Assembly: GCF_017357865.1 (NCBI RefSeq)
Contig: NZ_CP060096.1
Location: 558,001-622,000, forward strand
Reading direction: 5' to 3'
Length of the DNA stretch: 64,000 nucleotides
Source of the DNA: Aceticella autotrophica
Lineage (GTDB): Bacteria > Bacillota > Thermoanaerobacteria > Thermoanaerobacterales > Thermoanaerobacteraceae
Under the pieces are notes generated by a model. It saw only the letters and a program-made list of their open reading frames with translations. It made no database searches and was not told the origin of the DNA. Below are positions 1 through 64,000 of the stretch, in pieces (positions within the stretch are counted from its first letter, which is position 1; each line of letters begins with the position of its first letter). A program made the translations under genes and the position numbers.

Positions 1-2
1 AT

Positions 3-179
3 TTTATTACACTTTTTGAAGTTGGCAGATTCAAAAGGATTTATCGCATATTTAAGTATAAATTTTTTAAATATGGCTTTTTGCGAAATCTCGGGTTTAT
101 AATTGTGATGCTAATACCCAGTAAAAGAAAAGGTGCTTATAATGAAGATTTCTATAATAATTCCAACTCTAAATTGTGA
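3..179 (+). CDS. C-terminal fragment of an upstream protein, possibly a glycosyltransferase
   Basis: The reading frame is open from the first base of the window and ends with TGA at 177-179. About 58 residues are visible: a basic, aromatic stretch followed by a short hydrophobic segment and a charged tail, which fits the C-terminus of a polysaccharide-locus glycosyltransferase or membrane enzyme. It overlaps the start of the next gene by 38 bases, which would couple their translation. No catalytic motif is in view, so the family is a guess from context; the open frame may also be chance. Confidence 0.4.
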   Translation, partial: FITLFEVGRFKRIYRIFKYKFFKYGFLRNLGFIIVMLIPSKRKGAYNEDFYNNSNSKL

Positions 180-1044
180 AAAAACTATTGGGGAACTTTT
201 AAAAAGGTTAAAGAATCAGACACAAAAAGCCGATGAAATAATAGTGGTGGACTCAGAATCTAATGATAAAACTGCAGAAATTGCAGAAAAAGAAGGGGCA
301 AAAGTAATAAAAATAGAACGACGGGATTTTGACCATGGTGGTACAAGAAATCTTGCTGCAGAAAATTCTACAGGCGATATTATTATTTTTTTAACACAGG
401 ATGCACTACCATATGACGAATATTTTATCGAAAACATCATTACACCATTAAAAAATAGTGATATTGCTGCAGCATATGGAAGACAAATAGCAGATGAAAA
501 AGCTATACCGACTGAGAAGTTTGCGAGACTTTTTAATTATCCGGAAAAAGGATTTATAAAAAGCAAAGAAAATATTAATGAATTAAAGATTAAAGCATTT
601 TTCTTCTCAAATGTGTGTTCTGCAATAAGGAGAAAAGAATTTGAGCAGGTTGGGAAATTTCCGGATAATACCATTATGAATGAAGATATGATTATCGCAT
701 CTAAGCTTATACTAAATGGATATAAAATAGCTTATGTGCCAAACGCCATAGTTATACATTATCATAATTACAGCCCAATAAAGCAGTTTAAGAGAAATTT
801 CGATATTGGTGTATTCTTTTCAGAAAATAGCTGGATTTTGCAGTATGGGAAATCGGAAGGGGAAGGTATTAAGTTTTTAAAAGATGAGATTAAGTATTTA
901 TGGCAAAATGATAAGATATGGACTTTATATGCTATATTAGAAAATGCTTTCAGATTTTTTGGCTATAGGCTTGGATTGAAACATAAATATCTTCCATTAT
1001 TTTTAAAGAAAAGAATAAGCATGAATAATAATTATTGGAAATAA
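142..1044 (+). CDS. Family 2 glycosyltransferase, rhamnosyltransferase-like
   Basis: This cytoplasmic GT-A enzyme probably transfers a sugar, plausibly rhamnose from dTDP-rhamnose, to a growing surface polysaccharide. The N-terminus (ISIIIPTLNCE) is the usual GT2 nucleotide-binding strand. RRDFDHGGTRN near residue 60 is characteristic of bacterial rhamnosyltransferase-type GT2 proteins, FLTQDA near residue 85 sits where the metal-binding DXD-like motif falls, and NEDMI near residue 180 is the acceptor-site ED pair. Length, 300 aa, is normal. ATG 142 is preferred to GTG 133 because AAAAGG at 127-132 is correctly spaced from it. The next genes make dTDP-rhamnose, which supports the donor. The acceptor cannot be read from sequence. 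Confidence 0.85.
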   Translation: MKISIIIPTLNCEKTIGELLKRLKNQTQKADEIIVVDSESNDKTAEIAEKEGAKVIKIERRDFDHGGTRNLAAENSTGDIIIFLTQDALPYDEYFIENIITPLKNSDIAAAYGRQIADEKAIPTEKFARLFNYPEKGFIKSKENINELKIKAFFFSNVCSAIRRKEFEQVGKFPDNTIMNEDMIIASKLILNGYKIAYVPNAIVIHYHNYSPIKQFKRNFDIGVFFSENSWILQYGKSEGEGIKFLKDEIKYLWQNDKIWTLYAILENAFRFFGYRLGLKHKYLPLFLKKRISMNNNYWK

Positions 1045-1079
1045 TAATATTTTTTAAATGTGATTTGTGAGGTGGCAAA

Positions 1080-2132
1080 ATGAATTTATTAGTAACAGGT
1101 GGAGCAGGATTTATAGGATCTAACTTTATCTACTATATGCTGAATAGATATAAAGACATAAAAATAATAAATTTGGACAAGCTTACTTATGCTGGCAACC
1201 TTGAAAATTTAAAGGCTGTAGAAAATAACACAAATTATGCATTTATTCAAGCAGATATATGTGACAAAGAAATTATTGAAAATTTATTTCAAGAGTATGA
1301 TATAGATTATGTAGTTAATTTTGCGGCAGAATCCCATGTAGACAGAAGCATAGTAGAACCGGAGATTTTTGTAAAGACCAATGTACTTGGAACAGTAACA
1401 TTACTTAATGCGGCGAAAAATGCTTGGCAAGATGGCGACGGTTTTAAGGAAGGCAAAAAATTTCTTCAGGTATCAACAGATGAGGTATATGGTTCACTTG
1501 GTAAAGAAGGATATTTTACAGAAAAGACACCGCTTGACCCCCATAGCCCGTATTCATCAAGTAAGGCATCGGCAGATTTAATAGTAAAGGCATATTATGA
1601 TACATATAAAATGTCTGTAAATATCACAAGATGTTCAAATAACTATGGACCATATCAATTTCCCGAAAAGTTAATACCTCTTATGATAAATAATTGTTTG
1701 AACAAAAAACCGCTTCCGGTATACGGTGATGGAATGAATATAAGGGACTGGCTTTATGTGGAGGACCACTGCAAGGCAATAGATATGGTACTGCATAATG
1801 GCAGAATAGGTGAAGTATATAACATCGGCGGACATAATGAAAGAACGAATATACATATTGTAAAAACCATTATTTCATACATTCATGATAATGTAGATTC
1901 AAGTGTAGATGAAAATTTGATAAAATATGTAGAGGATAGGAAAGGTCATGACAGGAGATATGGAATAGATCCGACAAAAATCAAGGAAGAGTTGGGCTGG
2001 TATCCTGAAACCAGATTTGAAGATGGAATAATAAAGACAATTAAATGGTATCTTGAAAACAAAGAGTGGATGGAAAATGTCACATCAGGCGAATACCAGA
2101 AATATTATGAAAGAATGTATTCAAATAGATAA
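1080..2132 (+). CDS. rfbB: dTDP-glucose 4,6-dehydratase
   Basis: Second step of dTDP-L-rhamnose synthesis: NAD-dependent conversion of dTDP-glucose to dTDP-4-keto-6-deoxyglucose in the cytoplasm. The Rossmann motif TGGAGFIG is at residues 6-13, [10 protein letters not shown] near residue 80 is the family hallmark, STDEVYG near 137 carries the catalytic Asp-Glu pair, and YSSSKAS near 160 is the YxxxK active site. Length 350 aa is standard. Start ATG 1080 follows GAGGTGG. It is first of four rhamnose-pathway genes in the order B-A-D-C with gaps of 7-15 bases, so one transcript is likely. Confidence 0.96.
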
Positions 2133-2143
2133 GGGGGATAGGA

Positions 2144-3055
2144 ATGAAAGGAATAATATTAGCGGGAGGATCGGGTACAAGACTTTATCCTATTACAAAA
2201 GCGATATCGAAGCAGATCGTGCCGATATATGACAAACCAATGATTTATTATCCCTTATCTGTACTTATGCTTGCAGGTATCAGAGAGATTTTAATAATAT
2301 CTACTCCAAGGGATTTAAATGCATTCATAGAACTTTTTGAAGATGGTTCTCAGCTTGGGCTTCATTTTGAATATGCCGTACAGAAAGAGCCGAGAGGGTT
2401 AGCCGATGCATTTATTATTGGGAAAGATTTCATTGGAAATGATAATGTTGCACTTGTACTTGGGGACAATATATTTCATGGCTATGGTTTCACAGAAAGG
2501 CTTGAAAGAGCGGCAGATAGAAAAGAAGGGGCTACAATATTCGGCTATCATATAAGCAATCCCAAAGATTTTGGCGTAGTGGAATTTGATGAAAATTTCA
2601 ATGTCATCTCTATCGAAGAAAAACCCAAAAATCCCAAATCCAATTATGCTGTACCGGGTCTTTATTTTTATGACAATGATGTCGTAGAAATCGCTAAAAA
2701 CGTTAAGCCATCTGCAAGGGGCGAAATCGAGATTACATCAGTTAATAATGAATATTTAAAGAGTGGAAAACTTAAAGTTGAATTGCTTGGCAGAGGCATG
2801 GCATGGCTTGATACAGGCACACCAGCAGGTCTCTTAAATGCTGCTAATTTTGTTGAAGCGATTCAAACGAGACAGGGATTATATGTCGCATGTATTGAAG
2901 AAATTGCATATAGGAAGGGCTACATTGACCGAGAACAATTGATAAAGCTTGCAGAACCGCTGCAAAAGGTTGATTATGGGAAATATCTCTTAAATTTATT
3001 AAAAGAAGATAATACGGCAGCTAATGAAGCAGCGGCAGCCAACCATATATTTTAG
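2144..3055 (+). CDS. rfbA: Glucose-1-phosphate thymidylyltransferase
   Basis: First enzyme of the dTDP-rhamnose pathway: joins dTTP and glucose-1-phosphate to give dTDP-glucose and pyrophosphate. The N-terminal signature [11 protein letters not shown] is at residues 6-16 with the following KAISKQ, and LGDNIFHG near residue 108 holds the metal-binding Asp. [11 protein letters not shown] and WLDTGTP are further family blocks. The 303-aa length is slightly longer than the usual 290-295 because of an Ala-rich tail. It begins 11 bases after rfbB behind a GGGGGA ribosome site and is followed by rfbD after 15 bases. Confidence 0.96.
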
Positions 3056-3070
3056 AGGAGCTGGTGATAA

Positions 3071-3952
3071 ATGAAGCTACTTGTAACAGGCGCAAAAGGA
3101 CAGCTTGGTATGCAGATACATTCTATTTTAGATAAAGGAAAATCTGAACTTGGGGAAATTGATGATTTATATATAGATGCTGAAATCAGATATGTTTCCC
3201 ATGATGAGCTTGATATCACAAATTTAAAAGATGTAAATGAATATATAGATAAATACAAACCTGATATTATTATAAACTGTGCTGCCTATACAAATGTAGA
3301 CAAATGCGAAGGTGATACAGATAATGCCTTTAAAGTAAATGCTATAGGACCGAGAAATCTTGCAATAGCAGCACAAAAGATAAGTGCAAAACTGCTTCAT
3401 GTATCAACTGATTATGTGTTCAGTGGTATCGGCAATATACCATTCAAAGAATATGATATTCCGCAACCTGTAAGCGTATATGGGGAAACAAAGCTTCTGG
3501 GTGAACAATATTTAAGAGAAAATTGCAATAAATATTTTATAGTAAGGACAGCATGGCTTTATGGGAAATACGGTAAAAACTTTGTGTACACAATAATGAA
3601 TGCGGCAAAAGAAAAAGGACATCTTGAGGTAGTGAATGACCAGAGGGGTAATCCGACATATGCCGAGGACCTTGCATATCATATTTTAAAGCTTGTACTC
3701 ACTGACGAATATGGTATATATCATTGTACCGGAAATGGAGAATGCAGCTGGTATGATTTTGCATGTAAGATTATAGAATATGCAGGCATAAAATGCACGA
3801 TAGCGCCTATAACATCGGACAAGATAAAAAGAGCCGCAAAAAGACCTTCTTATTCTTCTCTTGACAATATGATGTTACGGTGTACAATTGGAGACGAAAT
3901 GAGGAATTGGGAAGATGCATTAAAAGCTTTTATTGATGATTTGAACAAATAA
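3071..3952 (+). CDS. rfbD: dTDP-4-dehydrorhamnose reductase
   Basis: Last step of the pathway: NAD(P)H reduction of dTDP-4-keto-L-rhamnose to dTDP-L-rhamnose. The N-terminus LVTGAKGQLG is the Rossmann glycine motif. STDYVFSG near residue 115 and YGETKLLGE near 137 carry the catalytic Thr, Tyr and Lys of the extended SDR family. NPTYAEDLA is the substrate-binding region. Length is 293 aa, normal. It starts after GAGGAG at 3055-3060 and is followed closely by rfbC. Confidence 0.95.
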   Translation: MKLLVTGAKGQLGMQIHSILDKGKSELGEIDDLYIDAEIRYVSHDELDITNLKDVNEYIDKYKPDIIINCAAYTNVDKCEGDTDNAFKVNAIGPRNLAIAAQKISAKLLHVSTDYVFSGIGNIPFKEYDIPQPVSVYGETKLLGEQYLRENCNKYFIVRTAWLYGKYGKNFVYTIMNAAKEKGHLEVVNDQRGNPTYAEDLAYHILKLVLTDEYGIYHCTGNGECSWYDFACKIIEYAGIKCTIAPITSDKIKRAAKRPSYSSLDNMMLRCTIGDEMRNWEDALKAFIDDLNK

Positions 3953-3968
3953 ATGGGAGATGACTGAA

Positions 3969-4511
3969 GTGGGGAAGTTTAAATTTAATAAAACGGAAAT
4001 AGACGGTGTATATATTATTGAACCTGAGGTTTTTAAAGACAATAGGGGCTATTTTATGGAAACATATAATTACAATGATTTTAAAGAGGCAGGACTTGAT
4101 ATGGTATTTGTCCAAGACAACCAATCCAAGTCTAAAAAGGGTGTATTAAGAGGGCTTCATTTCCAAAAACAACATCCACAGGGAAAGCTTGTCAGAGTTA
4201 TAAAAGGTGAAGTCTTTGACGTGGCTGTTGATATAAGGAAGGATTCAAAGACATTTGGGAAATGGGCAGGAGTGATATTATCAGAAGAGAATAAAAAGCA
4301 GTTTTATATCCCTGAAGGTTTTGCTCATGGCTTTTTGGTTCTTTCAGATGAAGCAGAGTTTTGTTATAAATGTACGGACTTTTATCATCCGGGTGATGAA
4401 GGCGGCATTATATGGAATGACCCTGATATAAACATTGATTGGCCCTTAGATGGTTTTGATGAAATCATACTTTCTGAAAAGGACAAAAAATGGAATAGAT
4501 TAAGGGGTTAA
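3969..4511 (+). CDS. rfbC: dTDP-4-dehydrorhamnose 3,5-epimerase
   Basis: Cupin-fold epimerase that inverts C3 and C5 of dTDP-4-keto-6-deoxyglucose. RGLHFQ near residue 58 contains the catalytic His; KLVRVIKGEVFDVAVDIR and PEGFAHGFLVLSD are family blocks, the latter with active-site residues. About 180 aa, normal. The frame also has ATG at 3960, but its only ribosome site would touch it; GTG 3969 lies 9 bases after GGGAG and is the better start. It closes the rhamnose operon, and the gap to the sugar transferase is 26 bases, so co-transcription probably continues. Confidence 0.95.
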   Translation: MGKFKFNKTEIDGVYIIEPEVFKDNRGYFMETYNYNDFKEAGLDMVFVQDNQSKSKKGVLRGLHFQKQHPQGKLVRVIKGEVFDVAVDIRKDSKTFGKWAGVILSEENKKQFYIPEGFAHGFLVLSDEAEFCYKCTDFYHPGDEGGIIWNDPDINIDWPLDGFDEIILSEKDKKWNRLRG

Positions 4512-4537
4512 CTGTCTTTTAGCAAGGGGGTGGTACA

Positions 4538-5911
4538 ATGTGGTATAAAAAATGGAGCATGATTCTTGATATTAGCGCATTGGTTTTGGCATTTGTAATT
4601 GCTTTATATCTTAGATTTGATTTTAATATGAATACAGTGTCAAAAAGATGGTATATAAGCACATTTGTTATTTTATTAACGATAGACTTTTTGATTTTAT
4701 ATTTTAAAGGTCTGTATGATAAAAAACACAAGCCTTTATTTTATCAAATAGGTTTAATAATAGATGGAATGGTTTATTCAGTGTTTGTCTATCTTTTAAT
4801 ATCATATTTTGTAAAGATGACGGATTTTTCAAGATTAACACTAATATATATATTTGTTATAGGATTGCTGCTGCAAATAATATTCAAATCAATTTTATTA
4901 TATTTACAAAGACAGAGATATAAAAGAGGTCTGGATTTAAGCAATGCACTTATATTAGGGAATTATTCAAGTGAATCAAAAGAAATAATTAATAAACTTA
5001 TGTCAAATGAATTTGGAATAAACATCTTTGGATATTTATCTGATGATATAAGTAATGATAATTTTATTAAGTTAGGAGATATAAAGGATTTTAATAATAT
5101 TATTGATAAATATCATATTGATATGATATTTATATCATCTAAAATTGATAATATAGAAAAAATAGTAAATATATGTCTTAGCAAATATATAAGCATTTAT
5201 TCTATTAATAACAGTATAAATCTTCCTAATTATCCAATGGAAATAGAGATAATCGATAATATGCCTGTTTTAAAATTAAAGGATGTATTTATTGGCGGAC
5301 TTGAAGGACATGTAAAGAGACTTTTGGATTTTACGTTATCATTTCTTGCATTAATTATTTTATCGCCTTTATTTATTATAATATCGTTGCTAATAAAAAT
5401 AACATCACCTGGACCGGTATTTTTTAAACATAGAAGATTGGGATTAAATGGCAAAGTTATTGAAATTTATAAATTCAGGTCAATGGTGATAAATGCACAG
5501 GATGTTTTAAACAGATTATTAGCAGAAAACCCGGAGTTAAGGAAAGAATATGAGGCGACATACAAGTTAAAAAATGATCCGAGAATAACAAGAGTCGGCA
5601 AATTTTTAAGGAAAACAAGTCTTGATGAACTTCCGCAATTGATTAATGTTTTGAAAGGCGATTTAAGCTTGGTCGGACCAAGACCGATTATTCTTAAAGA
5701 AATTAATAAATATGGTGAATATGGCAAATATCTATTAAGGGTGCCACCGGGAGTGACGGGTTTATGGCAGATTAGCGGTAGAAGTGATATTGATTATAAC
5801 GAAAGAATTGAAATTGACATGCAGTATATATCAAACTGGAATATATGGCTTGATTTAAATATTCTTATTAAAACAATACCTGCGGTACTTAAAAAAGACG
5901 GTGCATATTGA
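4538..5911 (+). CDS. Polyprenyl-phosphate sugar phosphotransferase (initiating glycosyltransferase)
   Basis: Membrane enzyme that transfers a sugar-1-phosphate from a nucleotide sugar to undecaprenyl phosphate, starting synthesis of an exopolysaccharide or wall glycan repeat. The first 125 residues hold about four membrane helices, then comes a CoA-binding-like cytoplasmic domain (about 140-240), one more helix near 270, and the bacterial sugar-transferase catalytic domain. Key blocks: SPGPVFFKHRRLG, YKFRSM, DPRITRVGKFLRKTSLDELP with the catalytic Asp-Glu, LVGPRP, and PPGVTGLWQISGR. Length is 457 aa, typical of the WbaP/EpsE-like group. The exact sugar is not readable. Confidence 0.92.
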   Translation: MWYKKWSMILDISALVLAFVIALYLRFDFNMNTVSKRWYISTFVILLTIDFLILYFKGLYDKKHKPLFYQIGLIIDGMVYSVFVYLLISYFVKMTDFSRLTLIYIFVIGLLLQIIFKSILLYLQRQRYKRGLDLSNALILGNYSSESKEIINKLMSNEFGINIFGYLSDDISNDNFIKLGDIKDFNNIIDKYHIDMIFISSKIDNIEKIVNICLSKYISIYSINNSINLPNYPMEIEIIDNMPVLKLKDVFIGGLEGHVKRLLDFTLSFLALIILSPLFIIISLLIKITSPGPVFFKHRRLGLNGKVIEIYKFRSMVINAQDVLNRLLAENPELRKEYEATYKLKNDPRITRVGKFLRKTSLDELPQLINVLKGDLSLVGPRPIILKEINKYGEYGKYLLRVPPGVTGLWQISGRSDIDYNERIEIDMQYISNWNIWLDLNILIKTIPAVLKKDGAY

Positions 5912-6002
5912 TTAGCCTGATTAACATAATGATAAAAAGCCATAATACAGCACTGCATATTAATCCATTGAATAAACCAAAATAAAATTTTTTGCTAAGC
6001 AT
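5889..6002 (-). CDS. Small 37-aa membrane protein, hypothetical
   Basis: An unlisted short reading frame on the minus strand encodes a basic N-terminus (MLSKKFYF), one hydrophobic helix of about 22 residues and a basic tail (RLINMHRLF). A good ribosome site AAGGAGTGG precedes the ATG at 6002-6000. Its last 23 bases overlap the end of the sugar transferase tail to tail. I do not recognise a family. Support is the ribosome site plus a clean membrane-segment composition; it could still be chance. Confidence 0.42.
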   Translation of the reverse strand: MLSKKFYFGLFNGLICSAVLWLFIIMLIRLINMHRLF

Positions 6003-6038
6003 AATACCACTCCTTAATTTTATGATTACAATTTTTGT

Positions 6039-6061
6039 TATATCTTATTCAATAAGATATA
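6039..6061. repeat. 23-bp inverted repeat
   Basis: TATATCTTATT, one C, then AATAAGATATA is a perfect inverted repeat. It lies between the small membrane frame and the truncated manC remnant, close to where manC homology begins, so it could be an operator, a weak terminator or a rearrangement scar. Confidence 0.5.
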
Positions 6062-6094
6062 AATTGACATTAAAATATATAAAATGAATATTGC

Positions 6095-6742
6095 ATAAAG
6101 CCTGCTCATCCCGAAACAGGATACGGTTATATAAACTTTAAAAAGCTTACAAATGAAATAATAAACAACAATCCTGTAGATAAAGTAGAAAGATTCGTAG
6201 AAAAGCCGGATTATAATACGGCGGTAAAATATGTTGAAAGCGGAGACTACCTTTGGAACAGCGGCATGTTCATATGGAAAACATCAACAATACTAAATGC
6301 AATATATGAATATATGCCCGGATTAAATAAAGCATTAAACATAATAAGAGAATATTTTGAGATAGATGATATAGAAAAGGTATTGTATGATGAATATTCA
6401 AAACTTGAGAGCATATCAATAGACTATGGCATAATGGAAAAAGCCAAAAACGTATATGTAGTACCGGGGGATTTTGGCTGGGACGACGTTGGAAGCTGGA
6501 CATCCATAGAGAGATTACATAAGAAAGATGAATACGGCAATGTAATAAAAGGCAATGTTGTAAGCGTAGATACAAAAAAATGTATAATAAATGGTAATGA
6601 AAAACTTATAGCAACACTCGGAATAGAGGATGTAATAGTAGTAGATACAGAAGATGCCTTATTGATATGTTTAAAGGATAAAGCCCAGAATGTGAAAGAG
6701 GTATTGAAGGAATTGAAAGAGAAAAAGAGAGAGTATTTGTAA
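6095..6742 (+). pseudogene. manC: 5'-truncated mannose-1-phosphate guanylyltransferase
   Basis: The family's normal protein (about 350 aa) makes GDP-mannose from GTP and mannose-1-phosphate. Here homology starts abruptly at IKPAHPETGYGYI, which in intact enzymes is near residue 140, and runs to the normal C-terminus: VERFVEKP, YLWNSGMFIWKT, GDFGWDDVGSW and a typical VKEVLKELKEKKREYL end. The nucleotide-binding N-terminal third (GGxGTRLWP) is missing and the frame closes upstream at 6080-6082. An ATG at 6266 is internal, not a true start. A second, more decayed copy of the 3' end lies at 12107-12365. Confidence 0.88.
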
Positions 6743-6764
6743 TATAAGCAGCGGGGTGATTTGT

Positions 6765-7238
6765 TTGAATTTATATAATGAAGATAAAGTGGTAAAAAAT
6801 ATTTATGATTTTGCTGTAAAAGAACCAGATTTTTTTGAAGAATTAACAATTATTATGGACAAGTATGGCGATTGGCCATATGATATAGTGAAATATGAAT
6901 TTAGAGATTTATTCAGGATTTTAAGCGAGAGAGAAAGGATGCCTGAAAGCTCGGAAGAAAAATACAGCAAAATGAAAGAAGATGTGAACCTTCTAAGAGT
7001 TAAATATCCAGATGCATTTAATGAATTTTCTTTATTAATCAGAAAATATGTTACATACGAAAATAATGCTATAGGTTATAATTCATTTATAAGATGCATA
7101 AATGAAGCGAATAAAAAGTTATGTAGAAAATATAAAAAAATAGTTGACAGCATTATGGGGTCTTTAAATATTCCTAATCTAGATGTTAAACAATTTGATG
7201 ATTTATTAGAAAAAAGCTTAAAACAAAGAAGCAATTAA
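6765..7238 (+). CDS. Hypothetical protein, 157 aa
   Basis: I do not recognise this family. The protein is soluble, rich in charged residues and probably all-helical, with no signal peptide or membrane helix. The start is best at TTG 6765, since GCGGGG at 6751-6756 gives normal spacing; GTG 6756 would overlap that site. It follows the manC remnant by 22 bases and stands alone before a run of broken genes. Its codon use matches the neighbours and it has no internal stop, so it is probably still expressed. Confidence 0.6.
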   Translation: MNLYNEDKVVKNIYDFAVKEPDFFEELTIIMDKYGDWPYDIVKYEFRDLFRILSERERMPESSEEKYSKMKEDVNLLRVKYPDAFNEFSLLIRKYVTYENNAIGYNSFIRCINEANKKLCRKYKKIVDSIMGSLNIPNLDVKQFDDLLEKSLKQRSN

Positions 7239-7292
7239 TCAAATGCTTAGGCGTTGTAGCCTCCGTTGATATTGCAGGAGTGAGGTGGATTT

Positions 7293-7561
7293 TTGATTTT
7301 TAAAACAATTGTACTTTTTATAATAAAATTAATCCCGGATTTTAATGATGTTTTTGCATTGGTATTGTAGTTATTGCTTTTATTACTTACTTTTGGACTC
7401 ATAGGAAACCTAAACGATATGTTAAACTTATTGATTCATACATAGAAAATGTGACATTTAGGGACGTACCTAAATTGTCATGTTTGGGTGCAGGATGTGA
7501 AAGAGCTCTTGTTAAGAGTTTAAAAAGAAAAAGAGTGAATATTTGTGAAGATAATATATAA
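7293..7561 (+). pseudogene. Frameshifted small membrane protein gene
   Basis: A frame opens at TTG 7293 behind GGAGTGAGGTGG with a hydrophobic start (IFKTIVLFIIKLIP) and stops at 7368-7370. A second frame, offset by one base, continues the hydrophobic run from about 7358 (GIVVIAFITYFWTHRKPKRY) to TAA 7559-7561 and ends with a Cys-containing basic tail. Joined, they give about 88 residues with one or two membrane segments. This reads as one small gene with a single-base indel at about 7349-7367. No family is recognised. An imperfect hairpin around 7453-7482 contains the GGGACGT core seen again at 18350. Confidence 0.5.
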
Positions 7562-7730
7562 TTATTTTTAAATGTTTAATTAAGTAGGGTTTAAATGTTT
7601 AACCTATTTTATAGTTTAAACATATGTTTCTAAGATTTTTTCAATTTGTAGTGTCTGCAGGAAAAAGTAAAAAATACCTTTTTATTGTTTATGCAGTTTT
7701 GGGATTTTTTGATTAGAAAAGGAGAAAAGT

Positions 7731-8855
7731 ATGTACTGTAAGAATTGCGGCCATAAAATAGAAGATAATCTTCATTTTTGTCCTTACTGTGGAGCAATAG
7801 TTAGTAACAAATCAAAAGAAGCAAAAACCTCAAATAATAGATACTGGCATATTTCTTTTAGTTTTGTCATAATGATTGCCATAGCAGTAATCTTTTATTT
7901 TTTCTATGAAATAGGTGTCAATAAGGAAGTGGAAGAAATACGGACAAAAGCAGAGGGCATGGCCTTACAGGGGAATTTTGATACTGCATTAAATTTTGCT
8001 AAAAAAGGCTTGGCTTTACGCCCTAATCATAAAGTATTGCAGCAAGACCTGGTTTTAATAAATTTTGGCAAAACGGTATATGAAAAATTAGAAACAGCTA
8101 AAAAGTATGCTGATGAAAAAAATTTGATACAGCATTAGAATCCATTTCTGCAGTTGATAAAGACCTTGAAGGTCGAAGTGGTGAGTATTTTGACATGCTT
8201 TCTAATCTCAGCAAAAAGTATAAAACACAGGTAGAAGTAAAACACTTTATAATGATGTTAAAAACAAAAATACAAATGATGAGTTGGCTGTTGCACTCTC
8301 CAGATTAAGTTATATAGATAGTCCTGAAGCAAAGGATATAGATAAATTAATACGACAGAAAATTGCCAATATAGCCTACTCAGATGCCAATGAATTGTTA
8401 AAAGATAAATAATTTAATAAAGCATTAAATGTAATAGGAAAAGCTATGCAATATGATAGTTCTAATGCTAAACTTATTTCATTTAAAAAAACTATAGTAA
8501 ATCAGAAGACTGCTTTTGAAAACGCAGAAACACAGAGGATGGAGCAAGCTATGATATCTACAGCCAAAGAAGATGCTATGAACAGGACCAATGCGGTCAA
8601 TGTATTGAATGTTAAAAATTACATCAATGTTTATGGGGATTTTGTGATAAAAGGGAAATTAAAAATGTAGCCACAAAACCTATATATGAAGTAGAAATTT
8701 ATTATACCATATATGATGCTACTGGAAACACCGTTGGAAACGCTAATACATATGTATACCCAGTTTATTTGTTACCATTGCAAAAAGGAAGTTTTTCCAA
8801 TATACACTATGGGATTTCAAATGCTGATCATATAAAAATAACTCGAATAAACTGA
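7731..8855 (+). pseudogene. Zinc-ribbon/TPR-like membrane protein gene with multiple lesions
   Basis: The 5' frame (7731-8138) encodes an N-terminal zinc ribbon (CKNCGHKI...CPYCG), one membrane helix and a TPR-like helical region. Coding then continues in other frames: a one-base loss in the A-run near 8118, another shift near 8240, an in-frame TAA at 8410-8412, and a shift near 8650. The last part resembles the beta-rich FxLYD-type extracellular domain (PIYEVEIYYTIYD) and ends at TGA 8853-8855. The whole was probably one 370-residue protein, cytoplasmic zinc ribbon outward, paired with the protease gene 28 bases downstream. At least four lesions make it non-functional. Confidence 0.75.
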
Positions 8856-9557
8856 TATCTTGATTAAAAGGGGTAAACAAGCATGGGAGAGGGAAAAAAG
8901 GATTCTAAAAATTCTTTAATTATTTATTTGCTTATAACGATTTTAATATTAGAAATTGGACTTATTGCATTTTACTATATTAGCAAAGTATTTCATCAAC
9001 AAGTAATTACAGGCAACTCAAAATTAAGCCAATCTAATGCTATAAAAAGTTCACAAGCGAAAGATTCAAAACAAACTAATATCAAGTCTATAATATCTGA
9101 TAATCAGGAAAAAGTTATGTATATCGAGGTCAACGATGGAGGCGATGTGGTGTCTGGTTCTGGTTTTTTATACAACACTAAGGGTGATATCATAACAAAT
9201 GCCCACGTAGTTAGAGGCGCTTCAACAGCAAAAGTTAAAACATATGATGGAAAGGAATATAACGGTACAGTTATAGGCATGGGTGAAGATATAGATATAG
9301 CTTTAATAAATGTACCTGAACTTGCTGGAAAGACTCCTGTTAAAATATCATCGAGAAAAGGGGAGATCGGCGATCCTGTCATTGCCATGGGAAGCCCACT
9401 GGGGTTACAGAATACAGTTACGACGGGGATAATAAGCGGCGTCAACAGAGAGTTTACAATTTCCTCATATGTGTACAAAGGGATATATCAGATATCAGCT
9501 CCTATATCGCATGGAAGTAGTGGAGGTCCACTATTGGATCAAAATACAGGAGAGGTT

Positions 9558-9561
9558 CTAG
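9558..9561. repeat. Target-site duplication, left copy
   Basis: CTAG directly precedes the left end of the insertion sequence and is repeated at 11471-11474. One copy belongs to the interrupted protease gene (codons GTT CTA GGA GTA). Confidence 0.85.
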
Positions 9562-11470
9562 GAGTCCACTCGGAATCATCAATCATAAATTAACAAATAT
9601 GTTATTGAAAGCCATATAATTTACAAAAAAAATACTCCTAAACACACACGAAATAAGCACTTAAGAGGTATTTTTTATGGTATAATATAAATAATATAAA
9701 AAAAATGTGGTGATAAAAATGATAGGAAAAGCAGATAGACAAATGTCATTTTCAGATTATTGGTTACTTGGGAAAATTTCTGAAGTAAGTTATTATCATA
9801 GACTAAGAACATGGGTATTTAATAATCTTAATGAAGAAATGTTTCAGCCACTTTTCTCATACTATGGCAGAGAATCCATATCCCCAGTATATACATTTAC
9901 AGCGATGCTGATACAATTTGAAAAAGGATATTCTGATCGTGAAATGGAAGAAGAATCACGATTCGATGATAGAATTAAATATGCATTAACCGCACCACGG
10001 GATTTTGATGGAATAGATGCAGTAACATTATGTGATCATAGAAAAAGACTGTTTAACAGTGAAATAGGAAAAGAAATATTTATTAAAACAATTAGTCAGG
10101 CAAAAGAAGTAGGACTGTTTAATAAAGACAACTTACATATAATAGATTCATTCATGATTTGGGGCTCTTGTGCCAGACAAGATACTTACACTATGATATA
10201 CCAAGGGATAAAGATGGTTCTCCGTTTCATGAAGTTTTACGAAATGGAAGATGCATCAAAAAAAATACTGAAAAGAACAGATTATGAAGAAAATATCAAA
10301 AAACCCAAAATAGCATGGGAAAATGAAAAAGAAAAAGCAAAATTACTCGAAGAACTTGTTAAAGATGCACTATCACTCGTAGAAAATATAAAAACAAAAA
10401 AAGATATAAAAGATGATTTAAAAAAAGCAATTGAATTATTAGAAAGAATAGCATTACAAGATGTTGAAATAACAAACGATGGGCATGTAAAAATGATAAA
10501 AGGAACAGCGAAAGACAGAATAATATCAGTAGTAGATGACGAAATGCGCCATGGGAGAAAGACCTCATCGAAATTATCAGATGGATACAAAGCTGAAATT
10601 ATAACAGGAGGAGAAAAAGGCTCAGTAGTAGTAGGAATAGAAGTCGATGGAGCAAATATAGCAGATGGTGAACATATGAGTGATCTTATAGAACAAAGCC
10701 GAAGAAACGGCGTTGATATAGATAAACTGTATGGAGATTGTGCATATAGTGACTTTGAAGAAATAGAAAAAAGGAAAGAAGAAGGAACAGATTTTTGCAT
10801 TAGAGTACCGGAAGCAACAAATCCAAGTGGAGGATTTTCAAAAGAAGAATTCAAAATTGATTTAGAAAAAGGAACAGTAGAATGTCCCAACGGACACATA
10901 AAACAATTTGATACTGAAAAAACGCAAAAACATGAGCAAGTTACAGTAAAATTTAGAGCAGAAGAATGTAATGATTGTCCGCTAAAAGACCAATGTACAA
11001 AATCAAAAAAAGGGAGAACAATAAATATACATCCATATGAAAAAGAGATACAAGAACAAAGAGAATATCAAAAAACAGATGAATTTAAAGAAGACTATGC
11101 AAAAAGACCGAATGTAGAAAGAAACATATCAGAACTTACCAGGCATGGCGGACGTAAAGGAAGGTATAGAGGGAAATTAAAAATAAGATGGCAAATGATA
11201 ATGGTAGCAATAAACAATAATATCAAAGTAATAATGAAACATATTTCTAAAATTTGTAATAGACAAATTAAGAAGGGAGAAGTCTGCCCAAAAACGGCTT
11301 AAAGAATGGTTAATGAGATTAAAAATAGCAATAACAGATCAATAAAGCAGAACATACATATTAAAATCAATAACAAAGTCATATATATTTAGTTAAATAG
11401 AGATTATTCTGATAATTTTTGTGATGATAAAAATTTTTAACCTGTAGATAAGCTCTTTCCGAGTGGACTC
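9562..11470 (+). mobile_element. IS1182-family insertion sequence, 1909 bp
   Basis: The ends are perfect 14-bp inverted repeats: GAGTCCACTCGGAA at 9562-9575 and TTCCGAGTGGACTC at 11457-11470, flanked by a 4-bp CTAG duplication. Because the right flank continues with GAGT, the visual palindrome extends to 18 bp, but the reading frame of the protease shows that CTAG is target. One transposase gene fills the element. Perfect ends and an undamaged transposase argue for a recent insertion. A TATAAT-like box at about 9681 could serve the transposase. Confidence 0.92.
9719..11302 (+). CDS. IS1182-family DDE transposase
   Basis: Catalyses cut-and-paste movement of the surrounding element. N-terminal domain (about 1-125) matches the DUF772-type region found in IS1182/IS5-like transposases (MSFSDYWLLGK...FDGIDAVTLCDHR). 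Acidic residues of the RNase-H fold appear in VVDDEMRHGRKTS (near 275), LYGDCAYSD (near 341) and NVERNISELTRHGGRK (near 470); the last includes the late Glu. A Cys-rich insert (CNDCPLKDQC) precedes it, as in the family. Length, 527 aa, is complete. ATG 9719 is preferred over GTG 9707 because GTGGTG then serves as ribosome site. Confidence 0.93.
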   Translation: MIGKADRQMSFSDYWLLGKISEVSYYHRLRTWVFNNLNEEMFQPLFSYYGRESISPVYTFTAMLIQFEKGYSDREMEEESRFDDRIKYALTAPRDFDGIDAVTLCDHRKRLFNSEIGKEIFIKTISQAKEVGLFNKDNLHIIDSFMIWGSCARQDTYTMIYQGIKMVLRFMKFYEMEDASKKILKRTDYEENIKKPKIAWENEKEKAKLLEELVKDALSLVENIKTKKDIKDDLKKAIELLERIALQDVEITNDGHVKMIKGTAKDRIISVVDDEMRHGRKTSSKLSDGYKAEIITGGEKGSVVVGIEVDGANIADGEHMSDLIEQSRRNGVDIDKLYGDCAYSDFEEIEKRKEEGTDFCIRVPEATNPSGGFSKEEFKIDLEKGTVECPNGHIKQFDTEKTQKHEQVTVKFRAEECNDCPLKDQCTKSKKGRTINIHPYEKEIQEQREYQKTDEFKEDYAKRPNVERNISELTRHGGRKGRYRGKLKIRWQMIMVAINNNIKVIMKHISKICNRQIKKGEVCPKTA

Positions 11471-11474
11471 CTAG
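11471..11474. repeat. Target-site duplication, right copy
   Basis: CTAG immediately after the right inverted repeat, matching 9558-9561. Confidence 0.85.
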
Positions 11475-12106
11475 GAGTAAATTCAGCCGGGACTAGTGAA
11501 GGGGTAGTAGGTTTCTCCATACCCATAAATCAAGTATTACCACTTGTGGAGAATTGGGCAAAAAATCCATCAAAGCCTCAAACAAATGAATATGCCGTTG
11601 ATTCTACAGGACAACTTAATAATGGTCAATCTATTAAAGAAGAAGCCGAAGCTTTAGTTCAGTATTATTATCAATGCATCAATTTGCGGGACTATGTTAC
11701 TGCATATTCACTTTTAGGCAGTGATTCGCAAAGCAGAACAAGATATCAAGATTTTCGAAATGGCTATCTTAGAACAGAATATGTTAATATTCAAAACATT
11801 ATATCTAATTACAAAGATAATAATCATATAGAAGTTACTATAACAATAAAAGCTCAGGAACTCACTGATCAAGATACTATTGTGACAAGTCTTTATATGT
11901 GTACATACGATATAGGTTATGAAAATGACCAATTGAAAATCTTAAGTGGTAAATTTTCCAAAATTTAAAAAGCGGTATATTTATATGAAAGACTTGATAA
12001 TAGCAAATGAATATTAAAAAGGGGCTTTGCCTTATGAGATTAGAACTGGAAATGGTTTGGCAATAAATTAAAAGGCAAATATGATTTTGTGTTTTTATAT
12101 GGCAAT

Positions 12107-12365
12107 GGGATTTTGGATAGGATGATGTGGGAAGCTGGACATCAATAGAGAGATTGTACGAAAAGACGACAATGGTAATGTCGTAAGCGTAGATACGAAG
12201 AAATGCATCATATCAGGAAATGATAAGCTAATCGCAATGCTCGGCATAGAAGATATCATAATCGTAGAAACAGAGGATGCACTTTTAATATGCTCAAAGG
12301 ATAAAGCACAGAACGTGAAAGAAGTGTTGCAGAAGCTTAAAAAGAAAAAGGCGGAGTATTTATGA
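12107..12365 (+). pseudogene. manC: Second, decayed manC 3'-end remnant
   Basis: The translated segments match the C-terminal 90 residues of the manC remnant at 6463-6742: GDFG-stop-DDVGSWTSIERL, then after a deletion and shift KDDNGNVVSVDTKKCII and onward to VKEVLQKLKKKKAEYL and TGA. The Trp codon of the GDFGWDD motif is now TAG (12118-12120), and about 12 bases are missing near 12160. Bases 11969-12106, between the protease end and this remnant, show no recognisable gene. The remnant is a diverged paralogue or a product of recombination, not a simple recent duplication. Confidence 0.82.
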
Positions 12366-12619
12366 TATATTAACCTGAAGGTTACATATCAAGCCATGAA
12401 AGAGAGAACATAAAAGATAATAAAGGGAACGGTGAATTTGGGAAAAGAGATGGAAGATAAGGGATCTAATTTACGGTTTTATAGTAGAACCGTGAAGATT
12501 CTATTCTTAAATACCTTATCTGTAGGCAATATAATTCTAAGACCAAATAAGCAATTTAATAGCAGTCTTATTTAAAAGATATTGTGAATAGTTTAAGATA
12601 TAGAAAAGTGATTAAAATA
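12366..12619. other. Gene-free stretch before the TAC operon
   Basis: AT-rich, stop-filled sequence. A weak inverted repeat (ACGGTTTTATAGTAGAACCGT, near 12473-12493) may be a terminator-like hairpin. No other feature is supported. Confidence 0.4.
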
Positions 12620-12684
12620 ACTTATAAGTAATATTTCTTATAAAAATAGTTGCCTTTATTACTTATAAGTAATATACTATAAGT
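12620..12684. promoter_or_regulatory. TAC operon promoter with repeated palindromic operators
   Basis: ACTTATAAGTAATAT occurs identically at 12620-12634 and 12661-12675; ACTTATAAGT is a perfect palindrome. A third near-copy, ACTATAAGT, is at 12676-12684 and a partial TCTTATAA at 12636-12643. They overlap a sigma-A-type promoter, TTGCCT 12650-12655, 17-bp gap, TATACT 12673-12678. Repeated palindromes across the promoter fit autorepression by the XRE antitoxin encoded downstream; that role is inferred from how such operons usually work. Confidence 0.72.
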
Positions 12685-12697
12685 AAGGAGACAAAGA

Positions 12698-13117
12698 ATG
12701 AAGGTTTTGTATAATATATTATATCCAGAGCAATTTTGTAGTATTAAAATTTATATACATCCTAAATTTGAAGAAGAACTAAGGAGTATTTTGGAATATG
12801 GTGGATATAAAGAAAAGTTTATAAGAATGTATAGGCAAAGACTTAAATTTTTAGAAGAGTATCAAAATCAATGTTATAAGAAAAGAGATTGGTTTGAAAT
12901 CTTAAAGAAAACTGATGGATTGTATTCAATGAAGTTTAAGGGATCGAAAAATATAAGAATAATTTTTAAGTTTGCTGGATATAACAAACAAAATATTGCA
13001 TTATTGTTATGTACATTTGAAGAAAAAAATTCAAAAAATAATAGTAAAAGTAGTTATAAAGAGGCAATCTATATTGCAGAAGAAAGATTATATGAAATAA
13101 AAGAGCTTCTTGATTAA
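12698..13117 (+). CDS. higB: HigB/RelE-superfamily toxin (Gp49-like)
   Basis: Predicted ribosome-dependent mRNA interferase, first gene of a toxin-antitoxin-chaperone operon. At 139 aa it fits the phage-derived Gp49-like (HigB) branch of the RelE superfamily: FEEELRSILEYGGYKEKF, then a central GLYSMKFKGSKNIRIIFKF strand pair and IALLLCTFEEKNSK, with a basic helical C-terminus. Catalytic residues in this branch are poorly conserved, so activity is inferred. AAGGAG at 12685-12690 precedes ATG 12698. Toxin-before-antitoxin order is typical of higBA, and 34 bases separate it from the antitoxin. Confidence 0.82.
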   Translation: MKVLYNILYPEQFCSIKIYIHPKFEEELRSILEYGGYKEKFIRMYRQRLKFLEEYQNQCYKKRDWFEILKKTDGLYSMKFKGSKNIRIIFKFAGYNKQNIALLLCTFEEKNSKNNSKSSYKEAIYIAEERLYEIKELLD

Positions 13118-13151
13118 CTTTTTGTAACATAATTAAAAGGAGGGGTTCTAT

Positions 13152-13541
13152 ATGGATAATAAATTAAAACTAAGAGATGCATGGAAGTTAATTGATGATT
13201 TAGCTGATGAATCGACAAAAGAAAAGTTTGAATTAGATGATATATTATATGAGATTTCTATGAAGATATATGAATTTAGGATTAAAAATGATTTGACACA
13301 AAAACAGCTTGCTGAGAAATTGGAAATTAAGCAATCAATGGTATCAAAACTTGAAAGTGGTCAATATAATCCAACCATTGAACAACTGTGGAAAATTTCA
13401 AAAAAGTTAGGATGGAATTTTGAGATAATATTTGGGGAAGGGAATAGCAAAGCTAAAATCTGGGATACAGTTGACTTTGAAGAAAACCTAAATGATGAAA
13501 CAGATAAGAAATTAGAGACTAAATTGGCGGTGGGGTCATGA
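13152..13541 (+). CDS. higA: HigA-like XRE antitoxin with C-terminal extension
   Basis: DNA-binding antitoxin, 129 aa. Residues about 40-95 form an XRE helix-turn-helix: LTQKQLAEKLEIKQSMVSKLE then GQYNPTIEQLWKISKKLG. The N-terminal 35 residues probably contact the toxin. After the HTH comes a tail of about 35 residues with hydrophobic KIWDTVDF and then charged residues. In known TAC systems such a tail is the chaperone-addiction segment that a SecB-like protein must bind to keep the antitoxin stable. Ribosome site AAAAGGAGGGG. Its TGA overlaps the next gene's ATG (ATGA), so translation is coupled. Confidence 0.86.
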   Translation: MDNKLKLRDAWKLIDDLADESTKEKFELDDILYEISMKIYEFRIKNDLTQKQLAEKLEIKQSMVSKLESGQYNPTIEQLWKISKKLGWNFEIIFGEGNSKAKIWDTVDFEENLNDETDKKLETKLAVGS

Positions 13542-14008
13542 TTAATGCAAATAGGGTGTTAGCAGATTTTCAGTTTGTTGGAAATAGGGTATCTGATTTT
13601 AAGATTGAGACGAGGGATATAAGAACAAATGAGTTTAAAGTACACGTTACTTATGATTTTTATTATAATATAAAAGAAGTTAAAGAATTTGAAGATAAAT
13701 ATATAGGATATATTGAATTTATAACTGTGATAAAGGCAAAAGTTAAGAATTCAATTTTGTTTAAAATTAATTTAACTATGGAAGGTGCATTTATTGGAAA
13801 TACTCAAAAGTTAAAACAAGAGGATTTTCTTAGTATGCTGGAGCTAAATGGCTTAACGACACTTTCTCAGTTATCGCGGGCATATATTTTAACTGTTACA
13901 TCTCTTTCTGGAATAAATCCGCCAGTAAAATTGCCTATGATAAATATTTTTAAATTAATGCAGGAGAAAAAGAATAATGAAGTAAACAAAAATAAACAGC
14001 AGGAGTAG
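13538..14008 (+). CDS. SecB-like chaperone of a TAC system
   Basis: At 156 aa this protein has the SecB size and strand pattern. The best marker is near residues 104-140: NGLTTLSQLSRAYILTVTSL followed by GINPPVKLPMINIFKL, matching the conserved SecB end, which has an Arg-containing helix, a proline pair and then an LPPINF-like strand. It lies in one operon with higBA and overlaps higA by 4 bases, the arrangement of the M. tuberculosis HigB1-HigA1-SecB(TA) system. Gram-positives generally lack general SecB, so a dedicated antitoxin chaperone is the likely role. The C-terminus lies against an inverted-repeat remnant (14004-14171) that supplies the stop codon, so a few native residues may be lost. 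Confidence 0.75.
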   Translation: MINANRVLADFQFVGNRVSDFKIETRDIRTNEFKVHVTYDFYYNIKEVKEFEDKYIGYIEFITVIKAKVKNSILFKINLTMEGAFIGNTQKLKQEDFLSMLELNGLTTLSQLSRAYILTVTSLSGINPPVKLPMINIFKLMQEKKNNEVNKNKQQE

Positions 14009-14171
14009 CCCACATTCTTGTCTTCCCTGTCCATAATCTTATTGTACTTGTTGCCGAAATTACCTTTTATCTTATTCATTATTACCGATATATTGAATTC
14101 CTCTCCAGGCTGAATTATTGCATGGAAATGGTATAGCATGATTACAAACGCAACATTAAGGGTGGGCTACT
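14004..14171 (-). mobile_element. Remnant of a REP-associated (Y1) transposase, bounded by 10-bp inverted repeats
   Basis: AGTAGCCCAC at 14004-14013 and GTGGGCTACT at 14162-14171 are inverted repeats. The minus strand between them reads FVIMLYHFHAIIQPGEEFNI then SVIMNKIKGNFGNKYNKIM, which is the core of the Y1_Tnp/RAYT family (normally MPNHFHAI, the HUH motif, here LYHFH). Only about 45 residues remain, with no start and no catalytic Tyr visible, so the piece is dead. Confidence 0.62.
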
Positions 14172-14474
14172 TATTCTTAATCCAGCCGACATTACTAAAA
14201 GACAAAGCTTAGCCTGGTTATGTAAAGAATGTCACCACTGTTTTTATTTTTGCAGTGATATTGCGAAATATTTTAACATTTATGTTGGTTTTAGTTCAAA
14301 TATTATTTATTAAATGAACTAATAGGCTTTTCAGGATTGACAAAAAAGAGAAGGATAGCGAAAAGATAAGAATAAAGAGTATAAAGATCAATAAATATTA
14401 TAATATAAGTGGACAGGGAGTTGTTCTTTGTCTGCTTTTATTTATAAAAATGCATTTAAAAGGAGAGGAATATC
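14172..14474. other. Intergenic sequence with unidentified coding-like traces
   Basis: A short open stretch (about 14150-14312) carries a CKECHHCFYFC pattern resembling a Cys-His cluster but has no start or ribosome site. A TATAAT box near 14399 could be the old promoter of the truncated yfiH gene. Nothing else is supported. Confidence 0.3.
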
Positions 14475-14612
14475 TTGAATATAGGTTTTAAAAGGAATGA
14501 ATCAAAAGGAGCAGTTTTTTATACAATACCTTCCTTTGAAGAAACAGGGCTTACTAAACATCTTTTTACCAAAAGTTTAGCAGAAAGCCTCGCCACTTGT
14601 GGCGGGGAGTAG
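14475..14612 (+). pseudogene. Truncated yfiH/pgeF (peptidoglycan editing factor) N-terminus
   Basis: A good ribosome site AGGAGAGG precedes TTG 14475. The protein starts NIGFKRNESKGAVFYTIPSF then EETGLTKHLFTK, the usual N-terminus of the laccase-domain YfiH/PgeF family (about 250-270 aa). Homology ends near 14573 and the frame runs into the left hairpin of the TnpB element, stopping at 14610-14612. No later part of yfiH follows the element, so this is more than a simple insertion; the rest was deleted. Confidence 0.62.
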
Positions 14613-14700
14613 CTTTTGCAACTGAAATATTCCTGCCGACAATTGTCTTTTTAAGGCTGTAATAGTATAATAAAGATAAAAGATGAAATGAGGTGGTAAT

Positions 14701-16152
14701 ATGACAAGGTCTACTACACCATCATTTATACTAACATTGAGATTAAACACACAAAAATATCAAGAAGATATTCTTAATAAAAGATTTAATATCGGAAGAA
14801 TGATATATAATGCTTGTCTTAGAGAAACATATAAAAACTATAGACTCATGAAAGAAAGTAAAGCGTACATAAAAACATGCAAAATGCCGAAAGGTGAAGA
14901 ACGTAACAACAGATTTGCAGAACTAAGAGAAAAATACAATCTAACCATAACATATATAGATGATTATGTATCACCGATGCAAAAGAAATTCAAGAAAAAT
15001 ATAGACAGTCATACAGCACAGAAATTAGCAGAAAGAGCATTAGATGCTGTAAATAAATTAATCTATGGTAAAGCTAAGAAAATTCATTTCAAGAAATATG
15101 GCGAAGAAATATCGCTGGAAAGTAAAACAAATAAATCAGGAATCAAATACAGAGACGGATACATAAAGTGGAATGATTTAGAAATACCTGTAACAATAAA
15201 ACCAAACGATAAGTATGCACAGCTGGCAAGCCAAAGCAGAGTCAAATATTGCAGGATATTCCGTCAATATGTAAAAAACAGATACAAATATTATGTACAA
15301 CTTATATTAGAAGGAATACCGCCGTTAAAAGAAAGAAAAATAGGAAAGGGTGATGTGGGATTAGATTCAGGAACACAAACCGAAAGCATAGTATCGGATA
15401 ATGAGGTTAAACTTGTTGAACTTGCACCCGAAATAGATTCTATAGACAGAGAAATAATCCGACTGCAAAGGAAACTGGAAAGAAGTAGACGTATGAATAA
15501 TCCCGAAAACTATAACTCCGATGGTACAGTAAAAAAAGGGACAAAAGGAAAGTGGAAAAAAAGCAAAAACTATATTAAAAATCAAAACAAACTAAAAGAC
15601 AGATACCGAAAAAGAGTAGCAGTAAAGAGGCAAAGCCTTGAGAGATTAGCAAACTATATAATATCACTGGGAAATAAAATCAAGGTTGAAGATATGAACT
15701 ACGATGCACTTTCAAAAAGAGCAAAAGAAACAACAAAAAACAGAAAAACAAAAAGGTTTAACAAGAAAAGGAGATTTGGCAAATCCATCGGAACAAAATC
15801 ACCGGGAATGCTTCTTAATATAACAGACCGAAAACTCCACTACTTTGGTGAAGAACTAATAAAGGTAGACAAAACAAAAGTCAAAGCAAGCCAATACAAT
15901 CATATAACCGATACTTATGATAAAAAAGACCTTTCAGACAGATGGAACTGCTTTAACTATAACGGCAAAGAAATAAAAGTACAGCGTGATTTATACTCAG
16001 CTTATCTTTTGCAAAACACTGAAGATAACAAAATAGACAGAAGTAAATGCATTGAAAAATTTGATAATTTTTTAAAACTTCATGATAAAGAAATAGAAAG
16101 ATTAAAAAAATTAAAAGAGACAAAACAGTTGTTAGGCAGTATGGGAGTATAG
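14701..16152 (+). CDS. tnpB: TnpB-family RNA-guided nuclease, variant without a zinc finger
   Basis: 483 aa. An N-terminal OrfB-type helical region leads into a split RuvC domain: Asp222 in VGLDSGT, Glu330 in IKVEDMNYDAL, Asp430 in VQRDLYSAYLL. These match the D-E-D triad of TnpB, so the nuclease may be active. The two CxxC pairs normally between motifs II and III are gone: the places read ASQYNHI and WNCFNYNG, leaving one Cys. A Lys/Arg-rich insert (about 260-310) enlarges it. In characterised relatives TnpB cuts DNA next to a short target motif using an RNA from the element's right end; guide use here is inferred. Ribosome site GAGGTGG. Confidence 0.85.
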   Translation: MTRSTTPSFILTLRLNTQKYQEDILNKRFNIGRMIYNACLRETYKNYRLMKESKAYIKTCKMPKGEERNNRFAELREKYNLTITYIDDYVSPMQKKFKKNIDSHTAQKLAERALDAVNKLIYGKAKKIHFKKYGEEISLESKTNKSGIKYRDGYIKWNDLEIPVTIKPNDKYAQLASQSRVKYCRIFRQYVKNRYKYYVQLILEGIPPLKERKIGKGDVGLDSGTQTESIVSDNEVKLVELAPEIDSIDREIIRLQRKLERSRRMNNPENYNSDGTVKKGTKGKWKKSKNYIKNQNKLKDRYRKRVAVKRQSLERLANYIISLGNKIKVEDMNYDALSKRAKETTKNRKTKRFNKKRRFGKSIGTKSPGMLLNITDRKLHYFGEELIKVDKTKVKASQYNHITDTYDKKDLSDRWNCFNYNGKEIKVQRDLYSAYLLQNTEDNKIDRSKCIEKFDNFLKLHDKEIERLKKLKETKQLLGSMGV

Positions 16153-16353
16153 AAAAAAATAAGGGAATTAGAGTCATTGCCCTATGCTATTGCTAATATC
16201 TCGTAAGAGGTATAGATAGTAAAGTCTGTTGAAACAGGTTAGTGCTTGTATGTTGTAGAAGATGCAATATGCAGATTAATTGTACAACGCATCTTGAGAG
16301 TACAAGAGAAACCTTCAAGTAAACAGAACCCTCGTCACTTGTGGCGGGGAGTA
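16153..16353 (+). ncRNA. Predicted omega (right-end) RNA of the TnpB element
   Basis: The 200 bases after tnpB are non-coding and rich in inverted segments (for example TGTTGTAGAAGATGC/GCATCT near 16249-16295) and end in the hairpin at the element boundary. In TnpB systems the guide scaffold is made from this region and the guide is the 15-20 bases just past the boundary, here starting near 16354. The assignment is by position only. Confidence 0.4.
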
Positions 16354-16640
16354 TGTCAGTTTTAATTAACTACAATTCATGCTATAGATATTGTATATTT
16401 TTTGCATAATATATTTTGAAGCAGGCTGTGCATTTTGACATTATAGAAAAAAATAAAAAGAATCTTCTTACAGAAGATGAAATTGTCTCGATTCTTAATA
16501 TTAAGCATGAAAATGTAACATAGTTGCGATTAAAAAAATATATCCGATTCGAGAGAAAGAAGAAAGCCATATCTTTTAGGATTATAGATGAATAAGACGG
16601 ATTTTGTTTAAATACAAATAAATCATAGGGGTTGTGAATT
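16354..16640. other. Gene-free stretch with a short coding-like remnant
   Basis: Between the TnpB element and the next gene, 16417-16521 encodes a hydrophilic fragment (HFDIIEKNKKNLLTEDEIVS) ending in TAG. It looks like the C-terminus of a lost gene but matches no family I recognise. The remainder shows only AT-rich spacer. Confidence 0.35.
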
Positions 16641-17714
16641 ATGTTAATACAATGTACAAAAAGATTATTAAATGGATTGAATGTAAAGCCTTCATTACAT
16701 AAAGATGAAGACCCGTTATTTTGCTGGCATGCCAATTTAATATCATTAAATCGCAGGAAAACGATAGTTCTTGTTAATGATAAGAACAGATATGTTATTG
16801 TTTTATATGGACTTAAGGCTAAAGATTTTAAAAAGCTTGATAAACTTATATTAAATGCTATTCGTGAAACTTTTTCACATGAATGCATTAAAGATGAGGT
16901 TATAGAGGAATATATAAATAGAGCCGGGGAAGTTATTTATGCCAAAACAAAGGATAAAAGCTCTGTAGCAAGGATGAATAAATCCTGTGATATTGTAAAT
17001 TCTTATCAAGATTCATTAATGAATGATTCCATTTATCAGAGTGATATCAGCAAAAGAGCAAGCCGTTATTGGGTAAGGATACGTGAATGTCGTTATATAA
17101 CTCCAAGTGAAGAGATGCATAGAGATTTGGAAGTCCTTTCAGGTAAGCCTATTTTTTGTTGTAAGGCGGCAAAGATTAAAGTAACACTTGAAATGAAAAA
17201 GTATAAAGTATGGCGAAAGCTGATAGTACCACTTAATATGACGTTTACTGAGTTTCACGAGGTATTGCAGGCGGCTTTTGCATGGAAGGATTGCCACCTT
17301 CATGAATTTTTTATTTATGGAAATGATTATGAGAATAAATTGTTTATTAACCACCCGGCGTATCATAAAGAAGGGTATAAAGCGATTGTCAATTTGGTTA
17401 GTGATGAAGAAGCGTTTGATTATCCAAGTGATGTTGAAATGAAATTTGAAAGAGGTATAAAGCTGTCACAATACATACCACAATACAAAAGGCTGTTATA
17501 TAAATATGACTTTGGGGATGGTTGGCAGCATTATATTGAAGTTGAGAAAATTATTGATGATTATGATTTAAATTATCCTGTTTGCCTTGAGGGAGAGGGA
17601 AATGCTCCGCCAGAGGATGTAGGAGGGGAATTCGGTTATGAAGAGTTTCTCAATATTATATCTGATAAAAATGACCCAGAATACGAGGATATGATGGCAT
17701 GGGGTAAAAGATAA
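16641..17714 (+). CDS. pRiA4b ORF-3-like protein with N-terminal DUF6933-type domain
   Basis: 357 aa, cytoplasmic, function unknown. Residues 1-135 resemble the DUF6933 type (QCTKRLLNGLNVKP near the start, then WHANL and NRYVIVLYG). The second half is the plasmid pRiA4b ORF-3 domain: VTLEMKKYKVWRKLIVP, then FHEVLQAAFAW, YKYDFGDGWQHYIEVE and CLEGEGNAPPEDVGGEFGYE. The family normally ends with about 15 more residues; here the frame stops at GKR and a -1 frame continues KDKKYNNYVA, so a small C-terminal frameshift is likely. The ribosome site is weak. It sits next to toxin-antitoxin genes, common for this mobile-DNA-associated family. Confidence 0.78.
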   Translation: MLIQCTKRLLNGLNVKPSLHKDEDPLFCWHANLISLNRRKTIVLVNDKNRYVIVLYGLKAKDFKKLDKLILNAIRETFSHECIKDEVIEEYINRAGEVIYAKTKDKSSVARMNKSCDIVNSYQDSLMNDSIYQSDISKRASRYWVRIRECRYITPSEEMHRDLEVLSGKPIFCCKAAKIKVTLEMKKYKVWRKLIVPLNMTFTEFHEVLQAAFAWKDCHLHEFFIYGNDYENKLFINHPAYHKEGYKAIVNLVSDEEAFDYPSDVEMKFERGIKLSQYIPQYKRLLYKYDFGDGWQHYIEVEKIIDDYDLNYPVCLEGEGNAPPEDVGGEFGYEEFLNIISDKNDPEYEDMMAWGKR

Positions 17715-17731
17715 AAAATATAATAATTATG

Positions 17732-17770
17732 TTGCATAATTTATTATAATATTGTACAATATATAGTACA
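17732..17770 (+). promoter_or_regulatory. yefM-yoeB promoter and operator
   Basis: TTGCAT 17732-17737, 17-bp gap, TACAAT 17755-17760. The perfect 14-bp palindrome ATATTGTACAATAT at 17749-17762 covers the -10 box, and a partial copy with GTAC core lies at 17766-17769. Characterised YefM operators have TGTACA cores in paired palindromes, so autorepression is expected. Confidence 0.78.
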
Positions 17771-17783
17771 GGGGGTGTTTTAA

Positions 17784-18041
17784 ATGTTAGCAGTAAATTA
17801 TTCAAACGCACGTCAAAAATTTAAAGAATATTGCGATATTGCAAATAAAGACTATGAAACCATTATTATTACCCGAAAACGTGGAGGCAATGTTGTTATG
17901 CTTTCGGAAGAAGAATACAATAATATCATGGAAAATCTGTTTGTTCGAAGCGATAAGAAAGCCTATGAACGACTTTTGAAATCTATGGACCAGCTGAAAG
18001 CCGGGAAGGCATCTCAGAGAGAGCTTGACACCAATGAATAA
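17784..18041 (+). CDS. yefM: YefM antitoxin (Phd/YefM family)
   Basis: 85-aa antitoxin and autorepressor. The N-terminal Phd/YefM DNA-binding domain reads LAVNYSNARQKFKEYCDIAN, then IIITRKRGGNVVMLSEEEYNNIME. The C-terminal acidic-basic tail (LLKSMDQLKAGKASQREL) is the toxin-wrapping segment typical of YefM. Ribosome site GGGGGTG. Its end overlaps the YoeB start by 8 bases. Confidence 0.93.
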   Translation: MLAVNYSNARQKFKEYCDIANKDYETIIITRKRGGNVVMLSEEEYNNIMENLFVRSDKKAYERLLKSMDQLKAGKASQRELDTNE

Positions 18042-18294
18042 AATGTTTACGGATATTGCATGGGAAGATTATGAATATTGGCAGATTAATGATAGGAAAA
18101 TACTCAAAAAGATCAATGAACTTATAAAGGACATTGATTGGAACGGTAATGAAGGGAAAGGCAAGCCTGAACCTTTAAAGCATGAATTACAAGGATTGTG
18201 GAGCAGGCGTATAACCGCAGAACATCGTTTGATTTATAAAATTGACGATAAAAATATTTATATTCTTCAATGTCGGGGACACTACGACGATTAA
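18034..18294 (+). CDS. yoeB: YoeB toxin, ribosome-dependent mRNA endonuclease
   Basis: 86 aa, full length. Family blocks are present: DIAWEDYEYW, then KGKPEPLKHELQGLWSRRIT, EHRLIYKI and a C-terminal CRGHYDD. Residues matching the YoeB active site are visible: Glu in KHEL, Arg in SRRI or EHR, His in GHY and the terminal Tyr. It cleaves mRNA at the ribosomal A site when free of YefM. ATG 18034 is preferred over TTG 18025 on spacing from GAGAGAG. The pair is intact. Confidence 0.93.
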   Translation: MNKMFTDIAWEDYEYWQINDRKILKKINELIKDIDWNGNEGKGKPEPLKHELQGLWSRRITAEHRLIYKIDDKNIYILQCRGHYDD

Positions 18295-18349
18295 TTTTTT
18301 GTATTTATATAAACATTGATATAATGTGGTTCTTTGTGCCAAGTCTGCC

Positions 18350-18393
18350 AAGGGGACGTTTTGTTTGCCAGATGGAAAACAAAACGTCCCCTT
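18350..18393. repeat. 17-bp-arm inverted repeat with GGGGACGT core (REP-like)
   Basis: The arms 18350-18366 and 18377-18393 are perfectly complementary over 17 bases (AAGGGGACGTTTTGTTT and its complement) around a 10-base loop. It has no U-tract long enough for a classic terminator. Such GGGGACG palindromes resemble repeats associated with REP transposases, and a RAYT remnant lies at 14004-14171; the link is an inference. It may also terminate yoeB transcription. Confidence 0.7.
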
Positions 18394-18431
18394 ATTGCGG
18401 TTAGATGTATCGGAATATTTTTAATATTATG

Positions 18432-18460
18432 TTGTTTTTTAAAAGATGAAATGATAGAAT
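18432..18460 (+). promoter_or_regulatory. Candidate promoter for the Wadjet operon
   Basis: TTGTTT 18432-18437, 17-bp gap, TAGAAT 18455-18460. It is the only plausible sigma-A-type pair just upstream of jetA. Confidence 0.4.
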
Positions 18461-18465
18461 GAAGA

Positions 18466-18534
18466 ATGGTAGATATTTTTAAATTAATGCAACAGAAAAA
18501 GGATGAGAAATTAAATAAAAGAGGATTGATTTGA
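18466..18534 (+). pseudogene. Remnant of a second SecB-like chaperone 3' end
   Basis: The short frame MVDIFKLMQQKKDEKLNKRG ends in TGA one base before jetA. It closely matches, also at the DNA level, the C-terminus of the SecB-like gene at 13943-14000 (INIFKLMQEKKNNEVNKNK). Only about 22 codons remain, without the chaperone fold. It suggests that a second TAC-type chaperone gene, or a copy of the first, once lay directly before the Wadjet operon. Confidence 0.6.
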
Positions 18535-18535
18535 A

Positions 18536-20023
18536 ATGGGAAATAAACTTGACTTGAACGTCATAAAACCGATTGATGAGGTAAAGTATTTGTCAGCTGA
18601 AAATGCTTCGAGATACCGCCTTATCATGAGGTATTTTTATGAACAGTACCAAAAACTTAAATACTGGATGTACAAAGAGGATATATATGAGTATGTAAGA
18701 CAATTTGATATATTTAATGATTATACACTTGAAAAATGTGAGCAGGATTTAAAAGCACTTACTGAGTGGAAAAACCTTATTGCGACACAGGATACAAGCA
18801 AAGCTTCTACAATTGACGAATTCAAAAATAAAAAATTCAGGTATCAGTTGAGCCCATATTCTATTGAGATAGAAAGAATGACAATCAGGCTTGAGGGTAT
18901 TATTGGATATGGTGGTTCTCTCCAGCCATCTTTGTTTGAAAGGATTTACAGGAGTATCATAAATATAACCGATATAGCAAAAAAAGATGATTTGCAGGAT
19001 ATAAGCAGATGGTGGGAGGACCTGAATGTTGATTTTGAGAATATATACCACAATGCGACAGATTATATTGCAAGCCTGCAGAGTTCTAATGCCGATGAAC
19101 TTATGAAGTCAGAACAATTTATTATTTATAAGGACAAGCTTATAGATTATTTAAGAGACTTTATAAAAGACCTTCAGAGGTTTTCTATTGCAATCCAAGG
19201 TTTTTTACAGAAAGTTAACCAGGATGATGTTAATTTAGTTATAGATAAATTATGCCGATATGAAATGAGTATCCCGAGAATTGACCGAATTTTGAGTGAA
19301 AAGGAAATAAAAGAAGATTTGCTGGACAAATGGAACAATATATCTTTTTGGTTTACGGGATATAATTTTGAGGACAGTGAAGCTTCCCGCCTTTTAAATA
19401 TATCCAATGAAATAATCAGGAAGATAACGATGTATGCTGCAAGGATAGCAGAAAACAGGATGAAGTCTGTAAGCAGGAAAAATGATTATTTAATTCTTTC
19501 TAAGATGTTTGCAAATGCAAATACGTTAAAAGAAGCAAATTTATTGTCTGCAGCGGTTTTTGGCTCTTTTTATACAAGACATATAACGGGTGATTTTGAG
19601 AGAAAAACAGAAAGCATAACGCAGAGTATCTGGGAGGAACAGCCCTTTAAAATAATTATAAAGCCGAAGACAAGAAATTACAGCAGCACAACCAAAACAA
19701 GTGCGATTTTGGACAAAAGCAGTGATAAAACAGAAATATTAAAAGAATACCTTAATGATAAAAGATATGAAAATGAAATAATATCAAAATGTATTATAGG
19801 AAACAGGATATGCATAAAAGATTTGCCAATAGTAAAACCATTTGTAAGGGCGGCTTTGCTTAAATGGATAGGGAAAGCTATGGGTAGAAATGGGAAGACG
19901 GGGAAAACGGAAGATGGGAGGACATACAGGGTTCATATTCCGAAGGATGGTGAAAGGGCAATTTTAAGATGTACTGATGGAAACCTTGATATGCCTGCTA
20001 TTGTAATAGAGTTTGTTGATTGA
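18536..20023 (+). CDS. jetA: Wadjet JetA subunit (TIGR02677/DUF2397-type)
   Basis: 495 aa. Kleisin-like (MukF-equivalent) subunit of an SMC complex that recognises and helps destroy closed circular plasmid DNA. Start NKLDLNVIKPIDEVKYLSAE and the winged-helix-like opening (YRLIMRYFYEQYQKLKYWM) fit the TIGR02677 group; the end has RAALLKWIGKAMGRNGKTGK and RAILRCTDGNLDMPAIVIEF. The middle is helical. Order A-B-C-D with tight spacing identifies it better than any single motif. The ribosome site AGAGGA is about 11 bases from ATG. Confidence 0.85.
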   Translation: MGNKLDLNVIKPIDEVKYLSAENASRYRLIMRYFYEQYQKLKYWMYKEDIYEYVRQFDIFNDYTLEKCEQDLKALTEWKNLIATQDTSKASTIDEFKNKKFRYQLSPYSIEIERMTIRLEGIIGYGGSLQPSLFERIYRSIINITDIAKKDDLQDISRWWEDLNVDFENIYHNATDYIASLQSSNADELMKSEQFIIYKDKLIDYLRDFIKDLQRFSIAIQGFLQKVNQDDVNLVIDKLCRYEMSIPRIDRILSEKEIKEDLLDKWNNISFWFTGYNFEDSEASRLLNISNEIIRKITMYAARIAENRMKSVSRKNDYLILSKMFANANTLKEANLLSAAVFGSFYTRHITGDFERKTESITQSIWEEQPFKIIIKPKTRNYSSTTKTSAILDKSSDKTEILKEYLNDKRYENEIISKCIIGNRICIKDLPIVKPFVRAALLKWIGKAMGRNGKTGKTEDGRTYRVHIPKDGERAILRCTDGNLDMPAIVIEFVD

Positions 20024-20033
20024 AGGTGATATT

Positions 20034-21167
20034 ATGGAAGAACTCCAAATGCTTCTTGAAAATTTCTGGATAATGCGAAGTGATAGGGAAAGTTTCAATA
20101 AAATACGGGATTCTGAAAATAGAATCAGAACTTTTATCGAAGAAAAGCTTGGATACAGATTGATCATAAACCCATATATTATTAAGCTTGAGAAAGTCCC
20201 GGGGGATGCCGAAGAATGGATGGGTATAGATGCATTTCAAACGCCAATGGATTATGCATTTTTATGCTTATTAATGGCATTCCTTGAAGACAAAGGACCT
20301 GATGACCAATTTGTCCTGTCAAGCATAACAGAATATATTGAGGCGCAGTACGATGGACCTGATAGGGTAGACTGGACACTTTTCCAGCACAGGAAGTCTC
20401 TTGTCCGCGTCTTGAATTTTGCGGTAGATTTGGGTATGATTAAAGTCGATGATGGCAATCAGGAGAGATTTTCAGATAGCAGAGATACAGAAGTTTTGTA
20501 TGAAAATGTAGGTGTTTCGAGATATTTTGTAAGAGCTTTTAACAGGGAAGTAACACATGATATGAATGTTAATGATTTTATAGAGGATGATTTTCCGCTT
20601 GACAGTCAGGATACAGTTGTTCAAAGGAGGCACAGGGCATATCGCAAATTGCTTTTATCGCCTGTTGTATATAGTGAAGGTCCGGATGACCAGGATTTTA
20701 TGTATATAAGGAATTATAGAAATACTATAGCAAAAGATTTTGAGGAATATCTTGGCGCAAAGCTTCATGTCCATAAGACCTGTGCTTTTATTATATATAA
20801 TGACAATAAATACTTAAAATCGTGTTTTCCAGACAGAAATAAAAACATATCTGATATAATGCTTCAAGTGTGTACTGTGATACGAGAAATGATTTTAAAT
20901 GGCGAACTTGCTTACAACTATGATGATACAATTGATATGACTGAGGCTGAATTTATAAATATAATTTTGGGCTTGAAGGATAGATTTAGCAGCGGCTGGT
21001 ATAAATCATACAGGGAAATGAGTGAAAAGCAGCTTATTCAAGAGGTCATTGAAAATATGGAGAGTTTTAAGATGATAAAGAGGGATGAAAATTTACATTC
21101 TGTTAAGATATTGCCTATGGCGGCAAAATTAATTGGTGAATACCCTGCTGATTTTATAAAAAGCTAA
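20034..21167 (+). CDS. jetB: Wadjet JetB subunit (TIGR02678/DUF2398-type)
   Basis: 377 aa. Corresponds to the MukE-like KITE subunit that binds JetA in the SMC complex. Recognisable stretches are ENFWIMRSDRESFNKI and IRTFIEEKLGYRLI at the start, FQTPMDYAFLCLLMAFLEDK near 70, and HRKSLVRVLNFAVDLGMIKV near 120, typical of TIGR02678. Winged-helix folds are expected. ATG 20034 follows GAAGGTG with good spacing, 10 bases after the jetA stop. Confidence 0.85.
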   Translation: MEELQMLLENFWIMRSDRESFNKIRDSENRIRTFIEEKLGYRLIINPYIIKLEKVPGDAEEWMGIDAFQTPMDYAFLCLLMAFLEDKGPDDQFVLSSITEYIEAQYDGPDRVDWTLFQHRKSLVRVLNFAVDLGMIKVDDGNQERFSDSRDTEVLYENVGVSRYFVRAFNREVTHDMNVNDFIEDDFPLDSQDTVVQRRHRAYRKLLLSPVVYSEGPDDQDFMYIRNYRNTIAKDFEEYLGAKLHVHKTCAFIIYNDNKYLKSCFPDRNKNISDIMLQVCTVIREMILNGELAYNYDDTIDMTEAEFINIILGLKDRFSSGWYKSYREMSEKQLIQEVIENMESFKMIKRDENLHSVKILPMAAKLIGEYPADFIKS

Positions 21168-21231
21168 GTCTTTTTATGTCATTCCGGATGAAGGCTCATC
21201 TTAAAATAATAGAATAAGGAGATTGTTATTA

Positions 21232-24200
21232 ATGATTGAAAGATGGATGATTAACAGGATAGGGCTTCTTAATTTCTGGTATTATGATGATGAAATATTT
21301 GAGTTTGCAGATGGAAGGCTTCTTTTAAGGGGTGCCAATGGTTCAGGAAAGTCTGTCACAATGCAGAGTGTTATACCCCTTTTGCTTGATGCGAATAAAA
21401 GCCCGGAAAGGCTTGACCCATTTGGTTCAAGGGCAAGAAAGCTTGAAGATTATCTTCTTGGTGAGGAAGATATAAATGGTTTTGATGAGAGAACAGGTTA
21501 TCTTTTTATGGAATTTAAGAGAGAGAAGAAAGATAATTATATCACAATTGGTATGGGATTAAAAGCAAAAAGGCATCAGAGTATGGATTTCTGGGGCTTT
21601 GTAATCCTTGATGGAAGGCGAATAGGTATTGACTTCTTTTTATATAAAATGGAAATAGGTGATGATGGGAAAAGAGTAAAAGTTCCATTTACCAAAAAAG
21701 AACTTAAGAACAGAATAGGGAATGGCGGGGAAGTAGTTGAAAGCCAGAAAGAGTATATGGAGATGGTCAATAAGCATATCTTCGGTTTTGACTCTATTGA
21801 TGAATATGATGAACTTATAAAACTCCTTGTTCAGCTTAGGAGTCCGAAACTTTCAAAAGATTTTAGACCGACTGTAATATATGAAATAATGAAAGCCTCG
21901 CTTCCATCGCTTACAGATGATGACCTAAGGCCGCTTTCTGAGACAATAGAAAATATGGACCAGATCAAGATGCATCTTGATAAACTTTATAGAAATATGG
22001 CTGCCGTGAAAAAACTGAAAAATGATTATGATAACTATAACAGGTACATCCTTTATGAAAAATCGAGTGATTTGATAAAAACATATAATGATTTATATGC
22101 ATTAAAAAAAGAATATGATGAGTTAAATAGAAATATGGAAACATACAGAATTACTATACAACAGCTTGGTGATGCCATTATATCACTTGAAAACGAAAGA
22201 GATGCAATGAAGAAGAAGGAAGAACAGCTTTCAAACGGTGATGCTAAAAGGACACAGCAGGAGTTAATTGAGGAAGAAAACAGGTTAAAGACATATATTG
22301 CCGATAAGGAAAAAAAAGACAGTGAGTTAAGAAATAAACAGGATAAATATTATGATTTAGAAAAAAAGTTAAAAAGCATTCAGGATGATAAGTATATACG
22401 TGATAAGCAAATTAAAGATAAATTTGACGAAATATCTTCAATTGCACAGGATATAGATTTTATGGAACATGAATTTTCATATAGCGAACTTAAAAAGGTA
22501 TATGGAAATGAATTTGACTTTGGATACTGGAAAAGTGAGCTAAAAAAGCATAGGGAAAAGATAAAACATGCACTTAATGCATTGAAAGAAGAAGCAGAAG
22601 CGAACAAAAAATATGATGCTTCACTTGTTGAGCAGGAGCGGTTTAAGAAAGCTAAGGAGAGTAAAGCTAAGAATGTAGAAGAAGCAGAAAGGCAGTTTGT
22701 TGAAGAAAAAAGCAGATATGTTGAAAAAGTATACGACTGGTCGGAAAATAATATAGAGTTGAAGCTTAGTAAAGAAGAACTGGAAGGACTGAGTCGTGTT
22801 ATACTTGCATATGGTGATAATACAGTCTTTGATGATATCATATCATATGTGAGAAAGCCGTATCAGGAAATATCAAACGGAATTCAGCAGGAAATCTTGA
22901 GGCTTGAAAACCAGAAAGAGCTAAAACAAGGTGTTCTTGAAGAAAAGATCAAATTGCTTGATGAATGGAAAAACAAAAAAGATCCTGAGCCGGAGAGGGA
23001 TATACAGGTTGTAAATAATAGAAAAAGGCTCAAGACGGCAGGAATTCCCCATATTCCTTTATATATGGCAGTTGACTTCAAAGACGATGTTGATGAAATT
23101 ACACGGGGGAATATAGAATCTGCGATGGAAGATATGGGCCTTCTGGATGCCCTTATCATACCCGGGAAATATTTTGAAAAAGCGCTTGAAATGGATAGTA
23201 ATATGGCGGACAAATATATTATGCCGGGAACTTTCAACATGATGTTAAATGTATCGCAGTATTTTAATGTTGTTGATAATGAGGAAGGTGTTTCGGCTGA
23301 GGATATTTCGGATGCTTTAAGCAATGTATTTATATGCGAAGAAAACGGCACAACATATGTTGACCAGAATGGAACATATGGAATAGGTGTAATAAAGGGA
23401 AAAGCCAGAGATGGCATAAGACATAAGTACATTGGTTTTGAATCAAGAAAGCGCTACAGAGAAGAATTGATAAAGTCTATAGAGGAGGAAATACGCCTTA
23501 TAAAAGCGGAGATATCCTCAATTGACGATGAGATTAGTTCAAGAAAATTAAGAATACAAAAATTGGATTATGAATATTCAATATTCCCTGTAAAAGACGA
23601 TATTGAAGAGGCGTATAAATATTTAAAAACGGCAAATGCTGATTATGAATACGCCTGCAATAAACTTGATGAGCAGTTATTAATAGTTAAAAGTTGTTTT
23701 GAGGAGCTTCAGAAGAATAAGGCAATTGTCAGGGAATTGACATCCTGTATCAGTATACATGCTGATATTGAAACGTATACTTCTGCGTATGAAGATATAG
23801 AAGAATATAATGCCGGTCTTCAGGAGATAGAAATATCTTACAGCAAATATGTTTTGCTTATTTCAAATGAAGAAATGTTAATGCAACAAAAACAGGATAT
23901 CGAATATGATATTGACAACTTAAAATATGAAATAAGCGTACTTGGGAGCAAAATACAAAATTCTGCTAAAAAAATTGAAATGCTAAAAGATGTATTAAAA
24001 GAGCTTGGACTTGAGGAAATTGAAAGGGAGCTTGAGATTTGCTTAAGAAGGCTTGATGAAATACCGGATGAGATAAAAGATAAATCTGCTGAAAAAGCAA
24101 AGCTTGAAGAACGTCTTGAGAGAAATGCAAAAGACCTTTTAAGTCTTCAGGAAGAAATAAATTTAAAGCAGGATATTTATAATATTGCAGAAGAAGGTTT

Positions 24201-25386
24201 AAAGAAGGAATTATCGCTTGGTTTTGTTAAAAATGACGTTGAGGTTGATAATATATTAAAATTAAGTAAAAATATTGTTTCTGAATACAGGATGGCTTTT
24301 GATAAAGCGGGTTTTGACAGAGAAAAATTCACAGGGAAACTTCAAAATGTATATTATGAATGCCGTAACGAGCTTTTAGAGTATGGACTTTCAATTGGAT
24401 ATATTTTTGATGTGGTTTCTACTTCAGATGACGAAAAGATAAAAGAAGCGGAGAATAAACAAAGGAGATTGCAGATTACGGCAAATATAAGCGGTAAAAT
24501 TGTGTCGCTCTATGCGCTTTATTCTAATATTGAAGATGACATAAGAGCAAATGAGGGTCTTTTAAGGGATACGGACAGGCATCTTTTTGAAGAGATCATA
24601 ATGCACAATGTCGGCATTAAGATAAGGGCAAAAATTTTTAAAGCCGAAGAATGGGTAAAGAAAATGAACCGGCTTATGTCGGAAAGGGATACATCAAGCG
24701 GGCTTAAATTTTTCCTTGAGTGGAAGAGCGTTGCTGCAGATAATGAACAGGAGCTTGACACAAAAGAACTTGTCGATATTCTGAAATCCGATGCTGATAT
24801 GCTTAAACAGGAAGTATTTGATAAGGTCGTGAACCATTTCAGGTCAAAGGTAGACAGAGCCCGTAGAGTACTTGAAGAAAAGGATAATACGGAAACCTTT
24901 CACAAAATTATGAGAGATATACTTGACTACAGAGATTGGTTTGAGTTCAGGCTTTATTACAGAAAAGAAGGGGAAAACCGCAAAGAGCTTACGGATAGTG
25001 CCTTTAACAAGCTAAGCGGTGGGGAAAAGGCTATGGCAATGTATATACCTTTGTTTTCTGCGGTTTATTCAAGATATGAGGGTGCATCTCCATCTGCACC
25101 GCGGGTAATATCCCTCGATGAGGCATTTGCTGGTGTTGATGATACGAATATAAGGGATATGTTTAAACTGATTGAGGATTTAAGATTTAATTTTATTATA
25201 AATTCGCAGGTTTTGTGGGGAGATTACGATACGGTTCGTGAGCTTTCTATCTGTGAGCTTGTAAGGCCTAAAAACGCAGATTTTGTGACAGTTATAAGGT
25301 ATTTATGGGATGGAAGTGTAAAACATCTTATGTTAGAAGAAGATGAGGAAACTGCCATTACGCAAGTGGGTGCTGCTAATGTATAG
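21232..25386 (+). CDS. jetC: Wadjet JetC SMC-like ATPase (TIGR02680-type)
   Basis: 1384 aa. MukB-like ATPase that powers DNA loop extrusion in the Wadjet complex. The Walker A motif GANGSGKS is at residues 34-41, followed by the family-specific LDPFGSRARKLEDYLLGE. Long Lys/Glu-rich coiled coils (about 260-560 and 750-1080) flank a hinge-like region near 580-730 (HIPLYMAVDFKDDVDEITRG). The C-terminus carries the signature LSGGEKAMAMYIPLFSAV and Walker B RVISLDEAFAGVDDTN, so both ATPase halves are intact. ATG 21232 follows AAGGAG. Confidence 0.93.
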   Translation: MIERWMINRIGLLNFWYYDDEIFEFADGRLLLRGANGSGKSVTMQSVIPLLLDANKSPERLDPFGSRARKLEDYLLGEEDINGFDERTGYLFMEFKREKKDNYITIGMGLKAKRHQSMDFWGFVILDGRRIGIDFFLYKMEIGDDGKRVKVPFTKKELKNRIGNGGEVVESQKEYMEMVNKHIFGFDSIDEYDELIKLLVQLRSPKLSKDFRPTVIYEIMKASLPSLTDDDLRPLSETIENMDQIKMHLDKLYRNMAAVKKLKNDYDNYNRYILYEKSSDLIKTYNDLYALKKEYDELNRNMETYRITIQQLGDAIISLENERDAMKKKEEQLSNGDAKRTQQELIEEENRLKTYIADKEKKDSELRNKQDKYYDLEKKLKSIQDDKYIRDKQIKDKFDEISSIAQDIDFMEHEFSYSELKKVYGNEFDFGYWKSELKKHREKIKHALNALKEEAEANKKYDASLVEQERFKKAKESKAKNVEEAERQFVEEKSRYVEKVYDWSENNIELKLSKEELEGLSRVILAYGDNTVFDDIISYVRKPYQEISNGIQQEILRLENQKELKQGVLEEKIKLLDEWKNKKDPEPERDIQVVNNRKRLKTAGIPHIPLYMAVDFKDDVDEITRGNIESAMEDMGLLDALIIPGKYFEKALEMDSNMADKYIMPGTFNMMLNVSQYFNVVDNEEGVSAEDISDALSNVFICEENGTTYVDQNGTYGIGVIKGKARDGIRHKYIGFESRKRYREELIKSIEEEIRLIKAEISSIDDEISSRKLRIQKLDYEYSIFPVKDDIEEAYKYLKTANADYEYACNKLDEQLLIVKSCFEELQKNKAIVRELTSCISIHADIETYTSAYEDIEEYNAGLQEIEISYSKYVLLISNEEMLMQQKQDIEYDIDNLKYEISVLGSKIQNSAKKIEMLKDVLKELGLEEIERELEICLRRLDEIPDEIKDKSAEKAKLEERLERNAKDLLSLQEEINLKQDIYNIAEEGLKKELSLGFVKNDVEVDNILKLSKNIVSEYRMAFDKAGFDREKFTGKLQNVYYECRNELLEYGLSIGYIFDVVSTSDDEKIKEAENKQRRLQITANISGKIVSLYALYSNIEDDIRANEGLLRDTDRHLFEEIIMHNVGIKIRAKIFKAEEWVKKMNRLMSERDTSSGLKFFLEWKSVAADNEQELDTKELVDILKSDADMLKQEVFDKVVNHFRSKVDRARRVLEEKDNTETFHKIMRDILDYRDWFEFRLYYRKEGENRKELTDSAFNKLSGGEKAMAMYIPLFSAVYSRYEGASPSAPRVISLDEAFAGVDDTNIRDMFKLIEDLRFNFIINSQVLWGDYDTVRELSICELVRPKNADFVTVIRYLWDGSVKHLMLEEDEETAITQVGAANV

Positions 25387-26662
25387 AGAAGAGCTGGAGT
25401 ATTTTAAAAAGAGAAATGGATATCACAGAATTTTTAAAGCAATACGTGAAAAATATAGAAGTCTCGGCAGGATAGGCGGGGTTGTGAAGATTGATAATCT
25501 TAGAGATGATGAAAAAGAAATATTAATGAGCCATTTAAAAAAAGATTACAGCAAAAAGAAGTCTGCCAATATTGACGTGGCTAAGTTTGAGGAGTCGTTA
25601 AAATACACCCGCTTTGATGAATATACACTGATAGACATACTTGAACACTATTTTGGCGAAAAACTTACCAGCAAAAAAGAGGATTTGGATGAATTTATAA
25701 AGGAGAGAGAAGAGTTCTTTAATGAGCTTTTCTCTAAATATGATGGTTTCAGATGTATAGATTGGCTGAAATCTCTTTATAATGGAACTGCAGTCGGCAT
25801 AAGGTCAGTAAACCAGCGCTATATAAAAGATAAGGATGCATTAAAAACAGATATAATGTATGTATGTCATGCACTTAACAATCTTCCTGTATATAAAGGT
25901 GAAAAGAAGCGGCTTCCTGTATTTGCATCACAGATTACCCGAAACCCCCACAGCTTTGACTTATGTACAGAATGCGGCAGCGTGCTTAAAAACGCATTAT
26001 GTACAATTATGGGCATGGACGAGGTAAAAGGTGCTGAAGAAATAGCAGAGCTTTATTATAGTGCAGGAATACTCATCGATGAAATATCAAACTTTGTGAT
26101 ATTATCAGGGCTCACAGCATATAACGGTGATAAAGAGAATCATGTGTTCGTAGCTGCCTATGAAAATAAGGAAGTGCTTCAGATTCCTCTTTTGAATTTA
26201 AGTAAAATTGATAGAGTAATAAGTCCGTTAAAAAAGGTATATGTAGTCGAAAATCCGGGTGTTTTTACATCATTGATAGATGCTGCTATAGAACTTCCGC
26301 CGCTCATATGCACATATGGCCAACCAAAACTGTCATCACTTATACTCCTTGATATGCTGTATAAAGAAGGGACTGAAATATACTATTCAGGAGATTTCGA
26401 CCCGGAAGGTCTCCAGATAGCGGATAGATTATGCAAAAGATATAAAGATAAGTTTCATTTTTTAAGGTATAGTGTGGAGGATTATTTAAATGCACTTTCC
26501 GGTGAGAGTATTAGTGATATGAGGCTTGCCAAACTGAATAAAATTGAGTCACCTGAATTGTATGATGTAATAAAAGAGATGAGAAAAATAAAAAAAGCCG
26601 GATATCAGGAGCTTATATTAAATGAGCTTATTGGGGATATAAAACAGGAAATACTCAATTAA
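25379..26662 (+). CDS. jetD: Wadjet JetD nuclease (TIGR02679/DUF2399-type, Toprim)
   Basis: 427 aa. Toprim-containing subunit that cleaves plasmid DNA once the SMC motor detects a small circle. The Toprim Glu lies in VYVVENPGVF and the acidic pair in YYSGDFDPEGLQIADRL, matching the DUF2399 C-terminus; the N-terminal half (KKRNGYHRIFKAIREKYRSL) is the usual arm. ATG 25379 overlaps the jetC stop by 8 bases, so translation is coupled. All four Jet genes are uninterrupted with key residues, so the system is probably active. Confidence 0.88.
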   Translation: MYREELEYFKKRNGYHRIFKAIREKYRSLGRIGGVVKIDNLRDDEKEILMSHLKKDYSKKKSANIDVAKFEESLKYTRFDEYTLIDILEHYFGEKLTSKKEDLDEFIKEREEFFNELFSKYDGFRCIDWLKSLYNGTAVGIRSVNQRYIKDKDALKTDIMYVCHALNNLPVYKGEKKRLPVFASQITRNPHSFDLCTECGSVLKNALCTIMGMDEVKGAEEIAELYYSAGILIDEISNFVILSGLTAYNGDKENHVFVAAYENKEVLQIPLLNLSKIDRVISPLKKVYVVENPGVFTSLIDAAIELPPLICTYGQPKLSSLILLDMLYKEGTEIYYSGDFDPEGLQIADRLCKRYKDKFHFLRYSVEDYLNALSGESISDMRLAKLNKIESPELYDVIKEMRKIKKAGYQELILNELIGDIKQEILN

Positions 26663-26676
26663 TAGGGGGTAATTTT

Positions 26677-27072
26677 ATGACAGAAGAAAGATTAAGAGAA
26701 AAACTAAATAATTATGAAAAAGCTCTTTTACGTTTAGAAGAAGCTCTTAAAGAAATAAATGTAAATCAATATGTTTATGATTCTGTAATTAAACGGTTTG
26801 AGTTTACTTATGAACTGGCGTGGAAACTGATGAAAGCATTTATAGAATACAAAGGCGGTAATGATATTAAATTTCCCAGGGATATTTTTAAAGAGGCTTT
26901 TGCGACAGGAATAGTAGAGGATGGTGAGGTATGGCTTTCTATGATAAAAGACAGAAATCTTTCGAGCCATACTTATAATCAGGAAGGAGCAATAGAAATT
27001 TACAATCGTATTAAAAATTTATATTGGCAACATTTTAAAAACTTAGTTAAAACTATTAAAGGTGGAATTTAA
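26677..27072 (+). CDS. HEPN-domain protein of an MNT-HEPN pair (HI0074-type)
   Basis: 131 aa, helical bundle. The sequence RFEFTYELAWKLMKAFIEYK with the downstream KDRNLSSHTYN contains the R-x4-H motif of HEPN RNases. HI0074-like proteins were named nucleotidyltransferase substrate-binding subunits; in MNT-HEPN modules the HEPN protein is the toxin and the partner modifies it. It starts 14 bases after jetD behind AGGGGG, so it belongs to the same transcript as Wadjet. Confidence 0.88.
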   Translation: MTEERLREKLNNYEKALLRLEEALKEINVNQYVYDSVIKRFEFTYELAWKLMKAFIEYKGGNDIKFPRDIFKEAFATGIVEDGEVWLSMIKDRNLSSHTYNQEGAIEIYNRIKNLYWQHFKNLVKTIKGGI

Positions 27073-27074
27073 TA

Positions 27075-27374
27075 ATGAAATTTGGTCTTAATGATAAGTT
27101 GATTGATTCTCTTAAAAATATATTTGAAAAATACCCGGAAATAAAAAGAGCTGTTATTTATGGTTCTCGTGCAAGAGGAGATTTTAAATCAACCTCAGAT
27201 ATTGATATAGCGATATTTAATGAAAAAGATTTAAGTCCTGAACTTTATTTAGAAGTTGATGAAGCAGTAGGAATATATAAAACAGATATAGTAGAAGTTG
27301 GAAGATTACATAACGAGAAGTTACTTGAAAATATTTTAAAGGATGGTATTGAAATATATAAATCGAAGGGTTAA
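27075..27374 (+). CDS. Minimal nucleotidyltransferase (MNT), partner of the HEPN protein
   Basis: 99 aa, cytoplasmic. The pol-beta-fold signature GSRARGDFKSTSDIDIAIF (GS...DxD) is at about residues 30-48, with a later acidic residue in KTDIVEVG. Known MNT antitoxins add AMP or similar groups to the HEPN toxin and so block it; that activity here is inferred. It follows the HEPN gene after 2 bases with GGTGG as ribosome site. Confidence 0.9.
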   Translation: MKFGLNDKLIDSLKNIFEKYPEIKRAVIYGSRARGDFKSTSDIDIAIFNEKDLSPELYLEVDEAVGIYKTDIVEVGRLHNEKLLENILKDGIEIYKSKG

Positions 27375-27570
27375 TACTTTTATTTTTTCAAATATCGCCT
27401 TTTAATATATTTGCTGATGATAGATTAAAAGGCATGCAAGTTTCATTTTTTACATGCCTTAAGTCTTTCCAGATATATTAGGGTCAATTGATTTAACGCT
27501 TATTTAATGTGAAACATATATGACAAAAATTTATGTAAGTGCTAAGATTAAAGCTTTAATTAATAAATAA

Positions 27571-27599
27571 TTGCATAAATTAGCTAATAATTGTATAAT
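27571..27599 (+). promoter_or_regulatory. Promoter of the Phd-VapC pair
   Basis: TTGCAT 27571-27576, 17-bp gap, TATAAT 27594-27599, followed by repeated TTAATTAA that could be an antitoxin operator. Confidence 0.65.
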
Positions 27600-27625
27600 A
27601 TAATTAATTAAAGGAGGTGTTCAAT

Positions 27626-27868
27626 ATGATAGTTAATGCTACAGAATTTAAAACAAGAGCAGGAAAATATTTAGAAATTGTAGAAAAGGAAGAAATAATA
27701 ATAACAAAGAATGGGAAAGAAGTAGCAAAGCTAGTTCCTATAATAAAGAATGGTACTCCAAATGCTGATTTTTTATATGGATTATTATCAGATTTTGAAA
27801 ATAAAGATATAACAAAAAAACAAATTCGAGACGAAAGGATAAATAAGAAATATGAAAATATTGATTGA
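27626..27868 (+). CDS. Phd/YefM-family antitoxin
   Basis: 80 aa. Opening MIVNATEFKTRAGKYLEIVE then EIIITKNGKEVAKLVPI is the Phd/YefM-type fold also paired with PIN toxins. The remaining residues form a charged toxin-binding tail. ATG 27626 is chosen because AAGGAGG at 27610-27616 gives ideal spacing; GTG 27617 would touch the ribosome site. It overlaps the toxin by 17 bases. Confidence 0.9.
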   Translation: MIVNATEFKTRAGKYLEIVEKEEIIITKNGKEVAKLVPIIKNGTPNADFLYGLLSDFENKDITKKQIRDERINKKYENID

Positions 27869-28277
27869 TACAAATGTCATTCTTGATGTTTTACTAAAAA
27901 GAGAGCCTTTTGCTGAAGATGGATATACTATATTTAAAATGGCAGATGAAAATGTTATTAAAGCTTATTTAGCTGCTTTTGCGGTTACAGATATATATTA
28001 TTTTATTAATAAAAATCTTAATCACGATATTTGTTTAAAGGCTATTAAAGCATTATTTAATATTATGAATGTTGCGAGCGTAACAAGGCAAGACATTGAA
28101 AAAGCAATGGCTATTTCAGAATTTAATGATTTAGAAGATGCTTTGCAACTACAGTTATTAAAAAAGGTAAAAGGTAATTTTATAATAACTAGAAATGAAG
28201 AATTTCAAAAGTTAACTGATAAAGCAATTTCGCCAAAAGAATTTGTACAAAATACTAAAAATTTTAAAAATAAATAA
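27852..28277 (+). CDS. vapC: PIN-domain RNase toxin (VapC-like)
   Basis: 141 aa. PIN-fold metal-dependent RNase. MKILIDTNVILDVLLKREPF carries the first Asp and conserved Asn; a later Asp/Glu pair is in FNDLEDALQ (near residue 96) and FIITRNEEF carries the final acidic position. The domain is complete. RNA target is unknown; VapC toxins often cut tRNA or rRNA. It is translationally coupled to the antitoxin. Confidence 0.9.
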   Translation: MKILIDTNVILDVLLKREPFAEDGYTIFKMADENVIKAYLAAFAVTDIYYFINKNLNHDICLKAIKALFNIMNVASVTRQDIEKAMAISEFNDLEDALQLQLLKKVKGNFIITRNEEFQKLTDKAISPKEFVQNTKNFKNK

Positions 28278-28410
28278 ATATAAGAATTGTACCTGATTTT
28301 TCTGCTACATTTCACAATTACCTTATGATAAAATCTGCACAGGTATCAAATTTTGGTCAAAGAGTTGATTGGGTTAGTATAGAATCAAGGAAATAAGCTG
28401 AAAACTTGAC

Positions 28411-28440
28411 TTGACAACTATCTTGAATAAATGATATACT
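28411..28440 (+). promoter_or_regulatory. Sigma-A promoter upstream of the TetR leader
   Basis: TTGACA 28411-28416, 18-bp gap, TATACT 28435-28440. Confidence 0.7.
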
Positions 28441-28446
28441 AATTAT

Positions 28447-28590
28447 GCAAAAATTAGGTATTGAGAATAACTAATATTATATGCTATAAAATCAAAAACA
28501 TAGTTGAATCTAGCGTTTAATAAATGGGCATAAGTCTACAAAATAAGAGTTTGCGGAATATAAATGACTCCAAGTGATTGGGGCATTTTT
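28447..28590 (+). ncRNA. Candidate structured 5' leader with intrinsic terminator
   Basis: From the promoter's expected start the RNA runs about 140 bases to a terminator-like hairpin, CTCCAA-GTGA-TTGGGG at 28568-28583, then CATTTTT. An upstream AAGTC (about 28530) can pair with the GACT directly before the terminator, so two exclusive folds are possible. The tetR gene starts 108 bases later. I match no riboswitch class with confidence; it could be an independent short RNA. Bases 28278-28410 hold no feature I can name. Confidence 0.4.
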
Positions 28591-28697
28591 AATTATAATT
28601 TACAGTATCTTTATACTATCGATATGGTTTCATTAAATGAAGGTGTATATCTGTTTTTGCTAAAATTATTAAAATAATTTTAAAAAGGATGTTTCAT

Positions 28698-29270
28698 ATG
28701 AACAGTACTAAAGAAAGGATTTTTAAAGCGGCTATAAGTACTTTTTCAAAAAGTGGGTTTTACAAAAGTACAATGGATGAAATAGCAGAAAGTGCGAATG
28801 TTGCTAAAGGCACGTTATATTATCATTTTAAAAGCAAGAATGAAATACTGGAATTCCTCATTGATGAGGGGTTAAAGGTTTTAAAAAATGAAGTTTCTGA
28901 AAAAATTGATAAATTAAATAATGCAGTTGAAAAACTCCGAACAGTAATATTTATACAGTCTGATTTTTTATATAAATACGGCGATTTTATCACAGTACTT
29001 TTAAGTCAGATATGGGGTAATAATAAAGTGCAGGATAAATTTAGAGAAAAGTTATACGATTACCTTAAAATTATTGAGGACATAATCAAAGAGGGTATCA
29101 GTGAAAAACTTATAGTTGAGTGCGATGAAAAAATTGTATCTTCGGTTTTTTTTGGGATGATAAGTTCAATTTTGGTTTTAAAATTGAGAAATAAAGAAAA
29201 TTTTGATCCCGGTTATATTGCAGATAATATATTAAAATATACGTTAAACGGTATTCAATATGTCAAATAA
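28698..29270 (+). CDS. TetR/AcrR-family transcriptional regulator
   Basis: 190 aa, probable repressor. The N-terminal HTH reads TKERIFKAAISTFSKSGFYK then MDEIAESANVAKGTLYYHFK and ends with SKNEILEFL, a textbook TetR DNA-binding domain. The C-terminal ligand domain is helical, with unknown ligand. ATG 28698 fits AAGGA spacing better than ATG 28689. A TetR-like palindrome lies just after the promoter of the next gene, so it probably represses that YhgE/Pip protein. Confidence 0.92.
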   Translation: MNSTKERIFKAAISTFSKSGFYKSTMDEIAESANVAKGTLYYHFKSKNEILEFLIDEGLKVLKNEVSEKIDKLNNAVEKLRTVIFIQSDFLYKYGDFITVLLSQIWGNNKVQDKFREKLYDYLKIIEDIIKEGISEKLIVECDEKIVSSVFFGMISSILVLKLRNKENFDPGYIADNILKYTLNGIQYVK

Positions 29271-29295
29271 AAAACACTGGAAAAGTGTTTTTTTA
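29271..29295 (+). terminator. Terminator after the TetR gene
   Basis: AAAACACT, a GGAAA loop, AGTGTTTT and a T-run. The -35 box of the next promoter begins two bases later. Confidence 0.75.
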
Positions 29296-29296
29296 T

Positions 29297-29325
29297 TTGA
29301 CATATAAAACTAATAAGACTATAAT
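29297..29325 (+). promoter_or_regulatory. Consensus promoter for the YhgE/Pip gene
   Basis: TTGACA 29297-29302, exactly 17 bp, TATAAT 29320-29325: a perfect sigma-A consensus. Confidence 0.88.
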
Positions 29326-29333
29326 ATTTTTGT

Positions 29334-29347
29334 ACTGACTGGTCAGT
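29334..29347. promoter_or_regulatory. TetR-type operator
   Basis: ACTGAC-TG-GTCAGT is a 6+6 palindrome with 2-base centre at the expected transcription start. Short TGAC/GTCA-armed palindromes are usual for TetR-family repressors. Confidence 0.75.
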
Positions 29348-29378
29348 CTATAAATATATTATGGAAGGATGATAAAAG

Positions 29379-31604
29379 TTGAAAGCATTTAATGTTGCTA
29401 ACCTTGAGATACAGAGGTTGCTTAAAAGACGATTTATCAGGGTTGCATTAATTACCATTGTTTTTATGCCTCTGCTTTACAGTAGTTTATATTTGTATGC
29501 TTTCTGGGATCCTTATTCAAAGCTTGATAAACTGCCCGTTGCTGTTATTAACCAAGATAAAGACCGGGTATATGACGGCAGGACTGTAAATTACGGCAGC
29601 GATATTATAAAAGATTTAAAAAATAACAATGATTTTAAATGGAGCTTTGTTGATTATAAGACAGGTATTGACGGGCTTAAAGGTAAAAAATATTATTTTA
29701 TGATTGTAATACCTGAGGATTTTACAGAGAATGTCATAAGTGCTGACTCAAATAACCCTAAAAAAGCCAATATCGAATATATTACAAATGACAAGAAAAA
29801 TTTTCTTGCAACACAGATTGGAAATAAGGCTATAGAAAACCTCCAGCATAAGATAGCAGCTTCAGTAAGGAAAGGTTATATCAATTCTATTTTTACTAAT
29901 ATAAATGATATCGGCAATGGACTGAGAAAAGCTTCAGATGCAGAAAATAAACTTGCAAATGGGACATTAGCTATATATGACGGTGTAAAAAAATTGAGCA
30001 ATGGAATAAATAATGCTCAAGATGGTTCCAATCAGATAAAAAGCGGGGCATTAAACATAAACAGCGGTCTTAACCAGGCATTAAGCGGTTCAACTGATTT
30101 ATACAATGGAACGGATTTATTGGCAAATAAATTTTTAGAAGCGAATAATGAGAGCAATATGCTGCTTACAGGCATGGGTTCCATTAAGAAAGGTATAACA
30201 GGAATTAATCAGGGATTAAATAGTGCTGCTGTTGGAGCTAATAAGCTAAAGGCTGGTATTAATTCACTTGTTGGTGGATATAATCAGGCAGGAGAAAATA
30301 TATCTTCTTTTGTCGGCAGTGTTACACAGATGGGAAGCGGATTAAACCATATATCTACAGCTTTAAACGGAGCACAGTCTGCTTTGGGCGATTATCTTTC
30401 AAAGCACCCTGAAGCAAAGAATGACCCGGAATTACAGGGTGCACTTGCAGCGATAACACAATCAAATGAGGGACTTACCCAGATAAATCAAAATTTGAAC
30501 AGCAGTATGCCAAAGATACAGCAGCTAAACGGAGCATTAGGGCAGCTTAAAAGTGCTGCTGGTGATATTAATAATGGCATTGACAATTTGTCTGGTGGTT
30601 TGTCTCAAATGTCGCAGATATCCGGACAACTTGCTGACCGCGGAAACAAGTTATACAATGGGTTAGTTCAATTTACCGGTGGAGTTAGTCTGGCAGGAGA
30701 GAAATTAAAAGATGTCTCAAATGGGTTATATGCTCTGAACAATGGAATAAAAAGTCTTAGTGACGGTTCATTAAGGCTTTACAATGGCGCCGACACTCTA
30801 TCAAATGGTATGAATTTATTAAGTAATGGGAGCAAAGAGCTTGAAGATGGGTCAAAGAAATTATACGACAATCAGGTATTGCTGGCTCAAAAGTTAAATA
30901 ACGCTTCACAAAAAATCATTTCTTCAGGTGTTACGAAAGCTAAAAAAGATATGATAAACGAACCAGTAGTGATTGATAAAAAGAGGTTTAATCCTGTTGC
31001 AAATTACGGTATAGGTTTTGCACCGTATTTTATTCCTCTATCATTATGGGTTGGAGCTTTGATAATTTTCTTTATTATTGATATCTTTAATAAAGAACAA
31101 TATGATGGTATAAGTGATGTATCAATTGCAGCAGGGAAATTTATATCGATAAGCATGGTTGGGATACTTCAGTCTGTAATATCAAGCTTCGTACTTATTG
31201 AAGCTCTTAAACTTCCTGTTAACAACCTATTTTATTATTATTTAATAAATGCAGTGATGTCGGTTGCATTTGTAGCAATAATTCAGTTGTTAGTCATGCT
31301 GTTTGGAATGGCAGGCAGGTTCTTTGCAATAGTATTGCTGATACTTCAGCTAACGTCATCAGGTGGTACTTTCCCAATGGAACTTGTACCCAGATTTTTC
31401 AATATAATAAATCCATATCTGCCTATGACTTATGGAGTTGCAGCACTGAGGGAAGCCATATCGGGCAGCAATATCAGTGTGATATTAGATAATATACTGA
31501 TAATTGCAGGGTTTGGTGCGCTATTCTTTTTATTTACGATACTACTCGCAGAAAAAGCAGAAAAAATAAAAATAGTACAGAAATTAAGACAGGATTTATC
31601 CTAA
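29379..31604 (+). CDS. YhgE/Pip-domain membrane protein
   Basis: 741 aa integral membrane protein. One N-terminal helix (about 20-40), then a large extracellular region with many repeats of the type LxNGxxxLxxGxxxL (for example LYNGADTLSNGMNLLSNGSK), then about five to six C-terminal helices of the ABC-2 permease type (from ISISMVGILQSVISSFVLI). The family is related to phage-infection protein Pip and to transporter-like proteins linked to ESX/WXG secretion; its substrate is not known. TTG 29379 is the start, after AAGGATGA. Regulation by the upstream TetR protein is likely. Confidence 0.9.
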   Translation: MKAFNVANLEIQRLLKRRFIRVALITIVFMPLLYSSLYLYAFWDPYSKLDKLPVAVINQDKDRVYDGRTVNYGSDIIKDLKNNNDFKWSFVDYKTGIDGLKGKKYYFMIVIPEDFTENVISADSNNPKKANIEYITNDKKNFLATQIGNKAIENLQHKIAASVRKGYINSIFTNINDIGNGLRKASDAENKLANGTLAIYDGVKKLSNGINNAQDGSNQIKSGALNINSGLNQALSGSTDLYNGTDLLANKFLEANNESNMLLTGMGSIKKGITGINQGLNSAAVGANKLKAGINSLVGGYNQAGENISSFVGSVTQMGSGLNHISTALNGAQSALGDYLSKHPEAKNDPELQGALAAITQSNEGLTQINQNLNSSMPKIQQLNGALGQLKSAAGDINNGIDNLSGGLSQMSQISGQLADRGNKLYNGLVQFTGGVSLAGEKLKDVSNGLYALNNGIKSLSDGSLRLYNGADTLSNGMNLLSNGSKELEDGSKKLYDNQVLLAQKLNNASQKIISSGVTKAKKDMINEPVVIDKKRFNPVANYGIGFAPYFIPLSLWVGALIIFFIIDIFNKEQYDGISDVSIAAGKFISISMVGILQSVISSFVLIEALKLPVNNLFYYYLINAVMSVAFVAIIQLLVMLFGMAGRFFAIVLLILQLTSSGGTFPMELVPRFFNIINPYLPMTYGVAALREAISGSNISVILDNILIIAGFGALFFLFTILLAEKAEKIKIVQKLRQDLS

Positions 31605-31638
31605 AAATAGGGGTATCTTTTTAAAGATATCCCTATTT
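31605..31638 (+). terminator. Terminator after the YhgE/Pip gene
   Basis: AAATAGGG(G)TATCTTT at 31605-31620 pairs with AAAGATATCCCTATTT at 31623-31638 across a 2-base loop. The following 180 bases to the next gene show no feature. Confidence 0.75.
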
Positions 31639-31818
31639 AAGTTTATAGAAAACTGAATTGCTGATATCTCAAAGACTGTAAATGATTATAGAAAAGTAAA
31701 ACTGGAAACATTAAATCCATATTTTATTATAGTATTGATGCAATTTTTATTAAATGTTAGAATTAAAATATGGAAAAGAAGAAGGCGATTGATGTTATAA
31801 AAAAGGAAGGAGATAAGT

Positions 31819-32394
31819 ATGAAGATTGGTGTAGTAAGCGATACACATGGAGATTATAAATCATGGGAGAAGGCATGGGATTTTTTAAATGATGTAGATA
31901 TTATTTTGCATGCTGGGGATGTGTTGTACCATGGACCGCGTAATCAGATTCCCGAAGGCTATGACCCTAAAAAACTTTCCAATGCTATAAATACCTGTTC
32001 TATTCCGATTTTGGTATCAGAAGGGAATTGTGATGCTTATGTGGACCAAATGATGATAGATGTGCCTATACAAACACCTTATGTTTATTCCTTAATTAAT
32101 GGGAAGAAATTTATGATTCAACACGGTCATAATATTTCTGATGAAGATATACATAAATTGGTTAAAAAATATAAATTAGATTATTTTATAACAGGGCATA
32201 CACATATTCCTTTAATTAAAAAAATCGACGGTTGTGTATTGATTAATCCCGGATCAACATCTCTCAGCAAACGGGAAGATAAGATAAATTCAATAGGGCT
32301 TATTGAAAATGGAACTGTTCATATAATTGATTTAGAAACGGGAAAAGATATTTTGATTCTAAATGATAAAGGCAATATTATAAATATTAAATAA
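31819..32394 (+). CDS. yfcE: YfcE/MJ0936-family phosphodiesterase
   Basis: 191 aa calcineurin-like metallophosphoesterase. Metal ligands are visible in order: SDTHGD (residues 7-12), LHAGDV (35-40), SEGNCD (74-79, in place of GNCD/GNHD), MIQHGHN (about 102) and TGHTHIP (about 126). Small family members hydrolyse phosphodiesters; the natural substrate is unknown. Start ATG 31819 follows AAGGAGA. Confidence 0.92.
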   Translation: MKIGVVSDTHGDYKSWEKAWDFLNDVDIILHAGDVLYHGPRNQIPEGYDPKKLSNAINTCSIPILVSEGNCDAYVDQMMIDVPIQTPYVYSLINGKKFMIQHGHNISDEDIHKLVKKYKLDYFITGHTHIPLIKKIDGCVLINPGSTSLSKREDKINSIGLIENGTVHIIDLETGKDILILNDKGNIINIK

Positions 32395-32402
32395 TTTTGC
32401 CC

Positions 32403-32449
32403 GAGTAAACCCCGAAGTTTTGAGTTAACTCAGAACTTCGGGGTTTCTC
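32403..32449. terminator. Strong hairpin terminator, possibly bidirectional
   Basis: AAACCCCGAAGTT at 32407-32419 pairs with AACTTCGGGGTTT at 32434-32446. The loop itself contains the palindrome TGAGTTAACTCA, and GAG/CTC extend the base. It separates yfcE from the converging minus-strand genes. Confidence 0.82.
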
Positions 32450-32461
32450 AGGGATAGTTTT

Positions 32462-32578
32462 TTAAACTGTTGTTTCCGGTTTATTTAAAACAAATATACC
32501 AGGAAACAGGAAAAGTACCAAAAGAATAATCAATATTATCCATATCCAACTACTTTCACCACATTTTATGTCCGGCAT
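32462..32578 (-). CDS. 38-aa single-pass membrane protein (YjcZ-like style)
   Basis: The minus-strand frame starts at ATG 32578 after an ideal AAAAAAGGGGGT ribosome site and ends TAA at 32464-32462. The protein opens with MPDIKCGESSWI, has one strong helix (WIWIILIILLVLFLFPGIF) and a short polar tail. Small proteins with a Gly/Ser turn followed by a Trp-containing hydrophobic helix occur in YjcZ-type spore-forming Firmicutes; I see similarity of style but cannot prove family membership. It is too short for standard gene length cut-offs. Confidence 0.7.
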   Translation of the reverse strand: MPDIKCGESSWIWIILIILLVLFLFPGIFVLNKPETTV

Positions 32579-32672
32579 TTTTGTACCCCCTTTTTTATTT
32601 GGGTTGATATTACATTATATATTATGTATTCATGGAGGTATTTGTTACATTGACATGATTTTGTATTAAGAC

Positions 32673-33566
32673 TTAAATACCTTCCAAATCAAAGTCGGGT
32701 ATAAATTTATCAGATGCGCAATTGGCTTCCTGAACATATCCGTTTTTGAGTCCTATATCAAAGAAATAGTTTATTACATCTTCATATTCATTATGGGATA
32801 TTTTTTTATTTATCTCAGGGAAATCACATGCCTTGTAATACGGGGTGTATTGCCCCATTAAACTTATATATATTTCTTCCGGCAGGTTTTCTTTTATCCA
32901 TTTAAGTATTTTCTTTGTTTCGTCGATTTTTCCGGGCAGTATTAAATGTCTTATGATCAATCCCCTCTTAAGTATGCCCTTTTCATCGAATCGTGGAATA
33001 CCAACCTGACGGAACATTTCTAAAACAGCCTTAGATGCATATTTGAAGTATCCTGGTGCTTTTGAATATTTTATTGAAACGGCATCTTCAAAATATTTTA
33101 AATCAGGAAGGTATATATCTATTAACCCGCTCAGAGCCCTTAATGCACTGACATTTTCATATGCATTCGAGTTATATACAATAGGTATTGTCAAACCTGA
33201 GTTTTTTGAAATAATAATGTTATTTTTTATAGCTGGTAGATATATCGTAGGTGAAACAAGATTAATATTATGTGCGCCTTTTTTCTGCAAATTCAAAAAT
33301 ATTTCAGACAATTCTTCCGATGTAACTTCTTTACCGAAATTTTCCTGACTTATTTTAAAATTTTGGCAGAATACGCATTTTAAATTGCAACCGCTGAAAA
33401 AAACAGTGCCAGAACCATTATTACCGCTTATGCAGGGTTCTTCCCATTTATGAAGGTATGCCTTTGCAAGTTTTATTTTATCTGACATTTGGCAGAAGCC
33501 TTTGCTTAGCTTGCGGTTAATATTACAATTATGAGGGCAGATATTACATTTTTCAAATGTTGTCAT
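32673..33566 (-). CDS. Radical SAM protein, PflA-like (COG1313 type)
   Basis: 297 aa. The radical-SAM cluster motif is SGCNLKCVFCQNF (CxxxCxxC, near residue 56), preceded by an N-terminal Cys cluster CNICPHNCNINR (residues 8-19), as in COG1313 proteins annotated as pyruvate-formate-lyase-activating homologues. NLVSPTIYLPA, PDLKYFEDA and RHLILPG are family blocks. The true substrate of this group is unsettled, and no pfl gene is nearby. It runs opposite to its neighbours. Confidence 0.88.
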   Translation of the reverse strand: MTTFEKCNICPHNCNINRKLSKGFCQMSDKIKLAKAYLHKWEEPCISGNNGSGTVFFSGCNLKCVFCQNFKISQENFGKEVTSEELSEIFLNLQKKGAHNINLVSPTIYLPAIKNNIIISKNSGLTIPIVYNSNAYENVSALRALSGLIDIYLPDLKYFEDAVSIKYSKAPGYFKYASKAVLEMFRQVGIPRFDEKGILKRGLIIRHLILPGKIDETKKILKWIKENLPEEIYISLMGQYTPYYKACDFPEINKKISHNEYEDVINYFFDIGLKNGYVQEANCASDKFIPDFDLEGI

Positions 33567-33622
33567 AATAACACCTCATGATTAATTTTACTACAAATTA
33601 TTTGATTTTTATATACTTAAAT

Positions 33623-33916
33623 TTATTTTTTTGGGATAAGTGGAGGAGATGAAGGTTTTGATGGTTCATGTCGCGGAGAATGGACGACCGTAATGCTGTT
33701 CATTATTATTTCGATTTCTTCTTCGTTATTTTTATATTTTTTTCTACATTCTACCCGAGGAACAACAACTGTTATTTCATGAGGTATATTTATATTTATT
33801 TCCCTTTCCACTGTTATATTCAAACCATAAAGGGTTAAACTTACTTTGTCTTTACCTTTTTTTCTATTGCCGAGTATTTTCTTTAAAACATTTCTTAAGC
33901 ATTGAAATCCTTGCAT
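33623..33916 (-). CDS. Hypothetical protein, 97 aa
   Basis: No family recognised. A basic N-terminus (MQGFQCLRNVLKKILGNRKK) leads to a beta-rich middle with alternating hydrophobics (VSLTLYGLNITVEREIN, EITVVVPRVE) and a Pro/Ser-rich end (PSKPSSPPLIPKK). No signal peptide. The start ATG at 33916 is correctly spaced from GGAGGTGAAGG; ATG 33931 lies before that site. It may share a transcript with the radical SAM gene 57 bases downstream. Confidence 0.65.
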   Translation of the reverse strand: MQGFQCLRNVLKKILGNRKKGKDKVSLTLYGLNITVEREININIPHEITVVVPRVECRKKYKNNEEEIEIIMNSITVVHSPRHEPSKPSSPPLIPKK

Positions 33917-34036
33917 AACCTTCACCTCCATTATATAATATGCACAATCTGTATATGTGTCTCATATATATTGATATATATGACAAAATAAGACAGAAAA
34001 ATTACAATAGGCTATTTTATTTCCAATTTTCTACTA

Positions 34037-34065
34037 TTGAAAACATTATAAAATAGATGTATACT
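34037..34065 (+). promoter_or_regulatory. Promoter of the probable 6S RNA
   Basis: TTGAAA 34037-34042, 17-bp gap, TATACT 34060-34065, with no ribosome site or frame downstream. Confidence 0.72.
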
Positions 34066-34071
34066 GGTAGT

Positions 34072-34262
34072 GTCATCGAGAATCCTGGGAAGTTTGTCAA
34101 CGGTATTTTGTTTTCAACCAACACTATGACATTGGGAATCTGAACTCCTTTGTGGATGAAAAGCCTGCATCGACAGGACTTCAGAAATAAAGGATAGGAT
34201 ACCCACCTGCGAGAGCGGGCTTGAAAACATAACCGGACGGCTTCACGGGATGATGGTTTGAA
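34072..34262 (+). ncRNA. ssrS: Probable 6S RNA
   Basis: About 190 bases of GC-richer, non-coding sequence between a sigma-A promoter and the next gene's promoter. The ends pair: CATC and CCTGGGAAG near 34074-34093 match CTTCACGGG and GATG near 34242-34256, leaving a long rod with a central bubble, the 6S shape. CCCACCTGCGAGAGCGGGCTTG (34211-34232) forms a conserved-looking 3'-side hairpin. 6S RNA mimics an open promoter to bind sigma-A polymerase. Size, promoter and end pairing support it; identity is not proven. Confidence 0.58.
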
Positions 34263-34277
34263 ATTCTATTTTATGTA

Positions 34278-34306
34278 TTGACATAATATAATATTAGTGA
34301 TATATT
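34278..34306 (+). promoter_or_regulatory. Promoter of the radical SAM/regulator pair
   Basis: TTGACA 34278-34283, 17-bp gap, TATATT 34301-34306. Confidence 0.75.
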
Positions 34307-34372
34307 TTTTTTGAAGGATATTTTGGTTTTTTGGGTAAAATTGATTTATTGGGTAAAAAGGAGGAAGTTAAG

Positions 34373-35713
34373 ATGAATTTGCTTGACCCTATTGTTGGCG
34401 GTATTGTAAATTATATTGATAAGGATCCGGAAAAAAATCTTGACAGCATTGCAAACCTAATGTCAAAAGTCGCTATATTACCAGACCATAAGGAACAGAT
34501 AGAAAGCGTAAGAAGGTTTCTACATAATAAAGACAACAACTGGTATAAATTCACAATGAAAGGGCTTAAAAATATTGATAAAAATATTATCAAAAAATTA
34601 GTTTTGAATTTCTTTATAAATTGTAATTTCAAAGGTATTCCAAAGCAAAGGGAGATGGCGGAAAGGCTGGGGGTATCAGTACCATGGGCAATTTTAATTG
34701 ATCCTACTGAGGCATGTAATTTAAGATGTGTAGGATGTTGGGCTGGTGATTATGAACCACACAATCTTTCAAATGAAGTCCTTGATAGGGTTTTAACCGA
34801 GGCAGAACAACTTGGAATTTATTTTGTTGTTATGTCCGGTGGAGAACCAACCGTACGTTGGAAGGATATCGTTAAATTAGCTGAGAAGCATAATAATCAG
34901 GTATTTCTTCTTTTTACAAATGGAACCTTGATTGATGAGAAGGTTGCTCAAGATGTTAAACGTGTAGGGAATATTACCTTTGCAATAAGTATTGATGGAT
35001 TTAAAGAATCTACAGATGCAAGGCGTGGCGAAGGTACCTTTGATAAAGTAATGCATTCAATGGATATATTGCGGGAAAATGGTGTGCTGTTTGGATATTC
35101 AACCACGTATACAAGAAAAAATACTGAGGAAGTCGGCAGCGATGCCTTTGTGGATATGCTTATAAATAAAGGAGCTTATTTTGGCTGGTATTTCACATAT
35201 ATACCAATTGGCAAGGATGTAGATTATCAATTTATGGCGACAGCAGACCAGAGAAAGTACATGTATGAAAGAGCCAATTATATAAGAGAAAATAAGGAGC
35301 TTTTTGCGATAGATTTCTGGAATGATGGGGAGTATAGCGGTGGATGTATAGCAGGAGGCAGAAGATATCTGCATATAAATGCAGCTGGTGAAGTTGAGCC
35401 ATGTGCGTTTATACATTACTCTAATGTTAATATAAATGATGTAAGTCTTAAAGAAGCGTTACAGTCACCTATTATGAAATCATATCAGAAAAGGCAGCCA
35501 TTTAATGCAAATATGTTAAGACCATGTCCGCTTATAGACAATCCGGAAAAGCTACTGGAGATTGTAAATGAATCAGGTGCGCATAGCACACAAATTCACG
35601 ATGATTCTGATATACGTAAAACCGTTGACGAATTAAAGAAGGTTGCTGATAAATGGGGTAATGTTGCTGATGACATATGGGAAAAGAAATATCAAAATGC
35701 AAAAGAAGCTTGA
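34373..35713 (+). CDS. Radical SAM protein with C-terminal Cys cluster (SPASM-like)
   Basis: 446 aa. Radical-SAM motif ACNLRCVGCWAGD near residue 113 (CxxxCxxC), then MSGGEP near 160 for SAM binding. The C-terminal third has GGCIAGGRRYLHINAAGEVE followed by PCAFIHYSN and LRPCPLIDNP, which fits auxiliary Fe-S ligands of a SPASM or twitch domain. The N-terminal 100 residues form a helical extension. Substrate unknown. ATG 34373 follows AAGGAGG; the earlier GTG-type start lacks a site. A DNA-binding protein follows in the same direction. Confidence 0.86.
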   Translation: MNLLDPIVGGIVNYIDKDPEKNLDSIANLMSKVAILPDHKEQIESVRRFLHNKDNNWYKFTMKGLKNIDKNIIKKLVLNFFINCNFKGIPKQREMAERLGVSVPWAILIDPTEACNLRCVGCWAGDYEPHNLSNEVLDRVLTEAEQLGIYFVVMSGGEPTVRWKDIVKLAEKHNNQVFLLFTNGTLIDEKVAQDVKRVGNITFAISIDGFKESTDARRGEGTFDKVMHSMDILRENGVLFGYSTTYTRKNTEEVGSDAFVDMLINKGAYFGWYFTYIPIGKDVDYQFMATADQRKYMYERANYIRENKELFAIDFWNDGEYSGGCIAGGRRYLHINAAGEVEPCAFIHYSNVNINDVSLKEALQSPIMKSYQKRQPFNANMLRPCPLIDNPEKLLEIVNESGAHSTQIHDDSDIRKTVDELKKVADKWGNVADDIWEKKYQNAKEA

Positions 35714-35781
35714 CTCAAAGTTTATAATACCTTAAGATAGACTTAAGACAGATATGAAGCAAGAAAAGATGGGGTGTTAAA

Positions 35782-36453
35782 GTGGCATTGACTAAAAGAA
35801 AATTAGAGTTTTTAAAGATATTAATTAAATTATATGAGAAAAATAATAATCCGGTTCATTATATGGATGTAGCCGAAGCAATAGGGGTCAGTAAATGGAC
35901 TGCTTATGACATATTAAATGAACTTGAGAAACTGGGGTATGTCCAAAGGGAATATTATGTAAGTGCAGAGAAAACACAAGGCAGGTCCCTGCTTATGTAT
36001 GTACCGGATAAAAGCGCATATGATTTTTTTGATGCCGACTATGCAAATGAATGGGACTCCATTAAAAAAGATTTATTTAATTCTTTAAAGAGGTTTGATG
36101 GGAAAAAGACCTTGGGAAATATAATGAAGGAAATATCTCATAACGATAAACCTTTAAACTTTTGTGCATATATTTTAACAACTTTAATGCTTAACATTAA
36201 GATTTTAGATTTAGTTTCAATAAACAATGTAAGAAATTCCTTATTGATGGCATCTCCTGATTCTTCCCTTATTTTTTTCACTGGGGTTGTTATGGGGATT
36301 TTATTGAACCATAGATTTAAAGATGATATACAAAAAATTATAGAAATAGTCGGTATTTTTCACGAGAATGTGAAAAAACTCAATACCGATGAGAAACAAC
36401 TTTTAAATAATTTTTTAACAGAAAGTTTGAAAGAGGTTTCCAATCCTGTGTAG
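35782..36453 (+). CDS. Winged-helix DNA-binding regulator
   Basis: 223 aa. The N-terminal winged helix reads KLEFLKILIKLYEKNNNPVH, YMDVAEAIGVSKWTAYDILN and ELEKLGYVQREYYV. The remainder is helical with no known ligand domain that I recognise. The GTG start follows GGGGTG. It is 68 bases after the radical SAM gene with no terminator between, so the pair may be regulated together. Target unknown. Confidence 0.72.
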   Translation: MALTKRKLEFLKILIKLYEKNNNPVHYMDVAEAIGVSKWTAYDILNELEKLGYVQREYYVSAEKTQGRSLLMYVPDKSAYDFFDADYANEWDSIKKDLFNSLKRFDGKKTLGNIMKEISHNDKPLNFCAYILTTLMLNIKILDLVSINNVRNSLLMASPDSSLIFFTGVVMGILLNHRFKDDIQKIIEIVGIFHENVKKLNTDEKQLLNNFLTESLKEVSNPV

Positions 36454-36488
36454 GCATGAGAGGATTCATGGTAATCTTTCGCATATTT

Positions 36489-36509
36489 AAGGCCGTAAGG
36501 CCTTTTTTG
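36489..36509 (+). terminator. Terminator after the winged-helix gene
   Basis: AAGGCC-GTAA-GGCCTT followed by a T-run to 36508. Confidence 0.85.
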
Positions 36510-36551
36510 TATAATATAACGGGTATATTAATTGGTTATGGAGGAGTTAAC

Positions 36552-37703
36552 GTGAAATGTATTACAAAAGATGAGATAAGGGATTATGCTTCAAGCTGTG
36601 GGATAGACCTTATCGGTTTTGCCGAACCGGACTGTTTGGTGAAATATCATGATTTGCTTAAAGAAAGAGAGAATAACAATTATAGCTGTCCAATAGAGGA
36701 AAAAAATTATGAAAAAAGAATAAATCCACGGTTGATTATGGATAACATTAGGAGTATTATATCAATAGCTGTATCATACAATGTTGATTATGTACATGAA
36801 AAGCCCCAAAAAGGCTATGGGATTATATCAAGAACATCATGGGGTACGGACTATCATGCTGTACTAAAAAACAAGATGGATAAACTTGGTGGTTTTATTA
36901 AATCAAGGTGTCCTGATGTGGAACTTAAATGCCTTGTAGACAATAATCCGTTGCTTGAGAGAGCTATTGCATATAATGCAGGTATCGGTTTTTATGGAAA
37001 GAACAGTATGATTATTAATGAGGAATATGGTTCATATATATTTCTTGGCGAAATATTATGCAGTATCTATTTTGAACCGGATACACCTGTTGAGTCGAAA
37101 TGCGGTGAATGTGAATTATGCTTAAAGGCATGTCCGGGGCAGGCAATTGTAGAGCCATTTAAGATTAATGCCAACAGATGTTTGTCCTTTGCAACTATAA
37201 ATAAAGGATATCTCGATGATAAAACAGTTATAAAAATGGGAAGAAGGATATATGGATGTGATACATGCCAGAAGGTGTGTCCATATAATAAATGGGCGAA
37301 AAAAGTCTCAAGGCCTGAATTTGTGCCTGATAAACTTAAACCTAAGCATGACCTTACAGATATATTAAATATGGATAATAAAAAATTTAAGCAGGTATTC
37401 GGACCGACTGCTTCTTCATGGAGAGGAAAGAGGACAATAATAAGAAATGCAATTATAGCCTGCGCAAATACAAATGAAAAAAATTGTATAAATACATTAA
37501 AAAAAATATTATATGGCGATAATTCATATTTAAGAGGGTATAGTGCATGGGCATTAAGCGTCATTGGGGGCAAAGAGTTATCAAAGGATATAGATGAGGT
37601 TTTAGGAAAAGAAGGAGATGAGAGGTCAAAAAAAATGATGATTGATGCACTAAAAAAATTGAAGGGTGATGTATTTGAGGATAATACGGGAAGAGGCATC
37701 TGA
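36552..37703 (+). CDS. queG: Epoxyqueuosine reductase
   Basis: Cobalamin and [4Fe-4S]-dependent enzyme for the last step of queuosine synthesis in tRNA. 383 aa. Two ferredoxin-like clusters are seen: CGECELCLKACP and CDTCQKVCPYNK, with the conserved catalytic-region block VDNNPLLERAIAYNAGIGFY and GKNSMIIN upstream. C-terminal HEAT-like repeats (RNAIIACANTNEKNCI, LRGYSAWALSVIGG) bind tRNA. The GTG start follows GGAGGAG; the longer open frame upstream runs through the previous terminator and is not real. Its end overlaps nth. Confidence 0.94.
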   Translation: MKCITKDEIRDYASSCGIDLIGFAEPDCLVKYHDLLKERENNNYSCPIEEKNYEKRINPRLIMDNIRSIISIAVSYNVDYVHEKPQKGYGIISRTSWGTDYHAVLKNKMDKLGGFIKSRCPDVELKCLVDNNPLLERAIAYNAGIGFYGKNSMIINEEYGSYIFLGEILCSIYFEPDTPVESKCGECELCLKACPGQAIVEPFKINANRCLSFATINKGYLDDKTVIKMGRRIYGCDTCQKVCPYNKWAKKVSRPEFVPDKLKPKHDLTDILNMDNKKFKQVFGPTASSWRGKRTIIRNAIIACANTNEKNCINTLKKILYGDNSYLRGYSAWALSVIGGKELSKDIDEVLGKEGDERSKKMMIDALKKLKGDVFEDNTGRGI

Positions 37704-38322
37704 GGTTATAAAAATACTTCAGGAAAATTATCCTGACACGAGATCGGGGCTTCGTTTTAACAATGTATTTGAACTTTTGATTGCAACAATATTGTCTGCA
37801 CAATGTACCGACAAAAGGGTAAATATTGTTACTGAAAGGCTTTTTTCTAAGTACAAGACCCCTTATGATTTTGCCGATATGAATCAGGAGGCATTGGAGA
37901 AGGAAATAAAAGATTGTGGCTTGTACAGAAATAAATCTAAAAACATAATTAATACATGCAAAATATTATGTGAAAAATATAATGGTGAAGTACCGGATGA
38001 GTTAAGTAAATTGATGGAATTACCCGGTGTAGGACGCAAAACGGCAAATGTTATATTAAGCAATGGATTTTTAAAGGAGGCAATTGCTGTTGATACACAC
38101 GTATTCAGGGTTTCAAACAGAATAGGATTTGCCGACAGCAAGGACGTGTTTAAAACAGAAATGCAGCTTAGGGATATTATTCCGAAAAATTTATGGTCCA
38201 AATCCCACCATTTATTGATATATCACGGACGAAATATTTGTACCGCAAGAAAGCCAAAATGCAATATTTGTCCTATTAATCACATATGTTTATTTAATAA
38301 AAATGCAATGAAAATTGAATAA
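37669..38322 (+). CDS. nth: Endonuclease III (DNA glycosylase/AP lyase)
   Basis: 217 aa. Removes oxidised pyrimidines from DNA. FELLIATILSAQCTDKRVN, then the helix-hairpin-helix LPGVGRKTANVIL with the catalytic Lys, AVDTHVFRVSNRIG with the catalytic Asp, and the cluster CTARKPKCNICPINHIC (Cx6Cx2Cx5C) are all present. Start is uncertain: GTG 37666, ATG 37669 or TTG 37675; GAAGGG upstream sits closest to ideal for TTG 37675. It overlaps queG by about 30 bases. Confidence 0.95.
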   Translation: MYLRIIREEASEVIKILQENYPDTRSGLRFNNVFELLIATILSAQCTDKRVNIVTERLFSKYKTPYDFADMNQEALEKEIKDCGLYRNKSKNIINTCKILCEKYNGEVPDELSKLMELPGVGRKTANVILSNGFLKEAIAVDTHVFRVSNRIGFADSKDVFKTEMQLRDIIPKNLWSKSHHLLIYHGRNICTARKPKCNICPINHICLFNKNAMKIE

Positions 38323-38368
38323 ATGTTAATTTCGCAAGATAAAAGTTTATATTTTGGGGGAGGCAAAG

Positions 38369-39781
38369 ATGGAAACTAAAGATAGGAAGGCAGATAGAAA
38401 AAAAATTAATTATTTTTATATTATCATTTTAACCATAGTAATTATATTATTTACTGGTTCTATATCGCTGTCTTATTTTATTTTAAAACAGGATGTAATA
38501 ACAAAAGGGGTTTTTGTAAATGACATTGATTTAAGTCATTTAACCAAACAACAGGCACTTGAAAAATTAAAGAACAGCTTGAAGCCGATGGGAAACATAG
38601 ATATTATTCTTACATATAATGGTAAGCAATATAAGGTGCCGCAAGACAAACTTAAATTAAGCTACAACTATAATCAAATGGTTGATGATGCTTATAATAT
38701 CGGAAGGAAAGGCAATTATTTAGAACGTTTAAAAACAATATATGAGACAGGTAAGCAGGGTAAGCGTTTAAAATATTATATGAAGGCTGACTATGCAAAT
38801 TTAAATGGATATATAAAAGATATTGCAAAGGAAATAGATAGGGAACCAGTAAATGCAAAAATCAGTATTAAAAATGGAAGTATCTCCCTTACAGATGATA
38901 TACCGGGGCAAAAAGCAGATACTGATAAGGTTTTAAAGGATATAGAAAAAGAAGTTGATGGTATGATAAAGGGGGATATAAAGGAAAATAAGGCTGTTAT
39001 CCCTATTGCGGTGAATATGATTGATGCCAAAATAAAAAAATCTGCGCTTGAAATGATAAAAGACAAGGTTTCAACATTTTCAACGGTTTTTAATCCTGCC
39101 GATGCAAATAGAACAGAGAATTTAGCTGTTGCTGCAAAGGCTGTTAACGGTAAGCTTATTATGCCGGGGGATAAATTTTCTTTAAATAAAACATTAGGAC
39201 CAAGGATTATAGAAAATGGATATAAGGAAGCCCCTGTTATAATTAACAATAAACTTGAACCGGCTATTGGAGGTGGAATATGTCAGGTTGCCACTACCCT
39301 TTATAATGCGGTATTAAGGGCAGACTTGAAAGTTGATGAAAGATATCACCATGCCTTTCCGGTCGGATATATACAGCCGGGGCAGGATGCCACAATATCA
39401 GGGGATGCGTTGGATTTAAAATTTGAAAATCAATTACAATATCCGATTTACATAGAAGCTTATATCAGCAATAATAAATTTATTGTAAATTTATACGGAT
39501 ATTCCAGTGACAAATCTAAAAGAATTGAAATATATTCAGAAATTGTCGAAACATATACCCCAAAGATTGTATATATTGATGACCCTACGATAGATGAAGG
39601 AAAAGAGCAGGTAGAGGTTCAGGAACATACTGGTTATAAGGTTAACACATATAAATTGATTTATAAAAATAATGTACTTGTAAAAAAGGAATTTCTTTAT
39701 ACAGATGTGTATGATCCTATTAACGGGGTAGTGAAACGGGGTACGAAAAAGACGTCTGTTACCGTTAAACCGGAAAGCTAA
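38369..39781 (+). CDS. VanW-family wall-associated protein
   Basis: 470 aa. Residues about 15-38 form a signal-anchor helix. Next come a peptidoglycan-binding_4/YoaR-type domain (FVNDIDLSHLTKQQALEKLK near 48; PVNAKISIKNGS near 160), then the VanW domain (FSTVFNPADANRTENLAVAA near 236; PGDKFSLNKTLGPR; IGGGICQVATTLYNAVLRA; YHHAFPVGYI) and a G5-like end (YIDDPTIDEGKEQVEVQEHT). These proteins sit outside the membrane and contact peptidoglycan; VanW's exact action is unknown. ATG 38369 follows GGGGGAGG. Confidence 0.92.
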   Translation: METKDRKADRKKINYFYIIILTIVIILFTGSISLSYFILKQDVITKGVFVNDIDLSHLTKQQALEKLKNSLKPMGNIDIILTYNGKQYKVPQDKLKLSYNYNQMVDDAYNIGRKGNYLERLKTIYETGKQGKRLKYYMKADYANLNGYIKDIAKEIDREPVNAKISIKNGSISLTDDIPGQKADTDKVLKDIEKEVDGMIKGDIKENKAVIPIAVNMIDAKIKKSALEMIKDKVSTFSTVFNPADANRTENLAVAAKAVNGKLIMPGDKFSLNKTLGPRIIENGYKEAPVIINNKLEPAIGGGICQVATTLYNAVLRADLKVDERYHHAFPVGYIQPGQDATISGDALDLKFENQLQYPIYIEAYISNNKFIVNLYGYSSDKSKRIEIYSEIVETYTPKIVYIDDPTIDEGKEQVEVQEHTGYKVNTYKLIYKNNVLVKKEFLYTDVYDPINGVVKRGTKKTSVTVKPES

Positions 39782-39808
39782 AACAACGAGTTTATCACTC
39801 GTTGTTTT
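39780..39808. terminator. Bidirectional terminator between the VanW and PerR genes
   Basis: AAAACAACGAGT, a 5-base loop, ACTCGTTGTTTT. The perR stop codon lies inside it. Confidence 0.82.
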
Positions 39809-40229
39809 GCTGTTTTATTTTTTTCTTACACTCAGGGCAATAGCCGTAGAAATATAATTTTTGTCCTGTAAGCAAATAATCTGTGTGTTTATTTACTTCC
39901 TTTAAAAGGTCCTTTAAAACATCTTCATCAAGGTCATCAACACGATTGCAGCTTACACATATAAGGTGCGGATGTGACTTTACATTTGCATCATATCTGA
40001 AGCTGCCTTCACCTACATTAAGCTCCTGAACAAGACCAATATTTTTCAACATTTCCAATGTTTTGTATACGGTTGCAAGACTCATTGCAGGGAAATCGGC
40101 TGACAATTTTTTGTAAATTGTTTCCGCACTTGGATGTTCTTTTGTGTTTTGTAAGACATTGATGATAGCAAGCCGCTGTGGTGTAACCTTTAGCCCGTTT
40201 TGTTTCAAGATTGTTAAAATATCATTCAA
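39795..40229 (-). CDS. perR: Fur-family regulator, PerR-like
   Basis: 144 aa. N-terminal winged helix LKVTPQRLAIINVLQN, with MSLATVYKTLEMLKNIGL as recognition region. HPHLICVSC holds metal ligands of the sensing site and a structural zinc Cys; the second Cys pair is in CPECKKK. The His and Asp pattern fits the peroxide-sensing PerR branch (YDANVKSHPHLIC), but a Fur role cannot be excluded. It is transcribed divergently from the next gene. Confidence 0.87.
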   Translation of the reverse strand: MNDILTILKQNGLKVTPQRLAIINVLQNTKEHPSAETIYKKLSADFPAMSLATVYKTLEMLKNIGLVQELNVGEGSFRYDANVKSHPHLICVSCNRVDDLDEDVLKDLLKEVNKHTDYLLTGQKLYFYGYCPECKKKIKQQNNE

Positions 40230-40260
40230 CCTTATCCCTTCTTTCTACCTCTATTACAAA

Positions 40261-40281
40261 TTAATAATATATATTTATTAA
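40261..40281. promoter_or_regulatory. Possible Fur/PerR-type operator
   Basis: TTAATAA, a 7-base AT spacer, TTATTAA: a dyad in the perR leader. The spacing differs from the classical PerR box, so autoregulation at this site is tentative. Confidence 0.35.
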
Positions 40282-40390
40282 TATTTTGTGTTTATATTAT
40301 ATAATTTTTGTTTGAATTTGTCAATTGATTTTATATAAATTAATTTTATAGTATAATTAAGTTATGGGAAGAAACTAAGGAGGGTGAGTG

Positions 40391-41209
40391 ATGGGGTACA
40401 AGTTAATTGCCGTTGATATGGATGATACATTATTGACACATGACAAAAAGATTTCAGAAGAAAATATTAAAGCATTAAGATTGGCTCATGAGAAGGGTAT
40501 TCGTATTGTAATTTCAACAGGAAGGATATATGCCTCTGCATATTCATATTCTGAAGTATTGGGTTTTAAACCTTTTATTATAGCCAGCAATGGAGCAATT
40601 ATCAGGGATCCAGATAATAGGAAACTATATGAAAGTGTAATGGATATGAATGAAATTGTCCAATTAATCAGGATAAGTGAAAGATACAACACATATTACC
40701 ATTTTTATAGTGATACTACTGTATATACACCGGAGGTCTCAAATAAATATGAAAAATATGCCGAATGGAATAAATTATTTTCATCATTTTTAAAGGTTGA
40801 TGTTAAGGAGATTGAAAATCCGCTTGTTAATGTATATAAATTAAATACATCTATTGTAAAGTACGTAATATTTAATGATGATAATAATCTGATAAAAATA
40901 ATTAGAGATGACCTTGGTGTTAAAAGTAACCTTAATATAACAAGCTCATATTTCAATAATATTGAAATTATAAATAAAGGTGTTAATAAAGGAAACGCCC
41001 TAAAAATACTGGGGGATTATTATAATATTGACAGGAGTGAAATGATAGCTGTCGGAGACAGTGAAAATGACCTTGAAATGGTGAGATATGCCGGACTTGG
41101 TGTTGCGGTTGATAATGCAATTGATCTTCTTAAGAGTAATGCGGATTTTATCACAAAGTCAAATATGGACAATGGAGTAGCACATGTAATAGAAAAATAT
41201 ATACTATAA
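40391..41209 (+). CDS. Cof-type HAD-superfamily phosphatase
   Basis: 272 aa. HAD motif I DMDDTLLTHDKKIS (nucleophile Asp near residue 9), motif II STGR near 43, motif III Lys near 198 (NKGVNKGNALKIL), and motif IV VGDSENDLEMVRYAGLGVA. The C2B cap places it in the Cof/YidA group, which dephosphorylates sugar phosphates, flavin or pyridoxal phosphates. Precise substrate unknown. ATG 40391 follows AAGGAGG. Confidence 0.93.
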   Translation: MGYKLIAVDMDDTLLTHDKKISEENIKALRLAHEKGIRIVISTGRIYASAYSYSEVLGFKPFIIASNGAIIRDPDNRKLYESVMDMNEIVQLIRISERYNTYYHFYSDTTVYTPEVSNKYEKYAEWNKLFSSFLKVDVKEIENPLVNVYKLNTSIVKYVIFNDDNNLIKIIRDDLGVKSNLNITSSYFNNIEIINKGVNKGNALKILGDYYNIDRSEMIAVGDSENDLEMVRYAGLGVAVDNAIDLLKSNADFITKSNMDNGVAHVIEKYIL

Positions 41210-41220
41210 GGCATTTGTTT

Positions 41221-41260
41221 AAAGAGTATATTCAAGTACTTGCATATACTCTTTATGTTT
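41221..41260 (+). terminator. Terminator after the HAD phosphatase
   Basis: AAAGAGTATAT at 41221-41231 pairs with ATATACTCTTT at 41244-41254, followed by ATGTTTT. Confidence 0.72.
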
Positions 41261-41317
41261 TGGAGAAGATAGAGAAATAACAGGACTGATTGGGAAGTAT
41301 GTTAAAATATTAATTAT

Positions 41318-41346
41318 TTGAAAAATATACTAAAATAATATAAAAT
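41318..41346 (+). promoter_or_regulatory. Promoter of the glycolytic cluster
   Basis: TTGAAA 41318-41323, 17-bp gap, TAAAAT 41341-41346. A leader of about 93 bases follows. Confidence 0.6.
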
Positions 41347-41400
41347 AAGAAATGAGAAGGTTTGTATTTCCAATTTTAAATGTTAAAAGTTTTCTATGCA

Positions 41401-42453
<1,053 letters not shown>

Positions 42454-42513
42454 TAAAGCCTATACCTTAAATATTCGGGTAATAAAATTATTTTAATAGG
42501 AGGCTTACCATCT

Positions 42514-43695
42514 ATGAAAAAGACTGTTAGGGATATTGATGTAGCAGGTAAAAGGGTGCTTGTAAGGGTAGATTTTAATGTTCCTATGGATAAAGAAAAA
42601 AATATAACGGATGATACAAGAATTAAAGCAGCACTGCCTACCATCAAATATCTTTTGAATAATAGGGCAAAGGTTATACTTGTGTCACATCTTGGAAGAC
42701 CCAAAGGAAAGATAAATCCTGAATATTCTCTAAAACCGGTTGCAAAAAGGTTATCAGAACTTTTAAATAAACCTGTTATTATGGCGGATGACGTTATTGG
42801 AGAAGATGCGAAAGCAAAGGTGGTCGCCCTGAAAGAAGGAGAAGTGCTTTTGTTGGAGAATGTAAGATTTTGTCCGGAGGAGGAAAAAAACGATCCCCAA
42901 TTTTCAAAAGAATTGGCTTCATTTGCCGATATCTATGTAAATGATGCATTTGGCACCGCTCACAGGGCACATGCATCAACAGCCGGTGTCGCGGCATATA
43001 TTCCCGCCGTATCTGGTTTCCTGATGGAAAAGGAACTGACTTTTTTAGGAGAAGCAATTAAAAATCCTAAAAGACCTTTTGTTGCGGTTCTCGGGGGGTC
43101 AAAGGTTTCTGACAAAATAGGTGTGATAACAAATCTTCTTGATAAGGTTAATAGCATTTTAATTGGTGGAGGAATGGCATATACCTTTTTAAAAGCACAG
43201 GGTTATGAAATAGGCAAATCTTTATTAGAAGAGGATAAACTTAGTTTAGCAAGGGACCTTCTTGAAAGAGCGAAACAAAAAGGCGTTAATATGCTGCTAC
43301 CTGTTGATACGGCTGTATGCAAGGAGTTAAAATCAGGAACACCGTATAAAATTGTGGATATAGATAAAATACCAAAGGATGAAATCGGTGTAGATATAGG
43401 TCCAAGGACAGCGGAAGAATTCTCTAAAATAATAAAAAATGCAAAAACAGTTGTTTGGAATGGACCTATGGGAGTATTTGAAATAAATGAATTTGCAAAA
43501 GGTACAGAGGCTATAGCTAAAGCAATGAGCGAATGCGCAGGCATTACCATAATAGGCGGAGGAGATTCTGCCGCTGCTGTTGAAAAGCTTGGATATGCCG
43601 ATAAAGTATCTCATATATCAACTGGCGGCGGTGCTTCCTTAGAATTTTTGGAAGGCAAAGTTTTACCGGGAATTGATGCTTTAAATGATAAATAA
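42514..43695 (+). CDS. pgk: Phosphoglycerate kinase
   Basis: 393 aa. Converts 1,3-bisphosphoglycerate and ADP to 3-phosphoglycerate and [23 protein letters not shown] near residue 15, SHLGRPKG near 60, [19 protein letters not shown] near 110, [21 protein letters not shown], and the C-terminal [16 protein letters not shown] and [16 protein letters not shown] are all normal. Ribosome site AGGAGG; 60 bases after gap. Confidence 0.98.
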
Positions 43696-43709
43696 AAGAG
43701 GTGTTTTAA

Positions 43710-44456
43710 TTGAGGAAACCAATAATTGCAGGAAACTGGAAAATGCATATGACACCATTTGAAGCTCAAAATCTTGCGAAAGAACTGATACCTCTTGTTA
43801 AAAATACAGATGTCGAAGTTGTTGTTATTCCTCCTTTTGTTGATTTAATTGATGTAAAAAAAATAATTAACGGAACGAATATAGAGCTTGGAGCACAGAA
43901 TATGCACTGGGAGGAAAAAGGTGCATTTACCGGCGAGATATCTCCGGTTATGCTTAAAGAAATAGGTGTTAAATATGTTATAATCGGTCATTCGGAAAGA
44001 AGACAATATTTTGCTGAAACAGATGAGACAGTCAACAAAAAGGTTTTGTCTGCTTTAAATCATGGTTTAAATCCGATTATATGTGTTGGAGAAAGACTTG
44101 AGGAGAGAGAGGATGGAAAGGCTTTTGAGGTCGTAAAAAAACAAACTGTTGCGGCATTTAAGGATATAGAAAAGGATATGGTAAAAGATGCTGTTATTGC
44201 ATATGAGCCAATATGGGCAATAGGTACAGGCAGGACTGCTACTTCAAAGGATGCAAATGACGTAATCAAGGTGATAAGGGAAACAATTGCAAATATTTAT
44301 GATGAAAATATTGCCGATATGGTTAGAATACAATATGGAGGCAGTGTAAAACCTGATAATGCATCAGAACTTATGGCTGAAAGTGATATAGACGGGGCAT
44401 TAGTCGGCGGAGCAAGTTTGAAAGCACAGGATTTTGCAAGGATTGTAAATTATTAA
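43710..44456 (+). CDS. tpiA: Triosephosphate isomerase
   Basis: 248 aa, complete TIM barrel. NWKMHM near residue 10 has the active-site Asn/Lys, IIGHSERRQYF the catalytic His, YEPIWAIGTGRTAT the catalytic Glu, and IQYGGSVKPDNA with VGGASLKAQDF binds phosphate. The start is TTG 43710 after AGAGGTG, 14 bases from pgk. Confidence 0.98.
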   Translation: MRKPIIAGNWKMHMTPFEAQNLAKELIPLVKNTDVEVVVIPPFVDLIDVKKIINGTNIELGAQNMHWEEKGAFTGEISPVMLKEIGVKYVIIGHSERRQYFAETDETVNKKVLSALNHGLNPIICVGERLEEREDGKAFEVVKKQTVAAFKDIEKDMVKDAVIAYEPIWAIGTGRTATSKDANDVIKVIRETIANIYDENIADMVRIQYGGSVKPDNASELMAESDIDGALVGGASLKAQDFARIVNY

Positions 44457-44468
44457 GGAGAGGATTAT

Positions 44469-46007
44469 ATGCCCAAAAAATTTGTAATGTTGGTGATACT
44501 TGACGGGTTTGGTATGACGGATGAAATAGAGGGTAATGCAATATATGCGGCAAAAAAGCCAAACCTTGATTATTATTTTAAGACTTATCCAAATACAACA
44601 CTGAAAGCAAGCGGTCTTGCGGTGGGACTTCCGGAAGGTCAGATGGGTAATTCTGAGGTAGGGCATCTTAATATTGGAGCAGGAAGGGTTGTTTATCAAG
44701 AGTTGACTATGATAAGCAAAGACATAGAAGAAGGTGGATTTTTCAAGAAGAAGGAATTCATTGATGCAGTAGATAATGTCAAAAGAAATGGTTCTAAATT
44801 ACATTTGCTTGGTCTTTTGTCAGATGGCGGGGTTCACAGCAATATTACACATCTTTTTGCATTGATGAAACTGGCAAAGGAGCAGGGACTTAATGAGGTA
44901 TATGTGCATGCATTCTTAGACGGAAGAGATGTTCCGCCTGCATGTGCTAAGGTATATTTAGAGAAATTTGAAGAAAAAGCAGTTGAGATGAGTATTGGCA
45001 AGATTGCAACGATTTCGGGAAGGTATTATGCCATGGACAGGGACAAGAGATGGGACAGGACTAAGAAGGCATATGATGCTATTGTATTGGGAAAGGGTGC
45101 TTATGCGGATTCTCCGATAGAAGCGATAGATAAAGCATATGCTAAGGATGTTACAGATGAATTTGTAGAACCGACAGTTATATTAAAAAATGGAAAACCT
45201 GTTGCAACGGTAAATAAAAATGATTCTATAATATTTTTCAATTTTCGTCCGGATAGAGCAAGACAACTGACTGAGGCTTTAATAAATGAAGCATTTAATC
45301 AATTTGAAAGAGAAAATGGCTATATACCTATATATTTTGTTTCAATGACACAGTATGACGAAACATTCAAAAATATTCATGTCGCATATAAGCCGCATAT
45401 TTTAAAAAATACTCTGGGTGAATATTTAAGCAAGAATGGGATAAAACAACTGAGAATTGCAGAAACAGAAAAATATGCACATGTTACCTTTTTCTTTAAT
45501 GGTGGTGTAGAACTGCCGAATAAGGGAGAAGAAAGGGTGCTTATTCCCTCACCCAAGGTTGCTACATATGATTTAAAACCCGAAATGAGTGCATATGAGG
45601 TTACAGATACTGTTATACCAAGGATTTTATCGGAGCAATACGGTTTTATACTGTTGAATTTTGCAAATCCAGATATGGTTGGACATACAGGGGTTTTTGA
45701 TGCGGCTGTCAAAGCAATAGAAACCATTGATGAATGTATTGGGAGGATAGTAAAGGCAGTTGAAAAGACAGGCGGCACAATACTTATTACTGCGGATCAT
45801 GGCAATGCTGAAGAAATGATTGATCCTGTTACAAAGAAACCCCATACAGCCCATACAACAAATCCTGTACCATTTATAATTATCGGTGAAGGTGATTTAG
45901 ACCTAAGAAAAGATGGAAAGCTTGCAGATATAGCTCCGACAGTGCTTGATATAATGGGATTGGCAAAACCACAGGAAATGACTGGGGAATCTATAATTAA
46001 AAGATAA
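44469..46007 (+). CDS. gpmI: Phosphoglycerate mutase, cofactor-independent
   Basis: 512 aa. Interconverts 3- and 2-phosphoglycerate with two Mn ions. [18 protein letters not shown] is the first metal site, [16 protein letters not shown] carries the phosphorylated Ser, DGRDVPP and [11 protein letters not shown] follow, and [20 protein letters not shown] holds late metal ligands. Length is standard. ATG 44469 follows AAGGAGAGG, 12 bases after tpiA. Confidence 0.98.
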
Positions 46008-46010
46008 TAA

Positions 46011-47312
<1,302 letters not shown>

Positions 47313-47323
47313 TAAAATAGAAG

Positions 47324-47367
47324 GCAAGAAAAGTCTTTCGGTTTTTACTTTTCTTGCTTTTTATTTT
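47324..47367 (+). terminator. Terminator of the glycolytic cluster
   Basis: GCAAGAAAAGT at 47324-47334 pairs with ACTTTTCTTGC at 47347-47357, then a T-run. Confidence 0.88.
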
Positions 47368-47407
47368 AAAATAAATAAAAATTTTTTGCTAAAAATTAAA
47401 AATGGTA

Positions 47408-47436
47408 TTGACAAGATAAGATATATGTTATATAAT
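47408..47436 (+). promoter_or_regulatory. Consensus promoter of the AhpD-like gene
   Basis: TTGACA 47408-47413, 17 bp, TATAAT 47431-47436. Confidence 0.88.
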
Positions 47437-47442
47437 TTAGAC

Positions 47443-47460
47443 ATACCCCCCATAGGAATA
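47443..47460. promoter_or_regulatory. CsoR-like operator, first copy
   Basis: ATACCCCCCATAGGAATA at the expected transcription start. C-rich/G-rich pseudo-palindromes beginning ATACCC are bound by CsoR/CstR-family copper or sulfide sensors. An inverted near-copy is at 47530-47549. Confidence 0.5.
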
Positions 47461-47529
47461 CGGATTTCAAGAAATATTTAATAAAAAATTTTGCAAACTT
47501 TAAAGAATAAATATCTGATATTTTTAAAA

Positions 47530-47549
47530 AATACTCTATGGGGGTTTAT
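47530..47549. promoter_or_regulatory. CsoR-like operator, inverted second copy
   Basis: The reverse complement, AAACCCCCATAGAGTATT, matches the first site in the opposite direction. In RNA the two would also form a long hairpin (ACCCCCCATAG with CTATGGGGGT) directly before the ribosome site. Confidence 0.48.
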
Positions 47550-47575
47550 TAAAAAATAAAAAAGGAGTGTTTTTA

Positions 47576-47932
47576 ATGGCAAACAAACCAGAAGAATTAT
47601 TAAATGATTTAACAAAGGGACTTGGTAATTTAGCAGAGAAGGATCATAATTTCAATAATGGTTTTATGAGATTGATGGGCAGTGTATTCAGAGAAGGTGC
47701 TTTATCAGTTAAAGAAAAAGAGTTAATAGGAATTGCAGTATGCATATATGTAAGATGCGAGTATTGCATTGCTCAGCATGTTTATAAAGCATTGGAAGCC
47801 GGTGCTACACCCGAACAGATAATAGAAGCCGCTGAAGTTGGAGTTGCTTTTGGCGGAGGTCCATCAGTTGCATATCTTGTAACATCACTAATGGATGCAT
47901 TAAATACATTTGCGCCTAAATTCAATAAATAA
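47576..47932 (+). CDS. Carboxymuconolactone-decarboxylase family (AhpD-like) protein
   Basis: 118 aa, soluble helical protein. The redox pair is in VRCEYCIAQHVYKALEAGAT (CxxC with following His), the AhpD-type active site, preceded by LSVKEKELIGIAV. Such proteins act as disulfide reductants in peroxide defence or related thiol chemistry; activity here is inferred. ATG 47576 follows AAAGGAG. Possible CsoR/CstR control suggests a metal or sulfur-species trigger. Confidence 0.9.
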   Translation: MANKPEELLNDLTKGLGNLAEKDHNFNNGFMRLMGSVFREGALSVKEKELIGIAVCIYVRCEYCIAQHVYKALEAGATPEQIIEAAEVGVAFGGGPSVAYLVTSLMDALNTFAPKFNK

Positions 47933-47962
47933 AAGAGCATAATTTTTAACACATAAAGATTA

Positions 47963-48002
47963 AATCTAAAATAAAGTGAGGAAACTCACTTTATTTTAGA
48001 TT
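47963..48002 (+). terminator. Perfect 18-bp hairpin
   Basis: AATCTAAAATAAAGTGAG, GAAA tetraloop, then the full complement. The T-run is weak, but length and position after the AhpD-like gene favour termination. Confidence 0.7.
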
Positions 48003-48125
48003 ATGCCATATAATGGATAATCTTTGTTATATTAAATACTTGATATTTAATATATAATGTAATATAATATGTTCAGGACTAAAAAGAAATTTTATTCTGA
48101 ATAAGAGCGGAGGAATAAAAAAGAT

Positions 48126-48365
48126 ATGTTGAAAATAATTGTGCTTATAATTCATGTTTTAGTCAGCTTATTTTTAATGGCTGTCATATTGTTACAGGAG
48201 GGCAAAAGTGCCGGAATTTCAGGTGTCATATCAGGTGGTGCAGAAACTTTTTTTGGGAAAAATAAAGCCCGCACAATGGAGGGTACCTTAGAGAGACTTA
48301 CGACAATAAGTGCTGTGGTTTTTATAATAACCTCTTTAGTGTTAGCGTTATTGATGGGAAAATAA
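48126..48365 (+). CDS. secG: Preprotein translocase subunit SecG
   Basis: 79 aa with two membrane helices (about 3-22 and 54-75). The connecting loop VILLQEGKSAGISGVISGGA followed by ETFFGKNKARTMEG is the SecG signature. It assists the SecYEG channel. The ribosome site CGGAGG lies 9-10 bases before ATG. Confidence 0.96.
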   Translation: MLKIIVLIIHVLVSLFLMAVILLQEGKSAGISGVISGGAETFFGKNKARTMEGTLERLTTISAVVFIITSLVLALLMGK

Positions 48366-48380
48366 CTTTAGATACAGCAT

Positions 48381-48407
48381 AAAACCCTATAGGGTTTTTA
48401 TTTTTTA
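48381..48407 (+). terminator. Terminator after secG
   Basis: AAAACCCTATAGGGTTTT is a perfect palindrome followed by a T-run. Confidence 0.82.
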
Positions 48408-48432
48408 CAGTTGATTTATCAAGGTGATATGT

Positions 48433-49434
48433 ATGAATTACAGGGAAATATCTGAAGATATCGAATATAGAGTGCTTTCTTCATATGCTGTAAAAAGCAG
48501 AGAAACAAAGGGAAGGAAATTCCCTGAGGAAAAATGCGATATAAGGACAGAATTTCAAAGAGATAGGGACAGAATAATACATTCCAAAGCATTCAGAAGG
48601 CTTAGCCAGAAGACACAGGTATTTATTTCGCCGGAGGGTGACCATTATAGAACAAGGTTAACACATACCTTGGAGGTTTCACAGATTTCTCAAACTATTG
48701 CAAGGGCGCTGAGATTAAATGAAGATTTAACAGAGGCAATAGCCTTAGGGCATGACCTCGGTCATACGCCTTTTGGTCATTCCGGTGAGCAGGTTTTGAA
48801 TGAATTGTTGGCAGAAGGCTTCAGACATAATGAACAAAGTTTGAGAGTAGTTGAACTTTTGGAAAATGGCGGTAAGGGTTTAAATTTAACATGGGAAGTT
48901 AGGGACGGAATCCTGAATCATTCAACATCAGGCAATCCTAACACACTGGAAGGTAAGATAGTACAATTGGCTGATAAAATAGCATATATTAATCATGATA
49001 TAGATGATGCAATAAGAGGTAAAATAATAACTTCTGATGATTTGCCGGAAGATTTAATGCTTATACTTGGCGATACTCATAAAAAAAGGATAAATACCAT
49101 GGTAAAAGATATAATTGAAAATAGTTTAGATAAACCTGAAGTGACTATGAGCAGTCATATTTATCAAGCTACTTATAAATTAAGGGATTTTATGTTTAAA
49201 AGGGTTTATATTGGTTCAAAAGCTAAAAGTGAGGAATCGAAGGCAAAAAATGTAGTTAAACAGTTATTTAATTATTTTTGCGAGAATATAGATAAAATGC
49301 CTGAAGAATTTGTAAATATTTCAAAATTATATAATAATCACAGAGCTGTTGCTGATTATATTGCAGGTATGACCGATAAATATGCAATAATCAATTATAA
49401 GAATATTTTTTTACCATCTCCATGGGATAATTAA
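48433..49434 (+). CDS. dgt: Deoxyguanosinetriphosphate triphosphohydrolase-like protein
   Basis: 333 aa HD-domain enzyme that removes tripolyphosphate from dNTPs. RDRIIHSKAFRRLSQKTQVF near residue 45, RTRLTHTLEVSQ with the first His, LGHDLGHTPFGHSGE with the HD pair, and LADKIAYINHDIDDA with the final Asp are all present. It is the shorter Gram-positive form. ATG 48433 lies 6 bases from AAGGTG. Confidence 0.94.
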   Translation: MNYREISEDIEYRVLSSYAVKSRETKGRKFPEEKCDIRTEFQRDRDRIIHSKAFRRLSQKTQVFISPEGDHYRTRLTHTLEVSQISQTIARALRLNEDLTEAIALGHDLGHTPFGHSGEQVLNELLAEGFRHNEQSLRVVELLENGGKGLNLTWEVRDGILNHSTSGNPNTLEGKIVQLADKIAYINHDIDDAIRGKIITSDDLPEDLMLILGDTHKKRINTMVKDIIENSLDKPEVTMSSHIYQATYKLRDFMFKRVYIGSKAKSEESKAKNVVKQLFNYFCENIDKMPEEFVNISKLYNNHRAVADYIAGMTDKYAIINYKNIFLPSPWDN

Positions 49435-49572
49435 AAATTTTTTAAAATAATTAAACTTTTTAGAAGGATTTTAAGTATTTTTGTCGAATGTATTATTCTT
49501 AGGGAAAGTATAAAGTATAAAAAAGGATTTCTTAGAATTTTGTCGAAAAGATATATTAATAAGGTGGTGTAT

Positions 49573-51402
49573 ATGTCCTTTTCAAAAGATGTTATTGATA
49601 AAGTAATAGAAGAAAATGATATTATAGATATAATATCGCAATATGTAGAATTAAAAAAGTCTGGAAAGGATTATAAAGGACTTTGTCCTTTTCATCATGA
49701 AAAAACACCCTCCTTCAATGTAAGTCAAGAAAAACAATTATATCATTGCTTTGGATGCCATGCAAGCGGAAATGTTATTACCTTTGTAATGAATATGGAA
49801 AATTTGAATTTTATTGAAGCCGTTGAGTACTTGGCAGAAAAAGCCGGCATAAAAATCAATGAGGATAATTTATCTGGCAATGAATATAAAACAAAAAAAT
49901 TAAAAGATGAAATTTTCAAAGCCAATAAATTGGCAGCATTAAATTTTCATAGAAGATTATATTCAAAAATTGGACATGCGGCGTTAGAATACTTATATGG
50001 AAGAGGTATTGATGACAGTACAATTAAGAAGTTTGGACTAGGTTTTTCGCCTGTTAACGGTGATGAGGTGACAGAATTTTTAAGGAATCAAGGTTTTTCT
50101 CAGGAGTTTTTATTGACTGCGGGATTATCATTGAAAAGTGTCAGCAGGAAGTACCATGATAGATTTAAAAACAGGATAATGTTTCCTATAATTGATGTAA
50201 AGAATAATGTAATAGGTTTTGGAGGAAGGGTTTTGGATAATTCGCTTCCCAAATATTTAAATACACCTGAAACACCTGTTTTTAAAAAGAGCAAAACTCT
50301 TTATGCTATTAATTATGCTAAAAAGTCAAAGGAGGATAAATTTGTAATTGTTGAAGGATATATGGATGCAATTGCCCTTCATCAGTGTGGAATTGATTTT
50401 GCAGTAGCATCGCTGGGTACGGCATTAACAAGTGAACAAGGGAAACTCATAAAAAAATACAGAGAAAATGTTGTGATTTCATATGATGCAGATGAAGCTG
50501 GTGTTAATGCAACTTTAAGAGGACTTGATATACTTGAGGGGCTTAATTTAAATGTATCGATATCAACGGTTCCAAAGGGAAAAGACCCAGATGAATTTGT
50601 TAGGAAAGAAGGCATTGAAGCTTTTCGAAAGATGCTTCAAAATGCGGAGCCTTTAATTGAATATAAAATTAAAATGTATAAAAAAGATATTGATTTAAGC
50701 CGTCCGGAGGATAAGATTAAATATATAAAAAAAATAAGCAGTGATTTATCCTTAATTAAAGACCAAGTAAAGCGTGATGTTTATATTTCAATTGTATCAA
50801 AAGATGTGCAAATACCGGAAAATACGGTTAGAACAGAAATCGAGCAATTTGTCAATAGGTTTTCTAAAAATAATGAAAAAAGTAGGTATACAGTTGGCAA
50901 GATTAGGCATAATAATAAATACGGTAGTATGAAAAAATCCTCTTCGGTTAAATATTTAATAGCATTGTTGTTATTTGACAATAAGATTTACGAAAAAATA
51001 AAAGCGAAACTAAATCTACATGACATAAATGATGATAACTTAAAGCTTATTTTAGATTTTATAAAGGGGAAATTAGAAAATGGCAATAAAGTAAATATCA
51101 ATGATATAAGTTATCTAATGCAGGACGAAAAAATGATGCAAGAGTTTAAAGATATATTTGAAATACTTTATAATATTCACTTGTCAGACAAACATGGCGA
51201 GGGACAGGGAAGTACGATTAGTGATAAATTAATTGATGATTGTATAAGCAATATTACAGAAATGAATTTAAAATTAAAGATATCGCAAATAAAGAAGGAA
51301 ATTAGTAAAACATCTATGATTGGCGACATAGCAAGAGAAAAAGAATTGCTATTACAATTGCAGAAATATGAAAAGGAGATGCTGATGTTAAAAAATGGCT
51401 GA
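49573..51402 (+). CDS. dnaG: DNA primase
   Basis: 609 aa. Makes RNA primers at replication forks. N-terminal zinc site [11 protein letters not shown] with CFGCHASGN (CHC2 type), the RNA-polymerase domain with KFGLGFSP and FGGRVLDN, the Toprim residues in [10 protein letters not shown] and [11 protein letters not shown], and a C-terminal helicase-binding region. ATG 49573 follows AAGGTGGTG. A rpoD gene begins just after its end, the usual macromolecular-synthesis operon order. Confidence 0.97.
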
Positions 51403-51433
51403 TAATAAGGTTACCCAGAGGGGGAGGATACCC

Positions 51434-52504
51434 ATGAGTGAAGAAGAAGCAAAAAATTTAATTAAAGAGCTTATAAATAAAGGTAAAAAAAATGGGATGC
51501 TCACATATAGTGAAATAATGAACTCACTGGAGGATTGTGATTTAAATACCGATCAAATAGAAAAAGTGTATGATACCTTTGAAAAACTGGGTATTGAGAT
51601 TGTTGGCGAAGAACCACAGCAGATTGATGTTGCTCCTGAGGAGATAGAGCTTGATTTAACAATACCTGAGGGTATCAGCATTGAAGACCCCGTGAGGATG
51701 TATCTTAAAGAAATAGGGAAGGTGCCGCTTTTAACACCTGATGAGGAGATAGAACTTGCAAAAAGGATAGCTCAAGGTGACGAAGAAGCTAAGAAAAGGC
51801 TGTCAGAAGCGAATTTAAGGCTTGTTGTGAGTATTGCTAAAAGGTATGTAGGAAGAGGGATGCTTTTCCTTGATTTGATACAGGAAGGTAATCTTGGTCT
51901 TATGAAGGCTGTAGAAAAATTTGATCATAGGAAAGGATATAAATTCAGCACATATGCTACCTGGTGGATAAGGCAGGCTATAACACGGGCTATTGCAGAC
52001 CAAGCCAGAACTATTAGGATACCGGTTCATATGGTGGAAACAATAAATAAACTTATAAGAGTATCAAGGCAACTATTACAGGAATTAGGACGTGAACCGA
52101 CGCCTGAAGAAATAGCTGAAGAAATGGATTTAACGGTAGAAAAGGTAAGAGAGATAATGAAGATTGCACAAGAACCGGTATCACTGGAAACGCCTATTGG
52201 AGAAGAAGAAGACAGTCATCTTGGGGATTTTATTCCTGACGAGGATGCACCTGCACCTGCAGAAGCGGCTGCATTTACAATGTTGAAAGAGCAATTAATA
52301 GATGTGCTTGATTCATTGACACCAAGAGAAGAAAAAGTTTTAAAGCTGAGATTTGGTTTAGAGGATGGACGAGCAAGAACCTTAGAGGAAGTTGGGAAAG
52401 AATTCAATGTGACAAGAGAACGTATAAGACAAATAGAAGCAAAGGCTCTTCGCAAGTTAAGACACCCTTCTCGATCCAAGAAATTAAAGGATTTTTTTGA
52501 TTAA
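51434..52504 (+). CDS. rpoD: RNA polymerase sigma factor SigA (RpoD)
   Basis: 356 aa housekeeping sigma factor. Region 1.2 is [20 protein letters not shown], region 2 has [20 protein letters not shown] and [16 protein letters not shown] (-10 recognition), region 3 [12 protein letters not shown], region 4.2 [20 protein letters not shown] (-35 recognition). Start: ATG 51434 has an excellent GGGGGAGG site; ATG 51395, overlapping dnaG, has none but would keep a slightly longer region 1.1, so it stays possible. Confidence 0.97.
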
Positions 52505-52516
52505 AAATTGTTCAGC

Positions 52517-52550
52517 CATTACCTGCTCTTGAATCAAAGGGCAGGTAATG
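52517..52550 (+). terminator. Hairpin after rpoD
   Basis: CATTACCTGC pairs with GCAGGTAATG across a 14-base loop; no T-run follows, so termination strength is uncertain. Confidence 0.6.
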
Positions 52551-52583
52551 AAGCAAGAACATAAAAATGATGCTTGAAAGTCA

Positions 52584-52612
52584 TTGACAATGATAAAAAA
52601 AAAGTATATACT
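52584..52612 (+). promoter_or_regulatory. Promoter of the tRNA-Met/trmK unit
   Basis: TTGACA 52584-52589, 17 bp, TATACT 52607-52612. Confidence 0.82.
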
Positions 52613-52664
52613 ATATTATGAATCCAGAATATTTGAGTTAAATTTTAAAATGTGGAGTATATGA

Positions 52665-52740
52665 GGGCCTTTAGCTCAGCTGGAAGAGCGGTCGGCTCAT
52701 AACCGATTGGTCCGGGGTTCGAGTCCCTGAAGGCCCACCA
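52665..52740 (+). tRNA. tRNA with CAT anticodon (Met, or Ile2)
   Basis: Cloverleaf: acceptor GGGCCTT/AAGGCCC, D arm AGCTCAGCTGG, anticodon loop CTCATAA with CAT at 52698-52700, T arm CGGGGTTCGAGTCCCTG, encoded CCA. It is not an initiator, since position 1 pairs. CAT can be elongator Met or lysidine-modified Ile2; the CTCATAA loop is seen in both clostridial groups, so identity is left open. Confidence 0.95.
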
Positions 52741-52792
52741 TCTATAAAGAAAGGCATAACATTTGTATAACAAATGTTTTTTATTTTTCAAT

Positions 52793-53509
52793 ATGGTGAA
52801 ATTGTCAAAAAGGCTTCTATCGATTATCGATAAGATTCCTCAAGGCTCAAAGGTAGCAGATATTGGAACAGATCATGGTTATATACCTGTTTATTTAAAA
52901 TTACAAGGCATATCAAATTATATTATAGCATCAGATAATCGTATAGGTTCATTGAATAAAGCAATTAAAATAATCGAAGAATATAACCTAAGCGAATTCA
53001 TATTTCCAAGATTAGGTGCAGGTATTACTGTACTTAAAAAAGGTGAGGTTGATACCATTATTGTTGCAGGAATGGGTGGTATATCAATTGCCGAGATTTT
53101 GGATAAGGGGAAAGAGATACAAAATACTGTAAAAAGATTTGTGTTTCAGCCAATGAAGGCATCAGATTATTTAAGGAAATATCTTTTTAAAAATGAATTT
53201 AAAATTATTGATGAGGACCTTGTGAAAGAGCAGGATAAATATTATGAAGTAATTGTTGCAGAACATGGTAAAGAGGAAATTTATGATGAAATTTATTTTG
53301 AAGTAGGGAAAAAACTTTTTGAAAAGCGGCATTGTTTATTAAAGGATTTTATTAAATATAAAATAAATAAATTGAGAAAAATAAAAGAAAAGGTTTTTAA
53401 AAGTGTAAACAATGAATGGAAAATAAAAAAAACCATTGATAAAATAAAAAAATATGAGGTGTTGCTGCATGAGCTTGAAGTGTCAAACAATAGCAGGAAT
53501 GATGGATAA
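52793..53509 (+). CDS. trmK: tRNA (adenine-22-N1)-methyltransferase
   Basis: About 238 aa. SAM-dependent Rossmann enzyme that methylates A22 of tRNAs. KLSKRLLSIIDKIPQGSKVA then DIGTDHGYIPVYL is the family start with motif I; IIVAGMGGISIAEIL is motif IV, and FQPMKASDYLRKYL follows. A Lys-rich C-terminal coiled coil is typical. The start is ambiguous: TTG 52763 has GAAAGG at good spacing, while ATG 52793 matches the family N-terminus but has no clear site. It directly follows a tRNA gene. Confidence 0.92.
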   Translation: MVKLSKRLLSIIDKIPQGSKVADIGTDHGYIPVYLKLQGISNYIIASDNRIGSLNKAIKIIEEYNLSEFIFPRLGAGITVLKKGEVDTIIVAGMGGISIAEILDKGKEIQNTVKRFVFQPMKASDYLRKYLFKNEFKIIDEDLVKEQDKYYEVIVAEHGKEEIYDEIYFEVGKKLFEKRHCLLKDFIKYKINKLRKIKEKVFKSVNNEWKIKKTIDKIKKYEVLLHELEVSNNSRNDG

Positions 53510-54584
53510 ACTTGCCCCAAGGAAATATGCAGAAGATTGGGACAATGTAGGGCTTATAATTGGAAATCCGCAAAAAGATGTTTCAACTGTTTTAATTGCA
53601 CTTGATATTACTTTTGATGTTATTAGAGAAGCGATAGAAAAAAATGTTGATATGATTGTTACGCATCATCCTGTTATATTTAAACCGGTAAAAAATATAC
53701 GTACGGATAATTCACAGGGGAAAATAATAGATTTATTAATAAAAAATGATATAGCGGTATATACGGCACATACTAATTTTGATATAACCAAAAGCGGAAT
53801 GAATGACATCTTATGCAACACCTTAGGAATTTATAATGAAGAAGTTCTTGATGTTACATATTTTGAAGAATATAAAAAAATTGTTGTATATGTTCCTATT
53901 GAATACAAAGATATCGTTAAGAATGCTATGTGTAGTGCAGGCGCAGGTTTTATAGGTAATTACAGTGATTGTACTTATCAAATTATTGGCACAGGAACTT
54001 TTAAACCCCTCGAGGGAGCAAATCCATTTATTGGTGAAATAGGAAAAATTGAAAATGTTCAAGAAGTTAGGATAGAAACCATTGTACCCAAGAAACTTAC
54101 AAATAGGGTTATTAGTTCAATGTTAAAGGTGCATCCCTATGAGGAGGTGGCATATGATATTTATCCTCTTGAAACCTTTTATGATGAATATGGGCTTGGG
54201 AAGATTGGATATATAAAGGAGACAAGTCTGAAGGATTTGGCAGAACAGGTTAAATCAAAATTAAAAATACCAATTTTGAGGGTTGTAGGCGAACTAAATA
54301 AGACAATAAATAAAGTAGCAATTTGCGGAGGAAGTGGTGGAAGCCTTATATCTAAGGCGGCATTTAAAGGAGCAGATGTTTTGATATCGGGGGATATTGG
54401 ATATCATGATGCAATCGATGCCTCACTTCTTGGACTTTCGGTAATTGATGCAGGTCATTTTGGTACTGAGAAAATAGCAATTAATTTTATTGCTGAATAC
54501 ATAATAGATGAGGTACAAAAACATGAACTTGATTTAAATGTAATAAAAAGTGAAGAGCAGAAGGACCCATTCATTTTTATATAA
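53469..54584 (+). CDS. Nif3-like dinuclear-metal protein (YqfO type)
   Basis: 371 aa. APRKYAEDWDNVGLIIGNP near residue 15, VTHHPVIFKPVK (metal His pair), TAHTNFDI, and C-terminal HPYEEVAYDIYPL with DAGHFGTEKIA form the GTP-cyclohydrolase-I-type-2/Nif3 family. The 120-residue middle insert (YIPV/PII-like domain) identifies the long YqfO form. Function is unsettled. ATG 53469 follows GAGGTG and overlaps trmK by 41 bases; the trmK-nif3 pairing is widely conserved. Confidence 0.93.
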   Translation: MSLKCQTIAGMMDKLAPRKYAEDWDNVGLIIGNPQKDVSTVLIALDITFDVIREAIEKNVDMIVTHHPVIFKPVKNIRTDNSQGKIIDLLIKNDIAVYTAHTNFDITKSGMNDILCNTLGIYNEEVLDVTYFEEYKKIVVYVPIEYKDIVKNAMCSAGAGFIGNYSDCTYQIIGTGTFKPLEGANPFIGEIGKIENVQEVRIETIVPKKLTNRVISSMLKVHPYEEVAYDIYPLETFYDEYGLGKIGYIKETSLKDLAEQVKSKLKIPILRVVGELNKTINKVAICGGSGGSLISKAAFKGADVLISGDIGYHDAIDASLLGLSVIDAGHFGTEKIAINFIAEYIIDEVQKHELDLNVIKSEEQKDPFIFI

Positions 54585-54650
54585 CTTCCAATTAATTTCC
54601 ATTTGACGATGAATAATATATATGATAATATATATTTGCTGAATAAATTA

Positions 54651-55080
54651 TACGAGTAAGCCGGATGGTCGCATGCATTTGCATGAGGAAAGTCCGAGCT
54701 CCATAGGGCAAGATGCCGGGTAACACCCGGTGGAGGTGACTCCAAGGAAAGTGCAACAGAGATATACCGCCATTCGGATGATGGATGTCGGATCTGAAAA
54801 GTCAGAATTAAAATTGATGAATGATTGATTATTGCTCTAATCTGACTTTTGACTTCTGATTTCTAACTCCGTTGTGGTAAGGGTGGAAAGGCGAGGTAAG
54901 AGCTCACCAGCAGCCAGGCGACTGGACTGCTCTGTAAACCCCATCTGGAGCAAGGTAGAATAGGAGGGATTACGCAGTTGCCCGCTGTTCCCTCGGGTAA
55001 AACCGCTAAAGATGTCAGGCAACTGGCATCGTAGATAGATGACCGTCTAAGACAGAACTCGGCTTACAGACTTGCTCGTA
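54651..55080 (+). ncRNA. rnpB: RNase P RNA, type A-like, with an enlarged P12
   Basis: Catalytic RNA that trims tRNA 5' leaders. Conserved strings: GAGGAAAGTCCGAGCTCC near the 5' end, GGAAAGTGCAACAGAGATATACCGCC, GGTAAGGGTGGAAAGGCG, AGAGCTCACCAGC, and the 3' AGACAGAACTCGGCTTACAG. The ends pair (TACGAG with CTCGTA). Between about 54790 and 54870 an AT-rich insertion forms a long hairpin in the P12 position. No protein gene here is real; frames in it are chance. Confidence 0.95.
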
Positions 55081-55129
55081 TATATTAATTAAGTAACTAA
55101 AATTTCTGTCCTTTTTAAAAAAGTTTAAG

Positions 55130-55170
55130 AGAAAGAGTCCTTTTTTAAAAAGGGCTTTTTCTGTTTTATT
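55130..55170 (+). terminator. Terminator after rnpB
   Basis: AGAAAGAGTCCTTTTTT pairs with AAAAAGGGCTTTTTCT, then TGTTTTATTTT. Confidence 0.78.
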
Positions 55171-55266
55171 TTGTGATAAATAAATATATAATTGTAAAAG
55201 AATAAATATGAAAATATAAAAATTTTAAATTTCATTTAATTGTATTATAATATATATGAGAATTGA

Positions 55267-56418
<1,152 letters not shown>

Positions 56419-56448
56419 TTAATTTGTCTTAGAGGGAGGAAAGTAACT

Positions 56449-57150
56449 TTGAGTATCCATATAAATGCAAAACAAAATGATATTGCTGAAACCGTATTGC
56501 TTCCAGGTGATCCTTTAAGAGCAAAATATATTGCAGAAAATTTTTTGGAGGATGCTGTATGTTATAACAAGGTTAGAGGGATGTATGGATTTACAGGAAA
56601 ATATAAAGGGAAAAGAGTTTCTGTTCAGGGTACCGGTATGGGTATTCCTTCATTGTCAATATATGCCAATGAACTTATTGAAGAATATAAAGTAAAAAAT
56701 CTCATTAGGATAGGAACATGCGGGTCAATGCAGCCTGATATAAAATTAAGGGATATTATAATAGCAATGGCATCATCAACCGATTCCGCCATAAACAAAA
56801 TAAGGTTTAATGGAATGGATTATGCACCAACAGCAAGTTTTATTTTACTAAAGAAGGCTTATGATATAGCAGTTAAAAAGGATATCAATGTAAAAGTAGG
56901 AGGCATATTGACTTCTGATACATTCTATCATGATGACCCTGATGATTGGAAATTATGGGCAAAGTTTGGAGTCTTAGCAGTTGAGATGGAAACAAGCGGT
57001 TTATATACACTTGCAGCAAAATACCATGTAGATGCTCTTTCAATCTTAACCGTAAGTGATAGTCTTGTTACAGGTGATACTACAACTTCGCATGAAAGAG
57101 AAAAAACATTTAAGGACATGTTAAATATAGCATTGGAATTAATCGAATAA
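56449..57150 (+). CDS. deoD: Purine-nucleoside phosphorylase, DeoD type
   Basis: 233 aa, hexameric family. [20 protein letters not shown] near residue 20, [39 protein letters not shown], and [16 protein letters not shown] with the late [15 protein letters not shown] complete the active site. It phosphorolyses purine nucleosides for salvage. TTG 56449 follows GAGGGAGGAAAG. Confidence 0.95.
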
Positions 57151-57168
57151 ATATTGGGAGGTTTAGGT

Positions 57169-58125
57169 ATGAAGCCGTTAAAGTTTAAACCTATTTTTAT
57201 GGAGAGGATTTGGGGTGGAGATACATTAAAAAGGAAATATAATTTTGACATCCCGGAAAATAAAAAAATAGGTGAAATGTGGTGTCTTTCTGATAATACA
57301 ACAGCAGTAAGTGTAATTGATGATGGGGAATATGCCGGTATAAAAATAAATGAATTAACCAAGAAGTTTTATAGGGAGATATATGGTGATAAGCATAATT
57401 ATGAAAGGTTTCCGCTTCTTATTAAACTCATTGATGCTCATGACAAGTTATCTGTACAGGTACATCCGGATGATGAGTATGCATACAAATATGAAAATGG
57501 AGATAGTGGAAAAACCGAAATGTGGTACATAATTGATGCAAAGCCGGGAGCAAAGCTTATATGTGGTCTTAAAAAAGGGACAACGAAGGAAGAATTTAAG
57601 AAGCTCCTTGAACATGAGAGGCTTGAAGAATGTCTTAATGAGATAGAGGTTAATCCCGGCGATGTTGTTTATATACCATCTGGCATGGTTCATGCCATTG
57701 GGGATGGGATATTAATATGTGAAATACAGCAAAATTCAGATCTTACTTACAGAGTCTATGATTATAACAGAGTAGATACATCTGGCAGGAAACGCCAACT
57801 CCATGTAAAAAAGGCTCTTGATGTGATCGATTTTAATTTAAGAGGAGACAAGATCGTGCCGGATTTTAGAAATATTGATGGCAGCAGGATATCAGAGGTA
57901 TTGAGAACAAAATATTTCAGTATAGATATTTTTGAGATAGACACTTGTATAAATATTATAAAGGAGGGTATCTTTAATACCCTGACGGTTATAGATAATC
58001 CCTGTAAATTAAAATATAAAGAAGGAGAAATTAATATTAAAGCCGGAGAGACAATTTTAATTCCAGCACAAATTGATGAATTTTATTTGGAAGGTAATTC
58101 CAAAATAATAAGGGCATATATATGA
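57169..58125 (+). CDS. manA: Mannose-6-phosphate isomerase, class I
   Basis: 318 aa cupin enzyme interconverting fructose-6- and mannose-6-phosphate. KPIFMERIWGGDTLKRKY at the start, LSVQVHPDDEYAYKYENGD with zinc ligands, GKTEMWYIIDAKPGA with the Glu ligand, YIPSGMVHAIGDGILICEIQ with the His ligand and the Arg in YRVYDYNRVD. It feeds mannose metabolism although both manC copies in this window are dead. ATG 57169 follows GGGAGG. Confidence 0.94.
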   Translation: MKPLKFKPIFMERIWGGDTLKRKYNFDIPENKKIGEMWCLSDNTTAVSVIDDGEYAGIKINELTKKFYREIYGDKHNYERFPLLIKLIDAHDKLSVQVHPDDEYAYKYENGDSGKTEMWYIIDAKPGAKLICGLKKGTTKEEFKKLLEHERLEECLNEIEVNPGDVVYIPSGMVHAIGDGILICEIQQNSDLTYRVYDYNRVDTSGRKRQLHVKKALDVIDFNLRGDKIVPDFRNIDGSRISEVLRTKYFSIDIFEIDTCINIIKEGIFNTLTVIDNPCKLKYKEGEINIKAGETILIPAQIDEFYLEGNSKIIRAYI

Positions 58126-58173
58126 ATTACTAAATCATATTTGCAGCAAACAAATTGATAAAAAATTAATATA

Positions 58174-58202
58174 TTGACACTGTTGAAGAAGTATTATAAA
58201 AT
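58174..58202 (+). promoter_or_regulatory. Promoter of tRNA-Val
   Basis: TTGACA 58174-58179, 17 bp, TAAAAT 58197-58202. Confidence 0.8.
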
Positions 58203-58211
58203 GATTTCATC

Positions 58212-58288
<77 letters not shown>

Positions 58289-58395
58289 ATCAAGAAAAAT
58301 TTACCCTCATTTCTTCGGATATATTTTGTGATGGTATCTTAAAAATTATTTAAGAAATGTTTTTTTAAAAAAATTATGATATAATGTATTTATAG

Positions 58396-58471
58396 GGGGA
58401 TATAGCTCAGTCGGGAGAGCGCTTGCTTCGCATGTAAGAGGTCAGGGGTTCGAATCCCCTTATCTCCACCA
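58396..58471 (+). tRNA. tRNA-Ala (CGC)
   Basis: Acceptor GGGGATA/TATCTCC (one G-U), anticodon stem CTTGC/GTAAG with loop TTCGCAT, so the anticodon is CGC, T arm CAGGGGTTCGAATCCCCTT, encoded CCA. It has its own TATAAT-like box near 58378. Confidence 0.92.
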
Positions 58472-58833
58472 ATGAATTAATTGCGTAAATATGGCAGTTC
58501 AATTTTCAACTTGTGTTTTTTTAAGCGATATGATATAATAATAACGAAAAGATCAGGTGGGGTTGAAGGAGGGAATTAAAGAAAAGGTGTTCTAACGATG
58601 TAAATTATTTTCTCAAACATGATTCGACAAGATATTTAATGAGTATTTTTATGATGAAACGATGACATGGTTGTAAAATGATAATAATGAAGGAGAGATA
58701 GCCTATAGATTCAAAAATTCTTCAATCAGCATTTTATATTATGGTTAAATATTTAAATTAAAGTATTAAGTTTTATCAGTTGTTATATATTTTAACATAG
58801 AGATATTGGGAAAATATTTACGGAGGGGATAAA
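58472..58833. other. Gene-free stretch after the tRNAs
   Basis: No open frame of note. A GGAGGG motif near 58567 and scattered short frames could be debris of the 5' part of an Rpn-type gene whose 3' end follows, but I cannot align it. Confidence 0.3.
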
Positions 58834-59016
58834 ATGGTAAGTATTGATGGAGACCCGGAAATATATCAGATATTTATTGAAAAGTGTATTAGAAAAGGCG
58901 AAGAAAAAGAAAAATTAAAAACAGCAATGAAGCTATTAAAGACGGATATGAGCATTGATAAAATTATGGAAATTACTGAATTGCCGTTAGAAAAAATTAA
59001 AAATTTAACCAACTAA
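58834..59016 (+). CDS. Short protein like the C-terminus of Rpn/PD-(D/E)XK transposase-like nucleases
   Basis: 60 aa. The sequence EKCIRKGEEKEKLKTAMKLL then MSIDKIMEITELPLEKIKNL matches the helical tail of the Rpn (PD-(D/E)XK recombination-promoting nuclease) family. The nuclease domain is missing. A strong GGAGGGG ribosome site precedes ATG 58834, so it can be translated. It is either the last piece of a decayed gene or a free-standing small form; Rpn genes are known to make such short C-terminal proteins internally. Confidence 0.55.
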   Translation: MVSIDGDPEIYQIFIEKCIRKGEEKEKLKTAMKLLKTDMSIDKIMEITELPLEKIKNLTN

Positions 59017-59147
59017 GATATAGTTTCATTAAGTTGCAGGATGATTAATCCTGTTTTTTTTATCAGTTTTATAAAAAAAGAAGGAAAATAGAAGCTATAT
59101 GTAGAATATAATAATTATTTAATAATTTATTATTGAGGAGGTATTTT

Positions 59148-59864
59148 ATGAGTTTTTTAGAAAGGCTTTATGGTATTTTATTTCAACCTGTTAAGACTAT
59201 AAGAGAGATAATCAGAAAAAAACCTATCTGGCAATCAATTTTAGTACTTATTTTGACGGGATTATTACCTGCTATTACAGCCAAAATCGTTTATCCCAAA
59301 GATTTATATGGAAATGGGATGAACATATTTAGCAGCAGCCAATTTTATTCTATTTTTATGACAATGGCGATTGTTTCTTCTATTTTTTTAAGACCAATAA
59401 TGCTTTTTGTCTCAACATCTATATATCATTTAATAGCAGAATTTATGGGTTTTAAGGTATGTATAAAAGATGATGAAAAAACATTTATTGAGGATGGAAG
59501 TAATTCAGATAATCAGAAAGATGAAGCATCAGTAGGAACAGGCAAGGGATTATATTCGGCATTGGCTTTTGCTACACTTCCTATGATTTTTATGGTTATT
59601 ATTAATCTTATTTTTAGGTTTACAACCGTACATTATGAATGGATATTTACCCTTATTTTTACGATATGGGTTATCGTGCTGGATATTATATCCATAAGAG
59701 AGAATTATAAAATGAATAACGGTAATGCTGCATTAACTTTTTTCCTGCCTTTCATAGTTCTTATTGCAATAGTCATACTTATGATGATTTTTATGGGTGT
59801 TGTAATGGCACCGGCAATCAATGAGATAATGAGAAATATTCATTCTATGCCTGCTCCTTATTAA
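59148..59864 (+). CDS. Yip1-domain membrane protein
   Basis: 238 aa with about five helices. The start SFLERLYGILFQPVKTIREI with KPIWQSILVLILTG is the bacterial Yip1-domain opening. A polar loop (about 110-145, KDDEKTFIEDGSNSDNQKDE) divides two helix groups. Function unknown in bacteria. ATG 59148 follows GAGGAGG. Confidence 0.85.
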   Translation: MSFLERLYGILFQPVKTIREIIRKKPIWQSILVLILTGLLPAITAKIVYPKDLYGNGMNIFSSSQFYSIFMTMAIVSSIFLRPIMLFVSTSIYHLIAEFMGFKVCIKDDEKTFIEDGSNSDNQKDEASVGTGKGLYSALAFATLPMIFMVIINLIFRFTTVHYEWIFTLIFTIWVIVLDIISIRENYKMNNGNAALTFFLPFIVLIAIVILMMIFMGVVMAPAINEIMRNIHSMPAPY

Positions 59865-59892
59865 ATACAACATGTAATATATTTATTAATTT

Positions 59893-59916
59893 ATAGAGGA
59901 GCATATGCTCCTCTAT
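59893..59916. terminator. Bidirectional palindrome/terminator
   Basis: ATAGAGGAGCAT followed by its exact complement ATGCTCCTCTAT. It overlaps the stop of the converging minus-strand gene. Confidence 0.6.
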
Positions 59917-60134
59917 TCTATCTTATAAAAACCTTTAATTTCTATTTTATATTCACGAAGTATCTTTTTTATCTTTTCTTCATCTTCTTTTTCATACATT
60001 ATTGCAATACCACAGCTTAAATCAATAACCCGCGGTGTAGGCACTGTTTTAAATTTAATTTTTTTATTTTTTAAAATTGTGTCTGCCATAAGAGCATAAT
60101 TTGTACTTTTAAATGCTATAAAGTGGCCTTTCAT
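59913..60134 (-). CDS. DUF3343 (putative Se/S carrier-like) protein
   Basis: 73 aa. KGHFIAFKSTNYALMADTIL, then VPTPRVIDLSCGIAIMYEKE matches the small DUF3343 family with its conserved PTPR and SCG motif; the Cys is the proposed carrier residue. It is thought to deliver sulfur or selenium, without firm proof. Minus strand, with a GGTG site upstream of ATG 60134. Confidence 0.86.
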   Translation of the reverse strand: MKGHFIAFKSTNYALMADTILKNKKIKFKTVPTPRVIDLSCGIAIMYEKEDEEKIKKILREYKIEIKGFYKIE

Positions 60135-60250
60135 TTATTTCACCTCAGTCTTGATTATAGCATAATTTTTTGTCGAAAATTAATTTTTATTATCAAGAAG
60201 GATTTTTGAAATTTATAAAGAATATATAAAATATAAAGGTGGTGTTGAAA

Positions 60251-60724
60251 ATGAAAAGAAATAAAGTATATTTAAAAAATATCGGAAAAGAAGATAAAGG
60301 TGCTTTGCTTTTATGGCTTGAGGATATTGATGTGGTTAAATTTCTCATAGATATGTTCAAAGTATCAAGAGGAGATGAGAATGTATTGAATATTCCTTTT
60401 GGTAAAAACAGAAAGGTATTTATTATTCAAACAGATAAAAAAATCAATATAGGGTTTTGTGGTATATATAATATTGACTGGCAGTTGAAGAAGTGTACAA
60501 TGTATATATATATTGATAATAGTAAAAAAATCAATGATGATTATGTATGTGATATAACGAATAAAATATTTAAGGGCAAATTCATGTCAGAGACAAAATT
60601 CAAGATAATAGAAGTGCGTACTAAAGAAAATAGGTTTATTGAATATTTTGAAAACATAAATAATATATGGAAGGATGAGAATGATTTTGTGTTTGAAGTA
60701 GGGATAGATGATAAAACAGGGTAA
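60251..60724 (+). CDS. Hypothetical protein, possibly GNAT-like
   Basis: 157 aa. VYLKNIGKEDKGALLLWLED then IGFCGIYNIDWQLKKCTMYI follow the strand order of GNAT acetyltransferases that read (V/L)R...D...W and IG..G...ID, and FKIIEVRTKENRFIEYFENI resembles the late strand. The acetyl-CoA loop is not clear, so the fold may be degenerate. ATG 60251 follows AAGGTGGTG. Confidence 0.5.
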   Translation: MKRNKVYLKNIGKEDKGALLLWLEDIDVVKFLIDMFKVSRGDENVLNIPFGKNRKVFIIQTDKKINIGFCGIYNIDWQLKKCTMYIYIDNSKKINDDYVCDITNKIFKGKFMSETKFKIIEVRTKENRFIEYFENINNIWKDENDFVFEVGIDDKTG

Positions 60725-60766
60725 ACTTTACTAATATTAATTTAATTGTTTTTAAGAGGTGTTTTA

Positions 60767-61279
60767 ATGAATATAGCAAATTTAATAACTTTGATGAGAT
60801 TTTTTCTTATACCTTTTTTTATTTATAGTTTTTTTTATATTCCTAATGGTAATGTATATGCAGCAATTATATTTATTATATCGGGTATAACCGATGTAAT
60901 TGATGGATATATAGCAAGGCATTGTAATCAAATTACAAAAACAGGGATATTGTTAGACCCACTTGCAGATAAATTAATGATTCTTGCTGTTTTGGCTTGT
61001 TTATGGCTTAAGGGTATGATCCCTTTTTTTATAATATTAATTATTTTAATTAAGGAGATGTTAATGATTATAGGTGCTGTAATTTTATATAAAAAGCGTG
61101 ATGTTGCAATTTCTGCAAATAAATTTGGAAAAGCAACAACTGTTTTGTTTTATATAGCAATAATTTTTTCGATTTTTGGATGGCCTTATGGGTTAACATT
61201 AATGATAGCAGCTTTAATCCTTGCACTTTTATCTTTTGTAATATATGCTATTGAATTCAAGTTTTATAACAGTATTTGA
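60767..61279 (+). CDS. pgsA: CDP-diacylglycerol-glycerol-3-phosphate 3-phosphatidyltransferase
   Basis: 170 aa membrane enzyme, committed step of phosphatidylglycerol synthesis. NIANLITLMRFFLIPFFIY at the start and the CDP-alcohol transferase motif DVIDGYIARHCNQITKTGIL with LDPLADK supply the metal Asp residues. About five helices. ATG 60767 follows AAGAGGTG. Confidence 0.92.
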   Translation: MNIANLITLMRFFLIPFFIYSFFYIPNGNVYAAIIFIISGITDVIDGYIARHCNQITKTGILLDPLADKLMILAVLACLWLKGMIPFFIILIILIKEMLMIIGAVILYKKRDVAISANKFGKATTVLFYIAIIFSIFGWPYGLTLMIAALILALLSFVIYAIEFKFYNSI

Positions 61280-61290
61280 GGAAGTATCAT

Positions 61291-61323
61291 CATAGAAAAG
61301 TAAGATATTCTTACTTTTCTATG
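61291..61323. terminator. Bidirectional terminator between pgsA and bioY
   Basis: CATAGAAAAGTAAGA, TAT loop, TCTTACTTTTCTATG: a perfect 15-bp stem between convergent genes. Confidence 0.8.
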
Positions 61324-61876
61324 ATCTGCTTGTCATGTATTTGGAAATTGCAGGTTTAAGTTTTAATGCAAATAATGAAGTAAGAATAATTTTTATTAAA
61401 TCACCCGGTATAAAAGGATATACGCCTGCAATAAGGGCTTTATTTAAGTTCATACCTGTAATTATTGAGAGGTATGATACCCCTATTAAATATATTATAA
61501 TTAGTCCTATAATATTAACGGACATTAGTGTAATAAAATTCAGCTTTCTTCTTTTCAGGAGGAGTGATATAACAAGTGCGGCGATTGGAAAACCAATGAG
61601 ATATCCTCCTGTTGGTCCTAATAAAATACCCAGACCTCCTCGCAATCCAGCAAATACGGGGATTCCTACTGCTCCGAGAAGATCGAATACAAAAAGGCTA
61701 AAAAAAGCTGTTAAGGGATTTAAAAGATTACCTGCCAGCATTACAGCAAAAGTTTGTCCGGTAATTGGCACCGGGGAAAATGGAAGGGGAATACTGATAA
61801 ACCCCATTATAAATGTTAAAGCTGCAAATAGTGCTGCCAAAACCATGTCTTTTACTGATAATATCGGATTTTTCAT
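61319..61876 (-). CDS. bioY: Biotin transporter BioY
   Basis: 185 aa, substrate-binding subunit of an ECF biotin transporter, six helices. FSPVPITGQTFAVMLAGNLL near residue 35, VFAGLRGGLGILLGPTGGYLIGF near 75-97 (here split) and the PFIPGDLIKIILTSL end are the BioY motifs. The energising ECF subunits are not in this window. A consensus promoter overlapped by a BirA-like operator lies upstream. Confidence 0.95.
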   Translation of the reverse strand: MKNPILSVKDMVLAALFAALTFIMGFISIPLPFSPVPITGQTFAVMLAGNLLNPLTAFFSLFVFDLLGAVGIPVFAGLRGGLGILLGPTGGYLIGFPIAALVISLLLKRRKLNFITLMSVNIIGLIIIYLIGVSYLSIITGMNLNKALIAGVYPFIPGDLIKIILTSLFALKLKPAISKYMTSRS

Positions 61877-61900
61877 AATAATGCCTCCTTTTTTATATTC

Positions 61901-61955
61901 ATTATATAATTTTAATATAGAAATGTCAACTAATAATTAAAAATCGGTTAACTAA
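61901..61955 (-). promoter_or_regulatory. bioY promoter and BirA-type operator
   Basis: On the minus strand TTGACA (61929-61924), 17 bp, TATAAT (61906-61901) is a perfect promoter. AATGTCAACT at 61922-61931 and GGTTAACTAA at 61946-61955 are inverted half sites 14 bases apart, as in BirA operators (GTTAAC/GTTGAC arms), and the first covers the -35. Biotin-dependent repression by BirA is expected. Confidence 0.75.
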
Positions 61956-61962
61956 AATGCTG

Positions 61963-61991
61963 TTGACAATTTTATATTTTATATATAATAT
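61963..61991 (+). promoter_or_regulatory. valS leader promoter
   Basis: TTGACA 61963-61968, 17 bp, TAATAT 61986-61991. Confidence 0.78.
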
Positions 61992-61999
61992 ATAAATAA

Positions 62000-62226
62000 A
62001 ATAAAAAATAAAGGCTGTGATGGTAAGGAGTAAGTATATCTGGCAAAAGAGAGGGAAATCTCATAGGCTGAAAAGATTCCCTGCTGAAGATTTGCTGAAG
62101 GTAGTGCTTGAGCCTGTAAGCTGAATTTAATTAGGTTTAAACGGGTATGCCCGATACAGCTTAAGTGATAAAATAAGGTGGTACAGCGGATAACCTTCGT
62201 CCTTTACGAGGAAGGTTATTTTTGAT
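62000..62226 (+). promoter_or_regulatory. T-box riboswitch for valyl-tRNA
   Basis: The T-box sequence AATAAGGTGGTACAGCGG is at 62172-62189; the bulge pairs with an uncharged tRNA end. It is followed by a terminator, ATAACCTTC...GAAGGTTAT plus TTTT (about 62190-62225). Stem I spans about 62018-62110 with AGTA and AGAGAGG elements. The specifier is probably the GTA or GTG near 62101-62105, both Val codons. Uncharged tRNA-Val would block the terminator and raise valS. Confidence 0.9.
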
Positions 62227-62304
62227 ATTAATGTATAAGTGGTAATCATATGAGGTTGGAATTTTTTTATATTTTGATATATGATAATGGAAGGAGATAC
62301 ATAT

Positions 62305-64000
62305 ATGGATATAGCAAAGACATATAATCCAAAAGAATTTGAAGATAGAATTTATAATGAATGGATGCAAAAGGGATATTTTACGCCTAAAATTGATCCT
62401 GATAAAAAGCCTTTTACGATAGTTATTCCTCCCCCAAACATTACGGGTCAGCTTCATATGGGACATGCTTTGGATAATACGATGCAGGATATTATAATAA
62501 GGTGGAAAAGAATGCAGGGATATGCCGCATTGTGGATACCTGGTTCAGACCATGCCAGTATTGCAACAGAGGTTAAAATTATTGATAAACTTAAAGAAAA
62601 TGGGCTTTCAAAAAGAGATATTAGCAGGGAGAAATTTTTAGAAATGGCATGGGAGTGGAAGGAAAAATATGAAAACCGCATTCTGAATCAACTTAAAAAA
62701 ATGGGTTCTTCCTGCGACTGGAGCAGGAAAAGATTTACACTTGATGAGGTATGCTCAAGAGCGGTTAAGGAAGTATTTGTTTCACTTTATAAAAAAGGGC
62801 TTATATATAGAGGCGATAGAATAATAAATTGGTGTCCTTCTTGTAAAACCGCATTATCAGATGCAGAAGTTGAACATGAAGAGCAGCTTGGACATATGTG
62901 GCATATAAGATATCCGGTAAAAGATGAACATAGATATGTTGTAATAGCAACAACCAGACCTGAAACAATGCTTGGAGATGTAGCTGTTGCAGTAAATCCT
63001 GACGATGAAAGATATAAAGACATCATTGGGAAGAGATTGATACTTCCTATTGTAGGAAGGGAGATACCCGTTATAGCGGACAATTATGTGGATATGTCTT
63101 TTGGAACGGGTGCAGTTAAAGTGACACCGGCACATGACCCTAATGATTTTGAAATGGGTATAAGACATGACCTTAAATTCATAAACATAATGAATGAGGA
63201 TGCAACAATAAATTCAAACGGCGGTGATTATGAAGGGCTTGATAGATATGAAGCAAGGCGAAAAATTATAAACAAGCTTAAAGATATGGGGCTATTGGTA
63301 AAGGTTGAGGAACATGTTCACAATGTTGGGCATTGTTATAGATGTAATACAACGGTCGAACCCTTTCTTTCAAAGCAGTGGTTTGTAAAGATGGAGCCTT
63401 TGGCTAAGCCGGCTCTTGAGGTAGTAAAGAACAAGAAGGTTCAGTTTATACCTGAAAGATTTGCGAAAAACTATATTAACTGGCTGGAAAATATCAGAGA
63501 TTGGTGTATTTCAAGGCAGCTCTGGTGGGGTCATAGGATACCGGCATGGTATTGTGATGAGTGTGGACATATAACAGTGTCAAAAGAGGAACCTTATAAA
63601 TGTGAAAACTGCGGAAGCAGACAAATACATCAGGACGAGGATGTTTTAGATACATGGTTCAGTTCTGCATTATGGCCTTTTTCTACAATGAAATGGCCTG
63701 AAGAAAGCCAAGATCTAAAATATTTCTTTCCTACAAATGTTCTTGTAACAGGTTATGATATTATTTTTTTCTGGGTTGCAAGGATGATATTTATGAGTCT
63801 TGAATTTATGCATGAGGTTCCCTTTAGGCATGTACTGATACATGGTCTTATAAGAGATGAGCAGGGAAGGAAAATGAGTAAATCACTGGGAAATGGCATA
63901 GATCCACTTGAAATTATAGATAAATATGGTGCGGATACCTTGAGATTTACATTAATAACAGGAAATGCTCCCGGGAATGATATGAGGTTTAGTTATGATA
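62305..64000 (+). CDS. valS: Valyl-tRNA synthetase (runs off the window end)
   Basis: The first 565 codons of about 880 are present. Class I synthetase: [20 protein letters not shown] contains the HMGH (HIGH) motif, then the CP1 editing domain ([32 protein letters not shown]), [15 protein letters not shown] with a zinc-like Cys set, and [18 protein letters not shown] with KMSKS near 526. The start ATG 62305 follows GGAAGGAG. It has no stop in view, so it is easy to miss. Confidence 0.97.

Follow-up and report, generated by a model that had tools for sequence, protein, structure and literature searches.

A probable HigBAC-type toxin-antitoxin-chaperone operon with a SecB-like third gene in Aceticella autotrophica

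Does a run of three genes in the Gram-positive bacterium Aceticella autotrophica encode a toxin-antitoxin-chaperone (TAC) module, and would such a module be a new kind of system? We analyzed a 64-kb window (positions 558001 to 622000) of the complete 2.27-Mb genome; the host family includes Thermoanaerobacterium and Caldanaerobacter. Three plus-strand open reading frames (ORFs) in the window form one operon (i.e., a toxin gene, then an XRE antitoxin gene, then a gene for a SecB-fold protein), and a good ribosome-binding site precedes each of them (Table 1). The original prediction had named a HigB-like toxin, an XRE antitoxin, and a SecB-like gene in this place and order, with the last two overlapping as ATGA; all three ORFs were present, and the overlap was seen at positions 13538 to 13541. 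The span given there (12620 to 14008) does contain the ORFs, but its start falls within the upstream operator.

Table 1. Features of the operon and its surroundings (positions are those of the window)
Feature	Position	Strand	Evidence
IS transposase gene, upstream of the operon	9707-11302		Pfam search
Upstream operator copy, ATAACTTATAAGTAATA	12617-12633	.	Pattern search, 0 mismatches
Probable promoter: -35 TTGCCT (12650-12655), 17-nt spacer with operator, -10 TATACT (12673-12678)	12650-12678	+	Operator conservation in relatives
Promoter operator, perfect 18-bp palindrome, TATTACTTATAAGTAATA	12657-12674	.	Palindrome 9/9; motif upstream of toxin gene in 20/21 loci
Shine-Dalgarno AAGGAG of toxin gene	12685-12690	+	Read from sequence
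Toxin, divergent HigB/Gp49-type RelE-superfamily protein, 139 aa	12698-13117	+	AF2 pLDDT 85.5; PDB fold matches; weak Gp49 in 6/13 members
Shine-Dalgarno AAAGGAGGGG of antitoxin gene	13136-13145	+	Read from sequence
Antitoxin, HigA-like XRE protein, 129 aa, HTH residues 39-87	13152-13541	+	HTH_3 E 1e-15 (Pfam)
Antitoxin C-terminal tail, residues 97-129, candidate chaperone-addiction (ChAD) segment, W104 in IWDTVDF	13440-13538	+	Missing in 89-aa HigA of nearest two-gene relatives
Shine-Dalgarno-like GGTGGGG of chaperone gene, within last codons of antitoxin (AVG)	13529-13535	+	Similar G-rich stretch in nearly all relatives
SecB-like TAC chaperone (HigC type), 156 aa	13538-14008	+	AF2 pLDDT 84.7; Foldseek; NCBIfam SecB E 4.8e-5
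DUF6933/pRiA4b ORF-3 gene, downstream	16641-17714		
YefM-type antitoxin and YoeB-like ORF, downstream	17784-18294		Second ORF by eye
Complete type II Wadjet, anti-plasmid, ~4.5 kb downstream of TAC operon	18536-26662		
HI0074-type HEPN and nucleotidyltransferase pair, downstream	26677-27374		Second ORF by eye
Phd-like and PIN-like pair, downstream	27617-28277		Both by eye

The 11 best PDB fold matches of the toxin model (Foldseek) were HigB2, RelE, or YoeB/ParE toxins, led by Vibrio cholerae HigB2, Thermus thermophilus RelE, and one YoeB/ParE toxin; the match probabilities were 0.84 to 1.00, but the E values were only 5e-3 to 6.5e-2. Regarding Pfam, the window toxin matched nothing above chance, Gp49/HigB (PF05973) included, while six of the 13 toxin relatives matched PF05973 weakly (best E, 1.5e-4). 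The toxin had no PADLOC match, and a sequence search of solved structures with the toxin alignment returned nothing meaningful. On the basis of the model, the toxin has a predicted RelE/BECR fold like that of HigB, and it may act by ribosome-dependent mRNA cleavage.

Alignment with classical HigB indicated that the toxin retains N85, R87, F107, and K110. Across the toxin family, N85 and R87 do not vary, and K110 hardly does. The lysine found at Phe+2 in classical HigB is an invariant glutamate (E109) in this family, with a lysine (K110) adjacent. The catalytic basic residues of Mycobacterium tuberculosis HigB are R68, R77, and K95, the last being essential (PMC9098466); when the two toxins were matched by eye, K79 (also basic) lay at R68, R87 at R77, and E109 at K95. 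Because a glutamate occupies the K95 position, the catalysis of this toxin may differ from that of the usual HigB, or its activity may have been lost.

The nearest chaperone-less relatives (L096 and L097) are classical Gp49-HigA pairs of the same phylum, and their 89-aa HigA stops exactly where the tail of the window antitoxin starts. This tail had been described as an extra hydrophobic one: it is indeed extra, at 33 residues, but it is polar/acidic overall, with a single hydrophobic stretch, IWDTVDF. In the relatives L005 to L007, the tail has evolved faster than the core (45 to 61% versus 84 to 86% identity) and has kept IWDTV, its most conserved internal part. Across the family, the position of W104 is kept aromatic: 11 of the 16 homologues have W there, and four have Y. 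The earlier emphasis on the KIWDTVDF region as a candidate addiction segment is supported by this conservation and by the lack of the tail in two-gene HigA. After IWDTVDF, the tail has a conserved end (LAVGS, VGEAA). A ClpXP-type degron at the antitoxin end (AVG, GEAA, or LAA) was considered and rejected: the codons concerned hold the Shine-Dalgarno sequence of the chaperone gene, which at least partly explains their conservation, and this conservation is therefore no evidence for a degron. No sequence homology could be demonstrated between the tail and known ChADs, as expected given that ChADs lack significant similarity to each other (PMC5105189). The M. tuberculosis ChAD, EVPTWHRLSSYRG, uses a tryptophan and a second aromatic residue (PMC6377645); the aromatic residues of the window tail suggest a resemblance that does not imply homology. 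We infer that the tail, as a candidate ChAD, makes the antitoxin chaperone dependent.

The AlphaFold model of the third protein (pTM, 0.79) consists of four long strands and two helices. Its top 19 PDB fold matches were all SecB (Haemophilus influenzae and Escherichia coli) or Rv1957, with E values of 9e-7 to 3.6e-5 and with 5mtw among the top matches, so the SecB match that had been anticipated from structure prediction was obtained. In contrast, a Pfam search gave no match to PF02556 (SecB export chaperone), the family named in the original prediction, or to any other family. PF02556 matched nine of the 16 chaperone relatives at E values up to 0.1 (best, 1.3e-5), the NCBIfam SecB model matched the window protein weakly, as did the PADLOC CmdC profile (E, 3.3e-5), and neither the protein nor its alignment hit anything meaningful when solved structures were searched by sequence, although the predicted fold did match. 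Given that PF02556 gave no match over the cutoff, we call the protein SecB-like. An invariant P128-P129 after the long helix falls, as matched by eye, at the region of P155-P156 of the M. tuberculosis chaperone, which contact the antitoxin tail (PMC6377645). Searches of plasmid, phage, and viral collections for chaperone relatives returned none. In the fold search, the SecB matches were followed by two uncharacterized streptococcal proteins, PDB 2hng and 2o2a (Streptococcus pneumoniae SP1558 and a Streptococcus agalactiae protein).

The host has no detectable housekeeping SecB, as originally supposed: PF02556 had no match in the 2.27-Mb genome, and the family profile found the chaperone as a single copy, with no second one. 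These searches are to be read in light of the fact that the PF02556 model misses the window chaperone itself, so that it could also have overlooked an additional SecB from a different branch that is just as diverged.

We placed the promoter by the conservation of the operator in relatives, because a promoter scan alone performed no better than shuffled sequences or chance. The operator core, ACTTATAAGTWAWA, occurs only at this promoter in the whole genome. Of the 21 loci compared, distant relatives included, 20 have TATAACTTATAAGTTATA or a sequence close to it ahead of the toxin gene, and the operator typically lies between the -35 and -10 boxes where it is located at the promoter. This arrangement is the one expected for autorepression by the antitoxin, whose binding is predicted. 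A literature search with the operator core returned no toxin-antitoxin operator paper among the matches listed. At one locus, L012, the cassette is otherwise intact, but upstream of position 584 its promoter has been lost as far as the ATG: the -10 box and the Shine-Dalgarno sequence are gone, along with one half of the operator.

The same gene order was found in Thermoanaerobacteraceae, in a second and related families of the class, in Syntrophomonas and Clostridiaceae metagenome-assembled genomes (MAGs), and in a Firmicutes MAG; the ordered cassette recurs in many Clostridia and Thermoanaerobacteria. All three genes were intact in at least 17 loci, and all three are under purifying selection (dN/dS, 0.09 to 0.21 against relatives at dS above 0.5). 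Such conservation of order across the intact loci, together with the low dN/dS values, places the cassette beyond chance.

The operon shares its toxin-antitoxin-chaperone order with the M. tuberculosis TAC operon (Rv1955 HigB1, Rv1956 HigA1, and SecB-like Rv1957), as well as the RelE-fold HigB, the XRE antitoxin with a Trp-bearing C-terminal tail, and the SecB-fold chaperone. It differs in that the chaperones are 13 to 15% identical, the tails are not alignable, the window toxin has no K95 equivalent, and the host is a Gram-positive bacterium of a thermophile family. Compared at the level of architecture, the E. coli HigBAC system is the same and also has a HigB-type toxin. According to PMC11980606, which cites Mets et al. 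2024, that system is anti-phage, its HigC chaperone protects HigA, and its trigger is the lambda major tail protein. Classical two-gene HigBA pairs (L096 and L097) have a Gp49/HigB toxin and an XRE HigA in the same order, but their HigA is tailless and they have no chaperone.

CmdTAC (PD-T4-9) also has a SecB-like third gene, whose CmdC profile is the one matched weakly by the window chaperone. However, its toxin is an mRNA ADP-ribosyltransferase, and we rejected membership of the operon in CmdTAC because the window toxin is HigB/RelE-like by fold and has no PADLOC match. Three genomes of the same class (G003, G004, and G012) hold both CmdTAC-like and HigBAC-type systems as separate cassettes, 2 to 14 kb apart.

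Several other SecB-linked loci were observed in the phylum. CmdTAC-like cassettes (a CmdT-like gene, a small ORF, and a SecB-like gene) are present in many genomes (L019 [661 to 1860], L020, L021, L056 to L060, L063, L064, L066, and L068); the assignment is by PADLOC for L019 and L020 and by eye for the others. In an apparent operon of L071 (770 to 2507) and L073, the gene for a PF02556 SecB lies between a first gene for a RAMP-superfamily protein (PF03787; E, 7.9e-6) and a last gene for an uncharacterized 232-aa protein, and in L069, L072, L074, and L075 a similar SecB-like middle gene lies between genes for uncharacterized proteins. These cassettes are possibly another SecB-linked system. 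L067 (1450 to 2664) encodes a 404-aa protein with a C-terminal SecB domain (residues 292 to 387; E, 4e-8), followed by a 247-aa uncharacterized protein, and L065 (456 to 1806) is an MqsR-MqsA-SecB-like three-gene TAC of the same phylum.

Reports of SecB, including toxin-antitoxin-associated SecB, extend beyond the alpha-, beta-, and gamma-proteobacteria, and Firmicutes are named as one of the groups that have SecB (PMC4257090, 2014); CmdTAC homologues have been reported from Gram-positive bacteria (PMC11618068). On the basis of these precedents, the operon is not a novel kind of system, and the novelty originally attached to a TAC operon in a Gram-positive host did not hold; the operon is a further example of the already known HigBAC/TAC type, with a predicted function. 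More than 90% of genomes with a toxin-antitoxin-linked SecB lack a solitary SecB (PMC4257090). A literature search found no paper joining SecB, Caldicellulosiruptor, and toxin-antitoxin.

The operon is located at the edge of an island with a type II Wadjet system (best E values: JetA2, 3.5e-207; JetB2, 1.3e-145; JetC2, 0; JetD2, 2.6e-161) and three other toxin-antitoxin pairs. A TnpB-like RNA-guided nuclease gene (14701 to 16152) scored 64.6 bits, against an NCBIfam cutoff of 100, and no adjoining TnpA was noticed. The Wadjet and toxin-antitoxin neighbors here, the CmdTAC-like neighbors in related genomes, and the analogy with HigBAC make a defense role for the operon likely.

By analogy with the M. 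tuberculosis TAC (PMC5105189, PMC6377645) and E. coli HigBAC (PMC11980606), the operon would work as follows. During normal growth, a SecB-like tetramer would bind the hydrophobic stretch (W104, IWDTVDF) of the antitoxin tail during its emergence from the ribosome and would thereby maintain the folded state of the antitoxin and shield it from proteolysis, the antitoxin would neutralize the HigB-like toxin, and the XRE antitoxin dimer would cover the operator between the -35 and -10 boxes and so repress the operon. The ATGA overlap and the Shine-Dalgarno sequence inside the antitoxin gene would couple the synthesis of chaperone and antitoxin. If the chaperone were titrated away or in short supply, the antitoxin would be lost, and the toxin, as a RelE-superfamily member, would block translation. 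The setting would favor defense against phages or other mobile elements. We put forward only tentatively, as an unlikely extension, a TAC branch in which a HigB with the invariant glutamate cuts or binds RNA differently, is restrained only through the chaperone in a host without SecB, and is triggered by a protein of a phage of thermophilic Gram-positive bacteria that competes for the chaperone.

Could the third gene instead encode an unrelated general SecB-like chaperone for export or folding that is merely cotranscribed with an ordinary two-gene HigBA? The TAC chaperones tested so far can substitute for E. coli SecB in export (PMC5105189), and in Thermoanaerobacterium butyriciformans (L004/L024) the chaperone frame is open despite a broken toxin and antitoxin, which could reflect another use or recent decay. 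We nevertheless consider this explanation very improbable, because the toxin family, present in 17 of 398 sampled genomes of the phylum, was accompanied in all 17 by the chaperone, entire or as a remnant (two further weak toxin matches were classical HigBA pairs), and because the chaperone itself is sporadic (24 of the 398 genomes), unlike a housekeeping chaperone. The presence of the tail in these cassettes and its absence from the two-gene relatives, the ATGA coupling, and the shared operator also argue against it.

With the catalytic lysine replaced by the invariant E109, the toxin could have lost its ribonuclease activity, and the operon could by now be decaying or serve as an autoregulated locus; the many related loci in which the toxin is broken would fit this view as well. 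When loci were counted individually, with kinship ignored, 17 were intact in all three genes, the toxin was broken or missing beside an intact antitoxin and chaperone in six (L009, L011, L027, L031, L039, and L041), only the chaperone was intact in L004, and the remaining loci were remnants without an intact toxin. An intact toxin beside a broken antitoxin or chaperone was seen in none of the loci examined. Some of the frameshifts are possibly draft-assembly errors, but such errors would not favor the toxin. That the toxin breaks first would be expected if it were active and its upkeep costly; moreover, the window toxin gene is unbroken, its dN/dS of about 0.1 in comparisons with relatives at dS 0.75 to 0.98 indicates purifying selection, and its family conserves N85, R87, and, nearly, K110. 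We therefore give this explanation very little credence. The operon is very probably a HigBAC-type TAC module, for which the antitoxin's need of the chaperone, the repression, the toxicity and target of the toxin, the trigger, and the role in defense are predicted properties.

The locus represents a compact, well-conserved TAC family whose toxin and chaperone go unrecognized by Pfam in this genome. Two of its features deserve testing: the tail, which is specific to the family, and the replacement of K by E in the toxin. Natural controls are provided by the two-gene relatives that lack the tail and by the series of toxin-first decay, and the Wadjet and toxin-antitoxin neighborhood makes the defense role testable. 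Because no housekeeping SecB is detectable in the host, chaperone addiction could be studied there free of general SecB interference.

Follow-up and report, generated by a model that had tools for sequence, protein, structure and literature searches.

What controls the AhpD-like gene of Aceticella autotrophica that lies in the 64-kb stretch of DNA analysed here (the window), and in particular whether a repressor of the CsoR family does so, is the question raised by the leader of this gene. The preliminary description had pointed to two oppositely directed pseudo-palindromes, one at the transcription start and one just before the ribosome site, and had read them as CsoR-type operators for a regulator encoded elsewhere or, alternatively, as the arms of a long RNA hairpin. 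Both pseudo-palindromes are found where they were said to be (Table 1), and we think it quite likely that a CsoR-family repressor controls the gene at these two putative operators, whichever inducer it answers to. The sequence itself establishes the two sites, the promoter, the motif shared with other genes and how seldom that motif stands behind a perfect promoter; from the comparisons set out below we infer binding at site 1 and at site 2, repression, the choice of CsoR paralogue, the inducer and a role for site 2.

The leader, its transcription unit and the gene product

The promoter of the AhpD-like gene is one of four in the window in which TTGACA-17-TATAAT has all 12 of the 12 consensus bases. 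Six intervening bases past its perfect -10 box, at the likely transcription start, site 1 begins, and it thereby overlaps the promoter or transcription start in the manner of type-2 CsoR operators; site 2 lies about 95 bases past the -10 box, clear of both promoter and transcription start, with 16 bases between its end and the GGAG of the ribosome site. The two sites are oppositely oriented with their centres 89 bp apart, and as a result of this orientation CCCCCATAG (47447-47455) is complementary to CTATGGGGG (47536-47544). The upstream gene, which by eye encodes enolase (eno), ends at 47312 and is followed by a hairpin that went unflagged in a consensus scan; this likely terminator would set the AhpD-like gene apart from the glycolytic operon. 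Downstream, the neighbouring frame (48126-48365, 79 aa) is SecG-like by eye. Given the hairpin and T-run upstream and the separate SecG-like frame downstream, the AhpD-like gene is probably a transcription unit of its own.

Table 1. Features of the AhpD-like gene and its surroundings, in window coordinates
Feature	Position	Strand	Details
Likely terminator after eno	47324-47357	+	inverted repeat, then T-run; wider repeat 47313-47368
Sigma-A-type promoter TTGACA-17-TATAAT	47408-47436	+	12/12 consensus bases
Operator-like site 1	47443-47458	-	top strand ATACCCCCCATAGGAA, minus strand TTCCTATGGGGGGTAT; 1 mismatch to TACC-N6-GGGTAT
5' arm of possible RNA stem	47447-47455	+	CCCCCAUAG; pairing predicted
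Operator-like site 2	47532-47547	+	TACTCTATGGGGGTTT; 2 mismatches to TACC-N6-GGGTAT
3' arm of possible RNA stem	47536-47544	+	CUAUGGGGG; pairing predicted
Ribosome site GGAG	47564-47567	+	read from sequence
AhpD/CMD-family gene, 118 aa	47576-47932	+	start codon ATG at 47576; PF02627 domain
Possible terminator, 18-pair A/T-rich hairpin	47963-48002		flagged on minus strand, where T-run sits

The identification of the product as AhpD-like holds. PF02627 matches it with 74.5 bits (E 6.6e-21) and TIGR00778, the AhpD core domain, with 46.9 bits against a cut-off of 27.8, the remaining NCBIfam models falling below their own cut-offs; the nearest solved chain by sequence is 5dik, named 'AhpD' (E 1.6e-12). 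The C-x-x-C-x-x-x-H motif and preceding Glu of AhpD-like members of the CMD family are present as E49, C61, C64 and H68. Lys48, Glu49, Cys61, Cys64 and His68 occur in 27 of 27 aligned sequences, query included, the 26 relatives having been chosen by a required Cys-Cys-His with Lys48 and Glu49 left free. Among distant relatives, an AhpD-like domain is, by eye, joined to the end of a lipoyl acyltransferase (E2)-like protein at five loci (L089, L093, L097, L098, L099), and at three others (L094, L096, L102) the AhpD-like gene stands directly behind an E2-like gene. Mycobacterial AhpD has a lipoamide-linked thiol role, and by analogy these fusions and adjacencies would fit such a role for the AhpD-like protein.

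The reference operator, the candidate regulator and its signal

The operator motif used here, TACC-N6-GGGTAT, was defined from other genes and independently of the two sites. The genome has two CsoR-family (PF02583) genes, as does each of the 20 family genomes searched, and both lie outside the window, in keeping with the earlier suggestion that no CsoR gene is nearby and that the regulator would act in trans. One of them (C1:1362887-1363120) has a thioredoxin gene (trxA) next to it and carries TACCTTATAGGGGTAT between a perfect promoter and the ribosome site. The leader of this trx-linked csoR contains TACC-N6-GGG, then GGAGG and ATG within 90 bases, in 20/20 family genomes, and a thioredoxin frame follows csoR in all 20, with one gene between in L053. 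A perfect match to the motif, TACCTATATAGGGTAT, stands behind a perfect promoter in the copA leader of the same genome, and all nine copA-operon leaders of the sister genus g3 have a perfect match as well, either TACCTATAGGGGGTAT (six loci) or TACCC(T/A)TAAGGGGTAT (three), each preceded, by eye, by TTGACA-17-TATAAT. Recurrence of the motif at these genes, here and in relatives, supports the reading of the two pseudo-palindromes as CsoR-type operators. Some variation is seen: in one related genus the second GTA is missing from every one of the ten csoR sites, which have GTT or GCT instead. In genus g2, the 1.4-1.5 kb ahead of copA contains no match at one mismatch or fewer at eight of nine loci; at the ninth, L212, a match lies about 1.4 kb away in apparently coding sequence, and one genome yielded no copA locus. 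A Tyr-bearing CsoR goes together in g2 (L058-L067; L208-L215, L219) with copA loci that have no nearby motif, the csoR leader retaining it.

We picture the leader as a pair of CsoR-type operators in inverted orientation on which a CsoR-family repressor encoded elsewhere would act in trans. Most likely this is the trxA-linked protein, which is favoured as the binder by the presence of the site in the leader of its own gene. On site 1 the repressor would cover the transcription start and block RNA polymerase, and site 2, near the ribosome site, may add binding, either as a roadblock or in a larger complex with site 1. Once the signal was taken up the repressor would let go, and the AhpD-like protein would be made along with CopA, CsoR and thioredoxin; copA, csoR and the AhpD-like gene are probably switched together. 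As the signal, copper is somewhat more likely than persulfide or a thiol oxidant, though not by much: copper is favoured because the genome's own copA leader carries the site, and thiol or persulfide sensing is kept in play because Tyr replaces a His ligand in the candidate regulator and thioredoxin is its neighbour.

The substitution emerges when the trx-linked CsoR (C1:1362887) is aligned to the copper repressor 4m1p, in which the ligands are Cys, His and Cys: the corresponding residues are Cys35, Tyr60 and Cys64, so that the C-H-C set of copper ligands is incomplete, and an extra Cys62 lies two residues before the last Cys (CxC). Tyr occupies the His-ligand position in 10/10 g2 sequences and His is kept in 9/9 from g3. 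A CstR persulfide sensor would have two reactive cysteines and no His ligand, respond to persulfide and lie near sulfur-detoxification genes; in the trx-linked CsoR the cysteines are present and the His is absent, and its neighbour is thioredoxin. With CstR and TTHA1953-type thiol-sensing relatives it has in common a CsoR-family protein of incomplete C-H-C and a thiol-redox neighbour gene; the TTHA1953 consensus TACNNTACNNNNGTANNGTA given in PMC10318464 differs, however, from the motif found here. The frames around the trx-linked csoR include no rhodanese or sulfide oxidoreductase recognisable by eye.

It is possible, if rather unlikely, that the same operators serve a CstR-like regulator whose cysteines sense persulfide or thiol oxidation, copper not being the main signal, and the odds of this reading overlap those of the best explanation. 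Besides the ligand residues of the site-bearing CsoR and the thioredoxin frame behind it throughout the family, it is favoured by the contrast between the Tyr genus g2, whose copA loci have no site close upstream, and the His genus g3, where all nine have one; by a weaker site, TACATATCCCGGGTAT, at a CoA-disulfide-reductase-like gene with a 10/12 promoter; and by the retention of C-H-C in all the putatively regulated CsoRs of gut Firmicutes covered by the sections of PMC4938975 at hand. Yet the genome's own copA leader retains a perfect site, a CxC arrangement could still bind Cu(I), and the second CsoR paralogue (L005:3890-4159), which retains C-H-C, could be the binder. The bases just upstream of this second paralogue show no such operator. 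Its gene lies near frames that read, by eye, as a cysteine desulfurase and ThiI.

More speculatively, and in our estimation improbable though worth stating, the CsoR with Tyr and the extra Cys may have become, or be becoming, a combined sensor of copper and of thiol or persulfide over a merged regulon of CopA, CsoR-thioredoxin, the AhpD-like protein via its inverted operator pair and perhaps the CoA-disulfide-reductase-like enzyme. In g2, whose CsoR shares this Tyr, copA has lost its operator, as though control by copper had passed elsewhere.

Match quality, position and folding of the leader

Control by a CsoR-family repressor at the two sites must also be weighed against coincidence. Over both strands of the window, one mismatch or fewer to TACC-N6-GGGTAT is found at a single place, site 1, and two mismatches at 27 places, among them site 2 and both sites read in reverse. 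Two separate sites occur in 1 of 1825 overlapping 139-bp window tiles, that of the AhpD-like leader, and dinucleotide shuffling of the leader produced two separate sites, one of them at one mismatch or fewer, 7 times in 20000. A 16-base matrix drawn from copA and csoR leaders places site 1 first (15.5) and site 2 second (14.2) among all 16-mers of the window on both strands, with the qualification that its training sites score 15.4 to 23.1, site 1 being barely above the lowest of them and site 2 below all; this matrix was built after a 20-base one, with the g3 copA sites added, one csoR 16-mer entered twice and the test sites excluded. In the earlier 20-base matrix, which scored core-flanking bases overlapping the csoR ribosome sites, site 1 ranks 5 and site 2 ranks 17, about what chance would give, the expectation at their scores being 3.5 and 16.6. 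Site 1 shares 14 of its 16 bases with the commoner g3 copA site, and site 2 shares 12 of 16 with the genome's own csoR site. The continuous G/C run is 6 bases in site 1 and 5 in site 2 (at least 4 characterise type-2 operators), the same motif stands at the genome's csoR and copA as expected for this type, and each site departs by one base from the TAC-X9-GTA halves, site 1 reading TTC-X9-GTA and site 2 TAC-X9-GTT. Considered as a bare inverted repeat the leader is less remarkable: of 1500 Markov resamples of it, 29 contain a repeat scoring as high, and so do 25 of the 913 overlapping tiles of the window.

Across the genome, matches at one mismatch or fewer number 118 (59+59), against 60+67 for a reversed control; the motif alone is common, so that sequence by itself is no proof of a site. 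Position behind a promoter discriminates better than motif sequence alone. Among the matches listed (100 of the 118 places; 107 read, 103 distinct), only those at copA, csoR-trxA and the AhpD-like gene stand behind a 12/12 promoter, the promoter-to-motif gap being 5 to 11 bases. The genome has six perfect matches, of which the copA and csoR ones are so placed and the other four are not behind a perfect promoter. Promoters of 11/12 overlap rather than precede the match at L154 (gap -12) and L165 (gap -2), and 10/12 promoters lie just ahead of it at L115 and L159. The L115 match (C1:179779-179794; L200:1780-1795) is the one at the CoA-disulfide-reductase-like gene, with a gap of 3, and this gene is a possible fourth member of the regulon. 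A one-mismatch match at C1:387238 was discounted as lying inside a long coding frame (alanine-racemase-like by eye). A first motif pattern was set aside, since it gave at least 81+83 matches at three mismatches against 161+145 in its control. At two mismatches it gave 7+7 against 14+16; since the pattern was modelled on site 2 and the csoR site, the two perfect matches to it are no evidence on their own.

Counting against CsoR control are the base by which each site is off, ranks near chance in the 20-base matrix, the commonness of the motif, the low scores of both sites beside the training sites of the 16-base matrix and, as set out below, the want of a close relative of the gene, homologue leaders free of the motif and an 89-bp spacing outside the published classes. 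The second and third of these would suit a chance occurrence of two C/G tracts downstream of a promoter that is strong but unregulated, which we nevertheless hold to be distinctly improbable in view of the shuffle and tile counts, a placement like that at copA and csoR, and the first and second ranks in the 16-base matrix. Least probable of all is that the leader works as RNA, its stem bringing the 5' end together with the stretch ahead of the ribosome site, thereby protecting the message or switching translation: the 9-bp stem has predicted pairing probabilities of 0.83-1.0 at 37-65 C when the transcript is taken to start at 47443, but the ribosome site falls outside it, the whole leader folds no better than its own shuffles (z -0.54), and in an Rfam search of the window no family reached its gathering score in the leader. 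The hairpin of the preliminary description is thus predicted to form but is less convincing as a working part; two inverted copies of one operator produce a complementary stem anyway, and we treat it as a by-product that is possibly stabilising.

Homologues and known CsoR systems

At E 1e-25 the 36 other genomes of the class gave no relative of the AhpD-like gene; the family does have weaker homologues, the best at 39-43% identity, and at E 1e-22 orthologues were found in 24 other genomes among 398 drawn from the phylum. Three orthologue loci came from genome_contigs, 68 plasmid records gave matches that were all under 60% identity, and viral contigs gave none. None of the 31 homologue leaders read (of 33 loci, L090 and L105 being left out) has the motif at one mismatch or fewer. 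Two-mismatch matches occur in three of them (L089, L103, L104), with no promoter found beside them, and a tblastn search (E 1e-3) of 29 orthologue loci, with flanks of about 1.5 to 3 kb either way, turned up no gene for CsoR, CopA or thioredoxin. By eye, the leaders at L085, L088, L091, L092 and L095 carry a different set of inverted repeats, related to one another and of the type TTGCTATACTAATAATTAGCATAGCAAC, and to judge from these repeats other regulators seem to serve those homologues. A palindrome in the leader of a sister-genus AhpD/CMD-related gene, GTACCCC-N8-GGGG(T)GGGTAT (L018, L019, L020, L022, L024), was not counted as a CsoR site, its TAC-to-GTA spacing being wider. Absence of the sites in relatives, which the preliminary description had named as telling against it, is borne out in part: it applies to the 31 homologue leaders of the AhpD-like gene, for which no close orthologue was found, and not to the motif, which is conserved at csoR and at the copA operon of one related genus. 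Control of the AhpD-like gene looks lineage-specific, in a genus represented by one genome.

The available text of PMC3902906 describes type-2 CsoR operators as G-tract pseudopalindromes, TAC-X9-GTA, that bind two tetramers, and reports that swapping the TAC and GTA halves abolished binding by the CsoR of S. lividans. The operators of copA or copZA and csoR treated there (S. lividans, B. subtilis and other Firmicutes) resemble the present sites in being 16-bp G-tract pseudopalindromes near TAC-X9-GTA, in their position at the transcription start and in having a regulator that acts in trans, which here is predicted. They differ in that here each site is one base off in one half and the target is an AhpD/CMD-family gene rather than copper export. 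Promoters with two high-scoring CsoR sites are likewise on record, the parts of PMC4938975 consulted giving dual sites for 93 of 221 csoR and 94 of 204 copA promoters of gut Firmicutes; the pair described here is inverted, however, and its 89 bp between centres falls outside the spacing classes published there (26, 36-38 and 51/56 bp). The dual sites given there belong to csoR, copA and a small number of HMA or membrane proteins, with no AhpD-type entry in Table 1 of that paper, and the titles and abstract openings of the papers listed on CsoR together with AhpD or carboxymuconolactone decarboxylase show no such target. Paired CsoR sites are therefore already published, and, as far as these excerpts extend, the 89-bp spacing and the AhpD-type target are outside those described.

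Control of the AhpD-like gene as proposed here would extend an already known type of regulation modestly. In a clostridial relative it would bring a protein of thiol-peroxidase type into the copper-repressor regulon, and the natural series of CsoR proteins with His, with Tyr, and with Tyr plus CxC may serve as a test of how such proteins can switch to another signal and still retain the operator they had.
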